64,000 nt of DNA from Tahibacter aquaticus (lineage in GTDB: Bacteria; Pseudomonadota; Gammaproteobacteria; Xanthomonadales; Rhodanobacteraceae), in assembly GCF_004363655.1 (NCBI RefSeq), contig NZ_SNZH01000019.1, positions 24,001 through 88,000 of the forward strand, given 5' to 3'. Every line of letters begins with the position of its first letter. Within the stretch, counting starts at the first letter, position 1. Shown here piece after piece: positions 1 through 64,000 of this stretch. Under the pieces are notes generated by a model. That model ran no database searches. It was not told where the DNA came from and saw only the letters and a program-made list of their open reading frames with translations. A program made the translations under genes and the position numbers.

Positions 1-2125
1 GCGGGCCCGAAGCCGCCGTGCTGGCCAGCTGCGAGACGATGGTGCCACCGCTGATGGCGACGGTCGCCGCGGCGGAAGTGCCCAGGTCGAAGCAGCCCAG
101 CGTGGTCGAGGTGTTACCGAACGTGCAGACGGTGATGGTGCCGTTGCTCTGGGTGTAGGTGAATGCGGTGGCCGACGCGCCGACACCGAAGCGTCCGGCC
201 GCGTTGACGCTGCCGCCTTCGATGTTGATGTTGGAGCCCGCACTGAAGCCGATCGAATTGCCGGTGGCCGTGCCGACGTTGTAGATGCCGGTTGTCACGC
301 GCAGGCGGCCGGCGACCGTAGCCGAACCGTTCTGGCCGGCAACGACGAAGTTGGGATTGTTGAGCCAGAAACCGGTCGTCGCACCGATGCTGTAGCCCGC
401 GGTGGTGAATACGCGATTGGTCGCCGTGAACGAGCCCGACAGCTTGAAGGTGCCGTTGCTCAGGGTCAGGAAGCCGGCCGAATCGGTGGCCACGCCCTGC
501 ACGGTGAAGCTGGCCGGGTTCAGTTCCAGGGTCGGCGTGCTGTTCGTACCCTTGTTGACCGTGACCGCACGCACATCGGTGGTCGCGCCGCTGCCGCCGA
601 AGGTACTGTTGGCCGCACCGGTGAACACGATGCCGGCACCGGCGGTATTGCCGTTGGTGCTGAAATCCAGCGTGTTGTTGTTGGTCAGGCTGGTGCCGAC
701 CGTCAGCACATGCGTGGTGACCGTACCCGTCGCCGGCGCCTCGAAGATGCCGTTGTTGAGCACGGAAGTGCCCACGACCAGGGTGCGTGCTGCCGTCGGA
801 TCCCACTGCAGCGTGGCCGAAGAATTGACCGTCAGGCTCAGCGCCACGGCTGCCGTATCGATGACGACCGGGCTGCCCGCGACGATGGTCACGTTGTCGG
901 CAGCGTTGGGAACGGCACCGCCGCCCCAGGTGGCCGGATTGCTCCAGTTGCCGCCACCGGCGACCGAGCTCACATTGCCCGGAGCCGGCGTCGCCTGCGT
1001 GCCGGACAAGGCCGTGCTCAGGGCGCCTTCGCTGACGGCGAACACGCGCCAGGTGTAGTTCGTCGACGGGGTCAGGCCGTTGAAGGTCGCGGTGACAGCG
1101 TTCTGCGCGGCCGTGCCGGCGAAAGTGAAGTTCACCCCGTCAGTGGAGTTGTATACAACGTAGCTCAGCTCATCCGGCGAGTCGGTCCAGTTCAGCGTGG
1201 TGCTGAGCGCGGTGACGCCGCTGAAGTTCAGCGCGGTCGGCGCGGTCGGCACCGGCGGCGTGAAATCGAAGGTGCGGCGCGCACCGTTCGCGGCCGAGGT
1301 CAGCACGGTGATCGGGCCGGCGGCGTTGTACAGGTTGTTGACCGGCGTGGCCGAGGCGCCGTTGTAGCTCGGTGCCGGCGTGCCCGTCAGCGGCGCATCG
1401 ACCGAACCGACATTGCCGGCCGTGTTGGTCGAGGAAAAACCAATCTGCGGATCCTGCGAATCGGTGCTGGTCGCGCCAGCCGTACTCATGGTCATGCTGC
1501 CGTAGACGAAACCGATCGAGCCGGTGGTTTCGTGCAGCTGCACCTGGTAGGTCAGGTCGGCGGTGCCGCCGCTATTGAAGTTCGACTGGTTGTTCAGCCA
1601 TTCCACCGTCAGCGTGCGCGAAGGCGCCGTGCCGGTAACGCGGAAATGTACCTTGCCGTCGCCCAGATGCGTGCGCTGGTCGGCGCCGTAGGCCGTGATC
1701 AGCGGGATATTCGTCTGCGCCAGCGGCTGGTACGGCGAACCGGCCTGCGCGGCAGCACCCAGGCGCAGCACGCCGTTCTCGTTGATCGAGAACTGGGTGA
1801 AGCGTGCACCCTGGAAAAAGAAGTCGAAACCGATGTCGGTCAGTGGCGAGGCGGTGTCGTCGAGGTTGGCCGCGAGCAGCTGGGTCGTGCCCGTGCTCAT
1901 ATCGGCCAGCGACCCGGTAGTTCCGGTGGCGAAGGTGTAGTTCGTCGTGGCATTCGGGACTATGCCCGGATAAGCCTCGGTAACCGGCACCTGTTCCGTC
2001 AGCGCCGGTTTGCCCGTAGCCGTCAGCGCTGCCGACGTTACCGACTCCACGCCGCTACCGGCAGATGCCGCCAACGCGGTCAGCGTCAGCGCCAGGCCGG
2101 CGCTCAATGAAAGCTTCTTGATCAT
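1..2125 (-). CDS. Secreted fibronectin type III / G8-like surface protein (partial, C-terminus beyond window)
   Basis: The frame is open from an ATG at 2125 to the window edge, giving about 708 residues with no stop, so the C-terminus is missing. GGGGA lies 7 bases before the ATG. The protein starts MIKKLSLSAGLALTLTALA, a clear signal peptide. The first 250 or so residues form a beta-rich domain with 'GFDFFFQG' and 'FVYGSMT'-like strands. A fibronectin type III module follows at about 300-390 (PTAPTALNFSG, then LTPSTNYTWRVFAVSEG). Next comes a segment with 'GNWSNPATWGGGAVP', as seen in G8-like and adhesin repeats, and then long Ser/Thr/Gly/Asn-rich beta-helix-like sequence. Family knowledge suggests an exported adhesin or autotransporter-like cell-surface protein. 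The exact role is not visible because the C-terminal anchor is outside the window. Confidence 0.75.
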   Translation of the reverse strand, partial: MIKKLSLSAGLALTLTALAASAGSGVESVTSAALTATGKPALTEQVPVTEAYPGIVPNATTNYTFATGTTGSLADMSTGTTQLLAANLDDTASPLTDIGFDFFFQGARFTQFSINENGVLRLGAAAQAGSPYQPLAQTNIPLITAYGADQRTHLGDGKVHFRVTGTAPSRTLTVEWLNNQSNFNSGGTADLTYQVQLHETTGSIGFVYGSMTMSTAGATSTDSQDPQIGFSSTNTAGNVGSVDAPLTGTPAPSYNGASATPVNNLYNAAGPITVLTSAANGARRTFDFTPPVPTAPTALNFSGVTALSTTLNWTDSPDELSYVVYNSTDGVNFTFAGTAAQNAVTATFNGLTPSTNYTWRVFAVSEGALSTALSGTQATPAPGNVSSVAGGGNWSNPATWGGGAVPNAADNVTIVAGSPVVIDTAAVALSLTVNSSATLQWDPTAARTLVVGTSVLNNGIFEAPATGTVTTHVLTVGTSLTNNNTLDFSTNGNTAGAGIVFTGAANSTFGGSGATTDVRAVTVNKGTNSTPTLELNPASFTVQGVATDSAGFLTLSNGTFKLSGSFTATNRVFTTAGYSIGATTGFWLNNPNFVVAGQNGSATVAGRLRVTTGIYNVGTATGNSIGFSAGSNINIEGGSVNAAGRFGVGASATAFTYTQSNGTITVCTFGNTSTTLGCFDLGTSAAATVAISGGTIVSQLASTAASGP

Positions 2126-2807
2126 TCGAAATCCCCACATTTCTACGGCTGATCTGATTGCCGCCAACGGCATCGCCACCGGCCGAAGACCGATGGCGCC
2201 GCTGCGCGGTGCCCCAACGCAACTGCTGTTTCAGGTTTACTGGATTACCGGCACGCCGCCGCAGGACGGCGCGCAAGAGGACACGCCGGGCAACGCCGGT
2301 CAGGCAAAGCCGGAGCGGCTACCTCGATGTCGCGAATGCAAAACACGGGCGAGGCCAAAAGGACTTCGGCCTGGCAGCCAGGAGCGGCACCGGATGCTGC
2401 AGGTGCCGGCGGCATGACGCAGGCCCGCTGCCCGCTTGCCGGATGGAGACGGTGTTGCAGATGCCACATTCACGATGCGTTTCCCCCTAGAAACCGGCAT
2501 CCGAACAGGGACTGATGAATACAGATGCGGCATGGAATCCCGGCTCCACCCTGCACCTGCGTTCCCCCATGCCAAGGCGACAGAACGAAGCCATGACAGT
2601 GCATTCGTAGCATATCGCCGCGAGGGAAGCCAGCGACCGCAGCCGTGCGGGCAATCCGTTCCGCAGCGTGTGGCTGGCCACGCGCGAGGCGATCGATTGC
2701 CGAATTGCGTATCTGTGCAGGGGCGTCGGCACGGCCCTCTTTTCAGTCCGGCGCGACTGGCGCAGCATGCGCCATAGATCGCCCATCCCCACTACGGAGA
2801 CACAACC
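2126..2807. other. Intergenic stretch with no recognised gene
   Basis: About 680 bases separate the divergent starts of the surface protein and the TerB-like gene. Several short open frames exist on both strands, but none has a convincing ribosome binding site, a recognisable domain or a consistent codon bias. I saw no RNA gene or strong hairpin. The promoters of both flanking genes should lie here. Confidence 0.5.
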
Positions 2808-3269
2808 ATGGCACATGGCGAAAACCCGGCACAGGGCAGCCGCTTCGGCGCTTTGCTGCGCGATCTGGGCAGTTCGATCGGCGAACTGCTGGGCGGTGGC
2901 AAGCTCGAACCCGAGCAGGTCATTTCGGTCGAGGTGTTCTTCGGCCTGCTCGGCTATCTGGCTGGCGTGGACAGCATCGTCACCTCGCACGAAGCCGAGT
3001 TCGTCAATCAGTTCATGGAAGATTTACAACTGTCCGCGCGTGGCCGCGACCTCGCCCAGCGGGCCTTCACGCGCGGGCGCAAGCGCGAGATCGAGCTGCG
3101 CAGCGAGATCGAGCGTTTCCTGGCGGTCTATCCCCGCGGCGGCGGCGAAGCCCACAAGCTGCACGACGCCCTGTACCGACTGGCCGCCGCGGACGGACGC
3201 CTGCAGCCGCGGGAAAAGGCATTTCTGGAAGAGGCAACTCAGCTGCTCGGCTTCACTGCCGAGCACTGA
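2808..3269 (+). CDS. TerB-like (DjlA N-domain-like) helical protein
   Basis: This is a 153-residue cytosolic protein, all helical by appearance. It carries the repeated TerB-family pattern of acidic helix-turn units: 'GVDSIVTSHEAEFVNQFM' near residues 60-77, and 'AAADGRLQPREKAFLEEA' near 126-143, where Asp-Gly followed by Glu is the family hallmark. The TerB/DjlA N-terminal domain is linked to tellurite resistance proteins and some J-domain co-chaperones. No J domain is present here, so the role is unknown. The start has GGAGA 8 bases upstream. It stands alone and converges on orn, with a strong hairpin between them. Confidence 0.7.
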   Translation: MAHGENPAQGSRFGALLRDLGSSIGELLGGGKLEPEQVISVEVFFGLLGYLAGVDSIVTSHEAEFVNQFMEDLQLSARGRDLAQRAFTRGRKREIELRSEIERFLAVYPRGGGEAHKLHDALYRLAAADGRLQPREKAFLEEATQLLGFTAEH

Positions 3270-3276
3270 AGCGCCA

Positions 3277-3302
3277 GCGGAGCGCCGGCCGCGGCGCTCC
3301 GC
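3277..3302. terminator. Hairpin between convergent terB-like and orn genes
   Basis: Ten-base arms (3277-3286 GCGGAGCGCC and 3293-3302 GGCGCTCCGC) are perfectly complementary around a 6-base loop. An A/T-rich run follows (AAAAATTCTATTTT). It lies 8 bases after the terB-like stop and 59 bases from the orn stop, which suits a terminator for the plus-strand gene and possibly both. Confidence 0.6.
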
Positions 3303-3360
3303 CTGTGAAAAATTCTATTTTGAGCCGCCTCGCGAAAAAGACGCAAAAGAAAATCCGCGC

Positions 3361-3930
3361 CTACGCGTTGCCGCCCGCCCCGGCCAGCCGGCCCATGAAC
3401 TGGCGGTAGTATTTCAGCTCGTCCACCGAATCGCGCGCATCCGACAACGCCGTGTGGGCCGAGTCCTTGACGTGACCCTTGGCGATTTCCGGCGCCCAGC
3501 GCCGCGCCAGCTCCTTCAGGGTGGAAACATCCAGATTGCGATAATGGAAAAAACGTTCCAGGCGCGGCATCAGCCGGTAGAGAAAACGCCGGTCCTGGCA
3601 GATTGAATTGCCGCACATCGGTGACTTCCCGGCGGGCAGCCAGCGCAGCAGGAAGTCCATGGTCAGCGCCTCGGCCACGCCCAGCTCGATTTCCGATTCG
3701 ATCACGCGCTGCCACAGGCCGGATTTGCGATGCTGGTTGCGGTTCCAGTCGTCCATCGCCTCCAGCCGGGCCAGCGGATGACGGATGGCGAATTCGGGGC
3801 CTTCCGCCAGCACGTTCAGTTCCTTGTCGGTCACCAGGGTGGCAATTTCCAGGATGGAATCGTTGTCCGGATCCAGCCCGGTCATTTCCAGGTCGATCCA
3901 GATCAGATTGTCTTCCTGCGGCTGCGTCAT
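3361..3930 (-). CDS. orn: Oligoribonuclease (3'-5' exoribonuclease for short RNA and pGpG)
   Basis: This 189-residue DEDDh exonuclease matches Orn along its length. Exo I is '[12 protein letters not shown]' (catalytic Asp and Glu, residues about 12-14), and Exo III is '[17 protein letters not shown]' near residues 160-175, with the catalytic His and Asp. Orn degrades 2-5 nt RNA and is the main enzyme that hydrolyses pGpG, the product of EAL phosphodiesterases, to GMP. The chosen ATG at 3930 gives [11 protein letters not shown] and has GGGGAGCAA upstream. The frame continues further upstream without a better start. It is divergent from a GGDEF-EAL gene, with 148 bases between the two starts, so the two enzymes that act in sequence on c-di-GMP are neighbours. 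Confidence 0.95.
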
Positions 3931-4078
3931 GGCCTGTTGCTCCCCGGTTGGATCGTAAAAACCGGGATCATAGCCCGCCGGCTCCATACGGCCAATTTGC
4001 AGCCGCGGCCGCTGGGCCTTACGCTGCGCAAACCCTGGGGGGAAAGGGGCCGGGGTATAGCGGTACAGGGGACGGGGG

Positions 4079-6661
4079 ATGGATCGGGTATTGCTGCTGG
4101 AAGCCTCGGCCACGCGCCGGCGGGCGGTCCGCACGCTATTGGCGCCGCGGGGCTTCGACGTTACCGAAAGCAACGACTACGCCCAGGCGCTGGAGATACT
4201 CCGCCGCCAGGGCGAAACCGTGAGCGCCTTGCGCGCCATCGTACTGGGCTGGCCGGAACTCGCCGATAGTCTCGCCGACGAGCTGTTTGCCCTGCTGCGG
4301 CGCGAGGAATTCGAACATCTCGCGGTTTTGCTGCTGGCCGACAGCAGCGATGCCGGCGCCGTGAACTGGATGATGAAGCGCCCAAGCAGCGCCATGCTGC
4401 TGTGGAGCGACTACAGCGAATGCGCCGACGCACTGAGCAAACTGCTCGCCCCCGCGGCACAACCGCAGGATCTGGATATCGGCGGCCAGTCGCATCTGCG
4501 CATCCTGTTCGTGGATGACTCCGCTACGGTGCGCACCGCCTTCCGCCGCCTGCTGATGAAACAGGGCTACGTGGTCGAGACCGCCAACGATGTCGAAGAC
4601 GGCTGGGCCAAGGCCCAGGCCGGCAATTTCGATATTGCGATCGTCGACTACTTCATGCCGGGCGATCCAGGCCCGGTACTGGTACGCCGGCTCAAGGACG
4701 ATGCGCGCACGACCGGCGTGCTCACCGCCATCATCACCGGCACCTATTCCGACCGCGTGATCAACGAGTCGCTCGCTGCCGGCGCGCTGGAATGCCTGTT
4801 CAAGAGCGAGGCGCGGGAATTGTTCCTCGCCCGCCTGGGCTCGCTCGCCCGCGCCGTGCAGAACCGCCAGTCGGTGGACGCGGAACGGCGCCGGCTGCAA
4901 AGCATCCTCTCTTCGGTCGGCGACGGCGTCTACGGCGTCGATGCACGCGGCCTGATGCAGTTCGTCAATCCGGCCGCACTGGACATGCTTGGCTACGACC
5001 GCACCGAGGAATTCATCGGCCGCAGCGCGCATGAACTTTTCCACTATGCCTTCGAAGACGGCACGCCGACCACGCCGGCCAGCTGTTTCCTGTCGCAGGC
5101 CTATGCCCAGGGCAGCCAGGTGCCAGGCTGGCAGTCGGTGTTCTGGACCCGCGGCAACCGGCCCATGCCGGTGGAATGCACGGTCTATCCGCTGAACCTG
5201 GACGGCCGCCGCGAAGGCTCTGTCGTGGCCTTCCGCGATATTTCCTCGCGCCGCATGCTGGAAGAGGAGTTGCGCTGGCAGGCCAGCCACGATGCGCTGA
5301 CCAAGCTGAAGAACCGCGGCTGGTTCGAGACCCAGCTGGAACAGGAAGTCGCGCGTCTCAAGCGCACTGAGCAGATCTCCATCCTGCTGTTCCTCGACCT
5401 CGACCGCTTCAAATACATCAACGACACCGCCGGCCATACCGCCGGCGACCAGCTGCTGGTGGACATGAGCCGGCGCCTGTCGTCGCGCCTGCGCGGCTCC
5501 GACCATCTCGCCCGCATGGGCGGCGACGAATACGCGGTGATTTTGCGCAATGTGAACCTGGAACGGGCGCATGCCATCGCCGACGATTTCCGCCGCGCCA
5601 TTGTCGGCTCGCCGTTTGCCTACGGCGGCAAGAGCTATCGCGTCGGCGTCAGCATCGGCGTCGCCGTGCTCGACCAGCACACGCCCTCGCGCACCGAGGC
5701 CATGGCCAACGCCGACATCGCCCTGCACCTGGCCAAGCGCCACGGCCGCAACCAGGTTCACCTCTTCGCCGAAGACGCCGACCAGCGCGCCATGATGGAC
5801 GTGGAGCTGGGCTGGAGCGCACGCCTGGAAGAAGCCTTGCGCCTGGACCAGTTCGTGCTGTGTTTCCAGCCGATACTGCCGATGCGCCAGATCGACTACG
5901 ACGCCCTGCCCGAGCAGCACGGTGCGCTGTGGGCGCGCCACCTGCGCCGGCATCAGCAGCAGCGCGTGTTCTACGAAGCGCTGATCCGCCTGCGCGATGC
6001 AGATGGCAGCCTGGTCGCGCCCTCGGCCTTCCTGCCCGCGGCAGAGCGCTTCAGCCTGATCGGCGACATCGACCGCTGGGTCATTCGAAATGCCTTCAAG
6101 GCGCTGCGCGAAAACTCCAGCCAGGAACCGCCGGTCGGCGTGTCCATCAACCTGTCGGCGCAATCCATAGGCCAGGCCGACCTGCCCCGTTTCATCACCG
6201 ACCGCCTGGTCGAATACAACATCGATCCACGCGCCGTCGCCTTCGAAATCACCGAAACCGGCGCACTCAACAACCTCGATGCCGCGCGCAACCTGATCAC
6301 CGAACTGCGCGCCTTCGGCTGCCGCTTCGCGCTGGACGATTTCGGTGTCGGCTTCTCCTCGTTCACCCATCTGAAACACCTCGACGTCGACATGCTCAAG
6401 ATCGACGGCTCTTTCACCCAGGGCCTGCTGACCGACCCGGTAGACCTGGCCGTGATCACGGCGATCACCAGCATCGCCCACTCCATCGGCAAGATCACCG
6501 TGGCCGAATACGTCGACCGTCCGGAAATCCTGCGCGCCCTGCGCAATTGCGGCGTTGATTATGCGCAGGGCTTTTACGTCGGCAGGCCCAAGGCCGGCTT
6601 GCGCGCGGCGGGCGGGCAGCTGGAAGTGGTAGGCGGGAATGAGTCGGCGGCGAATGGGTGA
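4079..6661 (+). CDS. REC-REC-PAS-GGDEF-EAL cyclic-di-GMP signalling protein
   Basis: An 860-residue cytosolic multidomain regulator. Residues 1-125 look like a degenerate receiver without an acidic pocket. A complete receiver follows at about 140-260 (acidic pair D146/D147, phospho-acceptor D190 in 'IVDYFMPG'). A PAS domain lies at about 275-390 ('[19 protein letters not shown]'). The GGDEF domain has GGDEY at 481-485, so cyclase activity is possible. The EAL domain has 'YEALIRL' (E633), 'INLSAQS', 'FEITETG', 'LDDFGVG', 'MLKIDGSF' and 'AQGFYVGRP'. All the usual metal and catalytic residues appear present, so phosphodiesterase activity is likely. AGGGGA precedes the ATG. It is divergent from orn, whose product clears pGpG. 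Net output (synthesis or breakdown) cannot be read from sequence alone. Confidence 0.93.
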
Positions 6662-6776
6662 TGGTTTTTGGGTCTGGATGATGCCGCCGTGCCTGACATT
6701 GCGGTTTTTGCTGAACTCACGCACACCCGATCTGCGCCAATGACCTGTCTATGCCGTTTGCGGGAATGCCTGCCGC

Positions 6777-6816
6777 CTCACCTGCCCCCAGCGAGCTGGG
6801 GGGAGAGGGGCCCAAA
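6777..6816. repeat. GGGGAGAGGG-type palindromic repeat
   Basis: 'TGCCCCCAGCGAGCTGGGGG' followed by GAGAGGGGCCC forms an inverted unit. It resembles the units at 6948-6990, 51009-51082 and 51140-51255. Such C/T-rich and G/A-rich runs recur in intergenic DNA of Xanthomonadales. Confidence 0.6.
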
Positions 6817-6947
6817 AACCCGGAGCAAGCATTTTGTATTTCGTTAGAAACGAAAAATTGAATATCCCGGAAAAGCAAACCTTGGGAAAAAGAGACCGTA
6901 TCGCCGGGGACTGCCTTAGCCGATGAAAATGAAAACCTCACGCTCCG

Positions 6948-6990
6948 CGGACTGCGTCGGGGAGAGGGTCGAGGGTGAGGGGACCGCCCT
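6948..6990. repeat. GGGGAGAGGG-type repeat, second copy
   Basis: The unit reads 'GACTGCGTCGGGGAGAGGGT' and then CGAGGGTGAGGGG. The same 'GACGCAGTC' and 'GGGTGAGGG' blocks occur in the copies at 51009-51255, so these are members of one family. Confidence 0.6.
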
Positions 6991-7315
6991 GCAACGCGCC
7001 TCGAAACACGATTTTCGCGCCGCCACTCCCCCTACGACGTAGGCATCCCAATCGCAGTCAGGCGACGTCGACACATTCGGGCCTTCGCCCGACCCTAGAC
7101 AAACGTCGAAACCACTCCACTCCGACTTGCACGATCCTGCCCTGACAAGCGTTGCCAACCACGCTTCATCGGCCTGCACGCACCTGTCGCCGCGCGGTAC
7201 GAATCGCTGCAGCGCAGCGCAAGTTCCTTAAATAAATCTTCACTGAGGCCGGAGCTTGGTATCCGGCATGCCGACGCATACTAGTGCAGCGCACCATTAC
7301 TTACCGGCCCTCTGC

Positions 7316-10300
7316 ATGCTTGGCATTGTCCGCGTCGCCTTGCAGCGTCCCTACACCTTCGTGGTGCTGGCGCTGCTGCTGTTGATCGTAGGCCCCTTGG
7401 CGGCCTTGCGTTCGCCTACGGATATTTTTCCGGAAATCAAGATTCCCGTGATCAGCGTGGTCTGGCAGTACACGGGCCTGCCGCCCGACGCGATGTCCGG
7501 ACGCATCACCACGCCGTTCCAGCGCGCGCTGACCACGACCGTCAACGACATCGAACATATCGAGGCGAATTCGTATACCGGCTTCGGCATCATCAAGATC
7601 TTTTTCCAGCCGACGGTCGATATCAACATGGCCAACGCGCAGGTGACGGCCATCTCGCAGACCCTGCTGCGACAGATGCCGCCCGGCGTGAATCCGCCAC
7701 TGATCCTCAACTACAACGCCTCGACGGTACCCATCCTGCAGCTGGCGCTGTCGGGCAAGGGCATGAGCGAACAGACCCTGGGCGACCTGGGCACCAACGT
7801 GGTGCGCACGCGCCTGGTCACGGTACCGGGCGCCGCCGTGCCCTTCCCCTTCGGCGGCAAATCGCGCCAGGTGCAGATCGACCTCGATCCCGCCGCGCTG
7901 CAGGCCCGCGGCCTTTCCGGCCAGGACGTGGCCACTGCGCTGGCGGCGCAGAACCTGATCACGCCGGTCGGCACGCAGAAGATCGGCGCGTTCGAATACA
8001 CCATCCAGCTCAACAACGCGCCATCCGACCTGGACGCCATCGCCGCCATGCCGATCAAGACCGTCGCCGGTGCGCTGGTCACCATCCGCGACGTGGCCAA
8101 CGTGCGCGACGGCAACCCGCCGCAGACCAATGTGGTCCACGTCGACGGCAATCGCTCGGTGCTGCTGACCGTGTTCAAGAACGGCTCGGCCTCGACGCTG
8201 GCGATCATCGACGGCATCAAGGCCATGGCCGAGGCGATCAAGCCCGGCCTGCCGGAAAACCTCGAAATCAAGCCCATCGGCGACCAGTCGCTGTTCGTGC
8301 GCAATGCCATCGGCGGCGTGGCCAAGGAAGGCATGATCGCTGCAGCGCTGACCAGCCTGATGATCCTGCTGTTCCTCGGGAGCTGGCGCTCGACCGTGAT
8401 CATCGCCGTGTCGATTCCGCTGTCGGTACTCGGCGCCATCGCCACGCTGGCAGCCTTCGGCGAAACCCTCAACATCATGACCCTGGGCGGCCTGGCCCTG
8501 GCCGTAGGCATTCTCGTCGACGATGCCACTGTGACCATCGAGAACATCAACTGGCATCTGGAACAAGGCAAGGAAGTGGAAGCCTCGATTTATGACGGCG
8601 CGCAGCAGATCGTCACGCCGGCCTTCGTTTCCCTGCTGTGCATCTGCATCGTGTTCGTGCCGATGTTCTTCCTCGAAGGCGTGGCGCGCTTCCTGTTCGT
8701 GCCGATGGCCTTGTCGGTGATGTTTGCCATGGCCTGGTCGTTCGTGCTGTCGCGCACGCTGGTACCGACCATGGCCAAGTACCTGCTCAAGCCACACGCA
8801 CCGCATACCGACATGCACGGCAACGAGACCGAGGCGGGACGCTCCGGCAACGCCCTGGTGCGTTTCCAGCGCCGTTTCGAAGGCCGCTTCGAGCGCTTCC
8901 GCGAAGGCTATCGCGACCTGCTCACCCTGGCCCTGCTACACCGGCGCGGCTTCGTGCTCGGCTTCATGGCCGTGGTGCTTGCCTCGTTCCTGCTGCTGCC
9001 TTTCCTCGGCCGCAATTTCTTTCCCTCGGTGGATGCGGGCCAGATTCTCATGCATGCCCGCGCCCAGGTCGGCACGCGCGTAGAGGAAACCGCGAACCGC
9101 TTTGCCGAGATCCAGAAGGCCATCCGCGAGATCATTCCCGCCGACGAACTGGGCACCCTGGTCGACAATGTCGGCATGCCGGTGTCCGGCATCAACATGG
9201 CCTATAACAACACCGGCACCATCGGCACACAGGACGGCGACATCCAGATCTCCCTGCGCGAAGGCCACGCGCCGACCGAAGACTATGTGCGCAAGCTGCG
9301 CGAGGAACTGCCGCGACGTTTCCCCGGCATCACCTTCTCGTTCCTGCCGGCGGACATCGTCAGCCAGATCCTGAATTTCGGCGCGCCCGCGCCGATCGAC
9401 CTGCAGGTGCGCGGGCCGAATGCCGCAGCCAACTATGCCTACGCGGAAAAACTGCTGCGCGATATCCGGCGCATACCCGGCGTGGCCGATGCCCGCATTC
9501 AGCAGTCGGCCGACAGCCCGGTGTTCAAGGTCGACGTCGACCGCAACCGCGCCCAGTACGTCGGCATGACCGAACGCGACGTGACCAACAGCCTGGTGGT
9601 CAACCTGGCCGGTTCTTCGCAGGTAGCGCCGACGTTCTGGCTCAATCCACAGAACGGCGTGCAATACCCCATCGTGATGCAGACGCCGCAGTACGACATG
9701 GATTCCCTCGACGCATTGCGCAACGTGCCGCTGACCTCGGCCAGCGCGTCCGCGCCGCAATTGCTCGGCGGCGTGGCGCAGATCCAGCGCGGCATGGCCA
9801 GCGCCGTGGTGTCGCAGTACGACATCCAGTCCATGGTGCAGATCTATGCCACGCCGCAGGGGCGCGACCTGGGCGCGCTCGCGACCGACATTCAGAACAC
9901 CGTCAAGGCGCACGAGAAAGACCTGCCCAAGGGCACCCAGGTGCATCTGCTCGGCCAGGTGCGCACGATGAACTCGGCGTTCTCGGGCCTCACTTACGGC
10001 CTGATCGGCGCCATCGTGCTGATCTACCTGCTGATCGTGGTGAACTTCCAGTCCTGGAGCGATCCCTTCGTTATCGTCAGCGCCCTGCCCGCGGCGCTGG
10101 CCGGCATCGTCTGGATGCTGTTTGCCACGTTTACCACGTTGTCGGTACCGGCCCTGACCGGCGCCATCATGTGCATGGGCGTGGCCACCGCCAACAGCGT
10201 GCTGGTGATCAGCTTTGCGCGCGAACGCCTGGATGTGCTCGGCGATCCGGTCGCCGCGGCGCTGGAAGCCGGCTTCGTGCGCTTCCGTCCGGTATTGATG

Positions 10301-10516
10301 ACCGCCCTGGCCATGATCATCGGCATGGCGCCGATGGCGCTGGGCCTGGGCGAAGGCGGCGAGCAGAACGCACCGCTGGGTCGCGCCGTGGTCGGCGGCC
10401 TGATCTTCGCCACCATCGCCACCCTGGTTTTCGTTCCCGTCGTTTTCAGCATCGTGCACTCGCGCCATGGCAAGAAAGCCGAGTCGCGCGCGCCTGGAGA
10501 GCCCCATGTCGCCTGA
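7316..10516 (+). CDS. RND efflux transporter permease (AcrB/MexB-like)
   Basis: A resistance-nodulation-division inner-membrane pump of about 1066 residues. It uses the proton gradient to drive substrates from periplasm or membrane to the outside. The start at 7316 gives MLGIVRVALQRPYTFVVLAL, which matches the usual RND N-terminus beginning in the first membrane helix. There is no clear ribosome binding site there. An ATG at 7268 with GGAG 14 bases upstream, or a TTG at 7256, would add 16-20 residues. The essential Asp pair of helix 4 is present ('VGILVDDATVTIE', D402-D403). Two large periplasmic loops and about 12 membrane helices are visible. The adaptor gene overlaps its 3' end, so the three genes 7316-13131 form one operon. 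Substrate cannot be predicted. Confidence 0.92.
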   Translation: MLGIVRVALQRPYTFVVLALLLLIVGPLAALRSPTDIFPEIKIPVISVVWQYTGLPPDAMSGRITTPFQRALTTTVNDIEHIEANSYTGFGIIKIFFQPTVDINMANAQVTAISQTLLRQMPPGVNPPLILNYNASTVPILQLALSGKGMSEQTLGDLGTNVVRTRLVTVPGAAVPFPFGGKSRQVQIDLDPAALQARGLSGQDVATALAAQNLITPVGTQKIGAFEYTIQLNNAPSDLDAIAAMPIKTVAGALVTIRDVANVRDGNPPQTNVVHVDGNRSVLLTVFKNGSASTLAIIDGIKAMAEAIKPGLPENLEIKPIGDQSLFVRNAIGGVAKEGMIAAALTSLMILLFLGSWRSTVIIAVSIPLSVLGAIATLAAFGETLNIMTLGGLALAVGILVDDATVTIENINWHLEQGKEVEASIYDGAQQIVTPAFVSLLCICIVFVPMFFLEGVARFLFVPMALSVMFAMAWSFVLSRTLVPTMAKYLLKPHAPHTDMHGNETEAGRSGNALVRFQRRFEGRFERFREGYRDLLTLALLHRRGFVLGFMAVVLASFLLLPFLGRNFFPSVDAGQILMHARAQVGTRVEETANRFAEIQKAIREIIPADELGTLVDNVGMPVSGINMAYNNTGTIGTQDGDIQISLREGHAPTEDYVRKLREELPRRFPGITFSFLPADIVSQILNFGAPAPIDLQVRGPNAAANYAYAEKLLRDIRRIPGVADARIQQSADSPVFKVDVDRNRAQYVGMTERDVTNSLVVNLAGSSQVAPTFWLNPQNGVQYPIVMQTPQYDMDSLDALRNVPLTSASASAPQLLGGVAQIQRGMASAVVSQYDIQSMVQIYATPQGRDLGALATDIQNTVKAHEKDLPKGTQVHLLGQVRTMNSAFSGLTYGLIGAIVLIYLLIVVNFQSWSDPFVIVSALPAALAGIVWMLFATFTTLSVPALTGAIMCMGVATANSVLVISFARERLDVLGDPVAAALEAGFVRFRPVLMTALAMIIGMAPMALGLGEGGEQNAPLGRAVVGGLIFATIATLVFVPVVFSIVHSRHGKKAESRAPGEPHVA

Positions 10517-11705
10517 TACCTCGCCGCCGCGCCGCGGCCTCAAGCTTGCCGGCCTGGCCATTGCCGTGGCCGCCGCCCTCGTCGTCACCGTCGGCCTGGT
10601 CACGCGCGCCTCGGGCAATGCGCGCCTGAAGGAATGGACCCAGGCCCAGGCCACGCCCAGCGTCAGCGTGGTTTCGCCAGCGGGTTCGGGCGACGCCAGC
10701 GCGCTGCAGCTGCCCGGCCGCATCGAAGCGTATGCGCGCGCGCCCATCCATGCCCGCGTGTCCGGTTATCTGAAAAGCTGGAAAGTGGATATTGGTACAC
10801 CTGTGAAAGCCGGCCAGCTACTGGCCGAGATCGAAGCGCCCGACGTCGAACAGCAGCTGCTGCAAGCCAAGGCCGACCTGGCCAGCGCCGAAGCCAACGC
10901 GGCACTGGCCGAGACCACGGCGCGGCGCTGGCAGTCCATGCTCGGTTCGGACTCGGTGTCGCAGCAGGAAGTCGACGAAAAGAACGGCGACCTCAAGGCC
11001 AAGCGCGCCCTGGTCAATGCGTCCAAGGCCAATGTCGAGCGGCTGCAGGCCAACCAGAACTTCACCCGCATCGTGGCGCCGTTCGACGGCGTGATCACCG
11101 CGCGCCAGACCGACGTCGGCGCGCTGATCAGCGGCAGCGGCGGCGGCGCCGAGCTGTTCGTGGTATCCGACACCTCGCGCCTGCGCATCTACGTCAACGT
11201 GCCGCAAAGCTATGCCAGCAGCATAGGCCCGGGCAGCACGGCGAAGATGGAAGTGCCCGAACACGCGGGCCGCAGCTACGAAGCCAAGGTCGAAGCCTTT
11301 TCCCAGGCAGTCAACGCGGCCACCGGCACCACCCTGATCCAGCTCAGCGTCGACAACCCCAAGGGCGAACTGATGCCCGGCGGCTACGCCACGGTCAGCT
11401 TCGCCCTGCCACAGAACGCCGCCGCGCTGCGCATTCCGGCCAGTGCGCTGATCTTCGACCAGGGCGGCCTGCGCGTCGCCACGGTCAGCGGCGACAAGGT
11501 CGCGTTCAAGCCCATCACCATCGCGCGCGACCTGGGCAAGACAGTGGAAATCGCCACCGGGCTCAGCGCCGAGGACCGCGTCATCGAGACGCCTCCCGAT
11601 GGCGTCGCCGAGGGCGATGCCGTGCATATCGTCGACACCGCCGCGGCCAAGCCGGCCGCGCCCGTTGCGCCCGCCGCGGCAAAGGCTACCGATGCAAAAG
11701 GTTGA
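10506..11705 (+). CDS. RND efflux periplasmic adaptor (membrane fusion protein)
   Basis: A 399-residue HlyD/AcrA-type adaptor. A single N-terminal membrane helix (residues about 12-34) anchors it to the inner membrane. It then shows a barrel-sandwich (lipoyl-like) half 'APIHARVSGYLKSWKVDIG', an alpha-helical hairpin rich in Ala, Glu and Leu (about 115-190), the second lipoyl half 'FTRIVAPFDGVITARQTDVG', and beta-barrel segments. The tail is Ala/Pro-rich ('KPAAPVAPAAAKAT'). The ATG at 10506 has GGAGAG just upstream and overlaps the pump gene by 11 bases. An upstream ATG at 10467 would overlap much more and lacks that site. It links the pump to the outer-membrane channel encoded next. Confidence 0.92.
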   Translation: MSPDTSPPRRGLKLAGLAIAVAAALVVTVGLVTRASGNARLKEWTQAQATPSVSVVSPAGSGDASALQLPGRIEAYARAPIHARVSGYLKSWKVDIGTPVKAGQLLAEIEAPDVEQQLLQAKADLASAEANAALAETTARRWQSMLGSDSVSQQEVDEKNGDLKAKRALVNASKANVERLQANQNFTRIVAPFDGVITARQTDVGALISGSGGGAELFVVSDTSRLRIYVNVPQSYASSIGPGSTAKMEVPEHAGRSYEAKVEAFSQAVNAATGTTLIQLSVDNPKGELMPGGYATVSFALPQNAAALRIPASALIFDQGGLRVATVSGDKVAFKPITIARDLGKTVEIATGLSAEDRVIETPPDGVAEGDAVHIVDTAAAKPAAPVAPAAAKATDAKG

Positions 11706-13131
11706 TTTTTCCCGTCTGTGCCTGCTCGCGCTGGGCTTGAGCCTGGCCCTGGCCGGCTGCAGCCTGGCACCGCCATTGCAGCTGCCCGAGGTGGCGACCG
11801 CGGCGCAATACAAGGAACAGGCCCCCTGGACCGCCGCCGCACCGGCCGACCGCCTGCCGCGGGAACACTGGTGGACGCTGTATGGCGATGCAGAGCTGGA
11901 CCGCCTGCAGCAGCAGTTGCAGGCCAACAGCCCCGACCTCGCCGCCGCGCTGGCGCGCTACGAACAGGCGCGCGCCTATGGCGACCAGCTGCATTCCGGC
12001 CTGTTTCCCAGCCTGGGCCTGGGCGGCAACGCCTCGCGCGAACGCCAGTCCGCGACACGGCCACCAACAGGCTCGTCGTCGCCGCGTTTTTTCGAATCCT
12101 ACGACCTGGGACTGCAGGCCGCGTACGAACTCGACCTGTGGGGCCGCGTGCGCAACAGCGTCGCCGCCGGCGATCACGCCACAGCTGCTGCCGCCGCCGA
12201 CCTGGAATCGGCGCGCCTGAGCCTGCAGGCCGAGTTGGCCGACGACTACATCGTGCTGCGCGGGCTGGACCAGCAGGGCGCACTGCTCGCCGATACCGTG
12301 ACCGCCTACGACAAGGCCGTCGCGCTGACGCAGAAACGCCGCGATGCCGGCATCGCCTCGGGCCTGGACGTGGCGCGGGCACAGACCCAGCTGGACATGG
12401 CCCGCTCGCAGGTGGCGCAGAACCTGGCACAGCGCGCCGTGGCCGAGCACGCGATCGCAGCACTGGTCGGCGAGTCGCCGTCGGGTTTCAGCCTCGCCGC
12501 CGGCAGCCAACCCGTGCGCCTGCCGGCGATTCCGCTGGACCTGCCCTCCACCCTGCTGCAGCGCCGGCCGGACATCGCCGCGGCACAGCGGCGCACCGCA
12601 GCCGCCAACGCCAGCGTCGGCGTGGCACGCGCCGCGTGGTTCCCGTCCATAGGCCTGAATGCCAGCTTCGGCTATCAGAGCAACCAGGCCGGCGGCTGGC
12701 TCAGCGCGCCCAACGCCGCCTGGGCCATAGGCCCCTCGCTACTGCTCGATCTGTTCGACACCGGCAAGCGCCGCGCCCAGGTGACACAGGCCCGCGCGGC
12801 ACTGGACGAGGCCGGCGCGAACTACCGTGGCGTCGTGCTTGGTGCGTTCCAGCAGGTCGAAGATAACCTTGCACTTCTGCAACATTACAAAACGGCGGCG
12901 GAGGCCGAGCAGTCCGCCGTCGCGTCGGCACGGCGCTCGCTCGATTTCGCCATGACACGCTACCGCGAAGGCGCGGTCAGCTATCTGGAAGTGGTGCAGT
13001 CGCAGACCTCGGCACTGACCGCGCAGCGCGCCGCACTCGACCTGGACACGCGCCAGCTGCGTGCCAGCGTCGCGCTGATCCGCGCCCTGGGCGGTGGCTG
13101 GCAGGCCGACACGGATCTCGCCGCACGCTGA
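11692..13131 (+). CDS. Outer-membrane efflux lipoprotein (NodT/OprM family)
   Basis: A 479-residue TolC-type channel. The signal sequence ends in a lipobox (LALAGC, Cys23), so it should be lipidated and sent to the outer membrane. Two OEP repeats are visible: about 60-250 ('LQANSPDLAAALARYEQARA') and 270-470 ('LLQRRPDIAAAQRRTAAANA', a NodT-family hallmark). The ATG at 11692 lies inside the 3' end of the adaptor gene (14-base overlap). This supports translational coupling and a complete tripartite pump operon. Confidence 0.93.
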   Translation: MQKVDFSRLCLLALGLSLALAGCSLAPPLQLPEVATAAQYKEQAPWTAAAPADRLPREHWWTLYGDAELDRLQQQLQANSPDLAAALARYEQARAYGDQLHSGLFPSLGLGGNASRERQSATRPPTGSSSPRFFESYDLGLQAAYELDLWGRVRNSVAAGDHATAAAAADLESARLSLQAELADDYIVLRGLDQQGALLADTVTAYDKAVALTQKRRDAGIASGLDVARAQTQLDMARSQVAQNLAQRAVAEHAIAALVGESPSGFSLAAGSQPVRLPAIPLDLPSTLLQRRPDIAAAQRRTAAANASVGVARAAWFPSIGLNASFGYQSNQAGGWLSAPNAAWAIGPSLLLDLFDTGKRRAQVTQARAALDEAGANYRGVVLGAFQQVEDNLALLQHYKTAAEAEQSAVASARRSLDFAMTRYREGAVSYLEVVQSQTSALTAQRAALDLDTRQLRASVALIRALGGGWQADTDLAAR

Positions 13132-13160
13132 AACGCGGCGCCGCGCCGGTGCCGGCGCTG

Positions 13161-13212
13161 TTGACCCGGGGAGTTTTGCCACCTAACCTGTAAACCTGAT
13201 TTCAAGGGTTAG
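13161..13212 (+). promoter_or_regulatory. Promoter and candidate autoregulatory site for the CGNR gene
   Basis: TTGACC (13161-13166) and TAACCT (13184-13189) are spaced by 17 bases, a good sigma-70 match. CTAACC (13183-13188), overlapping the -10, and GGTTAG (13207-13212), just before the ATG at 13215, form an inverted repeat with an 18-base spacer. AACCTG is also repeated directly at 13185 and 13194. A repressor-type site for the adjacent zinc-finger regulator is inferred, not shown. Confidence 0.45.
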
Positions 13213-13214
13213 CT

Positions 13215-13856
13215 ATGCGTATCGAACCGCATGTGTTCCGCGCCGCCGACCTGGTCGCCGGCGACCTGGCCCTGGACCTGGTCAACAGCGTGACCGCGCG
13301 CGACAGCGCACCGCGCGACTGGCTGGCCGACTACGACGCCCTGCTGCAATGGGCGCACCAGACCGGCCACTTCGCCGCGAATGACCTTGCCCGGCTGGAA
13401 CGGCTGGCGCTGGCCCATCCGCGCAAGGCCAAGGCCGCACTGGAGCGGCTCAAGCGCCTGCGCGAAGCCCTGTGCGCCGTGATGTATGCCCTGGTGCACG
13501 AGGCCGAGCCCGCCGCCGCCGACCTGCGCCTGATCGAAAACCTGCACGCCGCCGCGGCCCAGGCCGCGCGGCTGGCCCGGCACGGCGACGGCCTGGCACT
13601 GCAGTGGCAGGCACAGACCTCCCAGCTGGACCTGATCGCCCACGTGGTCTGCGCACGCGCCCTGCCACTGCTGCAGCAGCTGGAGCTGCCACGCCTGCGC
13701 ATCTGCGACGGCCATGACTGCGGCTGGGTATTCCTCGATACCTCCAAGAGCGGGCGCCGGCGCTGGTGCGACATGGCCACCTGCGGCAACAGCGCCAAGG
13801 CGCAGCGTTTCCTGCACCGGCAACAGGCACCGCGGCGGCGCAGCGGCACCGCGTGA
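13215..13856 (+). CDS. CGNR zinc-finger / ABATE-domain transcriptional regulator
   Basis: A 213-residue protein with an N-terminal ABATE-type stress-response domain ('LALDLVNSVTARD' near residues 17-29). The C-terminal CGNR zinc finger has 'RICDGHDCGWVFLDTSKSGR', then 'RRWCDMATCGN' with the CGN beginning at residue 190. All four cysteines expected to bind zinc are present. Members of this family are putative DNA-binding regulators whose targets are mostly unknown. It has its own promoter-like sequence and AAGGG before the ATG. Its stop overlaps the next start (TGATG), so the secreted propeller protein downstream is probably co-expressed. Position after the RND operon suggests, but does not prove, a link to efflux. 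Confidence 0.85.
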   Translation: MRIEPHVFRAADLVAGDLALDLVNSVTARDSAPRDWLADYDALLQWAHQTGHFAANDLARLERLALAHPRKAKAALERLKRLREALCAVMYALVHEAEPAAADLRLIENLHAAAAQAARLARHGDGLALQWQAQTSQLDLIAHVVCARALPLLQQLELPRLRICDGHDCGWVFLDTSKSGRRRWCDMATCGNSAKAQRFLHRQQAPRRRSGTA

Positions 13857-14722
13857 TGGGGACCACACGGCTTTTCTGCGTGCTGTCGGCACTGACCTGC
13901 AGCGCCCAGGCTGCAGCGCCGCAGCGCTGGGCGCCGCCGCACATCGCCAGCGCACTGTTCGAGTCATCGCCGGCATTCACACCGGACGGGCGCGAAATCT
14001 ATTTCATGCGAAGTTCTGCACAATTCAGAGAATGGCGCATTCTCCACTCCCGCTGTGGCCGCGAAGGCTGGTCCGAACCACAGCCGGCGCCGTTCGCCGC
14101 CGCAGCACCCGCGCAGGACGCCGACCCGTTCGTTTCCTTCGACGGCAAGCGCGCCTATTTCGTCTCTACCCGGCAGAACCGCGACGGCAGCGACCAGCTC
14201 GATATCTGGCGGGCAAGCCGCGGCACCGACGGCAGCTGGGGCGAACCTCAGCGGCTGCCCGAACCGGTCAATTCCGCCGCGTCGGAGCTGCTGCCGCGGG
14301 AAACCGCCGACGGCCGCCTGTACTTCGGCTCCGACCGCGACGGCGGCCACGGCCAGGGCGACATCTATATCGCCACACCGCAGCCGGACGGCAGCTGGCA
14401 GGTGGCCAACGCCGGCCCGCCCCTCAGCACGCCGGCGAACGAATACGAGGCCGATATTTCCCGTGACGGGCTCAGTCTGGTCGTCGTCGCCGACCGCGGT
14501 ACACGCTCTCACCTGTACCGCTATGCCCTGCAGCAGGGCCGCTGGAACGCACTCGGCCAGATCGCGGCCGACGACAGCGTATTCCAGGTCGGGCCACTGC
14601 ATTCGCCGAACGGCGACCGCCTGCTGTTCGCCCAGCGCGATAGCGCGTACTCCGGCGAACTGTTCCTGACCGACCTTTCCCGGCAGCCCGATACGCGCTG
14701 GCCGCCGCGCTGCGGCGACTGA
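13856..14722 (+). CDS. Secreted PD40/TolB-like beta-propeller protein
   Basis: A 288-residue protein with a short signal peptide (MGTTRLFCVLSALTCSAQA). At least four WD40-like PD40 blades follow: 'ESSPAFTPDGREIYFMRSS', 'DADPFVSFDGKRAYFVST', 'ELLPRETADGRLYFGSDRDG' and 'EYEADISRDGLSLVVVADRG'. Such propellers bind ligands or partner proteins in the periplasm. No catalytic motif is seen. Its ATG overlaps the TGA of the CGNR gene, which favours coupled translation. The start MGTTRLF was preferred over longer upstream frames because only it yields a signal peptide. Confidence 0.75.
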   Translation: MGTTRLFCVLSALTCSAQAAAPQRWAPPHIASALFESSPAFTPDGREIYFMRSSAQFREWRILHSRCGREGWSEPQPAPFAAAAPAQDADPFVSFDGKRAYFVSTRQNRDGSDQLDIWRASRGTDGSWGEPQRLPEPVNSAASELLPRETADGRLYFGSDRDGGHGQGDIYIATPQPDGSWQVANAGPPLSTPANEYEADISRDGLSLVVVADRGTRSHLYRYALQQGRWNALGQIAADDSVFQVGPLHSPNGDRLLFAQRDSAYSGELFLTDLSRQPDTRWPPRCGD

Positions 14723-15691
14723 TCCGGTCCGCCAGCGCGGCCCGCCGCATCAACAGCGTCGCCATACTCCGGCGCAACGTCCGCAATCTGCCAGCCCGCG
14801 CCTTGCCTGCCGATCGCACCAAGCCTGCGGCATAAGTCGGACGGACCTATCTCTCCACATCGGATGCATCCGGTGACTTTCGCCGCGATACCTCATTGCA
14901 ATTTTTCACCATAGCGCGGCTACGCCTCTCGTTGCGCCTGGTCCTCGCGGCGAAATCCTTGCTGAATTTTCTTGGCCGTGTCGCTGAGACAGCACAGATA
15001 TGCCATTTACCGTCCACTTCGAACAATTCGGCAGCGCATAGCCGAAAGACGTGCAGGTTACAGCGTGCCAACCACCCACCAAACGCCAGGGAATTGTTGT
15101 CTGTTTATGAAACATTGAGAGCAAAGACATTGCTATGCCTGTATTTAAAAAAAATATGTTTTGTATGTTTTTTCATCGACTATCCAAACTCGACCTGTTT
15201 TGCTATATCAGCAACAACGCAACCCTGTCTGGCCGAGCATCAACTTTTCGTATTTCCGGCCTATTTACGCGAAATTTGCATACGCATGCGCACAGGAACT
15301 GGCGATCATTGAAATGTAACAGTTAATTTTCAAATATAGAAAAACCGTGAAAACCTGCGAATAACTTGTTTTCTTTCTTTGTCGATAAATAAGGGAAAAT
15401 CCGGATTGCCTGCACCACCCCGCGCGCATTCAATTCGACCCAACACTGCGACGACAGCGTTGTCCCTCACGACCCGCTATCGGCGTATCGATTCGGCAGC
15501 GCATAAGAAACGCTGCAATACCGGATTCCTTTGCCAGCGAGCAGTAAGCCAGGACGCAACCCCATGCAACACATCGGCGTTCACTCGATACAAGACAGGC
15601 ACTACCGCAGCACCGCCGGCGATGACCATACGCCAGCGAAAAACCGTTCCGTCCCTATCCGCAGGGGACACAGGCACCCCAGGGGGCAGCG
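14723..15691. other. Long gap upstream of the chemosensory operon, partly A/T-rich
   Basis: About 970 bases without a convincing gene. The segment 15080-15400 is far richer in A/T than the surroundings (for example TTTAAAAAAAATATG near 15143). It may be a promoter or upstream regulatory region of the operon that starts at 15692, or acquired DNA. Short frames in it carry no domain I recognise, and none has codon use like the neighbours. Confidence 0.5.
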
Positions 15692-16537
15692 ATGAAAGAA
15701 CAGGCTTACCGCGTTGCCACCTGTGGTCTGTCGGCCCGCGACGAACGCGTCGTCGGCATCATCCTTTCCCGCGTCACTTCGCTGCGTTTCCGCTATATCG
15801 CCGCCCCCTCGGCGATGGAGTGCGATATCGCGCTGCTGGAGCCGCAGAACCCGCAGTCGGCGCAGCAGCTGCGCCAGTTGCGCGAACACAATCCTCAGCT
15901 GGTAGCGCTGTCGCTGATCGATGGGCTGCCCCCGCCCGGTGCGCGCCATCTGGTGTCCCGGCGCACGCTCTGGTCGCACATGATCGCGACACTGGACGAC
16001 ATCGTCGGCAACGAGCTGGCACTGCGCCGCGCACCGGCCCGCGATGCGCCCGCCATCGCTGCAGAACCCCCTGTCGAACAGGCGCCGCCGCTGGCGGCCG
16101 CGCGCCTGCGCGCGCTGGTGCTCGATGACAGCGTGATCGTACGCACCCAGCTCGATGCCGCCCTGCGCAAACTCGGCATCAGCTTCGACGGCGCTGCCGA
16201 CTGGGACAGCGCCGCCGACCTGCTGCAGCGGAACAGCTACGACTTCATGCTGCTCGACATCGTCATGCCCACCATCGACGGCTACGAAGCCTGCCGGCGC
16301 GTGCGGCGCAATCCGGCCACCAAGCGCCTGCCGGTACTGATGCTGACCAGCCGCTCCTCGGCCTTCGACCGGGCCCGCGGCGCACTGGCCGGCTGCGACA
16401 TGTACCTGATCAAACCGATCGACCTCTCCGCCTTCCACGCCGCGGTCAACAAGATCGTGGCGCGGCTTTGCCATAACGACCTGCGCCAGGCGCGGCAACG
16501 CGGCTTCATTCCCGCCATCGCCTGGCCGTCCAGCTGA
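15692..16537 (+). CDS. PilG-like response regulator with N-terminal pseudo-receiver
   Basis: A 281-residue protein. Residues 1-110 resemble a receiver fold without the acidic pocket (pseudo-receiver). A Pro/Ala linker (115-135) follows, then a complete CheY-like receiver at 138-260 with acidic residues in 'LVLDDSVIVRT', phospho-acceptor D189 in 'MLLDIVMPTIDG' and Lys241 in 'LIKPID'. There is no output domain, so it should act by protein contact, like PilG or CheY. AGGGGGC stands before the ATG. It is the first gene of the chemosensory operon to 24080. The extra N-terminal half distinguishes it from the usual PilG of about 135 residues. Confidence 0.85.
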   Translation: MKEQAYRVATCGLSARDERVVGIILSRVTSLRFRYIAAPSAMECDIALLEPQNPQSAQQLRQLREHNPQLVALSLIDGLPPPGARHLVSRRTLWSHMIATLDDIVGNELALRRAPARDAPAIAAEPPVEQAPPLAAARLRALVLDDSVIVRTQLDAALRKLGISFDGAADWDSAADLLQRNSYDFMLLDIVMPTIDGYEACRRVRRNPATKRLPVLMLTSRSSAFDRARGALAGCDMYLIKPIDLSAFHAAVNKIVARLCHNDLRQARQRGFIPAIAWPSS

Positions 16538-16581
16538 AGCGCCCACCCGCTTCGTTTCCCACCGTGCACAAGGAATCACTC

Positions 16582-16950
16582 ATGAGCTTTCGCACCGTAC
16601 TGATTGTTGACGACTCCAGCGCCGAAATCGCCAATCTGCGCGCCATCATTGCCGAGGCAGGCTGGGCGGCGATCACCGCAGGCACCGGCCGCGAAGCCGT
16701 CGACCGGGCCAAGGCCGAGAAGCCCAGCGTCATCCTCATGGATATCGTGATGCCCGACATGGATGGCTACGAAGCCTGCCGTGCCCTGCAGGCAGACCCG
16801 GCGACCAAGACCATTCCTATCGTGATGGTTTCGACCAAGAACCAGAAGGCCGACCACCTCTGGGCCAAGATGCAGGGTGCGCGCGGCCTGGTCGGCAAGC
16901 CGTACAGCAAGAGCGACATCGTCGACGCGATCCGCGCCGCCACCGGCTGA
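16582..16950 (+). CDS. Single-domain response regulator (PilH/CheY-like)
   Basis: A 122-residue stand-alone receiver with D10/D11, phospho-acceptor D54 ('ILMDIVMPDMDGYEA') and Lys106 in 'GLVGKPYSKSD'. AAGGA precedes the chosen ATG at 16582. A frame-extending ATG at 16564 lacks such a site. In type IV pilus-class systems the second CheY-like protein often works as a phosphate sink or antagonist of the first. That role is inferred from gene order only. Confidence 0.88.
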   Translation: MSFRTVLIVDDSSAEIANLRAIIAEAGWAAITAGTGREAVDRAKAEKPSVILMDIVMPDMDGYEACRALQADPATKTIPIVMVSTKNQKADHLWAKMQGARGLVGKPYSKSDIVDAIRAATG

Positions 16951-17015
16951 CGGCACTGCTCAGTGCGCCGCGCGGCCACCGCGGCCGCTATCGCCCCGTT
17001 GCCTTGCGAGCCGCC

Positions 17016-17573
17016 ATGTCGAACCCAACGCCCATCCTCGCTGCCGCCAGCGGCAGCGCGGCAGAACCACCTCTCGTGCAGACGCGAAACGCCTTGCGCT
17101 GCGGCATACGTCTGCAGACCAGCGGCGGCAGCCTGCCGCTGCTGCTGCCGGCCGACCGGCCGGCGGAACTGCGCCGCGGCATGGCGATCTGCAGCGTTCC
17201 CAACGTCGCGCCATGGTTCTTCGGCATGGCCAACCTGCGCGGCGAGCTGGTACCTGTATTCGACCTGCTGGGCTATTGCGGCCTGGGCCGAACCACGCGG
17301 CAGCGCTCGTCCGAGCTTCTGCTGATCGGCACGGCCGCCAGCGCGTTCGCCCTGCCGGGCACCGGCGAACCCGAGATATTGCAGCTGAGCGAGGACGGTG
17401 CCGGCACACATACCGCACCGGCACAGATTTCTGAATTTATATACAACGCCTGGAAAGGCGTGAACACGCACTGGTACGACTTCGATTTCGACCGCTGGCT
17501 GCTGCAGCTGAGCCGTGGCGAGAACCCCCTTCCCCTGCCCTTTTCGCCTTCCCAGACGGAGCTATCGTCATGA
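17016..17573 (+). CDS. CheW-like coupling protein (PilI-like)
   Basis: A 185-residue CheW-domain protein. 'NVAPWFFGMANLRGELVPVF' and 'DLLGYCGLG' are the typical CheW strand and loop that bind receptor tips and CheA. It joins the receptor encoded next to the hybrid kinase. The ATG at 17016 is taken. A TTG at 17004 is possible but not supported. The stop overlaps the receptor start (ATGA at 17570-17573), indicating translational coupling. Confidence 0.88.
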   Translation: MSNPTPILAAASGSAAEPPLVQTRNALRCGIRLQTSGGSLPLLLPADRPAELRRGMAICSVPNVAPWFFGMANLRGELVPVFDLLGYCGLGRTTRQRSSELLLIGTAASAFALPGTGEPEILQLSEDGAGTHTAPAQISEFIYNAWKGVNTHWYDFDFDRWLLQLSRGENPLPLPFSPSQTELSS

Positions 17574-20086
17574 ACCTCGGCAACGCGTTCCGCAACGTGC
17601 GCGGACGCATTCAATACGGCACCTTGCTGCTGTCGGTGGTGCCCATGCTGCTGGTCGGCCTGCTCATCGGCGGCCTGGCCTTCTATCTTGCCCGCGACAG
17701 CCTGCACGAGCGCGCGCTGCAGCAGGTGGTGACCGTGCGTGTGGACAAGACCGACCGCATCCTCTCGTACTTCAACGAGCTGCGCGACCAGACCCTCCTG
17801 CTGGCCTCGCTGCGCGCCACCGTCGATGCGGTTTCCGACCTGAGCGCAGGCATCGGCGCCGTGTCGGCGCAGGTTCCGGCAATCCAGAGCCGCGAGCGCA
17901 TGCAGCGCTTCTACAACGGCGACTACCTGCAGGAATATGCCAAGCTGAACGCCGGCGCCAGCATCGACGTCAAGCCGTTCCTGGAACAGCTCGACGACAC
18001 GGCCTATGCGCTGCAGTACCAGTACCTGGCAGACAATCCCAATCCGCTGGGTGAAAAAAGCAAACTGAAGCAGGCCGACGATTCCGCCTACGGCAAGGCG
18101 CATGCGGCATACCACGAACGCGTCGTGCGCTTCGTCACGGCCAGCGGCTTCCCCGACGTGGTGCTGGTCGACGCGAGCAACGGCCGCATCCTGTACAGCT
18201 ATGCCAAGCGCATCGACTTCGGCACCTCGCTCAGCAACGGCCCCTTCGCCAAGACCGAGATGGGCGAACTGTTCCGGCAGATTCGCGAGGGTGGCAAACC
18301 CGAAAGTTTCGTCCTGTCGCCGACCAGGCAGTACCAGCCCAACTTCGACGATGCGTCGCTGTTCATCGGCGTGCCCGTGTTCAACGAAAACCGGCTCAGC
18401 GCCGTACTGATCACCCAGGTTCCCTTCAGCCAGGTGAACCGCATCATGACCTTCGACAGCCGCTGGAAAGACGCCGGCCTGGGCGATACCGGCGAAACCT
18501 ATCTGCTCAGCCTCGACGACACCTTGCTCAGCAATACCCGCAGCCTGACAGAATCGCCTGGCGAGCACAGCGAGTTCCTCAAGCACATCGGCACGCCCGA
18601 GGCCGTGATCAAGGTGTCGCAAGCCAAGAACAGCGATATCGGCCTGGTTCGCGTGGTCTCGCGAGCCGGCGAAGCAGCGCGTCGCGGCGAAACCGGTGCC
18701 TTCAACTACAACGACTACCGCGGCGAGCCTGTGGTAGGCGCATTCGCGCCGCTGAAGGTTCTCGAGCGAGACTGGATCATCGTCGCCAAGATCGACCAGG
18801 CGGAAGCATTCGCGCCGGTGAATTCGCTGCTGCGCGACATGCTGTTCGCCGGTATCGGCATTCTCGCCCTGACGCTGCTTGTTTCCACTTACTTCTCCAA
18901 CCGGCTGGCACGCTCGGTCAACGGCCCCATCGACACCTTGCAGAGCACCATCGCCAAGCTGTCCGCCGGTGACCTCGACGCGCGTACGCGCATGCCACCG
19001 AACGACGAACTGGGCGAACTGGGCAGCGCACTGGACAACCTGCTCGACGAGCGCGTCGCCACGCTGGCGGCCGCGGCACGCGAGAACGAACAGCTCAACC
19101 AGTCGGTGATCGAGATCATGCAGGCGGTCAGCCGCCTCAGCTCGCGCGACCTTACCGTGAAGGTGCCAGTGACCACCGACGTGACCGGCGCCATTTCCGA
19201 CGCGCTCAACTTCATGACCGGCCAGACCGCGCAGGTGCTGCGTAACGTGAACGACATTTCCAACCAGGTGGCGCAGGCCTCGGGCCGCGTGCGCGAACGT
19301 TCCGCATCGGCCATGCTGGTGGCGGCGGAAGGCTCGCGCGAAATCGAGCAGGCGTCGCAGGAACTGTCCGACGCGGCGCTCGCGCTGAAGGACATTGCCG
19401 GCCAGGCCAGCCAGGCCGACCGCGCCGCCGAAGAAGCCATTCTCAGCACCCGCGAAGCACTTAATTCGGTGCGCGAGACCGTCGGCGGCATCTCCGCCTC
19501 GCGCGATCTGATCCGCGAGACGGAAAAACGCATCAAGCGGCTGGGCGAACGTTCGCAGGAAATTACCACCACGGTGAACATCATCGGCAACATCGCCGAA
19601 CGTACCTCGATGCTCGCACTCAATACCAGCATGCAGGCGGTCGCCGCCGGTGAAGCCGGCCGCGCCTACGCGGTGGTGGCAGACGAGGTGAAGCGGCTGG
19701 CCGAAGGCGCACGCGGCGCCACCCAGCAGATTTCCAATCTGGTCAGCGCCATCCAGTCGGAAACCATCGACACGGTCGAAGCGATCAACCGCGCCATCAC
19801 CCAGGTCGTTGAAATCAGCAAGATGGCCGAACGCGCCGGCGAGCAGATGCGCTCCACCGAAGAGAAAACCGATCTGCTGGTGAATTCGGTACGCTCGATT
19901 GCGGAAACGACCAGCCTGCAGTCGCGCGCGTCGGACACCTTGCAGGCACGCGCACAGCAGATTCGCCTGTCCACGCGCCAGACCGCCGACGAACTGGCGA
20001 TCCAGGCCAATGAAACCCGCAATCTCGACGGCTACGCCAACGGCCTGCTCGACTCGGTACGCGTATTCACCCTGCCCGCCGCCTGA
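17570..20086 (+). CDS. Methyl-accepting chemotaxis receptor with large dCache-like sensor
   Basis: An 838-residue membrane receptor. TM1 is at about 20-43 and TM2 at about 423-446. Between them lies a periplasmic sensor of about 380 residues, with the 'NPNPLG' motif at 156-161 and blocks 'VVLVDASNGRILYSYAKR' and 'GDTGETYLLSLDD', typical of dCache domains. After TM2 come a HAMP domain, helical bundle and the signalling tip 'NIAERTSMLALNTSMQAVAA' with 'YAVVADEVKRLAE'. The sensor is much larger than that of classical PilJ. There is no C-terminal methylation-enzyme tether, and no cheR or cheB lies nearby. Ligand unknown. Confidence 0.9.
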   Translation: MNLGNAFRNVRGRIQYGTLLLSVVPMLLVGLLIGGLAFYLARDSLHERALQQVVTVRVDKTDRILSYFNELRDQTLLLASLRATVDAVSDLSAGIGAVSAQVPAIQSRERMQRFYNGDYLQEYAKLNAGASIDVKPFLEQLDDTAYALQYQYLADNPNPLGEKSKLKQADDSAYGKAHAAYHERVVRFVTASGFPDVVLVDASNGRILYSYAKRIDFGTSLSNGPFAKTEMGELFRQIREGGKPESFVLSPTRQYQPNFDDASLFIGVPVFNENRLSAVLITQVPFSQVNRIMTFDSRWKDAGLGDTGETYLLSLDDTLLSNTRSLTESPGEHSEFLKHIGTPEAVIKVSQAKNSDIGLVRVVSRAGEAARRGETGAFNYNDYRGEPVVGAFAPLKVLERDWIIVAKIDQAEAFAPVNSLLRDMLFAGIGILALTLLVSTYFSNRLARSVNGPIDTLQSTIAKLSAGDLDARTRMPPNDELGELGSALDNLLDERVATLAAAARENEQLNQSVIEIMQAVSRLSSRDLTVKVPVTTDVTGAISDALNFMTGQTAQVLRNVNDISNQVAQASGRVRERSASAMLVAAEGSREIEQASQELSDAALALKDIAGQASQADRAAEEAILSTREALNSVRETVGGISASRDLIRETEKRIKRLGERSQEITTTVNIIGNIAERTSMLALNTSMQAVAAGEAGRAYAVVADEVKRLAEGARGATQQISNLVSAIQSETIDTVEAINRAITQVVEISKMAERAGEQMRSTEEKTDLLVNSVRSIAETTSLQSRASDTLQARAQQIRLSTRQTADELAIQANETRNLDGYANGLLDSVRVFTLPAA

Positions 20087-20165
20087 ACCCGCGCCGCTGC
20101 AGGCCACCGCCTGCAGCGGCGTCGCGGCTCGGTACTACCCAAGTCCGCCTACCCGCGGGGAATCC

Positions 20166-23100
20166 ATGACGATCAGCGACGCGACCATCAGCGCCATCCT
20201 CGAAAAGCTGTCGGAACTGGCGCCGCTGGTGCTGGACAGCCCTCCCCCAGCGAGTGAGCCGGCAACAGTGGGCATCGCCGTCAATACGCTGCTGGCCGAG
20301 CTGGAACGCCGCAGTGCCGGCAGCGGCCTGCGCGGCCTCGCCTATATTTTTCGCATACTGCACAAATTGCCTTTGCACTGGCCCGGTGGTACAGCCAGCG
20401 AGGACGACCGCAGCGCGTTCTATGCCTGGTCGGACGAACTGTGCAGCTATCTGGTCGGGGCGACAGCTGACGATGCCGGCAACGCCGTAATCGAAGGGCT
20501 GTGCCGCCTGCCCTGGATGCCAGCGCTGGAACCGCGTCTGGTCGAACTGGTACGCACCGCACTGCGCAGCGACGCCGGGCTGCTGCTCCAGGCCACGCCA
20601 TCGCCAATCATTCCGCTGCCAGTCGCCAGCGCCCTCGCACAGCCCGCACAACGCCAACCCGATACCAGCGTCGGCGCCGAAGCAGCGTTCGCTACGAACA
20701 CAGGGCCAGAACATTCCCGCATTATCGGCAGCGCCGACAAGGACGCCGGTCGCGATACTCGCGCCGCTGGCCAGCCCGCAGCAACGAGCACGCCAGCCGG
20801 GAACAGGGCGCTGATCGGCGGCGACGCCACCGGTGCCAGCCCTACGGCGGAGGACGTGCATATCGCGCACGACGAGCCACCTCTTGCCGCGGAATTGCGG
20901 CCTGAACACGCTGCCTTTGCCAGCAGCATCGCGTTTGGCAACGACGGTGCCAGATACGACGACTCCGCTTTTGCCCGGCGTTCGCACCCCAATGACAACG
21001 CGTTTGCAAGCGACACCATCGGCAACGACGGCGCCGGATACGACGACTCCGCTTTTGCCCGGCGTTCGCCCCCCGATGACAACGCGTTTGCAGGCAACGA
21101 CAGCGAGGCGGGCGGCGAACCGGCCTTTGCCGCGACTACACCGCCTGACGACGGAGCTTTTGCGGGCAGCGGCATGACCAGCGCCGAGCACGAGCAGCCG
21201 GCATTGGCAGCCGACATGCCTGCCGACGACAGCGCGATTTTCGTCAGCGGGCGCAACGAAGCCGGCAACGAAAGCGCTGCCACTGTATGGATCTCGCCGC
21301 AGGAACTGGGCCTCATCGGCGACGCCGTCGCTGCGCAGCTGCTTCCCGCTGTTTCCGTGGCACTGGACCTGCAGGATGCGCCAACGGCCCAGTTGCGCGA
21401 AGCACTCGAGGCCTGCACCGAACAGTTCGCCCTGCTGCAATCGGCGCTCGACGCCCTGGGCCTTGCGCCGCTGCTGCGTGCCTGCGAACACTATGCCGCC
21501 TTGCTGCAGCGCCTGCTCCAGGCCGGCCATATCGGCGCCGACGACGGCCAGGTGCTGAGCCTGTGGCCGGTACTGCTGATCGGCCACTTGCAAGACCCGC
21601 ACGATGCCGCCGCTGCACACGACCTGATTGCCCTGCTGGCCGAGCGGGAACACCTTTCCGCGGCAGATGCCGGCCAGCTCGCCGCCACACTCACGCGTGT
21701 CGCCATCGGCACCGACCCGGCCTTGCGCCAACAGCGCAAGCAGCTGGCCGAGAGCGACGACATCGCCCTGGATATCGCCGCCGACGTGTTGCCCAGCGTG
21801 CGCACCGGCATGCTGCAGGAGCTGCCCGGACGCTGTGCCGAATTCACCCAGCGCATCCACCGCTACCTGCACAGCCGCAGCGCCGAAGACCTCGATGCCG
21901 CCTGCCGCATCGCGCATACGCTCAAGGGCGACAGCAACATGGTCGGCGTGCGCGGCATAGCCAATCTCGCCCATGCGCTGGAGGAAATCCTGCTCGTGCT
22001 GGCGATACGGCCAGACCGCGCCGGCGGCGATCTCGACGACGTGCTGGTCGATGCAGCCGATGTGCTGGAAGCCATGAGCGACCGCGTACTCGGCCGCGGT
22101 CCCGAGCCCGACGGTGCCCTGGCGCTGCTGCAGCGCGTAATGGACTGCGCCAACGCGCTGCAACAAGAAGGCGAGACCGCAGTGCCGGAGGCGGCGCCGG
22201 CCGTGGCCTCTGCCGACATCGATGCCGAACCCGCGGCAGCGGCGGCGGCCGAAACCGATGCCGTGCCGACAATCACCCTGCCGATGCCGCTGCTGGACGA
22301 ACTGCTGCGCCTCAGCGGCGAAGCGGTCATCTACGCACGCCAGGTGGAAAACCGCGTCGATCGCGTCAATCGCCGCCACGGCGAAATCAGCGTGCAGGGC
22401 CAGGCGCTCGAAGCGCTGATTGCCGAACTGCAGCAACTGGTCGAAGTGCGCGGCGCCGCGCTGAATTCGCTGCGCCTGGACCTCGGCGAAGAATTCGACG
22501 CACTGGAAATGGACCGCTACAACGAACTGCATACCATCACCCTGCGCCTGGTCGAGGCCAGCGCCGATACACGCACCTCGGCCTACGAACTCAACCAGGA
22601 CGTCGTGGAACTTCGCGAACTGCTGGCCCAGCAGGACCGCGTGCAACTGGACCTGGGCGAACGCGTGCAGCGCGCCCGCACCGTGCCACTGGCCGGCCTG
22701 CTGCCACGGCTGCAGCGCGTCGTGCGCCAGACCTCGCGCCAGCTCGGCAAACCCTGCGAACTGGTCATCACCGGCGAGCACACCCTGCTCGACCAGGAAC
22801 TGCTCGACGGTCTGGCCGAGCCACTGCTGCATCTGCTGCGCAATGCCGTCGACCACGGCATCGAGGCATCCGGGCTGCGCAGCGCCGCCGGCAAGCCGGC
22901 GCAAGGCCGCATCAGCCTGGATTTCCAGCGCGATGCCGACCGCATCGTCGTGCGCTGCCGCGACGACGGCGCCGGGCTGGATCTGGACGCCATCCGCCAC
23001 AAGGCACTAGAACTCGGCCTGCTCGATCCACAGCACCGCTACACGGCGCAAGAGCTGGCGGAAATGATTTTCCACCCCGGCTTTTCCACGCGCAGCCGCG

Positions 23101-24080
23101 CCACCCTTACCTCGGGCCGCGGCATCGGCATGGACATCGTGCGCCGGCGCGCGACCGAGCTGAAAGGCAGCGTCAGCCTGCGCAGCGAGCCCGGCCGCGG
23201 TTGCGAGTTCGAGTTGCGCCTGCCGCTGAGCCAGGTCGCCGCCCAGGTGCTGCTGGCCGATTGCGCCGGCACCCGCATCGCCATCAACCTGGCAGGTATA
23301 CAACGCATGGCCGTATACGAACCGGCACAGCTGCGCGGCAGCGCCGGACGCATGCTGCTGCACCTGCCTGACGAAGCACCGCGCGCGGCGCTGCCCCTGG
23401 CCCAACTGCTTGGCTATGCCAGCGATACCGGCACCAACGGCAGCAGCCGCCATGTGTTGCTGACCGAGGACGAAAACCAGGCCGGGCTGGCCATCCTGGT
23501 CGATCAGATCAGCGACGCACGCTCAGTCATCATCAAGCGCCTGGGCCCGCATGTGGCGCTGAATCCCGGCGTGCGCGGCGCCACCATTCTCGGCGACGGT
23601 TCCGTCGCCATCGTGATCGACCTGGCCCAACTGCTGGCACGACGCAGCCAGACCGAAGCCACGGCGTTCGCCAACCCGGTGCGCGGCCCGGCGCAGCAGA
23701 TTCCCTCGGTGCTTATCGTCGACGATTCGCTCAGCGTGCGCCGTTCGCTGGAGCAGGTCATCGGCGACGCCGGTTTCCGCGTCGCCACCGCGCGCGACGG
23801 CCTGGAGGCAGTGGAACGCGTGCGCAGCCAGCGTCCCGACCTGATGGTCATCGACCTGGAAATGCCGCGCATGAACGGCCTGGAACTGACCTCCTACATC
23901 CGCAATGAAGACAGCACGCGCGGCATTCCCATCATCATGATCACCTCGCGCACTACCGAACGGCATCGCGACCTGGCGCGCGCCGCCGGCGTCGATACCA
24001 TCCTGAGTAAACCGTATTCCGAGGAAGGCCTGCTCGCGCTGATCGCCGACAAGCTCGCCCGCGGACGCCAGGCGGCGTAA
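20166..24080 (+). CDS. Hybrid chemotaxis kinase CheA-REC (ChpA/PilL-like)
   Basis: A 1304-residue kinase. The N-terminal 150 residues are helical with no functional Hpt His. A low-complexity Ala/Asp-rich linker (about 160-370) contains a 28-residue tandem repeat. One Hpt domain follows with H584 in 'AHTLKGDSNMVG'. Dimerisation and ATPase domains carry the N box 'LLHLLRNAVDHGIEA' (N893) and G boxes 'CRDDGAGLD' and 'SGRGIGMDIV'. A CheW-like domain and a C-terminal receiver (D1230 in 'MVIDLEMPRMNG') end the protein. GGGGA precedes the ATG. It should autophosphorylate under receptor control and pass phosphate to its own receiver and the two stand-alone receivers. ChpA of Pseudomonas has several Hpt domains; here I see one. 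Confidence 0.92.
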   Translation: MTISDATISAILEKLSELAPLVLDSPPPASEPATVGIAVNTLLAELERRSAGSGLRGLAYIFRILHKLPLHWPGGTASEDDRSAFYAWSDELCSYLVGATADDAGNAVIEGLCRLPWMPALEPRLVELVRTALRSDAGLLLQATPSPIIPLPVASALAQPAQRQPDTSVGAEAAFATNTGPEHSRIIGSADKDAGRDTRAAGQPAATSTPAGNRALIGGDATGASPTAEDVHIAHDEPPLAAELRPEHAAFASSIAFGNDGARYDDSAFARRSHPNDNAFASDTIGNDGAGYDDSAFARRSPPDDNAFAGNDSEAGGEPAFAATTPPDDGAFAGSGMTSAEHEQPALAADMPADDSAIFVSGRNEAGNESAATVWISPQELGLIGDAVAAQLLPAVSVALDLQDAPTAQLREALEACTEQFALLQSALDALGLAPLLRACEHYAALLQRLLQAGHIGADDGQVLSLWPVLLIGHLQDPHDAAAAHDLIALLAEREHLSAADAGQLAATLTRVAIGTDPALRQQRKQLAESDDIALDIAADVLPSVRTGMLQELPGRCAEFTQRIHRYLHSRSAEDLDAACRIAHTLKGDSNMVGVRGIANLAHALEEILLVLAIRPDRAGGDLDDVLVDAADVLEAMSDRVLGRGPEPDGALALLQRVMDCANALQQEGETAVPEAAPAVASADIDAEPAAAAAAETDAVPTITLPMPLLDELLRLSGEAVIYARQVENRVDRVNRRHGEISVQGQALEALIAELQQLVEVRGAALNSLRLDLGEEFDALEMDRYNELHTITLRLVEASADTRTSAYELNQDVVELRELLAQQDRVQLDLGERVQRARTVPLAGLLPRLQRVVRQTSRQLGKPCELVITGEHTLLDQELLDGLAEPLLHLLRNAVDHGIEASGLRSAAGKPAQGRISLDFQRDADRIVVRCRDDGAGLDLDAIRHKALELGLLDPQHRYTAQELAEMIFHPGFSTRSRATLTSGRGIGMDIVRRRATELKGSVSLRSEPGRGCEFELRLPLSQVAAQVLLADCAGTRIAINLAGIQRMAVYEPAQLRGSAGRMLLHLPDEAPRAALPLAQLLGYASDTGTNGSSRHVLLTEDENQAGLAILVDQISDARSVIIKRLGPHVALNPGVRGATILGDGSVAIVIDLAQLLARRSQTEATAFANPVRGPAQQIPSVLIVDDSLSVRRSLEQVIGDAGFRVATARDGLEAVERVRSQRPDLMVIDLEMPRMNGLELTSYIRNEDSTRGIPIIMITSRTTERHRDLARAAGVDTILSKPYSEEGLLALIADKLARGRQAA
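20937..21104 (+). repeat. 84 bp tandem repeat inside the CheA linker
   Basis: Two in-frame units of 84 bases (20937-21020 and 21021-21104) are nearly identical. Both begin GGCAACGACGG and contain GACGACTCCGCTTTTGCCCG. They encode 'YDDSAFARRS' twice, 28 residues apart. Weaker decayed copies of the 'DDxAFA' pattern follow to about 21250. Confidence 0.85.
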
Positions 24081-24097
24081 AAACGCAGAAGAAACGC

Positions 24098-24129
24098 AGG
24101 TTGGGGCCGGCCGCGAAGCGCCCCAACCT
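24098..24129. terminator. Hairpin between convergent CheA and LysR genes
   Basis: AGGTTGGGGC (24098-24107) and GCCCCAACCT (24120-24129) are perfect 10-base arms around a 12-base loop, 18 bases after the cheA stop. The arms share 'GGTAGGTTGGGG' with the larger inverted element at 35127-35334, so it may be a small repeat copy serving as a bidirectional terminator. Confidence 0.5.
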
Positions 24130-24149
24130 ACCGGCTACTGCGTGCCGGC

Positions 24150-25052
24150 TTACGCAAACGCCTGGGCGTAGACACCTTCCAGCCATTCGCCGAATGCGCG
24201 CACACGCGACGGCAGGCGCCGCGAATTGGGGCATAGCAGCGAAATCGGCCGGCTGGGCGAGGCCCAGGCCGGCAGCACACGTACCAGGCTGCCTTCCTGC
24301 AGCTGGCGCGCAACCTGGAACTGCGGCAGCTGCACGATGCCATGGCCGCGTACGGCGCAGGCGATATAGGCATCTGCATCGTCGACCGAGACGGTGCTGC
24401 GCAGACGGTATTCCTGGCGCTCGCCCGCCACCATCAGGGTGAACGGATTGACCGCGTCGCGACCACGCGCAACGTATCCGACCGCGACATGCCGAATCAG
24501 CTCGTCCGGTTGCGACGGCATGCCGCAGCGACGCACATAGCCCGGACTTGCACACAGCACGTCAGTCGATTGCGCCAGGCGCCGCTGCAACATCGCCGCA
24601 TCATTGACGCTGCCGCTGCGCACCAGGCAATCCACGCCTTCACGCACCAGATCGGCGGCGCGCGCACCGCTCTGGCCGAGTATCAGCTCGATGTTCGGAT
24701 AGCGCTGATGAAACTCGTCCAGGCGCGGCAACACGATATGAGTGGCATGTAAGCCCGGCAGGTCCGCGCGCACGATGCCGCGCGGATCTTCGGCCAGATT
24801 GGCCAGCGAGGACTCGACTTCTTCCAGTTCCGCCAACAGGCGCGCGCAGCGGTCGTAGTAGGCCTGGCCGTCCAATGTAGTGCAGACCTGACGTGTCGTG
24901 CGTTCCAGCAGCCGTGCCCCAAGGCGTGCTTCCAGTGCCTTGATCGCGTGGGTGGCGGTAGCGCGCGGTATGCCCAGCTCACCGGCTGCGCGGGTGAAGC
25001 TGCCAAGTTCGACGATGCGGGTAAATAACCGTAGGGATTCGAAGCGGTCCAC
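24150..25052 (-). CDS. LysR-family transcriptional regulator
   Basis: A 300-residue LysR regulator. The winged helix-turn-helix spans residues 1-60 ('FTRAAGELGIPRATATHAIK', then 'ALEARLGARLLERTTRQV'). The effector-binding domain follows ('DEFHQRYPNIELILGQSG'). The start is GTG at 25052, fitting the conserved N-terminus MDRFESLRLF, with AGGA about 14 bases upstream. The target is unknown. The upstream side is a 1.2 kb gap with no divergent gene, so the usual neighbour clue is missing. Confidence 0.88.
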   Translation of the reverse strand: MDRFESLRLFTRIVELGSFTRAAGELGIPRATATHAIKALEARLGARLLERTTRQVCTTLDGQAYYDRCARLLAELEEVESSLANLAEDPRGIVRADLPGLHATHIVLPRLDEFHQRYPNIELILGQSGARAADLVREGVDCLVRSGSVNDAAMLQRRLAQSTDVLCASPGYVRRCGMPSQPDELIRHVAVGYVARGRDAVNPFTLMVAGERQEYRLRSTVSVDDADAYIACAVRGHGIVQLPQFQVARQLQEGSLVRVLPAWASPSRPISLLCPNSRRLPSRVRAFGEWLEGVYAQAFA

Positions 25053-26222
25053 GCAGGTCTTGATGTCCTTTTTGCAAGCTTGGGTGATTGCCGCAGTACA
25101 TGACTACGACACCGTATGGTGGGCGCTTCATCGTCAATAATTTTTCGATCATTACCTGCGCACAGCGATTTTCCTTTCAGAAGGAAAAATCATTCAAGCA
25201 CGTGGTCTTTATTTTTAATCAACCAACGAGAGCAAAGCGATTATCACGCCATCGCCACCATCGTCGGGGTGGCGATGTCCTCGGGATGCTAGCGCGAACG
25301 CACAGACTCAAACCCTGTCCAAACGGCCAATTTTTTTAACTGTTGAGTATCTTTGAATAGATTTTCAGCAAACAGCGAACGGCCCTGGCGAATCCAGCGA
25401 CATTTGTTGTGTCAATTAGCAACAAGGCTGGCCAGTACTATTGAAGATTGACCGCATCGATTTGACGGTATGCATTGCCGCAACGAAGTTTTTTGCACTG
25501 AACACGACAGAACACTCACGAGCATCCGCATCGCTTGTCATTATTTCTCACTGCACGCCTTTTCAGCGGCGCAGACAATACTGCTCCAACCGTTCGCAAC
25601 CGGACGGTTTACGCCAGACGATGGTGCAAACACCATTCCGCGGCGTATTCCCATTTGTTAACAGTCCACCATGACGACTGTCATCCAAGGCGGCAGCGTA
25701 CGGTTCGGGCAATCGCGAAACTCACCGAGGGCGACGCGTAGTCACGGCCAGGCCAATTGGCGCCTATGTTCTGCCGAAAGCACGCGGAAAGTGCGCCCGA
25801 TGGAACGACGAGGCGCACGAAGTCATCGTGAGAAAATGCAAAAAAGCGCAGTGCGCGAACGCAACGGCGAAGCAAGCGGGCTCGGCTGGTGCCGGCGACG
25901 AATTTGGGTCGAGACCTGGGGGGCACATTGTGTTGTGCGAACAATCCACACAGGCATGATGCCGGCAAAAGCCCGCCTCAATGCCGAGCGGGGGAAGGCC
26001 GATCATTGCTATATGGCAGGCCAGAGACTGTGCCCCCTGCAAAACGTTCGTTGGAGCAGCGACCGCGACAATACCCCGGTACGGCGCTTCGCCATCGGCT
26101 CAGCCGCTGCCGCGACTCGCAGCATCCAGCAAACTGCTTGCGATCCGATCGCAATGGCTTACCGCCCGCCCCTTCAGGATGACGGCCTGACGTCCCGCCA
26201 GTCCGCCATTTGTCAGACGCTC
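25053..26222. other. Long gene-poor region, A/T-rich at its left side
   Basis: Nearly 1.2 kb between the LysR start and the stop of the delta-60-repeat protein. 25130-25560 is clearly richer in A/T than the genome average here (runs such as TTTATTTTTAATC and CAATTTTTTTAAC). One longer plus-strand frame (25671-26549) overlaps the real gene on the other strand and has no recognisable domain, so it is not called. I see no RNA gene, no transposase remnant and no clear hairpin. Confidence 0.45.
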
Positions 26223-27734
26223 TTACTCCAAGCCATCGGCGAAAATCGCGTCGAGGCGCGGCGCAAAGCGCAGTGTGGCAAATTGCATTTTTCCGGCCAC
26301 ACCGCCGGGTGCCGTTGCGCGATAGCGCACGTCGCCGGCCGCGGCAAAACGGCCGTTGCTGCCGTCGACAACATCCCACAGGCCCGAGTGCCGGCTGTCG
26401 CCGGCAGGCCGGAAAGGAAAATCGTCGGCGAAATCGGCCAGGCCGGAAGCCCTGTCGACCACACCGAAATACGCATCGACATTCAGCTCCCCGCCGATGA
26501 ATATCGAGGCGCGATTGGTCTGTCCGACCAGCGCCAGCTTGGTACCTGACAGGGCCAGCGCATGTGCATAGCGATCCGGCGTGCCATTGAAGCAGGCCGT
26601 GCCTGGTGCCACATAGCTGTCGCCGAAGCGCACGGCGCCAAAGCCGCCGGGGCCGAAGGTGGTGTCCTTGCTGCCGTCGGCACGAAACTTGGCGATGCCG
26701 ACGCCGTCGCCGCAACGCACAGCCACATCGCCGGCAACATAGATTTCGTCGTTATTGCCCAGTATGCCGCCACTCGCGACGATGGCACGGCCGCCGTCGT
26801 TGAGCGTATCGCCAGCAATGTTGAAACCGAAAGTGGCTGCACCGTCGCCGCCGAAGCTGGCCACTGGCACGCCGTTGGCGTCCACGCGCAAGGCCAGGAA
26901 ATCCCAGTTGTCGAAAGCGAAGGCCGAGCCCCCCAGATAGATGCGCGGCACACTGCCGCTGCGTCCGCCAAGGGCTATACCGGCAATATCGCAACGACGC
27001 GGACTGCCGCAGCGGTTGCCCGGATTCGGATAAACCAGATTCGTCACCGGCGCCAGGCCTGCGTCGTCGCCGACGGTATAACGTGCAAAGGCCGGCAGGC
27101 CCTGGCCGTTCTCCAGCGAGGTACCGCCGAACACCAGCGATACCGTTTCCGGAAACTGCAGGTTGCCGTAAACAGCGATGCCAGCGCCGAATACTTCACG
27201 CGCAGCGGTACTGCTGTCGCTCATCACCGCCGTGCTGCCAAGGTAGGCGCCGTCGGCGCCGAACACGTAAATGTCGACCGCATGGCCGGCGAAGAAAGTC
27301 TGAAACGGCGGCTGCGTCGTCATCGTATAGCGCAGCGTTTCGACCAGCACGAACAGCCGGTCACCGAAGCGCACGATATCCTTGACGTCTTCCACCGGCC
27401 GCGGAAACACGGATGACGGATCGAACACCAGGTACTGGTTGCCGTTCGCTCCGTTGCTGCCCGGATTGCTCCAGGCCTGGCGTACGCCCGCTTCGTCGTA
27501 GCGCACCAGTCCCAGCACGTCGCGGCCGGCCTTTGGCACTACGCCGGCGACGACGAGTTCACCCGTATCTAGCCGCAGCATTTTCCTGGCGCGATAGCTC
27601 AGCTGGGCCGAGCCGGCAAACGCGTCCACATACCAGTTGCCGCCATTGAATACGGGATCGAGACCGTAGTCGTTCTGCGCCCCCAACGGGCGCGGCAACA
27701 GCGCAAGCGCAGCGATAAGAAGAATCCTGACCAT
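26223..27734 (-). CDS. Secreted delta-60-repeat beta-propeller-like protein
   Basis: A 503-residue protein with a signal peptide (MVRILLIAALALLPRPLGAQ). It shows repeated strands of the delta-60 type: 'DTTFGPGGFGAVRFG' and 'DANGVPVASFGGDGAATF', each followed by a 'valsGtklalvGqt'-like unit such as 'LALSGTKLALVGQTN'. Such repeats form extracellular propeller-like scaffolds. Cysteines near the centre ('GNRCGSPRRCD') may form a disulfide. The tail ends 'LDAIFADGLE'. GGAG stands 7 bases before the ATG at 27734. No enzymatic motif is visible. Confidence 0.75.
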   Translation of the reverse strand: MVRILLIAALALLPRPLGAQNDYGLDPVFNGGNWYVDAFAGSAQLSYRARKMLRLDTGELVVAGVVPKAGRDVLGLVRYDEAGVRQAWSNPGSNGANGNQYLVFDPSSVFPRPVEDVKDIVRFGDRLFVLVETLRYTMTTQPPFQTFFAGHAVDIYVFGADGAYLGSTAVMSDSSTAAREVFGAGIAVYGNLQFPETVSLVFGGTSLENGQGLPAFARYTVGDDAGLAPVTNLVYPNPGNRCGSPRRCDIAGIALGGRSGSVPRIYLGGSAFAFDNWDFLALRVDANGVPVASFGGDGAATFGFNIAGDTLNDGGRAIVASGGILGNNDEIYVAGDVAVRCGDGVGIAKFRADGSKDTTFGPGGFGAVRFGDSYVAPGTACFNGTPDRYAHALALSGTKLALVGQTNRASIFIGGELNVDAYFGVVDRASGLADFADDFPFRPAGDSRHSGLWDVVDGSNGRFAAAGDVRYRATAPGGVAGKMQFATLRFAPRLDAIFADGLE

Positions 27735-27903
27735 GCAACCACTCCTGCCTCGTTTCGTTTCCAACCCCTGCGGGGCGAGGTACGCGAAACGACAGCGAAG
27801 TGGGACACACGATGGAGGCAATGCCGCAGGCCGCGGCCGTGAACAGCGCCTGCGCCGGCATTCGCCCGCGGCGCCACCGCAGACGCGGCGGCGCCCAGCA
27901 CGA

Positions 27904-28257
27904 TCAGAACTTCACGATTTCCTTGAAGCCGCCATAGAACATGCGCTTGCCGTCGAAGGGCATGCTGTTCGGGTCCATCTTCAGGCGCGGATCGGCCATG
28001 ACGGCCTTGTTGATGCGATCGCGGTCGCGGCGCGACTTGTAGACGATCCAGGAAAACACCACGATCTCGCCTTCCTTCAGCTTTACCGCCTGGGGAAACG
28101 AGGTCGACTTGCCCGGCTTGACATCGTCCGCCGCGCATTCGGTATAGGCCAGCGCGCCATGCTCCATCCAGATCTTGCCCGCCCGGCGCGACAATTTGCG
28201 GTATTCGCCCAATTTGTCTTTCGGTACCGGCACGACATATCCGTCCACGTAGCTCAT
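27904..28257 (-). CDS. DUF1428 family protein (YbaA-like)
   Basis: A 117-residue cytosolic protein. It begins 'MSYVDGYVVPVPKDKLGEYR' and contains 'GALAYTECAADDV' and 'MPFDGKRMFYGGFKEIV', the conserved blocks of DUF1428, a ferredoxin-like (dimeric alpha-beta barrel type) family of unknown function. GGAGG lies 6 bases before the ATG at 28257. It is preceded by azoR on the same strand, 137 bases away, with a G/C hairpin between them. Confidence 0.88.
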   Translation of the reverse strand: MSYVDGYVVPVPKDKLGEYRKLSRRAGKIWMEHGALAYTECAADDVKPGKSTSFPQAVKLKEGEIVVFSWIVYKSRRDRDRINKAVMADPRLKMDPNSMPFDGKRMFYGGFKEIVKF

Positions 28258-28362
28258 GTGTCCTCCAAGGTGGTTGCGTCGCGCAGATGCGCCCACCGTA
28301 GATACGCGCATGCCTGGCTTCATGCAAGCGGACACGGGCCTAACTTGTACACAAGCGCAAAG

Positions 28363-28382
28363 CGCCGCCGCACGAGGCGGCG
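28363..28382 (-). terminator. Weak G/C hairpin after azoR
   Basis: CGCCGCC and GGCGGCG form a 7-base stem around a 6-base loop, 13 bases beyond the azoR stop on the minus strand. Only a short CTTT follows, so this is a weak candidate. Confidence 0.35.
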
Positions 28383-28394
28383 GCGTCCGACCTG

Positions 28395-29003
28395 TCAGGC
28401 CGCCTTGGCCACGCCGTGCTGCGCGATGCGCGCATGTGCCGCCGCCAGCGACGCCGCACGCTGCTCGGTGCCGATGCCGATACCTTCGGCGCGGATGAAT
28501 TCGATCTCGGTCACGCCGAGGAAACTGAACACTTGGCGCAGATAGGCTTCCTGGAAATCCGCCGCCTGCATGGCGCCATCCGCATAGAAACCGCCGCGGC
28601 CCGACAGCACGATCACGCGCTTGCCACCGGCCAGTCCCTGCGGGCCTTCGGCGGTGTAGCGGAAGGTACGCCCTGCTACCGCGATGCGATCGACCCAGGC
28701 CTTGAGCTGGCTGGGAATACCGAAGTTGTACATGGGCGCGCCAACCACGACGACGTCGGCGGCGAGGAATTCCTGCAGTAGCGCTTCGTTACGCTCGACC
28801 TCGGCGCGCACGTCCGGCGCCAGGCTGTCGACGGCCTCGCGCGGTAGCGGCGTCCAGTGCGGCAGCGCCTCGCTGGCCAGGTCGCGGTACTTCACGTCCA
28901 ACCCGGGCACGGCCTGGCGCCACTGCGCCACGACGGCTGCACCGAGTTCGCGGGTCACCGAATAAGCACCTAGCGGGCTGGAATCGAGCTGCAGCAGTTT
29001 CAT
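28395..29003 (-). CDS. azoR: FMN-dependent NADH-azoreductase
   Basis: A 202-residue flavodoxin-like quinone/azo reductase. The FMN phosphate loop is 'LDSSPLGAYSVTREL' (residues about 6-20). FMN isoalloxazine contacts are 'PMYNFGIPSQLKAWVDRI' and 'SGRGGFYADG'. The enzyme reduces quinones and azo dyes by two-electron transfer from NADH. AAGGAG precedes the ATG. It is divergent from a LysR gene with only 110 bases between the starts, the classic layout of a LysR regulator controlling its neighbour. Confidence 0.93.
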   Translation of the reverse strand: MKLLQLDSSPLGAYSVTRELGAAVVAQWRQAVPGLDVKYRDLASEALPHWTPLPREAVDSLAPDVRAEVERNEALLQEFLAADVVVVGAPMYNFGIPSQLKAWVDRIAVAGRTFRYTAEGPQGLAGGKRVIVLSGRGGFYADGAMQAADFQEAYLRQVFSFLGVTEIEFIRAEGIGIGTEQRAASLAAAHARIAQHGVAKAA

Positions 29004-29113
29004 GGAAATCTCCTTCAAACGGCGATTTGCCGGCGCCAGAGATACTATGGATAGCACCAATCGAGCAGTAGTCATCTAGAATCGGACGCATCGTCCCACC
29101 AACAGAACGACAT
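29004..29113. promoter_or_regulatory. azoR/lysR divergent promoter region
   Basis: This 110 bp region separates the two starts. It holds the inverted motif CTAT-GG-ATAG (29045-29054) and a -10-like TAGAAT (about 29077) for the lysR direction. A LysR dimer site is expected here from family knowledge. The precise operator is an inference. Confidence 0.4.
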
Positions 29114-30169
29114 ATGCGTGATCTCAACGACCTCGCCTTCTTTGCCGCCGTCGCCGAGCACGGCGGTTTTGCCCCTGCGGGACGCGCCCTGGGCATTCCC
29201 AAATCGCGCCTGAGCCGGCGCCTGGCCCAGCTCGAAGACGAACTCGGCGTGCGCCTTATCCAGCGCTCCACACGCCAGTTCGCCGTCACCGAACTGGGCC
29301 GGCAATTCCTTTCCCACTGCCGCGCCATGCTCGCCGAAGCCAGCGCCGCCGAAGAAACCATTGCCAGCCAGCGCGCCGAACCACGCGGGCTGGTGCGCAT
29401 CAGCGCGCCGGTGGAAGTGGCGCAGAACATGATTGCCGCCTGCCTGCCGGAATTCATGCAGCGCTATCCGCGGGTACGCGTGCAGCTGCTGGTATCCAAC
29501 CGCCGTTTCGACCTGTTCAACGAAAACATCGACATGGCCCTGCGCGTCCGCCCGCGGCCGGAAATGGACGCGGAACTGATCACCCGTCCGCTAGGGCCTA
29601 CACGCAAGCTCATGGTCGCCACGCCCGCCTATCTGGACGCGCGCGGCCGCCCCGCTGCACCGCAGGATCTCTCCGGCCACGACACCATCAGCCTGGTGGA
29701 AATGGAAACTGTGCAAACCTGGACTTTCTATCCGCATCCGCAGCAGGGCGAGGAAGGCAGCGTGCGCGTGGAAGTGGAACCGCGCCTGCTGTGCGGCGAG
29801 TTCAACGTGTTGCTGCAGGCAACCCTGGCCGGCCACGGCATTGCCGGCCTGCCCGAAGCCGTCTGCGGCCCGGCCATCCAGGCAGGCCGGCTGGAACAGG
29901 TATTGCCCGACTGGCAGGCCAGCGAGTCCGTGCTGCACCTGGTCTACCTGTCGCGCCGCCACCAGCTGCCCGCGGTACGCGCGCTGGCCGAATTCCTGGT
30001 CGAGCAATTGCCGCCGCGCATGCAGGCCATGTGGGTACATGCCAACTGCGCCCGTGCCATCACCACCGGCGCGGCCAGCGAGAGCGCCTCCGCCGCCATC
30101 GTCGGCGCCATGGTTCGCGCTACCATGACCGACTCGTCCCTGCCCACTACCGACGCCCCTGCCGTATGA
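29114..30169 (+). CDS. LysR-family regulator with C-terminal extension
   Basis: 351 residues: winged helix-turn-helix at 1-60 ('FAPAGRALGIPKSRLSRRLA'), effector domain to about 300 ('LPEFMQRYPRVRVQLLVSNR'). It is then extended by about 50 extra residues rich in Ala, Ser and Thr. LysR proteins usually stop near residue 300. It should control the divergent azoR. The last codons overlap the start of kdpE (ATGA at 30166-30169), so the extension brings the stop exactly to the kdpE start. Whether the tail folds is unknown. Confidence 0.88.
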   Translation: MRDLNDLAFFAAVAEHGGFAPAGRALGIPKSRLSRRLAQLEDELGVRLIQRSTRQFAVTELGRQFLSHCRAMLAEASAAEETIASQRAEPRGLVRISAPVEVAQNMIAACLPEFMQRYPRVRVQLLVSNRRFDLFNENIDMALRVRPRPEMDAELITRPLGPTRKLMVATPAYLDARGRPAAPQDLSGHDTISLVEMETVQTWTFYPHPQQGEEGSVRVEVEPRLLCGEFNVLLQATLAGHGIAGLPEAVCGPAIQAGRLEQVLPDWQASESVLHLVYLSRRHQLPAVRALAEFLVEQLPPRMQAMWVHANCARAITTGAASESASAAIVGAMVRATMTDSSLPTTDAPAV

Positions 30170-30858
30170 GCGACGCCGCCGCCCGCATCCTGGTCATCGA
30201 CGACGAGCCGCAGATCCGCAAATTCCTCGATATTGGCTTGCGCGCCCAGGGTTATGCCGTCGAACTGGCCGCCGACGGCAACACTGGCCTGGCCGCCCTG
30301 GCCAGCCGCGGCGCCGACCTGGTCATCCTCGACCTGGGCCTTCCCGATCTCGACGGACGCGAAGTACTGCTGCAACTGCGCGCCTGGTCCAGCGTACCCG
30401 TGCTGATCCTCAGCGTGCGTTCGGCCGAAGCGGAAAAAGTACAGGTGCTGGACGCTGGCGCCGACGACTACGTGACCAAGCCGTTCGGCCTGCAGGAACT
30501 GATGGCGCGCATCCGCGTGCTGCTGCGTTCGCGCGCAAGCAGCGAAACTGCCCTGCCCCTGTTCGACGACGGCAACCTGCGCATCGACCTGGCCCGCCGC
30601 GAAGTCAGCCTGGCCGGCGTGCCGGTGGCCCTGGCGCGAAAGGAGTACGCCTTGCTGGCCCTGCTGCTGCAGCATGCGGGGCGCGTGGTGACGCAGCCGC
30701 AGCTGCTGCGCGAATTGTGGGGGCCTACGCATCAGGGCGATACGCACTATTTGCGGGTTCTGGTGGGGAAGTTGCGCGGTAAATTGGGGGATGAGGCGGT
30801 TAGTCCGCGGTATATCGCTACGGAGGCGGGGGTTGGGTTGCGCTTTATTGGGGGATAG
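30166..30858 (+). CDS. kdpE: KdpE-like OmpR-family response regulator (no kdpD nearby)
   Basis: A 230-residue response regulator: receiver with D12/D13, phospho-acceptor D56 ('LVILDLGLPDLDG') and K105 ('DDYVTKPFG'), followed by an OmpR-type winged helix ('PVALARKEYALLALLLQHAG', then 'THYLRVLVGKLRGKLGD'). The sequence is closest in appearance to KdpE, the potassium-transport regulator that normally sits after kdpFABC and kdpD. Here it follows a LysR gene with a 4-base overlap, and no kinase or Kdp ATPase gene is in the window. The KdpE assignment is by resemblance; another OmpR-class role is possible. Confidence 0.78.
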   Translation: MSDAAARILVIDDEPQIRKFLDIGLRAQGYAVELAADGNTGLAALASRGADLVILDLGLPDLDGREVLLQLRAWSSVPVLILSVRSAEAEKVQVLDAGADDYVTKPFGLQELMARIRVLLRSRASSETALPLFDDGNLRIDLARREVSLAGVPVALARKEYALLALLLQHAGRVVTQPQLLRELWGPTHQGDTHYLRVLVGKLRGKLGDEAVSPRYIATEAGVGLRFIGG

Positions 30859-30879
30859 GGGTTTGTGATGGTGTCGTTC

Positions 30880-30912
30880 GTAGGGCGCGATGAGCGCAGC
30901 GAATTGCGCCGT
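30880..30912 (+). repeat. REP-like arm, single copy
   Basis: Reads GTAGGGCGCGATGAGCGCAG then CGAATTGCGCCGT. The same core (GATGAGC, then CAGCGAATTGC and ACCGC or GCCGC) occurs at 33238-33338, 38761-38860, 48598-48675 and 54841-54942. Confidence 0.75.
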
Positions 30913-30979
30913 GGGGGATGGGTTTCGGTTCCCGTGATTGCGTCGAAAGCAGGAGCGTATCGCGCGCCTGCGGCGCGCT

Positions 30980-31105
30980 CGTTACTTCTCTTTGTGGAGA
31001 GAAAGTACCCAAAGAGCCCCCCCGGATGCCGCGGATAGGCGCGCTTCCTGCGCGCAGAAGCAACAGCCACGGCCAACGCACACAGGCAATGGCAATGGCA
31101 ATGGC
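30980..31105 (-). repeat. Dispersed element with a (GGCAAT)3 tract
   Basis: Contains TGGAGAGAAAGT, a palindromic GCGCGCTTCCTGCGCGCAGA, and CCACGGCCAACGCACACA followed by three GGCAAT units (about 31086-31103). On the opposite strand the same blocks, in the same order, occur at 40493-40720, where the tract is longer and has a different sequence. Confidence 0.65.
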
Positions 31106-31705
31106 GACGATAACGCTTGTGACACGGCGTTTATGCGGCGGCTCGCAACTTGCGTTTCCGCCGTCCTGTACGTGACATTGTGCTGGCAGTGACAAAATAT
31201 CCCCGGTGAAATCGCTGCTTCGAGAATTTCGGTAAGCCAGCTCCCTGGCGCTGCGCGCTTGCATAGTCGGGAAAAAAAGCCTCCCGGCCAGCCGCCGGCG
31301 AATCCCGACATTGCAATGTTTCCGTACGAGGGCTCTGCGGCGAAGGCATGTCGATTCCACACCTGCACATATCACCGATTTGCCGACCCGGTACTCGCCA
31401 GCCAGTCGCTGCACTCGCTTATCCCTGAGCCAACGCCGCACGCCCGCGAACCGCCCCATCCGCCACCGTCACGCCATTCCGGCAAGTCCATCACAGCCTG
31501 CTTGCGCGCTACGTTCATGCCATCGACAAGACAGGGGAATCTGTATAAGGATGGCAGAGTTGCTTTTTCGAATCGCCTACCAGGGCATGTGCCTGACGGC
31601 ATGTGATGGCATTCGTCGGTTTTTGCCGCGGTCGCGGGGACTGTGGCGTTTGTAGCCAGGGCCAATCGTGGCACCTGGTTTGAACGTACCTGGGAGGGTA
31701 TACCG

Positions 31706-33208
31706 ATGCATCGCAATTCGTTGATTGCCGGCCATTTACCGGCGCGCCGCCTGTTGTGTCTGGCTTTGCTGGCAGCTTCGGCTGGTGTGGGCGCCGCGCA
31801 GATCGATCCGGCACTGCAGGCCAACAACAGCCGCCAGCTGCAAGACGTGCTGATCGTGCTGGAAGACCAGGCCACGCCGCTGACCACGCCACTGGCCGAA
31901 GACGCCGACTATCTGCTGCGCCGCCGCGTGCTGGTGGCCAACCTGATCGCCCGCGCCGAGGAGCAGCAGGCCGACGTGCGTGCCTGGCTGGACGAAAAAG
32001 GCATCGCCTATCAGCCGTACTGGATTGCCAACGTGATCCAGGCGCAGCTGACCCCCGCTGCCCTGCGCGAACTCGCCTCGGCCGAGCGCGGTTCGCGCCT
32101 CGGCGCGGTGGCAAGGGTCGAACGCAATGCGACGTTCGTGCAGAAACTGCCGCAGCAGGAAGTCACCAGTACCGAGGCCATCACGGCGGTCACACCCGGC
32201 GTGACGCGCATCCGCGCTCCTTCGGTCTGGTCGGCGGGTTTCCGCGGCCAGGGCGTGGTGATCGGTGGCATGGATACGGGCTACCAATGGAATCATCCGG
32301 CGCTGAAAGGCAAGTACCGCGGCTGGAATGGCACCACGGCCAATCACAACTACAACTGGCACGACGCCATCCACAACTCGTCGGGCAATACCTGCGGCAA
32401 CAACGCTGCCGCGCCCTGTGACGACAACGGCCATGGCACGCATACCGCCGGCACCTTTGCCGGCGACGACGGCGGCAGCAACCAGATCGGCGTGGCGCCG
32501 GGCGCGAAGTGGGTGGGCTGCCGCAATATGGCGGCGGGCGCAGGTACGCCGGCACGCTATATCGAATGCCTGCAGTGGATGCTCGCGCCGACCAACCTCG
32601 CCAACGCCAGCCCGAATCCGGACCTGGCACCCGACGTGACCAGCAACTCCTGGGGCTGTACCGCCGGCGAAGGCTGCAGCGGCGGCAATGAAATCAAGAC
32701 GGCAGTGGACAATCTGGTCGCCGGTGGCGTGATGGTGATTGCCGCAGCGGGCAACGACGGTTCGTCCTGCTCGACCATCGGCGATCCACCGGCAACGTAT
32801 GCCTCGGCCTTCGTCGTCGGTGCCACCGGCACCACCAGCGACAGCCTGGCCAGCTTTTCCAGCCGCGGCCCGGTACCGGGCAATTCGGCGATCAAGCCCG
32901 ACGTCAGCGCGCCAGGCGTGAGCGTTCGTTCGTCGATACGCAACAGCGGCTACGGCAGCATGAGCGGCACCAGCATGGCTACGCCGCATGTCGCTGGCGT
33001 GGTCGCATTGATGATGTCGGCCAAGCCGTCGCTGAAGGGCAATCCGGCCCTGGTCGCCCAGCTGCTGCGCCAGTCGGTAGTCAGTGCCACCGTACCGTTC
33101 AGCCAGACCTGCGGTGGAACCACCTCGGGTACGCGGCCGAACCATATGGTCGGCCATGGCCGCCTCGACGCGTGGCTGGCCTACCAGGCCGCGATCGCCC
33201 TGCCCTGA
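31706..33208 (+). CDS. Secreted S8 subtilisin-like serine protease
   Basis: A 500-residue subtilase preproprotein. It has a signal peptide ending near 'AASAGVGAAQ' and an inhibitor-I9-like propeptide to about residue 150. The mature domain carries the catalytic triad Asp190 ('GGMDTGYQWNHP'), His243 ('DNGHGTHTAG') and Ser423 ('SGTSMATPHVAG'). The oxyanion Asn lies in 'VIAAAGNDGSS'. Several cysteines in the mature part suggest disulfides. There is no long C-terminal extension, so it should be freely secreted. GGGAGGG precedes the ATG at 31706. The protein probably degrades extracellular protein for nutrition. Confidence 0.93.
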   Translation: MHRNSLIAGHLPARRLLCLALLAASAGVGAAQIDPALQANNSRQLQDVLIVLEDQATPLTTPLAEDADYLLRRRVLVANLIARAEEQQADVRAWLDEKGIAYQPYWIANVIQAQLTPAALRELASAERGSRLGAVARVERNATFVQKLPQQEVTSTEAITAVTPGVTRIRAPSVWSAGFRGQGVVIGGMDTGYQWNHPALKGKYRGWNGTTANHNYNWHDAIHNSSGNTCGNNAAAPCDDNGHGTHTAGTFAGDDGGSNQIGVAPGAKWVGCRNMAAGAGTPARYIECLQWMLAPTNLANASPNPDLAPDVTSNSWGCTAGEGCSGGNEIKTAVDNLVAGGVMVIAAAGNDGSSCSTIGDPPATYASAFVVGATGTTSDSLASFSSRGPVPGNSAIKPDVSAPGVSVRSSIRNSGYGSMSGTSMATPHVAGVVALMMSAKPSLKGNPALVAQLLRQSVVSATVPFSQTCGGTTSGTRPNHMVGHGRLDAWLAYQAAIALP

Positions 33209-33237
33209 TGTAGTCCCGACAGGCGAGGCAGCACCCC

Positions 33238-33338
33238 GCAGGGAGCGATGAGCACAGCGAATTGCGCCGCCGCAAGTTCGGCCGGACCTCACGCTGAACA
33301 CCGCGACGGCGCAGTTCGCGTCGTTCATCGCAGCCTGC
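33238..33338. repeat. REP-like inverted pair
   Basis: Left arm 33238-33273 (GCGATGAGCACAGCGAATTG core) and right arm 33303-33338 (inverted, CGCAGTTCGCGTCGTTCATC core) face each other across about 30 bases. It lies just downstream of the protease gene and before the pgm terminator hairpin. Confidence 0.75.
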
Positions 33339-33381
33339 ACAGGCGAAACGCTGCGACCCAAACGCAGAACAATGCAACAAA

Positions 33382-33421
33382 CACGCATCCGCCGTCTTGT
33401 ATACCGGACGGCGGATGCGTG
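33382..33421 (-). terminator. Terminator hairpin after pgm
   Basis: Fifteen-base perfect arms, CACGCATCCGCCGTC (33382-33396) and GACGGCGGATGCGTG (33407-33421), enclose a 10-base loop. On the minus strand TTTGTTG follows. The hairpin starts 5 bases beyond the pgm stop. Confidence 0.7.
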
Positions 33422-33426
33422 TGCTG

Positions 33427-35079
33427 TCAGCCCGTTGCCAGCGTGGCGTCGACCACGGCCTGGGCTTCGCCCAGGATCTGGCGCAGATGCGCTTCGCCGC
33501 GGAAGCTTTCCGCATAGATCTTGTAGATCGCCTCGGTGCCCGACGGCCGCGCCGCAAACCAGCCGCTGGCGCAGACCACCTTGATGCCGCCGATACCTGC
33601 GGCATTGCCCGGCGCCCGGTCCAGCACCTGCAGTATCGGCTCGCCGGCGACCTCGCTGGCGGTGATCTGCGCAGGTGCCAGCCGTGACAATTTCTTTTTC
33701 TGCTCCGGCGTGGCCGGTGCGTCGACGCGGTCGCTATGCGGCTCGCCCAGTTCGCTGCACAGTTCGCGATAACGCTGGTACGGATCGCGGCCAAGCCGCG
33801 CGGTGATCTCGGCCGACAGCAGTGCCGGCGCAATCCCGTCCTTGTCGGTACTCCAGACGCTGCCGTCGCGGCGCAGGAACGACGCGCCCGCGCTTTCCTC
33901 GGCACCGAACCCCAACGCACCGCTGCATAGGCCGTCGACAAACCACTTGAAACCGACCGGCGTCTCGTACAGCGGCCGCCCGAGGCGCGCGGCGACACGG
34001 TCGATCAGCGCGCTGGACACCAGGGTCTTGCCCACCGCGGCGCCGGCTGGCCATTGCGGCCTGTGGGTAAAAAGATAATCCGCCATCACCGCCAGATAGT
34101 TGTTCGGCAGCATCAGCCCGCCGCTGCGCGTCACGATGCCGTGACGGTCATGGTCGGGATCGCAGGCGAAGGCGATATCGAAGCGGTCGCGCAGATCGAT
34201 CAGGCTGCGCATGGCATACCGCGACGACGGGTCCATGCGGATGCGCCCGTCCCAGTCCAGCGTCATGAAGCCGAACTGCGGGTCCACGCGGTCGTTCACC
34301 ACCTGCAAAGGCAGGCGGTGCTGCTCGGCAATGCGCTGCCAATAGCGCAGGCCGGCACCGCCCAGCGGATCGACGCCCATGCGGATGCCGCTGGCGCGGA
34401 TCGCATCCAGGTCGATCACGTCGCCGATCTCGCCGACGTAGGCCGCGACGAAATCGTGTTCGCGCGTGGTCGAGGCTTTCCGCGCCTGCTCCAGGCCCAC
34501 GCGGCGCACGCCGGCCAGACCGGCCGCGAGCAAGGCATTCGCGCGCTGTTCGATCGCACCGGTGACGCCGGTATCGGCCGGGCCGCCGTTCGGCGGGTTG
34601 TACTTGAAGCCGCCGTCCTCCGGCGGGTTGTGCGACGGCGTGATCACGATGCCGTCGGCCAGGCCGCGCTCGCGGCCGCGGTTGTGCACCAGTATCGCCT
34701 GCGAAATCGCCGGCGTCGGCGTGTATTCGTCGCCGGTGGCGATGCGCGTTTCCACGCCATTGCCGGCCAGCACTTCCAGCGCGCTGTGGAAAGCCGGCCG
34801 CGACAGCGCATGGGTATCGAAACCGACGAAGATGGGGCCGTCTATGCCCTGCTGCGCGCGGTAGTCGCAAATGGCCTGGGTGATGGCCAGCACATGCGCT
34901 TCGTTGAAGCTGCCGGCGAATGAAGTACCGCGGTGTCCCGAGGTGCCGAAGGCGACGCGTTGCGCCGGGTCCTGCGGATCGGGCCGACGCGAATAATAAG
35001 CCTGCTGCAAGGCATCCAGGTCGACCAGCTGGTCGCGCGGCGCAAGCTGCCCGGCCTGGGCGGGATTGGGTGCGGTCAT
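33427..35079 (-). CDS. pgm: Phosphoglucomutase, alpha-D-glucose-specific
   Basis: A 550-residue alpha-D-phosphohexomutase that interconverts glucose-1-phosphate and glucose-6-phosphate for glycogen, polysaccharide and cell-wall precursors. The phosphoserine loop is '[17 protein letters not shown]' (Ser149). The metal loop is '[13 protein letters not shown]'. The sugar-binding loop is '[14 protein letters not shown]', and the phosphate-binding domain ends '[18 protein letters not shown]'. Length and N-terminus match the E. coli Pgm type. It is followed by a strong terminator hairpin. Confidence 0.95.
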
Positions 35080-35126
35080 TGCGGATTCCTACGTAAGCGA
35101 CACGCGAGTTTGCCATTTCAGGACAA

Positions 35127-35334
35127 GGTAGGTTGGGGTAAGCCGCAAGGTGCCCCCTAACATCGAGGTATTTCCGCCACAAAAAGCGCGCGGCGAAGGA
35201 CGCTTTTGCGTGCAAAAGCCGTGGCGAACGAAAGCTTTAGTTTGCGTCTCGTCATGGCGAACATTCCTTCGGCATGGTTCTTTGATGGTGATGCACCTCG
35301 ATGCTGGGGGCGCCTGCGGCTTACCCAGCCTACC
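35127..35334. repeat. MITE-like element with about 40 bp inverted ends
   Basis: Left end 35127-35169 (GGTAGGTTGGGGTAAGCCGC then AAGGTGCCCCC and ATCGAGGT) and right end 35295-35334 are inverted copies with a few mismatches. The 125-base interior has no gene. It lies between the stop of the sulfatase-type gene and the pgm start, so pgm expression must begin within or beyond it. Confidence 0.65.
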
Positions 35335-35350
35335 GACCCCAACCACCGGT

Positions 35351-37186
35351 TCAATTGGTTGCGGCCTCGTCGTCCAGAGCGGAATCCTCGACACCCAGCA
35401 CTGCCGCATAGTCCCCAAGATCGAACTCGTCGCGCACACGCAGCCGCGCCAGTTCGACGAAACGCCCTTCCGGCGCGGCCGCATCGCCACCGGGCAGCAA
35501 CGCAGCCGGCGTCTGGCGCAGGGCGGCGATGAGGGCGAGATAGGCATCCGGCGGTACCTTGGCCGCTTCCAGCAGGATCGCCGGCAGCATCCACGAGCGC
35601 GTCTGCTCCAGCCGTAGCGCGGCGCGGCGGCTGTCCAGGATCAGATACGGCACCGGCTGCTGCCGTGCCGGCTGTCCGTCCATAAATCCCAATTGCGAAA
35701 AACTGGAATGCAGTCCGGGCAGATGGTCGCCGTAGAACAGCAGCACGGTAGGCCGCGCGCGCTGGCGCAGCACCTCGGCAAGGCGGCCCAGTTCGCGATC
35801 GGCATTGGCCGCGTGGTAGAGAAAATGGCGCAAGGTGCGCGCGCCGTATTCGTCCAGCGCCGCCGGCAGGGGAATCGCCGCCAGCGTGTCCGCGTCCAAG
35901 CCCGGGCTGACTTCGTAAGGCCCGTGCGCTTCCATGCTGATGGCGAACAGGAACTGCGGCGGACCATCCTCCTTGAGTTCCGCCACGACGCGGTCGGTCA
36001 GGGCGGCATCGGCCACGAACAGGCCGGATTTCGGCGCCGCGGCAAATTCGGGCAAGGCAAGAAAACGCTGTGCGCCCAGGCGCTGCAGGGCGTCGCGCCG
36101 GTTCCAGAACGCTGCATCGTTGGGATGCAGCACGGTGGTGCTGTAGCCCTGCGCGGCCAGCGTGCGCATCAGGCCCGGCATGGGCGCGTCGACCAGTTCG
36201 AAATACGGGTATTCCACGCCCGGAAACGCCGCCAGCGGCACGCCGCTGAGCACTTCGAATTCGGTGCGGATGGTGCCGCCGGCAAAGGTCGGCACGGACA
36301 TGTCGCCCGACCAGCCCTGTGCCGCCAGACGGCGGAAATTCGGCAGGCTGTCGCGTTCTTCCACGCCGACCAGGCGCGCCGGATCGAAGAACGATTCGCT
36401 TTGCACGACGACGATGTCGGGCAATTCCTCCGCCGGTTCCAGCGCCGCGGCGCGGCCGAAGGCCTGCGCATGTTCGGCGACGAACTCCAGCACGCGGTCG
36501 CGATCCGGCGCCTGCCGGTCGGGCCGCGACAATTCCCAGCGATACAGCAGCAAGGTCGGCGCGACGCCCAGGCGCGCCACCGTTTCCGCCGGCGACCAGG
36601 GCTCGAAGCCGCGGTTCCAGCCGTCGTAGCCGTAACGCCAGAACGACGCACCCGACAGCAGGCTGGCCAGGCCCGCGACAGCCACCAGGCCCAGCCCTGC
36701 GCGCATCGCGCCGCGCGGACGCTGCGCCGGCTCGGCCCACAGGGCCAGTGCTGCCAGTACACAAAGCCCGGCCAGCAGCAGCGCCTGGCGCCATTCGACG
36801 TAATGCCAGAACAGACTCAAGCCGCCACCGCTGCTCAGAAAACCGAAATCCGCCGGCAGCAGCGGCAGGCCGAGCTGCTCCAGCTTGATCGCGCTGACCG
36901 CGACCACGGCCGCATACAGCGCTATCGCAACGACGCTGGAAACGATCAGACGCCGGCTAAGCGCAAACAGCAGCAGCAACAGCAACGCACAGGGAATGCC
37001 GTTGAGCACGGCCATTGCCAGCCATCCCGCCAAGCTGTCGCCACTGCGCCCAAACAGCGGGTCCAGCCACAGCGCCGCCGCGGTGCCCAGCAGCAAGGCC
37101 AGCGACGGCCAGCCGGACAGCGGCAGTACTTCGCGCAGCCAGCCCGGCCAGCGGCGCGATTCTGGCGAGACAGTAGAGTCCTGCAT
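35351..37186 (-). CDS. LTA synthase / MdoB-like membrane phosphoglycerol transferase (sulfatase family)
   Basis: A 611-residue protein: about five N-terminal membrane helices (residues 20-185), then a large periplasmic sulfatase-fold domain. Metal and catalytic blocks are 'IVVVQSESFFDPARL', 'PTFAGGTIRTEFEVLSG' (candidate nucleophile Thr), 'ISMEAHGPYEV' and 'LFYGDHLPGLHS'. This matches the LtaS/OpgB group, which transfers phosphoglycerol or related groups to glycans or lipids. In gram-negative bacteria such enzymes decorate periplasmic glucans or surface glycans. Start MQDSTVSPES at 37186 has GGGAAG upstream. Longer frames upstream lie antisense to puuE and are not credible. Confidence 0.85.
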   Translation of the reverse strand: MQDSTVSPESRRWPGWLREVLPLSGWPSLALLLGTAAALWLDPLFGRSGDSLAGWLAMAVLNGIPCALLLLLLFALSRRLIVSSVVAIALYAAVVAVSAIKLEQLGLPLLPADFGFLSSGGGLSLFWHYVEWRQALLLAGLCVLAALALWAEPAQRPRGAMRAGLGLVAVAGLASLLSGASFWRYGYDGWNRGFEPWSPAETVARLGVAPTLLLYRWELSRPDRQAPDRDRVLEFVAEHAQAFGRAAALEPAEELPDIVVVQSESFFDPARLVGVEERDSLPNFRRLAAQGWSGDMSVPTFAGGTIRTEFEVLSGVPLAAFPGVEYPYFELVDAPMPGLMRTLAAQGYSTTVLHPNDAAFWNRRDALQRLGAQRFLALPEFAAAPKSGLFVADAALTDRVVAELKEDGPPQFLFAISMEAHGPYEVSPGLDADTLAAIPLPAALDEYGARTLRHFLYHAANADRELGRLAEVLRQRARPTVLLFYGDHLPGLHSSFSQLGFMDGQPARQQPVPYLILDSRRAALRLEQTRSWMLPAILLEAAKVPPDAYLALIAALRQTPAALLPGGDAAAPEGRFVELARLRVRDEFDLGDYAAVLGVEDSALDDEAATN

Positions 37187-37309
37187 CGGCTTCCCACGGA
37201 CACAAAAATGCAACCGTAGCAAATCGGCGCGTTCCTGCATCGGCCCACAGGCTTGCACAGCGAGCGCGGCAACGCCGACACTCGGCCATCGTTCAGCCAG
37301 ACCGCGTCC

Positions 37310-38242
37310 ATGCCCTCGCCTGACTATCCCCGCGACCTGATCGGCTACGGCCGCACCCCGCCCCAGGCCGACTGGCCCGGCAAGGCGCGCATCGCCGTGC
37401 AATTCGTGCTCAATTACGAAGAAGGCGGCGAAAACTGCGTGCTGCACGGTGATGCGGGCAGCGAGCAGTTCCTCTCCGAAATCATCGGCGCGGCCAGCTA
37501 CCCGGCACGCCACCTGAGCATGGAATCGATCTACGAATACGGCTCGCGCGTCGGCGCCTGGCGCATCCTCGACGAGTTCGAACGCCGCGGCCTGCCGCTG
37601 ACCGTGTTCGGCGTGGCCATGGCCATGCAGCGCAATCCCGCCTTCGTGCAGGCCTGCCTGGCCCAGGGCCACGAGATCGCCTCGCACGGCTGGCGCTGGA
37701 TCCACTACCAGGGCATGGACGAAAGCGCGGAACGCGAGCACCTGCAGCGCGCCGTGGCGATACAGCGCGAACTCACCGGCGCTGCGCCGCTGGGCTGGTA
37801 TACCGGCCGCGACAGCCCGAATACGCGACGTCTCGTGGTCGAGCACGGCGGTTTCGTCTACGACTCGGACTATTACGGCGACGAGTTGCCGTTCTGGACC
37901 GAGGTCAGCCTGTCCGACGGCAGCATCAGGCCGCATCTGGTCGTGCCCTATACGCTGGATACCAACGATATGCGCTTCGCCACGCCGCAAGGCTTCAACA
38001 CCGCGACGCAGTTCTTCGACTACCTGCGCGACAGCTTCGACGTGCTGTATGCCGAAGGTGAGCACACGCCGCGCATGCTCTCCATCGGCATGCACTGCCG
38101 CCTGCTCGGCCGGCCGGGGCGCTTTATCGCGCTGCAGCGTTTCCTCGACCATATCGCGCGGCACGACCGCGTCTGGGTCTGCCGCCGCATCGACGTTGCA
38201 CGGCATTGGCAGCAACGGCATCCGTACCGGGAGTCCGCATGA
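37310..38242 (+). CDS. puuE: Allantoinase PuuE (polysaccharide-deacetylase type)
   Basis: A 310-residue NodB-homology protein of the PuuE type, which hydrolyses allantoin to allantoate without the amidohydrolase fold. It begins 'PRDLIGYGRTPPQADWPG' and contains 'VLNYEEGGENCVLHGD', 'EIASHGWRWIHYQGMD' and 'GWYTGRDSPNTRRLV', all PuuE hallmarks. It leads an operon with uraD (4-base overlap), allantoicase and ureidoglycolate lyase. It overlaps no other gene; the divergent phosphoglycerol transferase gene begins 123 bases away. Confidence 0.93.
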   Translation: MPSPDYPRDLIGYGRTPPQADWPGKARIAVQFVLNYEEGGENCVLHGDAGSEQFLSEIIGAASYPARHLSMESIYEYGSRVGAWRILDEFERRGLPLTVFGVAMAMQRNPAFVQACLAQGHEIASHGWRWIHYQGMDESAEREHLQRAVAIQRELTGAAPLGWYTGRDSPNTRRLVVEHGGFVYDSDYYGDELPFWTEVSLSDGSIRPHLVVPYTLDTNDMRFATPQGFNTATQFFDYLRDSFDVLYAEGEHTPRMLSIGMHCRLLGRPGRFIALQRFLDHIARHDRVWVCRRIDVARHWQQRHPYRESA

Positions 38243-38742
38243 CCCTCGACCAGCTCAATGCCCTGGACCGGGCCGCGTTCACCGCACAGCTCGGCGGCAT
38301 CTTCGAACACTCGCCCTGGGTGGCCGAACGCGCCTGGCCGCAGCGGCCTTTCGCCTCGCTGGACGCCTTGCACGCCGCCATGTCGGCGGTCGTCGCGCAG
38401 GCAAGCAGCGCAGAACAGTTCGCCCTGATCCGCGCCCATCCGGAACTGGCCGGCAAAGCCGCGCTGCGCGGCGAACTGACCGACGATTCGCGCCGCGAAC
38501 AGCACGGCGCGGGCCTCGACCAGTGCAGCGCCGAGGAATACGCACGCCTGCACCAGCTCAATAGCGACTATTCCACAAAATTCGGTTTTCCCTTCATCAT
38601 CGCCGTGCGCGGCCACGACCGTAGCAGCATCATCGCCCAGATGGCGGCACGTCTTGGCAACACCCGCGCGGCGGAACTGGCCGAGGCGCTGCGCCAGATC
38701 GAGCGCATCGCGCAGATACGGCTGCAGGCAATGACGGCGTAA
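38239..38742 (+). CDS. uraD: OHCU decarboxylase
   Basis: A 167-residue 2-oxo-4-hydroxy-4-carboxy-5-ureidoimidazoline decarboxylase, giving S-allantoin. Signature blocks are 'LIRAHPELAGKAALRGELT' (catalytic His), 'EQHGAGLDQCSAEEYARLHQ' and 'YSTKFGFPFIIAVRGHDR'. Its start overlaps the puuE stop (ATGA), so the two are coupled. Confidence 0.94.
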   Translation: MTLDQLNALDRAAFTAQLGGIFEHSPWVAERAWPQRPFASLDALHAAMSAVVAQASSAEQFALIRAHPELAGKAALRGELTDDSRREQHGAGLDQCSAEEYARLHQLNSDYSTKFGFPFIIAVRGHDRSSIIAQMAARLGNTRAAELAEALRQIERIAQIRLQAMTA

Positions 38743-38760
38743 CCGCCTTGCGCCATCGCA

Positions 38761-38860
38761 CGCTGCGATGAGCGCAAGCGAATTGCACCGCGAGGTCTCG
38801 ACACCCGCGGCGAGCCCACGGGCATCCGGCGCAATTCGCTGTGCTCATCGCGCCCTACGC
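38761..38860. repeat. REP-like inverted pair inside the allantoin operon
   Basis: Left arm 38761-38794 (TGCGATGAGCGCAAGCGAAT core) and right arm 38827-38860 (inverted, GCAATTCGCTGTGCTCATCG core) face each other across 32 bases in the uraD-alc gap. The pair could form a stem in the mRNA. Confidence 0.8.
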
Positions 38861-38943
38861 AAGACCGGTTTGCTGCTGCCTCTCGACGTTTGTGCCGCCC
38901 CGAGGCAGGATCGGCATTCCCTTCCCGCATTAGGCTTTACCGC

Positions 38944-39954
38944 ATGGCCGTCGCCGCTGCCGATCCCAACGCCCCCGACTTCGTCCGCCGCTACGTCAAC
39001 CTCGCCGACGCGCGCCTGGGCGCCGCGGCACTGGCCGCCAGCGACGATTTCTTTGCCGACAAATCGCGCATGCTCAATCCAGATCCGGCCGTCTTCATCC
39101 CGGGCAAATACGACGACAACGGCAAGTGGATGGACGGCTGGGAAAGCCGGCGCAAGCGCATCAGCGGCCACGACTGGTGCGTGGTGCGCCTGGCCCGGCC
39201 CGGCCGCATCCACGGCGTCGACCTCGACACCAGCCACTTCACCGGCAACTACCCGCCGGCCGCTTCGCTCGAAGCCTGCTATCTCATTGGCAGCGATCCC
39301 GACGAACGGACCGAATGGACGCCGCTGCTGCCTTCGGTCAACCTGACCGGCAACAGCCACCACTACTTCGCCGTCAGCGACGACACGCCCTGCACCCACC
39401 TGCGCGTGAACCTCTACCCCGATGGCGGCCTGGCCCGTCTGCGCGTCTACGCCACACCGAAATTCGGCGGCGAAAGCGATGGCGACGATGGCCTGACCGA
39501 CCTCGTCGCCGCGCTCAACGGCGGCACCGTCGTCGCCGCCAACAACGAACACTTCGGCCCCGCCAGCCGCCTGCTGCTGCCCGGCCGCGGCCTCAACATG
39601 GGCGATGGCTGGGAAACCCGGCGCCGCCGCGAACCCGGCAACGACTGGTGCGTGATCGCGCTGGCCCTGCCCGGCATCGTCGAATCCATCGAAGTCGATA
39701 CCGCGCATTTCAAAGGCAACTATCCCGACCGCTGCTCGCTGCAAGGCGCGCAGGTGACCGGCGGCACGGCGCAATCTCTGGTCACGCAGTCGATGTTCTG
39801 GCCAGCACTGCTGCCCGAACAAAAATTGCAGATGGACCATCAGCATTTTTTCACGAGCGAAATACAGCCGCATGCGCCGGTGACCCATGTACGTTTCACT
39901 ATCCATCCCGACGGCGGCGTTTCGCGCCTGCGCCTGCGCGGCAAGCCTGCATGA
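38944..39954 (+). CDS. alc: Allantoicase
   Basis: A 336-residue protein made of two homologous jelly-roll domains (about 25-170 and 190-330). Each carries the paired signature '[20 protein letters not shown]' and '[20 protein letters not shown]', followed by '[15 protein letters not shown]' and '[15 protein letters not shown]'. It hydrolyses allantoate to ureidoglycolate and urea. It is separated from uraD by about 200 bases holding a REP-like pair, and its stop overlaps the next start (ATGA). Confidence 0.95.
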
Positions 39955-40451
39955 ACCGATCTATCGCCCTGGCGGTGGAACCGCTGACGCGCGACGCCTT
40001 CGCGCCATTCGGCGACGTTATCGAAGCCGCATCGGCCGCCAGGACGTACGCGATCAATGCGGGCACGACCACCCGCTTCCACGACCTCGCCACCGTCGAT
40101 ACCGACCGCGAAGGCGGTCGTCCAATCGTGAGCCTGTTCCGCGCCCAGCCGCGCGAACTGCCGTTTACCGTAACCATGCTGGAACGCCATCCACTCGGCA
40201 GCCAGGCTTTTGTACCCGTATCGAAAAAGCCGTATCTCGTAGTCGTGGCCGAGACACCCGATGCCGTGCCACGCCTATTCCTGGCCCGCAACGGACAAGG
40301 CGTGAACTACCGCGCCGGCACCTGGCACCACCCGCTGCTGGCGCTGGGCGAGGTCAGCGATTTCCTCGTCATCGACCGCGGCGGACCAGGCAACAATTGC
40401 GATGAAGCGACACTGGCAGCGACATACCAGATCCCAGGAAATCTGGAATAA
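39951..40451 (+). CDS. allA: Ureidoglycolate lyase
   Basis: A 166-residue cupin-like enzyme that splits ureidoglycolate to glyoxylate and urea. Family blocks are '[15 protein letters not shown]', '[20 protein letters not shown]', '[16 protein letters not shown]' and '[17 protein letters not shown]'. It is translationally coupled to allantoicase and is the last gene of the plus-strand allantoin operon. Confidence 0.94.
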
Positions 40452-40492
40452 CGTCGACTATCCATTTTGAATCAGCAGCCTCTTTACCCCAG

Positions 40493-40720
<228 letters not shown>

Positions 40721-40764
40721 TACGCAGGGAAAACCCGCAGGGTCGCGACCAGGGATGGCCGCGA

Positions 40765-40904
40765 GTCGGCGCAGGGGACAGGATGTCCCCTGCGCCGACC
40801 GCCGTAGCGGCCTCGCGCCGTTTTGGGCCATGGAAGGCCCAAAACCGCGGCATCTGGGGTGCCCTTTCTCTTTGCCTTATCTCACTTTGGGCAAGCAAAG
40901 AGAA
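40765..40904. repeat. Cluster of three inverted repeats
   Basis: First is a perfect 16-base stem with a 3-base loop (40765-40780 and 40784-40799, arm GTCGGCGCAGGGGACA). Second is a 10-base stem GTTTTGGGCC with GGCCCAAAAC (40820-40829 and 40836-40845). Third is TTCTCTTTGC with GCAAAGAGAA (40866-40875 and 40895-40904). The first and third probably block transcription between allA and puuD. The third stem followed by a '...TCGCGCGCCGCAGGCGGGCG' tail is a common intergenic repeat in this bacterial order. Confidence 0.75.
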
Positions 40905-41122
40905 CGTAGGTCGCGCGCCGCAGGCGGGCGAAACCGCCTTTGCTTCTTGCTTCGAATCGAACACAGCCACGCGCCGCAGCTGGGCAAAATCGCTGTTTCC
41001 TGTGCCCGAAAAGCGGACCAGCAAGCAGAAAACACCGGCATTTACTCAAGACCAGCGAAGATCGACCCACAGCCAATCCAAATCAAACACACAAAACCAT
41101 CCCCCGCAGAAAACCGAGAAAC

Positions 41123-42334
41123 CTACTCCCCCGCCCACCGCGCCAAAACCGCGCGCTCCTCCTCACTCATACCCGTCAGATTCCCCGGCGGCATCACCCG
41201 CAAAACCCCGACCTGCCGCCCCACGATCGCCCTGTGCGACTCCAGTTCGAACGCGGTATCGAACACGATTCCCTTGGGCGCCGCCCCCATCAGCTGCGGA
41301 TGCGCCGAATGGCAGATCGCGCAGTGCTTGGCCACGACAGGCATCACCGCCGCCGTCTCCGGCAGCGGCCCGGCAACAACCGCAGCAATCGGCGCCGACG
41401 AAGCGGCAACGCTTGATGGCGCAGCAACCGTCGTACGGGGCAGCGGCCGTATCCAGGCAAATACGCCGAACAGCATCGCGGCACCGACGGCCAGCAGCGA
41501 CCAGGCACGCTCGCCGCTATGCCAGACCACGAAGAACTGCCGTAGCAAAGCCCCCGCCGCCATGAACGCCGCCAGCACCAGCCAGCCATCGGCATGCGCG
41601 TACGCGGTCGCGTAATGCGTACTCAGCATCGCGAACACGACCGGCAAGGTGAAATAGGTGTTGTGCACCGAGCGCTGCTTGCCGCGCCTGCCCGGCAGCG
41701 GGTCTGGCGCCTCGCCTTTCTCCAGCGCTGCGATGATCTTCTTCTGCCCCGGAATGATGACGAAGAACACATTCGCCGACATGATGCTGCCCAGCACCGC
41801 ACCGGCCAGCAGGAATGCGGCACGGCCGGCAAACAGGTGCGTCGCCGCATAGCACAGCAGCAGGACCAGGCCGGCGACGGCAACGCCAAGCATATCGTCG
41901 CGATCCTCGAGCAGGCGGCACAGTCCGTCGTAAAGCAGCCAGCCGATGAGCGGAAACGCCACGGCCGTGGCCACGGCCTGGGTCGGCGTCCAGGCCGCTA
42001 CGGCCGGGTCGATCAGGTAGATCTGCGGCGACAGCAGGTAGATCGCCGTGAACAGGGCGAAGCCCGACATCCACGTCGTATACGATTTCCATTTGGACCA
42101 ATGCACCTCTGCCGGCAATTGCAGCGGCGCGGGCAGGTATTTCTGCTTGCGGTAGAAACCGCCGCCGTGCACGGACCAGGACTCGCCGTAGAGGTTGCCC
42201 TCAGCCTCCTTCGGCGGCTTGAGGCCGCGGTCCAGCGCGACGAAGTAGAACGACTCGCCAATCCAGGCTATTGCTGCGACGACATGCAGCCAGCGCAGCA
42301 GGAAGGTCAGGCATTCGATGACGTAGTCGCTCAC
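41123..42334 (-). CDS. puuD: Membrane urate hydroxylase PuuD with cytochrome c domain
   Basis: A 403-residue protein. Seven to eight membrane helices span residues 8-305 ('WLHVVAAIAWIGESFYFVAL' at the start). A C-terminal cytochrome c domain carries the heme motif CAICH and a distal Met in 'RVMPPGN'. It oxidises urate to 5-hydroxyisourate and passes electrons to the respiratory chain, replacing soluble uricases. GTG start at 42334; the upstream HIU hydrolase ends 9 bases before it, so the two are co-transcribed. Confidence 0.93.
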   Translation of the reverse strand: MSDYVIECLTFLLRWLHVVAAIAWIGESFYFVALDRGLKPPKEAEGNLYGESWSVHGGGFYRKQKYLPAPLQLPAEVHWSKWKSYTTWMSGFALFTAIYLLSPQIYLIDPAVAAWTPTQAVATAVAFPLIGWLLYDGLCRLLEDRDDMLGVAVAGLVLLLCYAATHLFAGRAAFLLAGAVLGSIMSANVFFVIIPGQKKIIAALEKGEAPDPLPGRRGKQRSVHNTYFTLPVVFAMLSTHYATAYAHADGWLVLAAFMAAGALLRQFFVVWHSGERAWSLLAVGAAMLFGVFAWIRPLPRTTVAAPSSVAASSAPIAAVVAGPLPETAAVMPVVAKHCAICHSAHPQLMGAAPKGIVFDTAFELESHRAIVGRQVGVLRVMPPGNLTGMSEEERAVLARWAGE

Positions 42335-42343
42335 GCCCCGGCC

Positions 42344-42697
42344 TCAGCTGCCACGGTAAGTGCTGTAGGCAAACGGCGAGGCGAGCAGCGGCACGTGGTA
42401 GTGCGCCGAGGCATCGTGAATGCCGATGCGCAAGGTCACCACGTCGAGAAAGCGCGGCTGCGGCAGGTTTGCACCCAGTGCGGCGAAATAGTCGCCAACA
42501 TGGAAATCCAGCTCGTAGATGCCGGCCTGGAATTTGTAGTCCTGCAATAACGGCGAATCGATGCGGCCGTCGCTGTTGGTGGTAGCGCGCACCAGCATCA
42601 GACGCGCGCCGGCGACGATGCCATACAGTTCGATCGCGACGCCGGCAGCGGGCTTGCCGTTGGCGGTGTCGAGTACGTGCGTGGTCAGTTTGCCCAT
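42344..42697 (-). CDS. uraH: 5-hydroxyisourate hydrolase (transthyretin-like)
   Basis: A 117-residue transthyretin-fold enzyme that turns 5-hydroxyisourate into OHCU. The N-terminal 'LTTHVLDTANGKPAAGVAIE' (catalytic His) and the C-terminal signature 'PFAYSTYRGS' are both intact. GGGGAGA precedes the ATG. It sits between adenine deaminase (95 bases upstream) and puuD. Confidence 0.96.
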   Translation of the reverse strand: MGKLTTHVLDTANGKPAAGVAIELYGIVAGARLMLVRATTNSDGRIDSPLLQDYKFQAGIYELDFHVGDYFAALGANLPQPRFLDVVTLRIGIHDASAHYHVPLLASPFAYSTYRGS

Positions 42698-42792
42698 GGT
42701 TCTCCCCGCTGGCCGCGCGGCGGCCAGTCCTCGTTATGGTTCAGGTATTCAACGGTCGCCTTCGCCGGCGCCGGCCCATGCTGGCGGCGAAT

Positions 42793-45395
<2,603 letters not shown>

Positions 45396-45399
<4 letters not shown>

Positions 45400-47726
45400 G
45401 CCGCAAGCACGAAAGCGCCGGCGGTCATGTCAGCGGTCGCGCCGTGTATACCGACGAGCAGCATCCGCCTGCCGGCCTGCTCAGCCTGTGGCCGGTGCAG
45501 GCGCCGCACGCGCATGCGCGCATCCTGTCCGTCGACGCGACCGCGGCGCTGGCCATGCCTGGCGTGGTACGCGTGCTGACCGCGCACGATATACCGGGCG
45601 AAAACGATACCGGCCCCATCCTGCACGACGAACCGCTGATTGCAGGCGAACGGGTGCAGTTCTACGGCCAGCCGGTGGCCTGGGTAGTCGCCGCCGACGA
45701 AGCCCAGGCGCGCGCTGCGGCAAATTTGGTAAAAGTAAACTATGAAGCATTGCCGGCCCTGCTTACGCTGGAGCAGGCCATCGCGGCACAGTCCTTCCAC
45801 CTGCCGCCGGCCCAGGTCAGCCGCGGCGATGCCCTCACAGCGCTGGAGCTCGCGCCGCGGCGCGTATGCGGCGAGGTAAGCATCGGCGGACAGGATCATT
45901 TCTACCTGGAAACCCAGGCCAGCTGGGTGCAGATCGACGCCGAAGGACTGGTGCAGATCGTCGCCTCGACCCAGCACCCCACCGAAACCCAGATCATCGT
46001 CGCGCGCGTGCTAGGCATTGCCGCCAACCGCGTGGTCTGCCGCTGCCTGCGCATGGGCGGCGGCTTCGGCGGCAAGGAAACCCAGGCCAACCCGTTTGCC
46101 GCGATCGCGGCGCTGGCGGCCTGGCATACGCAACAGCCGGTACGCATCAAGCTGAGCCGCCAGCTCGACATGCAGCTGACCGGCAAGCGCCATCCTTTCC
46201 TGGCCCGCTACGAGGTCGGCTTCGACAGCAACGGCCTGCTGCAGGCCCTGTCGGTAAAGATCTACGCCGACGGTGGCTGGAGCGCCGACCTGTCGCCGCC
46301 GGTGCTGATGCGCGCCATGGTACATATCGACAACGCTTATTTTTGCCCAAATGTGCATATTGTCGGCCTGATCGGCAAGACCCATCTCGCCTCGAACACC
46401 GCGTTCCGCGGTTTCGGCGGGCCGCAGGGCATGCTGGTCGGCGAGGAAATCCTTGCGCGCATCGCCGCCGAACTGAACCTGCCCGCCGACGAGGTGCGCG
46501 AACGCAACTTTTATCGCACGGACGGCGACGGCAGCTGCAATTTCACGCCCTACGGCCAGCCCGTGGTGGACAACCACCTGGCCGAACTGTGGCAGCAGCT
46601 CAAGGCCAGCAGCGAGTTCGACGCGCGCCGCCAGGCCGTGGCGCGCCATAACGCCGCCCATGCGCACAGCAAGCGCGGCATTGCCATCACGCCGGTGAAG
46701 TTCGGCATTTCCTTCAACAAGACCGAATACAACCAGGCCGGCGCGCTGGTGCATATCTATACCGACGGCAGCATCCAGCTCAATCACGGCGGCACCGAGA
46801 TGGGCCAGGGCCTGCACACCAAGATGCTGGCGGTAGCCAGCCGCGTCCTCGGCGTGGATGTGGCGCGCATCCGCGTCATGGCCACCAGTACCGACAAAGT
46901 GCCGAATACCTCGGCCACGGCAGCGAGCAGCGGTTCGGACCTGAACGGCCAGGCAGTCAAAGCGGCCTGCGAAACCTTGCTGGCACGACTCCGGCCGGTG
47001 GCCGCGAGCATGCTCGGCGGCGCGGCGGAGCAAGTCTGTTTCACCGACGATGCGGTTTTCCTGCACGGCGGCGGCCGCCGGCTGGCCTTCGGCGATGTGG
47101 TGCATGCGGCCTACAACGCGCGCATCAGCCTGTCAGCCACGGGCTACTACCGCACGCCGGGGCTGAGCTGGGACCCGAAACAGGGCCGCGGCCACCCGTT
47201 CTACTACTACGCCTACGGCGCGGCCGTAGCAGAAGTGGAAGTCTGCGGTTTTAGCGGAGTACACCAGTTGCGCCGGGTCGACCTGCTGCACGACGTCGGC
47301 GAATCACTGGCAGAAGACATAGACCGCGGCCAGGTCGAAGGCGGCTTCGTACAGGGCCTGGGCTGGCTCACCTGCGAAGAGTTGCGCTGGAATGCCGCCG
47401 GCCGACTGCTGACCGACGCACCCAGCACCTACAAGATTCCGACCCTGGGCGAAGTACCGCGGGATTTCCGCGTCGCCCTGTTCCGCCGTTCGCAGGAACC
47501 GAGCACCGATGTGATCTTCGGCAGCAAAGGCGTGGGCGAGCCGCCGCTGATGCTGGCCCTGAGCGTGCGCGAGGCCTTGCGCGAAGCCGTCGCCGCGTTC
47601 GCCGCAGCAAACGTTGCAGTGCAGCTGGCATCGCCGGCCACGCCCGAGGCGATTTTCCAGGCAATCGAACAGGCACGGCAGAGCGCCGTACAGCCGGCGG
47701 CGGCGGCGCTGGATCTGGCGGATTGA
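45396..47726 (+). CDS. xdhB: Xanthine dehydrogenase large (molybdopterin-binding) subunit
   Basis: A 776-residue Mo-hydroxylase subunit: 'GHVSGRAVYTDE' at the N-terminus, Moco-binding 'RMGGGFGGKETQ', substrate-site 'LASNTAFRGFGGPQGM', 'GGTEMGQGLHTKM', and the active-site Glu in 'GSKGVGEPPLML'. It oxidises hypoxanthine to xanthine and urate. It is coupled to xdhA and followed directly by xdhC. Start by ATGA overlap; no earlier start is needed. Confidence 0.96.
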
Positions 47727-47728
47727 TC

Positions 47729-48589
47729 ATGGACGAGCCCTTGTTCCTGCGCCTGGCCGATTGGCTGCGGCGCGAGCCCGTCGTGCTGGCCAGTGTGATC
47801 GAGACACGCGGCGCCACCCCGCGCAAACGCGGCAGCCGCATGCTGATTGCGCGCGACAAGGCCGTCTTCAGTATCGGCGGCGGCCTGGCCGAGGCGCGCG
47901 TGATGGAGGCGGCGCGCGGCCTGCTCGCGGCGCACAGCGGTGCCGCGGCGCTGAGCATCGATCTCGATGGCGGACAGGGCGCGGCCGGTGTCTGCGGCGG
48001 CCGCATGCAGATCACGCTGCGGCGCTGGGCGGGCGAGGCCGACCTGGCCCTGGCCGAAGCGATCGCGCTGCAATTGCAGGCCGGCCAGACGGCAATCCTG
48101 CCGGCCCAGGACGAAATGCCGGCGCAGCGGCTGAATCCTAATCCGCGCCTGCTGATCGTCGGTGCCGGCCATTGCGGCCAGGCGCTGTACGAGCATGCGC
48201 AGCGGCTGGATTTCGATATTTTCGTATTCGACTCGCGCAACGAATGTTTCGCTGACGGCACGTTCGGCGGCGCCAGCATCCTGCGCGGCGGCTACGCGCA
48301 GCTGGCCGCGGTGATGGCCACGCAGCGCACGCGCTGCGCCGTGCTGCTCAACCGCGACTTCGCCGCCGACATCGCCACGCTCGACGTGCTCTGCCGCGAA
48401 CCGCCGGAGTTCCTCGGCATGATGGGCAGCCGCCGGCGCATCCGCCAGGTCACCGACGCCCTGCCCCAGTACGCCCGGGCCTTGCAGCGCCTGCAGGCAC
48501 CGATCGGCATCGACATCGACGCGGAGACACCGCACGAGATCGCCATCAGCATCCTGGCGCAGGTGATTGGCTTTCTGCGCAATCCGTAG
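47729..48589 (+). CDS. xdhC: XdhC (molybdenum cofactor insertion and sulfuration protein)
   Basis: A 286-residue XdhC/CoxI family chaperone that binds sulfurated molybdenum cofactor and inserts it into XdhB. N-terminal 'LASVIETRGATPRKRGSRML' and 'GGGLAEARVMEAAR' and C-terminal Rossmann half 'RLLIVGAGHCGQALYEHAQR', with 'FLGMMGSRRRIRQV', are all present. ATG at 47729 begins 2 bases after the xdhB stop. Confidence 0.95.
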   Translation: MDEPLFLRLADWLRREPVVLASVIETRGATPRKRGSRMLIARDKAVFSIGGGLAEARVMEAARGLLAAHSGAAALSIDLDGGQGAAGVCGGRMQITLRRWAGEADLALAEAIALQLQAGQTAILPAQDEMPAQRLNPNPRLLIVGAGHCGQALYEHAQRLDFDIFVFDSRNECFADGTFGGASILRGGYAQLAAVMATQRTRCAVLLNRDFAADIATLDVLCREPPEFLGMMGSRRRIRQVTDALPQYARALQRLQAPIGIDIDAETPHEIAISILAQVIGFLRNP

Positions 48590-48597
48590 ACCTTGCA

Positions 48598-48675
48598 GTG
48601 CACTTCGCTGCTCACGTCGCGCCCTGCAGTTCGTCGCTTTGGTAGGGTGTGATGAGCGCCAGCGAATTGCACCGC
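48598..48675. repeat. REP-like pair in the opposite arrangement
   Basis: Here the inverted arm comes first (48598-48630, CTCACGTCGCGCCCTGC core) and the direct arm second (48641-48675, GGGTGTGATGAGCGCCAGCG core). The arms point away from each other, unlike the three facing pairs in the window. Confidence 0.7.
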
Positions 48676-48841
48676 AGGACGATTGGCCATGCCGCACACC
48701 GAACCACGACGGCGTACTCCGATTTCGCGCCAGTCGCCGCAGCGACACCGGCCCGGACACGGCCAGGCCGCCTTGAAGCACTGCCGATACTGACACTGGT
48801 CGAATAGGACGGCCACACCGGCTTGTGGCACCCTTTGCGGC

Positions 48842-50008
48842 ATGAACCAACCCGTGCCTGCGCTGCGCCTGTCCAGTTTCTACTTCATGTATTACGCCAT
48901 CCTCGGCGCATTCACCCCGTACTGGAGCCTGTTTCTCAAGGACCACGGCCAGGATGCCGCCGCCATCGGCGTGCTCATGAGCCTGTGGTATGCCACGCGC
49001 ATCGTCGCGCCCAGCAGCTGGAACTGGCTGGCCGGGCGCTCGTCGCGGCCGATACGCTGGCTGCAGCTGGGCTGCTGCGTCAGCGTGGCCACGTTCTGCC
49101 TGTTCCTGCTGCCGCTGCAGTTCAGCGGGCTGTTCCTGGCCATGTGCATCTTCTGCTTTTTCCATAACGCAACCATGCCGCAATTCGAGGCGATTACCCT
49201 GTCGCATCTGCACGGCATCAGCGAGCGCTATGGCGCCATCCGCGTCTGGGGTTCGATCGGCTTCATCGGCGTGGTCGCGCTGTTCGGCCTGCTGCTGGAC
49301 CACGTGCCCATCGGCTACCTGCCGCTGCTGATGCTGCCGCTGCTGCTGGGCCTGACCACGTCGGCCTTCGTCAACGACTACGGCCCGGCCCAGCGCAGCG
49401 CCCTGCCGGCGGCCGGCGCCGAGTTCCGCCGCCGCCTGCGCCAGCCGGAAGTCGTCGCGTTCTTCGTCGTCTGCCTGCTGATGCAGATCTCGTTCGGGCC
49501 GCTGTATACATTTTTCGCGCTATACCTGGAGCAGCACGGCTACAAGCCCTCGGCACTGGGCATGTTCTGGTCCATCGGCGTGGCGGTGGAAGTGCTGGTG
49601 TTCTTCTATTCGCCGCGGCTGTTCCTGCGCTGGCCGGCGCAGACCGTGGTGCTGGTCGCCGTTGCCAGTGCCGCCGTGCGATGGCTGGTGACGGCGCTGT
49701 TTCCCGATTCGGTGCCACTGATGATCCTGGCCCAGATCACCCACGCGATCAATTTCGCCGCCTTCTTCGCCGGTGCCATGCAGCTGATGGCACAGTACTT
49801 TCCGGGGCCACTGGGGGGACATGGCCAGGGCGTGTTCTACGGCTTTTCCTCCGGCGTCGGCGGCGCTCTGGGTGCACTGATCGCCGGCCAGGCCTGGCGC
49901 ATCGGCGGCGGCAAGCTCGCCTTCGAAGTGGGCGCGGCCTTTGCCGCGGTCAGCGCGCTGATCGCCTGGCGCTGGCTGCGGCCACCGCGCGCGGCAACTC
50001 AGGCTTGA
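48842..50008 (+). CDS. MFS transporter (PPP/HcaT-like)
   Basis: A 388-residue inner-membrane carrier with about 12 helices and no soluble domains. The N-terminus 'LRLSSFYFMYYAILGAFTPY' and 'YGAIRVWGSIGFIGVVALFG' match the MFS_1-like group that includes the phenylpropionate permease HcaT. The substrate is not known. It lies after xdhC but has its own 250-base upstream region with a REP-like pair, so a role in purine uptake is only a guess. Its last bases overlap the convergent epmA stop by 10 bases. Confidence 0.85.
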   Translation: MNQPVPALRLSSFYFMYYAILGAFTPYWSLFLKDHGQDAAAIGVLMSLWYATRIVAPSSWNWLAGRSSRPIRWLQLGCCVSVATFCLFLLPLQFSGLFLAMCIFCFFHNATMPQFEAITLSHLHGISERYGAIRVWGSIGFIGVVALFGLLLDHVPIGYLPLLMLPLLLGLTTSAFVNDYGPAQRSALPAAGAEFRRRLRQPEVVAFFVVCLLMQISFGPLYTFFALYLEQHGYKPSALGMFWSIGVAVEVLVFFYSPRLFLRWPAQTVVLVAVASAAVRWLVTALFPDSVPLMILAQITHAINFAAFFAGAMQLMAQYFPGPLGGHGQGVFYGFSSGVGGALGALIAGQAWRIGGGKLAFEVGAAFAAVSALIAWRWLRPPRAATQA

Positions 50009-51576
50009 GCGAACGGAAACGCGATCACCTCGCGCAGATCGTCGGTATTCGCCAGGCACATCAGCAAACGGTCCACGCCCAGGGCAACACCGGCGCAGGC
50101 CGGCATCTGGCCGAGGACGGCGAGCAGGTTCTCGTCCAGCGGCACTTCCGCCAGGCCGCGTTCGCGCCGCCGCGCGTTGTCGCGTTCGAAGCGTGCGCGC
50201 TGTTCGGTGGCGTCGTTGAGTTCGTGATAGCCGTTGGCGAGTTCGTACGCGCCCAGGTACAGCTCGAAGCGTTCCGCCACGGGATCGGCGTCGGCACGGA
50301 TGCGGGCGAGCGCGCATTGGCTCGCCGGATAGTCGTGGATCAGGGTGATTCGATCGTGGGGAAACTGCGGCTGGATGCGGTGGGTGATCAGCAGGTCCAG
50401 CCAGTCGTCGCGCCCCAGCCCTTCGGCACCGATGGAAAATTCGGCCAGAGGTGCGGCGAGTTCGTCCTGCGTGGCGGTGAAGGGATCCAGGCCCAGCGCC
50501 TCGACGAAGAGTTCGCGATAGGTATAGGTGACGCTGTGCAGTTCGCGCCCGGCCAGGGCCAGTGCAGCGCGTACGAGATCGCTGGTTTCCTGCATCAGTT
50601 GACGATGGTCCCAGCCGACGCGGTACCACTCCAGCATGCTGAATTCCGGATTGTGGCGGCGCCCAGCTTCGCCGTTGCGGAATACGCGGCCTAGCTCGTA
50701 GCAGTCGCCGACACCGGCGGCGAGCAGGCGCTTGAGCGGGAACTCCGGCGAGGTACGCAGCCAGCGCAGCGGCGCACCGGCATCGCTGTGGCCGGAGAAA
50801 CAGGTGCTGAAGCTTTCGATATTGGGGTCGGTGTTGCCGGCCTGGGACAGCAGCGGTGTTTCTACTTCTAGTATTTTTCTTTTGTGGAAAAAGTTTCTGA
50901 CCAGGTGGTTCAGGGCGGCGCGCAGGTGGAGATTGGGATGGGTTTTGCTGGAATCGGGGAAGGCAACAGGTGCCGACGAGAATTGAGGATGCTGCAGAAA
51001 ACCCGAGGGTGAGGGCGATTCGAGCGGCTGCCCCCTCACCCAACCCTCTCCCCCATGCGGGGCTTGGGGGAGAGGGCTCAAGACAGGCTGAGGTTGAGTA
51101 GTCGACTGCTCGGCCATTCGACGCTCGATATGCTCACGGCTCCCTCTCCCCCGACGCAGTCGAGGGGGGAGGAGGCGACGTACAGAGCCATCCGGCTCTG
51201 TCGCCTCCGAACGCCCAACGGGCCGGAGAGGGCTGGGGTGAGAGGGCGGTGGTGAGGCCAGCTCCGCTGCAATCGCAGCGATCACATCGTCTACGCGAGC
51301 CAGTACATCATTGTTCCAAAAACGCACAACGCGAAAACCAAAACCCTGCAAAGTCCGCGAACGCTTTTCGTCATAAGCCTGGTCCTGTGCATGGTGTCCA
51401 CCATCCAGCTCGACCACGAGCCACCGCTCCAGGCAGGCAAAATCGACGATATACCCCGCCACCCGATGCTGGCGCCGGAATTTCGCGCCGAGCTGACTCA
51501 GGCGCAAGCGTTCCCACACCACATGCTCCGCATCGGTAGGTTCCTTGCGCATTCCCTTCGCATGCTCGTCCGTCAT
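49999..51576 (-). CDS. epmA: EF-P lysine ligase EpmA fused in frame to an N-terminal DUF559 endonuclease-like domain
   Basis: One open frame with no stop encodes both parts (525 residues from the ATG at 51576, which has GAGGCG upstream). Residues 1-107 form a DUF559 domain. Residues 108-218 translate two repeat units (Pro/Ser/Gly/Arg-rich). The remainder is EpmA, a class II lysyl-tRNA synthetase paralogue that beta-lysylates elongation factor P: 'FFHKRKILEVETPLLS', 'RTSPEFPLKRLLAAGVGDCY', 'ELGRVFRNGEAGRRHNPEFS' and 'GVALGVDRLLMC'. Usual EpmA length is about 325. The only in-frame ATG close to the EpmA part is 51117 (MAEQSTTQP), itself between the two repeats. Either a true fusion or internal initiation at 51117 is possible. 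Confidence 0.8.
   Translation of the reverse strand: MTDEHAKGMRKEPTDAEHVVWERLRLSQLGAKFRRQHRVAGYIVDFACLERWLVVELDGGHHAQDQAYDEKRSRTLQGFGFRVVRFWNNDVLARVDDVIAAIAAELASPPPSHPSPLRPVGRSEATEPDGSVRRLLPPRLRRGRGSREHIERRMAEQSTTQPQPVLSPLPQAPHGGEGWVRGQPLESPSPSGFLQHPQFSSAPVAFPDSSKTHPNLHLRAALNHLVRNFFHKRKILEVETPLLSQAGNTDPNIESFSTCFSGHSDAGAPLRWLRTSPEFPLKRLLAAGVGDCYELGRVFRNGEAGRRHNPEFSMLEWYRVGWDHRQLMQETSDLVRAALALAGRELHSVTYTYRELFVEALGLDPFTATQDELAAPLAEFSIGAEGLGRDDWLDLLITHRIQPQFPHDRITLIHDYPASQCALARIRADADPVAERFELYLGAYELANGYHELNDATEQRARFERDNARRRERGLAEVPLDENLLAVLGQMPACAGVALGVDRLLMCLANTDDLREVIAFPFAQA
51009..51082. repeat. GGGGAGAGGG-type repeat inside the epmA frame
   Basis: CCCCTCACCCAACCCTCTCC and CTTGGGGGAGAGGG form an inverted unit (51034-51076) plus a flanking GGGTGAGGG. 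It is translated in frame as 'VLSPLPQAPHGGEGWVRG'. It is related to the intergenic copies at 6777-6990. Confidence 0.7.
51140..51255. repeat. Second GGGGAGAGGG-type repeat, directly after the DUF559 part
   Basis: CTCCCTCTCCCCCGACGCAG at one end and GGAGAGGGCTGGGGTGAGAG at the other enclose a stem GGAGGCGAC...GTCGCCTCC with the inner arms CAGAGCC and GGCTCTG. In the epmA frame it is translated as 'PSHPSPLRPVGRSEATEPDG' and onward. Confidence 0.7.
51256..51576 (-). other. DUF559 (Vsr-like restriction-endonuclease fold) domain segment of the fused frame
   Basis: Residues 1-107 of the fused frame carry the complete DUF559 pattern: 'FRRQHRVAGYIVDFACLERW' (Asp45), 'LVVELDGGHH' (Glu56, Asp58, His61-62), then 'YDEKRSRTLQGFGFRVVRFW' and 'NNDVL'. 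The Asp and Glu-X-Asp arrangement matches the catalytic core of Vsr-type nucleases. Elsewhere such domains are usually small stand-alone genes of unknown role. Confidence 0.85.
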
Positions 51577-51688
51577 CGCCTCGCCTTGACCGCTTCGACC
51601 TGACCGCGCCGCATCGCGGCCACCCTCATCGCCTCGCTGCATCACCCTCGCCGCCTTACTCGAACACAGCGCACTCGCGGCTCAGCAC

Positions 51689-53947
<2,259 letters not shown>

Positions 53948-53974
53948 CTAGCCCGACTTCACGGAGAGCTGACC

Positions 53975-54817
53975 ATGGCGAAGAAGGGTTGGGCCGCATT
54001 TCCCCATGCCGACAAGGCATACGACTACGCCGGCGACAAGCTGGCCAAGGCCTGGAAGACGCTGCACGCCGGCGACCAGGAGCCCTACCCCGACGAAAAG
54101 CACGTCGCCAGCCTGCTCAAGGCCAATGCCAAGCTGGGCAAGGACGCGGCGGCCAGCGCCGAAGCCTTGCAGGACGCCTGGCGCGCCTTCCACAAGGGCG
54201 AGTTCGAGGCCGCGTTCGAACAGGGCAAGGCGCTGAAGGCGCTCGGCGCTTCGGTCGCGATCAAGGCTGCCGGCATCCACGCGACCTATCTGGTCGACGC
54301 CGAGAAAGACAAGCTCGCGCGCTACGAAGCCCTGGCCAGCCTGGCCGAGGAAGCCATCGCGGCCCTGCCGGGCGAAGCCAACAGTCATTACCGCCGCGCC
54401 TTTGCCATCGGCCGCTACAGCCAGTGCATTTCCATCACCAAGGCGCTGGCCCAGGGGCTGGCCGGCAAGGTGAAGGAATCGCTGGACGCCACCTTGGAAC
54501 GGGCGCCCAAGCATGCGGAAGCACAGACCGCGCTGGGCCTTTACCACGCCGAGATCGTCGGCAAGGTCGGCGGCATGCTGGCCAAGCTCACCTACGGCGC
54601 CAGTGCGGCAACGGCGGAAAAGCATCTGAAGGAAGCCACCAGGCTCACCGCCGATTCGCCCATCGCCTGGATCGAATACGGCAACGGCTTGCTGTTGCTG
54701 CACGGCGATAAGCAGGAAGACGCGGCCGCCGAGGCCTATGCCAAGGCCAGCAAGCTCAAACCGCGCGATGCCATGGAAGCGCTGGATATTGCCTGGGCCA
54801 AGGATCAGCTGGCCTGA
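53975..54817 (+). CDS. Alpha-helical TPR-like repeat protein
   Basis: A 280-residue cytosolic protein of paired helices, including 'EAFEQGKALKALGASVAIKA'-type and 'APKHAEAQTALGLYHAEIVG' and 'SPIAWIEYGNGLLLLHGDKQ' units, which follow the tetratricopeptide spacing. Such proteins are scaffolds for protein contacts. No enzymatic motif is seen. GGAGAG precedes the ATG at 53975. It is divergent from ligA, with 120 bases between the starts. Confidence 0.7.
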   Translation: MAKKGWAAFPHADKAYDYAGDKLAKAWKTLHAGDQEPYPDEKHVASLLKANAKLGKDAAASAEALQDAWRAFHKGEFEAAFEQGKALKALGASVAIKAAGIHATYLVDAEKDKLARYEALASLAEEAIAALPGEANSHYRRAFAIGRYSQCISITKALAQGLAGKVKESLDATLERAPKHAEAQTALGLYHAEIVGKVGGMLAKLTYGASAATAEKHLKEATRLTADSPIAWIEYGNGLLLLHGDKQEDAAAEAYAKASKLKPRDAMEALDIAWAKDQLA

Positions 54818-54840
54818 CCCTTGCTGCAGGGTGCGCTTTT

Positions 54841-54942
54841 GTAAGGTGCGATGAGCACAGCGAATTGCACCGCGAGTTCTACACGGCAACCGACGTCGCA
54901 ACAGGTTGCGGCGCAATTCGCGTTGCTCATTGCCCCCTGCGT
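54841..54942. repeat. REP-like inverted pair between convergent genes
   Basis: Left arm 54841-54874 (GTGCGATGAGCACAGCGAAT core) and right arm 54907-54942 (inverted, GCAATTCGCGTTGCTCATTG core) face each other across about 32 bases, just after the TPR-like gene. They may act as a terminator for both neighbours. Confidence 0.8.
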
Positions 54943-54985
54943 AGCGGTGCCGCGCTTTCGCAGGGTGCGTTTTCGCTGGGTGCGT

Positions 54986-55510
54986 TCAGCCGCCGCCGGC
55001 ACGGCGCAGGGCTTCGGCATTCGGCAATCCGGACGGCCCCGGCGATTTCATCTGCAGGCGCCGGGTTTCGCGTTCGGACAGCTGGCGCTGGCGTTCCTTG
55101 TCGGCCAGGGTCACGCATTTGTCCTGGCCCAGGTGCGAGCCGGTAGGCCGGCTGCGCTCGCAGATCAGGCGGCGTCCGTCGTTGCGGGTCAGGATGGCGT
55201 TGACGTTTTCCTGTGCCTGTAAAAGCTCTGCCTTGTCTGCGCTGCTGAAATCCTTGGCATCCGCATGCCGGCCGAGCACGCTGGATACGGTCTCCAGCCC
55301 TTTTTCCACCTCGGTGCGCTCCTGCACGGAGACGAATTCGTAATGGCCGCCGGGCTGCATCTGCTGGCGGATAGCTTCGGCCTGGTCATCGAACAGGGCC
55401 TTGCTGTCGGCCGTCAGCGGCCGTTCTGCTTTTTTTTCTTTCGCCGTCGCCACGGCGGCGAACAGCAGGCAGGCGGCGATCAGCAGCGCTGCCGGGAATG
55501 TGCGCTTCAT
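54986..55510 (-). CDS. Small exported protein of unknown function
   Basis: A 174-residue protein with a signal peptide (MKRTFPAALLIAACLLFAAVA, cut after about residue 24). The mature part is helical and charged, with 'DDQAEAIRQQMQPGGHYEFV' and 'RRLICERSRPTGSHLGQDKC'. The two Cys residues may form a disulfide. GGAG precedes the ATG at 55510. No domain is recognised. A longer in-frame start (55687) would hide the signal peptide and is rejected. Confidence 0.7.
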   Translation of the reverse strand: MKRTFPAALLIAACLLFAAVATAKEKKAERPLTADSKALFDDQAEAIRQQMQPGGHYEFVSVQERTEVEKGLETVSSVLGRHADAKDFSSADKAELLQAQENVNAILTRNDGRRLICERSRPTGSHLGQDKCVTLADKERQRQLSERETRRLQMKSPGPSGLPNAEALRRAGGG

Positions 55511-55640
55511 CGTATGCTCCACGGGGCAGGTTAAGGCGCTGCCATTGTCGCCATGCCCGCCCCGGCACGGTGTTGCGGAAGCTGTGCAAATACGAACGCC
55601 GTCGTAACCACATCCATCGAACGCACGATCCGGAACGTCC

Positions 55641-56015
55641 ATGAGCACGAACAAACCGAATTTCGACAGCAGCCGTCTCGACCGCATCGTCGCCGACGCC
55701 CGCGCCTCGGCCGCGGAACGCGAAAAAGGCTATCGCGAGCGTTCGCTCAAGATGTATCCCTGGGTCTGCGGCCGCTGCGCGCGCGAGTTCACCCGCGCCA
55801 ACCTGCAGGAACTCACCGTCCACCACCGCAACCATAACCACGACGACAACCCGGCCGACGGCAGCAACTGGGAACTGCTCTGCGTCTATTGCCACGACAA
55901 CGAGCATTCGCGCTATATCGACCACACCGGCAATATCGAAGAAGAAAAAGCCGCGGCAGCGACGTCGAATCCGTTTGCAGCCTTGCGTGAGCTGATGGGA
56001 AAGAAATCCGGCTAG
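55641..56015 (+). CDS. yajD: YajD-family HNH nuclease
   Basis: A 124-residue protein with an HNH (beta-beta-alpha-metal) core: 'YPWVCGRCAREFTRANLQEL', 'TVHHRNHNHDDNPADGSNWE' (catalytic His pair and Asn) and 'LLCVYCHDNEHSRYID'. Two CxxC pairs bind a structural zinc. YajD proteins are widespread in gammaproteobacteria; the substrate is unknown. Confidence 0.92.
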   Translation: MSTNKPNFDSSRLDRIVADARASAAEREKGYRERSLKMYPWVCGRCAREFTRANLQELTVHHRNHNHDDNPADGSNWELLCVYCHDNEHSRYIDHTGNIEEEKAAAATSNPFAALRELMGKKSG

Positions 56016-56029
56016 CGGCCATTGCCGTT

Positions 56030-56064
56030 GCGGTCCGTGGCCGCGAGGCGCAACCACGGACCGC
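56030..56064. terminator. Hairpin between convergent yajD and acyltransferase genes
   Basis: GCGGTCCGTGG (56030-56040) and CCACGGACCGC (56054-56064) are perfect 11-base arms with a 13-base loop. It lies 14 bases after yajD and 16 bases from the acyltransferase stop, suiting a bidirectional terminator. There is no U run. Confidence 0.5.
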
Positions 56065-56080
56065 TGCAGCGCCGTAGCGC

Positions 56081-57310
56081 TCAGCTCTGGCTGATAATGA
56101 AAATTACCAAAGTGATAAAAGGCACAAGCCCGTAGGCGGCCATGCGCAAGGCGGGTACTTCCCGCGCCGGGCCTGCGGGCTTTGACCCGAACAGCGGCCG
56201 CAGCCAGCTCACGCGGCGTATCAGGAACTCATGCAGCAGCCCGCAGCCCGCCATGGTGCCCAGCAGCACCAGCGCGAACTCCAGCAAGCCGCCGAGTTTC
56301 AGCGGCACCAGCCAGTAGGCGATCAGTACGATCAGGCTCTGGTGCAGCATGTACCAGGGATAGACCGCCTCGTTCGCCCGTGGCAGCCAGGCAAACGGCC
56401 GGTTGAGCAGGGCATGCGCCCAGCCCAGTATTGCCAGCAGCATGGCCCAGATATAGAAATTGCGCAGGCTGAAGATCAGCGCTTCGTGCCAATAGGGAAT
56501 GTCGTCCGGAAGCCCATGCCGCACATAGGTGTATAGCGCAAACAGGCCCAGCGCCACTGCCAGCGATGCCTTGCGCAGGCGCAGGGCCTCGGCCCAGAAG
56601 CCGTCGTGCCGAGCAATGACGAAGCCGTACAGGAACACGGTGAAATACACCGCGTTGCGATACCAGTCGTGGATGAAGTCGCCGCGCTCGGGAAAGTGCG
56701 GCTGCAAGGCCACGGTGTAGAACAGCAGCGGCAATGCCGGCAACAGCAGCAGCGCCGGCCCGCGCAGGCTTGCGAACGCCTCGCTGAACCAGCGTCCCGG
56801 CGCACTGCGCAACAGCGGCAACAGCAGCACCAGCCACAGGGTATAGACCCAGAGATAGGCCAGATACCACAGGTGATTCCAGGTATAGCCATGCTCCCAG
56901 CCGTCGAAGGCGTTCACTGGCCAGCGCCTGGCGCTGTAGTACTCGCTCAGGAAGGAAAGGAAACCCGGCTCGACCACACCGTTGGTCACGCCTTGCACAT
57001 AGGGCTGCACCGGTACGACGAAAATGATGCCGAAGGTCAGCGGCAGCAGCAGTCGCCAGCTGCGCAGGGCGAGAAAGCGGCCACTCTCGCCTGGCTTGAG
57101 CAGGAACGCCGCGGCCAGTCCCGAGATCAGGAAGATCAGGTCCATGCGCCAGCGATTGATGAACAGCATCGGCAGTTGCAGGTCTTCCGACAGGTAACTG
57201 CTTTTGATGTGCCAACCCCAGTCGTGCACGTAGAGCATGCCGATGTGATAGAGGATCAGAAAAGCAAAAGCGATCACGCGCAAGGCATCGATATCGTAGC
57301 GGCGGTTCAT
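56081..57310 (-). CDS. Membrane acyltransferase (acyltransferase 3 family)
   Basis: A 409-residue protein with about ten membrane helices. The N-terminal 'RRYDIDALRVIAFAFLILYH' (catalytic His at the end of this helix) and the following 'LPMLFINRWRMDLIFLISGL' are acyltransferase-3 hallmarks. Such enzymes move acyl groups onto sugars or lipids at the inner membrane, as OpgC or O-antigen acetylases do. GGAGACGCC stands before the ATG at 57310. It is divergent from a membrane LytTR regulator (148 bases between starts), which probably controls it. Confidence 0.87.
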   Translation of the reverse strand: MNRRYDIDALRVIAFAFLILYHIGMLYVHDWGWHIKSSYLSEDLQLPMLFINRWRMDLIFLISGLAAAFLLKPGESGRFLALRSWRLLLPLTFGIIFVVPVQPYVQGVTNGVVEPGFLSFLSEYYSARRWPVNAFDGWEHGYTWNHLWYLAYLWVYTLWLVLLLPLLRSAPGRWFSEAFASLRGPALLLLPALPLLFYTVALQPHFPERGDFIHDWYRNAVYFTVFLYGFVIARHDGFWAEALRLRKASLAVALGLFALYTYVRHGLPDDIPYWHEALIFSLRNFYIWAMLLAILGWAHALLNRPFAWLPRANEAVYPWYMLHQSLIVLIAYWLVPLKLGGLLEFALVLLGTMAGCGLLHEFLIRRVSWLRPLFGSKPAGPAREVPALRMAAYGLVPFITLVIFIISQS

Positions 57311-57389
57311 GGCGTCTCCAGACTGGGCCGCCGCAGATTGCATCGCCCCGTGCCGGTACGCCGCTACCAAGGGCTTGATCGCACACGGT

Positions 57390-57416
57390 TTGGGACGAAT
57401 CGCGGATAGCTGGGAC
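57390..57416 (+). promoter_or_regulatory. Candidate direct-repeat site in the acyltransferase/LytTR divergent region
   Basis: TTGGGAC (57390-57396) and CTGGGAC (57410-57416) are repeated 20 bases apart, about two helical turns. LytTR proteins bind tandem direct repeats, so this is a possible site. The exact LytTR consensus is not matched. Confidence 0.25.
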
Positions 57417-57458
57417 AAAACGCGCCCGGCCCAGGTGCCGGCTCCGTAGAATCTGCGC

Positions 57459-58334
57459 ATGACCGATACCGCAAACTGGCTGGACCGCTACCAGCCCTGG
57501 CGCCGCAGTGCCGAATACGGCTTCTGGATCGGCGCCTTTCTGATCAACGCCGTGCTCAACAGCCTGACCGTGATCATGGACGTTCAACGCACCGGCCTGC
57601 CCTACCAGCCCTGGCAGGCAGCGGTCTGGGAAACCAGCAGCGGCGTCGTCAGCCTGCTGCTGGTACCGGCGGTGGTGGCATTCACGCGGCGCTACCCGCT
57701 GCACCAGGACACCTGGCGCCAGAACCTGCCCTGGTATGTGCCGGCCAGCATGGCCTGGTCGCTGGCCCATGTGCTGGGCATGGTCGGCCTGCGCAAGCTT
57801 GCCTACGCCACGCAGGGAATGATCTACGACTACGGCAGTTGGCCCCAGGAGCTGTTCTACGAATACCTGAAGGACGTGCGCGGCTTCGCCAGCGCGGTGG
57901 TGCTGCTTCACGTCTACCGGTTCATCCTGCTGCGCCTGCAGGGCGAGGCACGTCTGCTGGACGAGCCCGACGTAGGCCCGCCGGTAGAGGCCATCGACCG
58001 GCCCGAACGCTTCCTCGTGCGCAAGTTGGGCAAGGAATTCCTCGTTGCCGCGAACGACATCGAGTGGATACAGGCCGCCGGAAACTACGCCAATCTGCGC
58101 GTGCGCGGCCGCGACTATCCGCTGCGCAGCACCATCGCCAGCGTGGAAACGCGGCTGGATCCGCAACGCTTCGCCCGCGTACACCGCAGCTACATCGTCA
58201 ACCTGGACCAGGTCGCGATGATAGAACCGCTGGACAGCGGCGACGCGCGCGTACACCTGAAGGATGGAACCAGCCTGCCCTGCTCGCGCCGCTACCGCAA
58301 CGAACTGCGCGAGCGCGTGGGCAGCGGCATATAA
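57459..58334 (+). CDS. Membrane-anchored LytTR-family regulator
   Basis: 291 residues. Four membrane helices occupy about 20-165. A C-terminal LytTR DNA-binding domain occupies about 188-288 ('VAANDIEWIQAAGNYANLRV', 'SIASVETRLDPQRFARVHRS' type blocks, ending 'PCSRRYRNELRERVG'). There is no receiver domain, so the membrane part itself may sense the signal. This regulator class often sits beside the gene it controls, here the acyltransferase. Confidence 0.88.
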   Translation: MTDTANWLDRYQPWRRSAEYGFWIGAFLINAVLNSLTVIMDVQRTGLPYQPWQAAVWETSSGVVSLLLVPAVVAFTRRYPLHQDTWRQNLPWYVPASMAWSLAHVLGMVGLRKLAYATQGMIYDYGSWPQELFYEYLKDVRGFASAVVLLHVYRFILLRLQGEARLLDEPDVGPPVEAIDRPERFLVRKLGKEFLVAANDIEWIQAAGNYANLRVRGRDYPLRSTIASVETRLDPQRFARVHRSYIVNLDQVAMIEPLDSGDARVHLKDGTSLPCSRRYRNELRERVGSGI

Positions 58335-58384
58335 GCTGCATGCCGTTTCGGCGCAATGCCGGAAAGGGCTGCTTAACGTGAAAA

Positions 58385-58413
58385 GGCGGGGTGTGCGCCA
58401 GGCACGCCCCGCC
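58385..58413. terminator. Bidirectional terminator hairpin
   Basis: GGCGGGGTGTGC (58385-58396) pairs with GCACGCCCCGCC (58402-58413) through 12 pairs (one G-U), loop 5. On the minus strand TTTT follows directly. It lies between the LytTR stop and the DUF4870 gene stop. Confidence 0.7.
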
Positions 58414-58428
58414 GATTTCAGACCCGGC

Positions 58429-58908
58429 CTACTTCACCAGACGCAGGCAGACCGGATAGCGGTAGACCACGCCCTCGTTCGCCTTGATGGCGGCAATGAT
58501 GGTGAACACCAGCCAGGCAACACCGATGGCCAACCCGACCGGAATCGCGATCAGCAGGCCTATGCCCAAGGTCAGGATGGACAGCAGCAGCAAGGCCAGC
58601 GCGGCGATACAGACGGTAATATTGAAATTCAGCGCTTCCTTGCCCTGGTCATCCACAAAGGGCATTGTATCTTTCTTTACCAGCCAGATGACCAGCGGAC
58701 CGATGAAGATGCCCAGTCCGCCGAGCGCGCCGGTGAGGATGCCGCCGGCCAGAGCTGACAGATGCGCAAACATGGCCCACTGGCGTTCTTCCGCACTGGG
58801 CAGGCCGTCGGGCGATACCGGTGGCGGCGGAGACAACGGCGGCGGCGGCGGCGGTACCGGCGGTTCGCTCGGCGGCAGCATGTCGGGGCCGGTTTCGTTC
58901 GTGCTCAT
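58429..58908 (-). CDS. DUF4870 membrane protein with Pro-rich N-terminus
   Basis: A 159-residue protein. Residues 1-45 are a cytosolic Pro-rich tail ('PPSEPPVPPPPPPLSPPPPV'). The DUF4870 core follows: 'ERQWAMFAHLSALAGGILTG' and 'IWLVKKDTMPFVDDQGKEAL', with three or four membrane helices to the end. Family function is unknown. AAGGAGAGAG precedes the ATG at 58908. Confidence 0.88.
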   Translation of the reverse strand: MSTNETGPDMLPPSEPPVPPPPPPLSPPPPVSPDGLPSAEERQWAMFAHLSALAGGILTGALGGLGIFIGPLVIWLVKKDTMPFVDDQGKEALNFNITVCIAALALLLLSILTLGIGLLIAIPVGLAIGVAWLVFTIIAAIKANEGVVYRYPVCLRLVK

Positions 58909-59003
58909 TGCTCTCTCCTTGCCGATGTTGACTGCAACATCGTCCCCGCAGGCACTACCTGTCAAGCGCCGAAGGTTAGGGCTTGCAACCGGCGCAACAG
59001 CAC

Positions 59004-59354
59004 CTATCTGCTGCTGTTAGTCGCCACGGCGCTGGCAATTGGCTTGCCGCAATGGGCGCAGAAATTCTGCTTAGCCGTCACGGATCTGCCGCAATGGCGG
59101 CAGGGCGGCAATGGCGGCGGCAACAGCCAGGAAAGAATCCAGCCGAACGGTCCGAACGCGGCCGCAAAGGCGACATCACGCCAGAAGGTGCCGCGCTTCC
59201 AGCCTATGAGCCCGCCTACCGCGATGCAGCCGAGGGTAAGCCAGAACAGCAGCCACCAGTCGACCAGGCCCATCAGGCGCAGGAACAACTGGTAGCTCGC
59301 GTCCGGCGATTCCGGATCGATGCCTTCCATCAGGCGTTGCAACCATTCGTCCAC
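59004..59354 (-). CDS. Small membrane protein with zinc ribbon, downstream of gltX
   Basis: A 116-residue protein: two membrane helices (about 30-50 and 60-76), a short Pro loop, then a zinc-ribbon-like tail 'CRHCGRSVTAKQNFCAHCGK' with two CxxC pairs. GTG start 27 bases after the gltX stop, with GAGGG upstream, so it is probably co-transcribed with gltX. Unknown function; the four cysteines likely bind zinc on the cytosolic side. Confidence 0.7.
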   Translation of the reverse strand: MDEWLQRLMEGIDPESPDASYQLFLRLMGLVDWWLLFWLTLGCIAVGGLIGWKRGTFWRDVAFAAAFGPFGWILSWLLPPPLPPCRHCGRSVTAKQNFCAHCGKPIASAVATNSSR

Positions 59355-59381
59355 GGCAACGCCCTCGGTAGGCTATCGGTT

Positions 59382-60785
59382 TCAGGCACCCGCGCGCTTG
59401 AGCGCGTCTTCGATCCGCTGCAGGGCGCGGGCGCGGCCGGTCAGATAGACCGTGTGGTCTATCGAAGGCGACACCTGGGTACCGGTCATGGCCACGCGCA
59501 GGGGCTGGGCGACCTTGCCCATGCCCTCGCCGATGGCTGCCGCGGCCGCCTCGATGGCACCGTGTATCTGTTCCACTTTCCACTCTGCCACAGCAGCCAG
59601 CGCGGCATGCACGGCCTGCAGCGCCGGTACTGCAGTCGGTGTGCCGAGGTGCTTGGCCACAGCGGCGTCGTCCCAGGCCTGGATGGGGCCATACCAGATC
59701 GCCGCCTTCTCGGCCAATTCCTTCAGCGTGCGGCAACGGTCGCGCAGCGCCACGATCACATCGGCCGGCGCCGGCCCGGCGGACAAGTCATAGCCTGCTG
59801 CATCGAGATGCCATTGCAGATGCGGTACCAGGCTGGCCGGATCGTCGTTCTTCAAGTATTGCTGGTTTAGCCAGGACAGCTTTTCCAGATCGAAACGCGC
59901 GGCGGAATGATTCACGTCGGCCACATCGAACAGCTGCACCATCTGCTCGCGCGAGAAAATCTCCTGGTCGCCGTGGGACCAGCCCAGGCGCACCAGGTAG
60001 TTCAGCAACGCATGCGGCAGGAAGCCGTCGTCACGGTATTGCATCACGCTGACCGCACCATGGCGCTTGGACAGCTTCTGCCCGTCGGCGCCGAGAATCA
60101 TCGGCAGATGGGCAAAACTCGGCGGCTCGGCATTCAGCGCGTTGTAGATATTGATCTGCCGCGGCGTGTTGTTGACATGATCGTCGCCGCGGATCACGTC
60201 GCTGATCTTCATGTCGATATCGTCGACGACGACGGCGAAGTTGTAGGTGGGAAAGCCGTCAGAACGGAAGATCACCAGATCATCGAGTTCGTCGTTGCTC
60301 CACTCGATGCGGCCCTTGACCTTGTCGTGGAAGACGACCGAACCGCCCTGCGGGTTCTTGAAACGGATGACGCGGTTGGGATCGTCGCGCAACGGTTCGC
60401 TGCGATCGCGATAGGCGCCGTTGTAGCGCGGCTTCAGCGTGGCGGCCAGCTGCGCGTTGCGCGTGGCTTCCAGCTCTTCCTTGGTCTCGTAGGCGTAATA
60501 GGCTTTGCCGGCGCGCACCAGTTCTTCGGCCACCTGGCGATAGCGCTCCATGCGCAGGGTCTGGTAGTACGGACCTTCGTCATGGCCCAGCTGCAGCCAC
60601 TGCATGCCATCGAGGATAGCCTGCACCGCCGCATCGGTGGAGCGCTCGCGGTCGGTGTCTTCGATACGCAGAATGAATTCGCCACCGCGATGCCGCGATT
60701 CCAGCCAGCAATACAGGGCCGTGCGAGCGCCACCGATATGCAGGTAGCCGGTGGGACTGGGGGCGAAACGCGTTCGAACGGTCAT
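59382..60785 (-). CDS. gltX: Glutamyl-tRNA synthetase
   Basis: A 467-residue class I synthetase that charges tRNA-Glu. The HIGH-type motif is '[19 protein letters not shown]' (H16) and the KMSKS-type motif is KLSKR at 237-241. The region near residues 95-115, which carries a zinc-binding cysteine pair in the E. coli enzyme, has none here ('[16 protein letters not shown]'), so the zinc site is absent. Start [11 protein letters not shown] at 60785; the frame upstream adds an unlikely tail. It is followed closely by the zinc-ribbon membrane gene. Confidence 0.96.
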
Positions 60786-60875
60786 TGCAGGCATCGCGGA
60801 GCAAAAGGGCGCGTATCTTAACAAACCGCCGCCGTGTACCCGCGAATCGCGACGCCGCTGCGCCGCGAGGCCGTA

Positions 60876-61547
60876 TTACTCCTTGCCGGCGTTGCGCTCG
60901 CCCGCTCGCACCGGCGTGATGGGCCTGGAACGGCTGCGCTGGAAGACGAATACGGACGCAGGCGGAATATTCCACCAGGCAAAGCCGCCACGGCGCACAG
61001 TGAGGCCGAGCTCGTCCAGCGTTTCCCGCGGCACCGGGCTGACCGGGCCGTAGGTGAACTGGATCATGCGGCCTTCGCTGGGCATTACCGCGAAAGCGGC
61101 CTGCAGAATGTCGCGCTGCAGGCTCTTGGGCATGGACAGCAGGCCCAGCCCGCTGATGACCGCATCGACCGGGCCTTCAGCCGCAAATGACTGCTGCTGC
61201 ACCAGCGCCGGCAATGTGCAGGCATCGCCGCAGACGACGTTGACCTCAGCAAAACGGCCTTGCAGGAATTTGTGCAGTTCCTGGTTGAGTTCCACCACCA
61301 GCAGGTGCTCGGGCTTGATGCCGTGATCGAGCATGGCCTGGGTGAACACGCCGGTGCCGCCGCCCAGCTCGACCACGCGCTGGGCCTCCCGCGGCAGTTC
61401 TCGCACCATCAGCCGTGCCAATTGCTTGCTCGACGGCGACAGCGCCGCCACGGACAACGGATTCTTCAGCCATTGGCGAAAGAAAGTCAGCGTCGGAGAT
61501 GGCCCGTTGCCACCGCCACCGCGAGCCGGTTTGGCGCGATGTTGCAT
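60876..61547 (-). CDS. SAM-dependent methyltransferase, phospholipid N-methyltransferase-like
   Basis: A 223-residue class I methyltransferase. The SAM loop is 'VVELGGGTGVFTQAML' and the acidic loop is 'LLVVELNQELHKFLQ', followed by 'VVCGDACTLPALV' and 'DAVISGLGLLSMP'. The sequence resembles the short PmtA-type phospholipid N-methyltransferases and rRNA-dimethylase-like proteins, so phosphatidylethanolamine methylation is possible but not proven. The chosen ATG is 61547; a GTG at 61583 would add 12 residues. It lies 90 bases upstream of gltX on the same strand. Confidence 0.8.
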   Translation of the reverse strand: MQHRAKPARGGGGNGPSPTLTFFRQWLKNPLSVAALSPSSKQLARLMVRELPREAQRVVELGGGTGVFTQAMLDHGIKPEHLLVVELNQELHKFLQGRFAEVNVVCGDACTLPALVQQQSFAAEGPVDAVISGLGLLSMPKSLQRDILQAAFAVMPSEGRMIQFTYGPVSPVPRETLDELGLTVRRGGFAWWNIPPASVFVFQRSRSRPITPVRAGERNAGKE

Positions 61548-61652
61548 TGACGTTACCGTGGGGAACAGCGCTCTTTGTACCACGACGCCGTGCGCATGCG
61601 CGACGGCTTGACGGCAGGGTCGAAAACAGCCGCGGCCTTGTACCCAGGCGGC

Positions 61653-61693
61653 AAAAAGAAAGCCCCGCCACCTCAGGGGAAAGATGGCGGGGC
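61653..61693 (-). terminator. Rho-independent terminator of the Tyr-rich protein gene
   Basis: On the minus strand GCCCCGCCA and TGGCGGGGC (61662-61670 and 61685-61693) form a 9-base stem followed at once by TTTCTTTTTG. It sits 54 bases after the stop at 61748. Confidence 0.8.
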
Positions 61694-61747
61694 CGTGATG
61701 CCGGTAGCGCCCGGAGATGTCCAGGCAGGAATTACCGGCGGGAAGCG

Positions 61748-62194
61748 CTAGCGATCGTAGTAGCGGTCGCGGTCGTAATAGTCGTCGTCGCGGTCGTAGT
61801 AACGGTCGTTGGAACGATTGTAATAACCATCGTCGTAACGGTCGTAGCGGTCTACGCGACGAACCACTTCGACACGGCGTACGACGGGGCGGTAGTGATG
61901 AACGACAGGACGATAACGCGGATACGGGGCGTAATAGCCGCGGTCATACGGACCGCGGTAGCCATCGTAGTAACCATAGCCATGGCCATAGTGCGGACGA
62001 TAGCCGGTGTTGTAGTAGCCACCCCAGTTATTGCCCCAGCGATGGGAGTTGGAATAGCTCACTCCGTAGCCCGGACCACCGATGCTGATACTGAAATGAT
62101 CGCGGGCGGACGCCACGGAACCGAAGGCCAGAGCGGCGAGCGCTACCAGAACGAGAACGATGCGGCGAAACGAGTTGGGAGTTTGGGCATTCAT
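61748..62194 (-). CDS. Exported Tyr/Asp/Arg-rich low-complexity protein
   Basis: A 148-residue protein with a signal peptide ending 'ALAALAFGSVASARD'. The mature part starts 'HFSISIGGPGYGVSYSNSHR' and is then almost only Tyr, Gly, Arg, Asp and Asn ('YYNRSNDRYYDRDDDYYDR'). Small proteins of this build occur in many proteobacteria as periplasmic or envelope proteins of unknown role. AGGAC precedes the ATG at 62194, and a good terminator follows, so it is a single-gene unit. Confidence 0.75.
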   Translation of the reverse strand: MNAQTPNSFRRIVLVLVALAALAFGSVASARDHFSISIGGPGYGVSYSNSHRWGNNWGGYYNTGYRPHYGHGYGYYDGYRGPYDRGYYAPYPRYRPVVHHYRPVVRRVEVVRRVDRYDRYDDGYYNRSNDRYYDRDDDYYDRDRYYDR

Positions 62195-62434
62195 GGTTGT
62201 AGTCCTGCGAGATTGCGGGACCGATGCTGGGGCTTGGCGGCTGAATCGGCGCTTATTGAAGCCGGTGACGATTGTCAACGGACGAGTCTGCCCTGCGTCA
62301 CACTTTACGCCGCGCAAGCCTTGGCACAGTTAAAGAATCAATGACTTGGCAATGACCACGAACTGCCGGCCCGCTGAAGGTCAATGCTCATGCGGCGACA
62401 GGCTTCCTGGCGGACCCGCGCTGCGCGGGGAGCA

Positions 62435-62469
62435 CCCGCACCGCCCCCGCGCTGCCTGGCCGGTGCGGG
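62435..62469 (-). terminator. Hairpin after rlmKL
   Basis: CCCGCACCG (62435-62443) and CGGTGCGGG (62461-62469) form a 9-base stem with a 17-base loop that ends 1 base from the rlmKL stop. A second small stem CCCGCG/CGCGGG lies at 62415-62429. No U run follows, so this is a moderate candidate. Confidence 0.4.
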
Positions 62470-62470
62470 G

Positions 62471-64000
62471 CTATTCCTTGCGGCGCAGTTCCCAGGCGCG
62501 ATGAATGCGCGGATTCCGCTCGAAATCGAACGGAATCGTGGCGGCGCTGATTTCGCGCATGTCCAGCGCGGCCAGCGCTTCGCTGTCGAGATGGAAACGG
62601 CGGTAGTTGTTGGAGAACAGGATCAGCCCGCCAGGTGCCAGGCGCTCCATGCACAGCGTGAGCAGGCGCACATGGTCGCGCTGCACGTCGAAATCCTGCG
62701 CACGCTTGGAATTGGAAAATGTCGGCGGATCGACATAGATAAGGTCGTATAGCTCGCGATCCTGCTCGAGGAACGCACAGGCATCGGCCTGGACCAGGCG
62801 ATGGCGGTTGCCGACGAATCCGTTCAGACCCAGATTGCGCGAAGCCCACTCCAGATACGTTGTCGACAAATCCACACTTACCGTATTGCTGGCTCCGCCG
62901 TCGGCGGCAAACACGCTGACCGCGCCGGTATAGCAGAACAGGTTGAGAAATCGCTTGCCGCGCGCCAGCTCGCGTACGCGGGCGCGCAGCGGCCGGTGAT
63001 CCAGGAACAGGCCGGTATCGAGGTAGTCCCACAGGTTCACCAGGAATTTCAGCCCCCCCTCTTCCACGGTGAGAAATTCGCCGCGCTGGTCCATGCGGCC
63101 GTATTTCTCGCCGCCCTTGGCCCGGTAGCGCTGCTTCAGCGCAATGCGCTCGCGCGGAATGCCGAAGCTTTCGCCGGCCACGCGCACGATCTCGCGCCAG
63201 CGCTGGCGCGCGCTGTTTTCGTCGATGGTGGACGGCGCCTGGTATTCCTGGATATGCAGGTGGTCGGCATAGACATCGATTGCCGCAGCATATTCCGGCA
63301 GGTCGGCATCGTAGATGCGATAGCACTGCAGGCCTTCTCGCTCCAGTCGCTTGCGCAGGTGCTTGCGATTCTTGTCCAGGCGGTTTTTCAGCATCTGTGC
63401 GCCGTCGGACAAGGGCTTGACCTCGCGCGGCACCGCAGCGGCGCTGGCGGCCAGGTCGAAATTCAGCAGCTGGCATTCCAGCGCGCCGTTGTAGAACGCA
63501 TAGCGCTTGACCGCGCGCAGGCCAATGGCGCGGCCCAGCTCGGCGTCGGATGTAATGATGCTGGCCCGCCAGTCGTTGAATTCCTGCTGCAGTTTTTCAC
63601 CGATCAGGCGATACAGCGGCTGCAGTTCATCGCGTTCGCCCAGGCGCTGGCCGTACGGCGGATTGGAAATCAGCAGGCCCGGCTGGGGGCATTCGCGCGG
63701 CCGCGTCAGATGACTGAGCGACTGGCGGCCGAGATGGACAAAACCCGCCACGCCGGCATGCTGGACGTTGTGACGTGCTTCTTCCAGCACCTCCGCATCC
63801 TGGTCGAAGCCGAAAAACCGCTGCCCCAGACTGGAAAGCCCGGCTTGCGCGCGCGCGTTCATGTCGTCGCGCAGCCCCTGCCAAAGCGCTGCATCGTGGC
63901 CGCGCCAGCCCAGCAGGCCGTAATAGTCGCGCTTCCAGCCCGGCGCCACGTCGGCCGCCATCCAGACCGCTTCCACCAGCAAGGTGCCGGAACCGCACAG
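62471..64000 (-). CDS. rlmKL: Bifunctional 23S rRNA methyltransferase RlmKL (partial, start beyond window)
   Basis: About 510 residues are visible; the N-terminus (THUMP domain and first half of the RlmL domain) lies past the edge, since the frame is open to 64000 with 'LCGSGTLLVEAVW' at the margin. The RlmL part modifies G2445 of 23S rRNA (NPPY-type motif 'LLISNPPYGQRLGERDEL'). The RlmK part modifies G2069 ('RFLNLFCYTGAVSVFAADGG' and 'DLIYVDPPTFSNSKRAQDFD'). Both methyltransferase domains fused in one chain is the usual gammaproteobacterial form. Confidence 0.94.
   Translation of the reverse strand: MCGSGTLLVEAVWMAADVAPGWKRDYYGLLGWRGHDAALWQGLRDDMNARAQAGLSSLGQRFFGFDQDAEVLEEARHNVQHAGVAGFVHLGRQSLSHLTRPRECPQPGLLISNPPYGQRLGERDELQPLYRLIGEKLQQEFNDWRASIITSDAELGRAIGLRAVKRYAFYNGALECQLLNFDLAASAAAVPREVKPLSDGAQMLKNRLDKNRKHLRKRLEREGLQCYRIYDADLPEYAAAIDVYADHLHIQEYQAPSTIDENSARQRWREIVRVAGESFGIPRERIALKQRYRAKGGEKYGRMDQRGEFLTVEEGGLKFLVNLWDYLDTGLFLDHRPLRARVRELARGKRFLNLFCYTGAVSVFAADGGASNTVSVDLSTTYLEWASRNLGLNGFVGNRHRLVQADACAFLEQDRELYDLIYVDPPTFSNSKRAQDFDVQRDHVRLLTLCMERLAPGGLILFSNNYRRFHLDSEALAALDMREISAATIPFDFERNPRIHRAWELRRKE

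Follow-up and report, generated by a model that had tools for sequence, protein, structure and literature searches.

Why should the reading frame of EpmA, an enzyme of the EF-P lysyltransferase type, extend upstream through two palindromic repeats into a complete nuclease domain? This arrangement occurs in the window, the whole 64-kb stretch of DNA that was analysed, in which a minus-strand frame of 548 codons with a GTG start (49999–51645) begins 43 nt after the end of its upstream neighbour ligA (51689–53866, minus strand). As the preliminary description had noted, no stop codon intervenes between DUF559 (PF04480; 51253–51576, minus strand, counted from the Met at 51576), which is predicted to be a Vsr-fold nuclease domain, and the EpmA core (PF00152; 49999–50910, minus strand), although two GGGGAGAGGG-type repeats separate them. 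Pfam matched the window ORF to PF04480 at residues 27–129 (E = 3.8e-33; 114 bits versus a curated cut-off of 20.6) and to the EpmA class II synthetase core at residues 233–545 (E = 2.7e-43). The first repeat, R1 (51142–51246, minus strand), lies directly 3′ of the DUF559 domain with its tail towards DUF559 and its palindrome away from it, as R-like repeats do in relatives, and its palindrome is interrupted by a second, nested one (51171–51208, no strand assigned). The second repeat, R2 (51031–51076, plus strand), is inverted relative to R1, and the two form an inverted doublet between the domains, similar to doublets elsewhere in the genome (e.g., locus L011).

One answer would be that the frame is open by chance, EpmA being translated separately from an ATG or GTG by the repeats, without any fusion. 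R contains few stop codons, so that frames extend easily through it, and start codons are available: the ATG at 51117, between R1 and R2, is the single in-frame ATG between the two domains, as had been claimed, but it is accompanied by an in-frame TTG at 51081 and by a GTG at 51039 inside R2, and hence is not the sole nearby start. EpmA was matched in 146 of 147 genomes of the host family, among which at least 14 adjacent DUF559/EpmA pairs were counted by eye from coordinates. Two of the 14 are out of frame, as read-through would allow; the other 12 are in frame and stop-free at 12 different inter-match distances (154–358 nt). Taking each pair as independent with a chance of 1/3, this outcome has P of about 8e-5, a figure weakened by shared ancestry and by the fact that 10 of the 12 in-frame cases were originally fetched for their long frames, their adjacency being taken from coordinates afterwards. 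Chance read-through, which the preliminary description had weighed against its own proposal, is thus disfavoured by the in-frame pairs, and we consider it unlikely. The frame between DUF559 and EpmA is retained; from these sequences we infer that the two domains may form a single polypeptide, that is, a fusion at the protein level.

What, then, are the repeats? Each R of the host family is made up of a palindromic outer part, CCCTCTCCCC-loop-GGGGAGAGGG, and of a tail, CCCTCACCCC, on the inner side. DUF559 is either bordered by two such copies in opposite orientations or, as in the window, followed by both in an R-spacer-rcR doublet. Five copies of GGGGAGAGGG are present in the window (0.07 expected), and 62 in the 7.27-Mb genome versus 13 for the pattern read backwards. 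Solo R repeats and inverted R doublets are also found elsewhere in genomes; in the window, a solo R-type arm (6800–6809, plus strand) is remote from any DUF559 and a second (6959–6968, plus strand) lies 159 nt from the first. An Rfam search of the window gave nothing at gathering score, and no description of an association between DUF559 and palindromes was found in the literature searched.

The preliminary description had suggested that DUF559 genes would be enriched for these repeats, and the enrichment is strong in density, flanks and genome counts. Over 40 family loci (20 best matches and 20 picked for long frames), the density of R 9-mers is 16.6/kb within 100 nt of DUF559 versus about 0.1/kb beyond 300 nt (0.03–0.21 by bin). 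With short loci handled as full length, an R 9-mer lies within 150 nt at 23 of 30 DUF559 loci and at none of 30 Y1_Tnp loci. Hairpins occur on both sides of DUF559 at 91 of 129 family loci (48 of 888 control anchors) and at 45 of 73 named loci (16 of 628 control anchors). The named loci are the best 80 of a longer list, some of them from the host's own family; of the 76 that were testable, from several phyla, 61 have DUF559 between inverted repeats that exceed the 99th percentile of 2280 randomly placed anchors, and the remaining 15 fail this test. Among the 147 family genomes, the median number of R copies is 25.5 in the 98 that contain DUF559 and 0 in the 49 that do not, and R number also follows the presence of DUF559 inside genera (0 of 2000 permutations).

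It is conceivable that R is a hitchhiker, spread by another enzyme or by recombination, and that DUF559 merely tolerates or attracts it at its ends. Such a view would accommodate the six DUF559-less genomes (of 49) with at least 10 R copies, the eight DUF559-containing genomes (of 98) in which the pattern detects no R, and the DUF559 genes without R, namely the second DUF559 of the host genome and those of genomes G014 and G065. A weak within-genus trend of R number with Y1_Tnp (99 of 2000 permutations) also speaks for it; however, the within-genus prediction by DUF559 is far stronger, and Y1_Tnp presence has no overall link to R number (median 10 versus 12). A RAYT-type transposase as the chief mover of R was rejected in view of these overall counts and of the flanks, the weak within-genus trend remaining. 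Two further observations stand against hitchhiking. R starts 9–15 nt past the DUF559 domain in many loci and 19–50 nt past it in others, the frame stopping in or just after R, and R type tracks the nuclease: between different sites, R similarity rises with nuclease identity (rho = 0.235; 0 of 300 Mantel permutations), also inside genomes (rho = 0.30, p = 0.04, 47 pairs), although the correlation is modest, and a weaker one (0.118 versus 0.247) exists for a control stretch. Hitchhiking therefore seems improbable to us, more so than chance read-through of the EpmA frame.

The unit is also gained and lost at single sites. At the ligA-epmA junction it is present in three of eight congeners, and in the other five ligA meets epmA without it, in agreement with the earlier proposal that it was inserted 5′ of epmA. 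None of these five empty sites shows a repeat; insertion into R is thus not general. The hppD-hmgA site is found filled, clean, with a single hairpin, without the gene, or decayed. A set of 40 was fetched from the 123 other genomes that have hmgA: 11 are clean, four have one hairpin, five have a gene-less doublet (decayed in some), three have a decayed DUF559 and 17 have another arrangement, these classes being assigned by reading the loci, since the strict hairpin pattern matched only 4 of 40 (16 of 1000 controls). By eye from coordinates, DUF559 adjoins hmgA in at least 21 cases, in three of which the domain contains a stop. A site at a Mur-ligase-like ORF is filled in two cases and has one hairpin or a hairpin remnant in three. 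No target-site duplication was established at these sites, the empty alleles keeping one hairpin or a remnant at the Mur-ligase-like ORF and none at ligA-epmA. The mobile or repeat-propagating unit envisaged in the preliminary description hence holds for gain and loss at single sites and not for active jumping: DUF559 copies at different sites within a genome are at most 66% identical (47 pairs, 30 genomes), on which ground a recent jumper or autonomous insertion sequence was rejected. Because of this divergence, recent whole-unit copying is not seen, except in genome G029, where three tandem units lie 501 bp apart, two of them 97% alike and the third 76%.

The E. coli locus could not serve as a simple presence/absence comparison for insertion. 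Two strains lacking ycjD have efflux genes in its place, described as the eef operon at sapF-fabI (PMC12817139), and loss, gain and exchange are therefore indistinguishable there.

As for the protein, its three acidic residues had been singled out beforehand, and an alignment of 63 sequences, including the window's own, bears this choice out: Glu56 and Asp58 do not vary, and Asp45 is conserved to at least 90% (numbering from Met 51576). These are candidate active-site residues, and nuclease activity is predicted. The nearest solved folds to an AlphaFold model (pLDDT 84) are 3hrl, a DUF559-type structure, and then I-Bth0305I (3r3p, E = 5.2e-5), which a PDB sequence search also matched (E = 2.2e-4; matches with E > 0.2 were regarded as chance). 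Vsr itself (1vsr) is a weak fold match (E = 0.016, rank 8), with mitoribosomal proteins ranking between it and I-Bth0305I (E = 0.007–0.015). By sequence and by model, the nearest structures are Vsr-type nucleases, a Vsr-like fold having first been assigned to DUF559 in the preliminary description. In addition, a YcjD profile is described as picking up Vsr (PMC1189080), and a cyanobacterial DUF559 gene has been assigned to the EDxHD homing endonuclease family (PMC9403480).

Such a fold raises the possibility that DUF559 is a host DNA-repair nuclease of the Vsr mismatch-repair kind and that R arrays are its non-mobile processing sites or scars. In Caulobacter without ScmA, the SOS response depends on the DUF559 protein VsrA, which the authors of that study interpret as an enzyme of mismatch repair (PMC12907096). 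On the other hand, DUF559 is unmatched in 49 of the 147 family genomes, and a single site can be empty, decayed or occupied by a solo repeat, as would be the case for an element; we regard a repair role as highly improbable. That the R repeats are transcription terminators or hairpins for mRNA stability, under selection around DUF559, is scarcely credible, for although they are strong G+C palindromes that in many loci lie where the DUF559 frame ends, R is found on both flanks of DUF559 and inside open frames, recurs mainly in genomes with DUF559 and, in the loci inspected by eye, was not noticed to be followed by a T run.

Thus, DUF559 and its bordering repeats are best read, with a probability of roughly 60%, as one genetic element, a system that resembles RAYT/REPIN but has an unrelated nuclease, of Vsr fold, at its core. 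The bordered unit, its association with R and its presence or absence at single sites are observed, whereas the action of DUF559 on R and the copying route are inferred. The small nuclease encoded by the DUF559 gene would recognize the folded palindrome and nick or cut the DNA at R, or at a target that matches it; during repair, an R unit would be copied into the site, in some cases together with the gene. Recombination between two hairpins would remove the gene and leave a single hairpin, and the solo copies and doublets would constitute a non-autonomous population that depends on the nuclease for its maintenance, much as REPINs are believed to depend on RAYTs. Units containing R might persist within reading frames because R has few stop codons; the ligA-epmA unit may have become a lasting in-frame extension, either as a DUF559-EpmA fusion or as a frame kept for expression.

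It is also tempting to speculate, tentatively and at slightly less than even odds, that DUF559 nucleases drive a superfamily of interspersed palindromes across phyla, which would be a counterpart of RAYT/REPIN of independent origin and with the Vsr fold. Its units would also enter frames and fuse with host enzymes such as EpmA, HemW-like and restriction-modification proteins, and the orphan BoxC repeats and YcjD of E. coli would belong to it. YcjD of E. coli K-12 is annotated as DUF559; R-type repeats, which may be BoxC, follow ycjD in two E. coli records, in one of which the R pattern was counted 14 times across the genome. BoxC of E. coli is described as 56 bp long with 32 copies (PMC2267715). 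In the initial E. coli query, bcsG was the only gene among the matches listed.

If the element reading is true, a second, unrelated type of nuclease maintains a repeat population, and the RAYT/REPIN lifestyle arose more than once. DUF559 would be a candidate enzyme for short palindromic repeats of this kind, for which we know of no enzyme, and their origin is testable in E. coli K-12 via ycjD. A nuclease-plus-repeat element, little known so far, may account for one class of bacterial repeats, and would offer elements a route to add an in-frame nuclease domain to core enzymes, here the EF-P-modifying EpmA.

Among known systems, Vsr resembles DUF559 in its weakly matching fold and differs in genomic setting and, presumably, in active-site residues. 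I-Bth0305I, an EDxHD homing endonuclease, has a catalytic domain related by sequence and fold, but DUF559 is bordered by inverted palindromes with solo copies elsewhere, and no intron or intein was noticed in the loci read. Rickettsia palindromic elements are palindromic repeats that lie in frame within protein genes, as R does, whereas an R-bordered insert can carry a nuclease gene. The palindromes of the RAYT/REPIN system have a GTAG or CGTC tag (names of the tags as in PMC3733652) beside them; by eye and without a systematic count, neither was noticed beside the inspected R copies. DUF559 furthermore has a Vsr-type fold and not that of a Y1 HUH tyrosine transposase, Y1_Tnp being a separate gene, a poor predictor of R and without R within 150 nt at its 30 loci. 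By its organization, however, the DUF559-R unit resembles the RAYTs, described as low-copy nuclease genes beside palindromes that they presumably move, with solo copies, inverted doublets and several divergent copies per genome (PMC3116915): DUF559 is likewise low-copy, is bordered by inverted palindromes in most though not all members, and is accompanied by solo R copies, inverted doublets and divergent copies of itself within genomes.

The DUF559-EpmA frame of the window runs as 548 continuous codons on the minus strand (49999-51645), with ligA (51689-53866, minus strand) next to it on the upstream side. Its DUF559 domain match covers residues 27-129 and its EpmA core match residues 233-545; between the two lie two copies of the palindromic repeat R, R1 (51142-51246) and R2 (51031-51076), inverted relative to each other. 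Among the conserved DUF559 residues are the three named in the preliminary description (Asp45, Glu56, and Asp58) and His62. The sole in-frame ATG available to EpmA does lie between R1 and R2, as had been claimed; the other in-frame start codons are one TTG and one GTG. Within R1, a different long palindrome (GGAGGCGAC...GTCGCCTCC, 51171-51208) is present, which looks like one repeat inserted in another.

The unit, in which a nuclease with a Vsr-type fold is combined with its palindromes, is real and widespread. In the family covered, probably Rhodanobacteraceae, the usual form of R is CCCTCACCCC-(2-3 nt)-CCCTCTCCCC-loop-GGGGAGAGGG, with the tail inside, facing the gene, and the palindrome outside. 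DUF559 was matched in 98 of 147 genomes of this family (E up to 0.001). In 40 fetched loci, R 9-mers are dense next to the DUF559 domain (16.6/kb within 100 nt), thin out to 4.4/kb between 100 and 200 nt, and average about 0.1/kb farther than 300 nt away. A hairpin stands at each side of DUF559 in 91 of 129 family loci versus 48 of 888 control anchors, and a stricter R pattern occurs downstream in 109 of 193 loci versus 12 of 3015 controls. Among named DUF559 loci, which are the best 80 among the matches listed and come in part from the same family, 61 of the 76 that were testable have flanking inverted repeats scoring above the 99th percentile for random anchors (n = 2280). This set includes contigs labelled Chloroflexi, Nitrospirae, Planctomycete-type, and Omnitrophota; the repeat sequences differ among its loci (CCCTCTCC, CCCTCCCC, CCTTCTCC, and others), and the plan is kept. 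In Legionella anisa (locus L134), the inverted repeat around DUF559 is very long (alignment score 125) and contains R-type arms.

The number of R copies follows the presence of the nuclease. Counted with the pattern CCTCACCCN{2,4}CCCTCTCC, the median copy number of R is 25.5 in the 98 DUF559-positive family genomes versus 0 in the 49 negative ones, the exceptions being eight positive genomes with zero copies and six negative genomes with at least 10, and the link holds within genera (0 of 2000 permutations, 13 mixed genera). In the source genome, the arm GGGGAGAGGG occurs 62 times versus 13 for the reversed pattern. Among eight genomes of the genus, the unit separates ligA from epmA in three, which carry 24, 66, and 216 copies of R, and ligA directly meets epmA in five, which carry 0, 0, 1, 0, and 1; two of these five have an R-less DUF559 at another place. 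The source genome also has a second, R-less DUF559 gene (L002, C6:141817-142116) before a glyoxalase-type-looking gene, and R-less DUF559 genes precede a similar reading frame in genomes G014 and G065 (L267 and L265). The RAYT-type transposase family, Y1_Tnp, is likewise present in 98 of the 147 genomes; it shows no overall link with R copy number there (10 versus 12, p 0.69) and a weak within-genus trend (99 of 2000 permutations, 14 mixed genera), and R lies within 150 nt of 0 of 30 Y1_Tnp loci versus 23 of 30 DUF559 loci. One family genome (G017) has 16 Y1_Tnp matches of nearly equal score, which are probably copies of one IS200-type element.

The similarity of R also correlates positively with the identity of the DUF559 protein among loci at different sites (rho 0.235; 0 of 300 permutations); for the same pairs, rho is 0.247 for R versus 0.118 for a stretch 220-300 nt away. 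Within genomes, rho is 0.30 (p 0.04) over 47 pairs, whose DUF559 identity is at most 66%. The 112 family loci of this comparison group into 32 site clusters; in the whole locus set, the biggest clusters comprise 37, 16, and 13 loci. This pattern suggests that the gene mostly keeps its place and occasionally changes site. Some solo copies of R form doublets with an inverted copy, R-spacer-rcR (e.g., L011), the same arrangement as between DUF559 and EpmA in the window.

At the hppD-hmgA site, DUF559 immediately precedes hmgA in at least 21 genomes, with a stop inside the domain in at least three. In 40 other fetched genomes, classified by eye, this site is clean in 11 and holds a single hairpin in four, a gene-less doublet in five, a decayed DUF559 in three (domain E 6e-14 to 6e-9), and a different arrangement in 17; no DUF559 remnants other than these three were found there. 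Five of the 16 genomes in one genus have a Mur-ligase-like ORF; in two of the five it contains an in-frame rcR-DUF559-R, and in three it contains one hairpin or its remnant at the same point. The single hairpin could be an insertion target or a scar of loss. In-frame units also occur within restriction-modification-like genes, as well as ahead of a HemW-like gene; these hosts were named from reading translations. By eye, two related methyltransferase-like ORFs (L094 and L332) share two insertion points: one is occupied by a DUF559 unit and the other, farther upstream, by an in-frame repeat insert that has no gene.

EpmA was matched in 146 of the 147 family genomes, and DUF559 lies directly upstream of it in at least 14. 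Twelve of these 14 adjacent pairs are in frame and stop-free, at 12 different distances (P 8e-5 at an independent 1/3 chance, a figure that shared descent weakens), and two are out of frame, including one from a draft genome that is 78% complete. The in-frame majority is evidence that the frame is kept; a fusion protein is possible rather than proved. In one genome (G029), three tandem DUF559 units, 501 nt apart and two of them 97% identical, stand ahead of epmA (L099, G029:C3:275814-277118). A long CCAAAG-type simple repeat occupies the DUF559-EpmA linker of another (L323, G141:C161).

In E. coli K-12, the DUF559 protein is YcjD, whose gene lies between sapF and fabI; of 5426 E. coli genomes, 3365 have a near match to it. 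One E. coli strain has 14 occurrences of the R pattern, two of them at the ycjD locus, versus 0 for the control; the R of E. coli may be BoxC. A table in one paper gives BoxC as 56 bp with 32 copies (PMC2267715). A perfect 17-bp inverted repeat, unlike R, lies just upstream of ycjD (L211, 3937-3979).

A predicted DUF559 model (pLDDT 84) had only two fold matches with E <0.001, 3hrl (3.8e-7) and I-Bth0305I, a homing endonuclease (5e-5 and 3e-4), both of which are also found by sequence search; PvuRts1I (0.003) and Vsr (0.016) matched more weakly, as did some mitoribosomal proteins. In published work, Vsr is detected by a YcjD profile (PMC1189080), Caulobacter VsrA has DUF559 and drives an SOS response (PMC12907096), a DUF559 gene from a cyanobacterium is grouped among the EDxHD homing endonucleases (PMC9403480), recombination in Legionella has a hotspot at a transposase/DUF559 segment (PMC12308824), and the expression changes listed for a methylase mutant of Deinococcus include a DUF559 gene (PMC6712171). 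No description of DUF559 with interspersed palindromes was found in the titles, abstract openings, and text passages covered, all from openly accessible journal papers; one paper contains both "DUF559" and "palindromic" (PMC8861277). Of the known systems, the DUF559-R unit works most like RAYT/REPIN, with a putative action of the nuclease on R. However, the Y1 enzyme belongs to RAYT/REPIN and the DUF559-R unit has none; therefore, it is not a member of that system.
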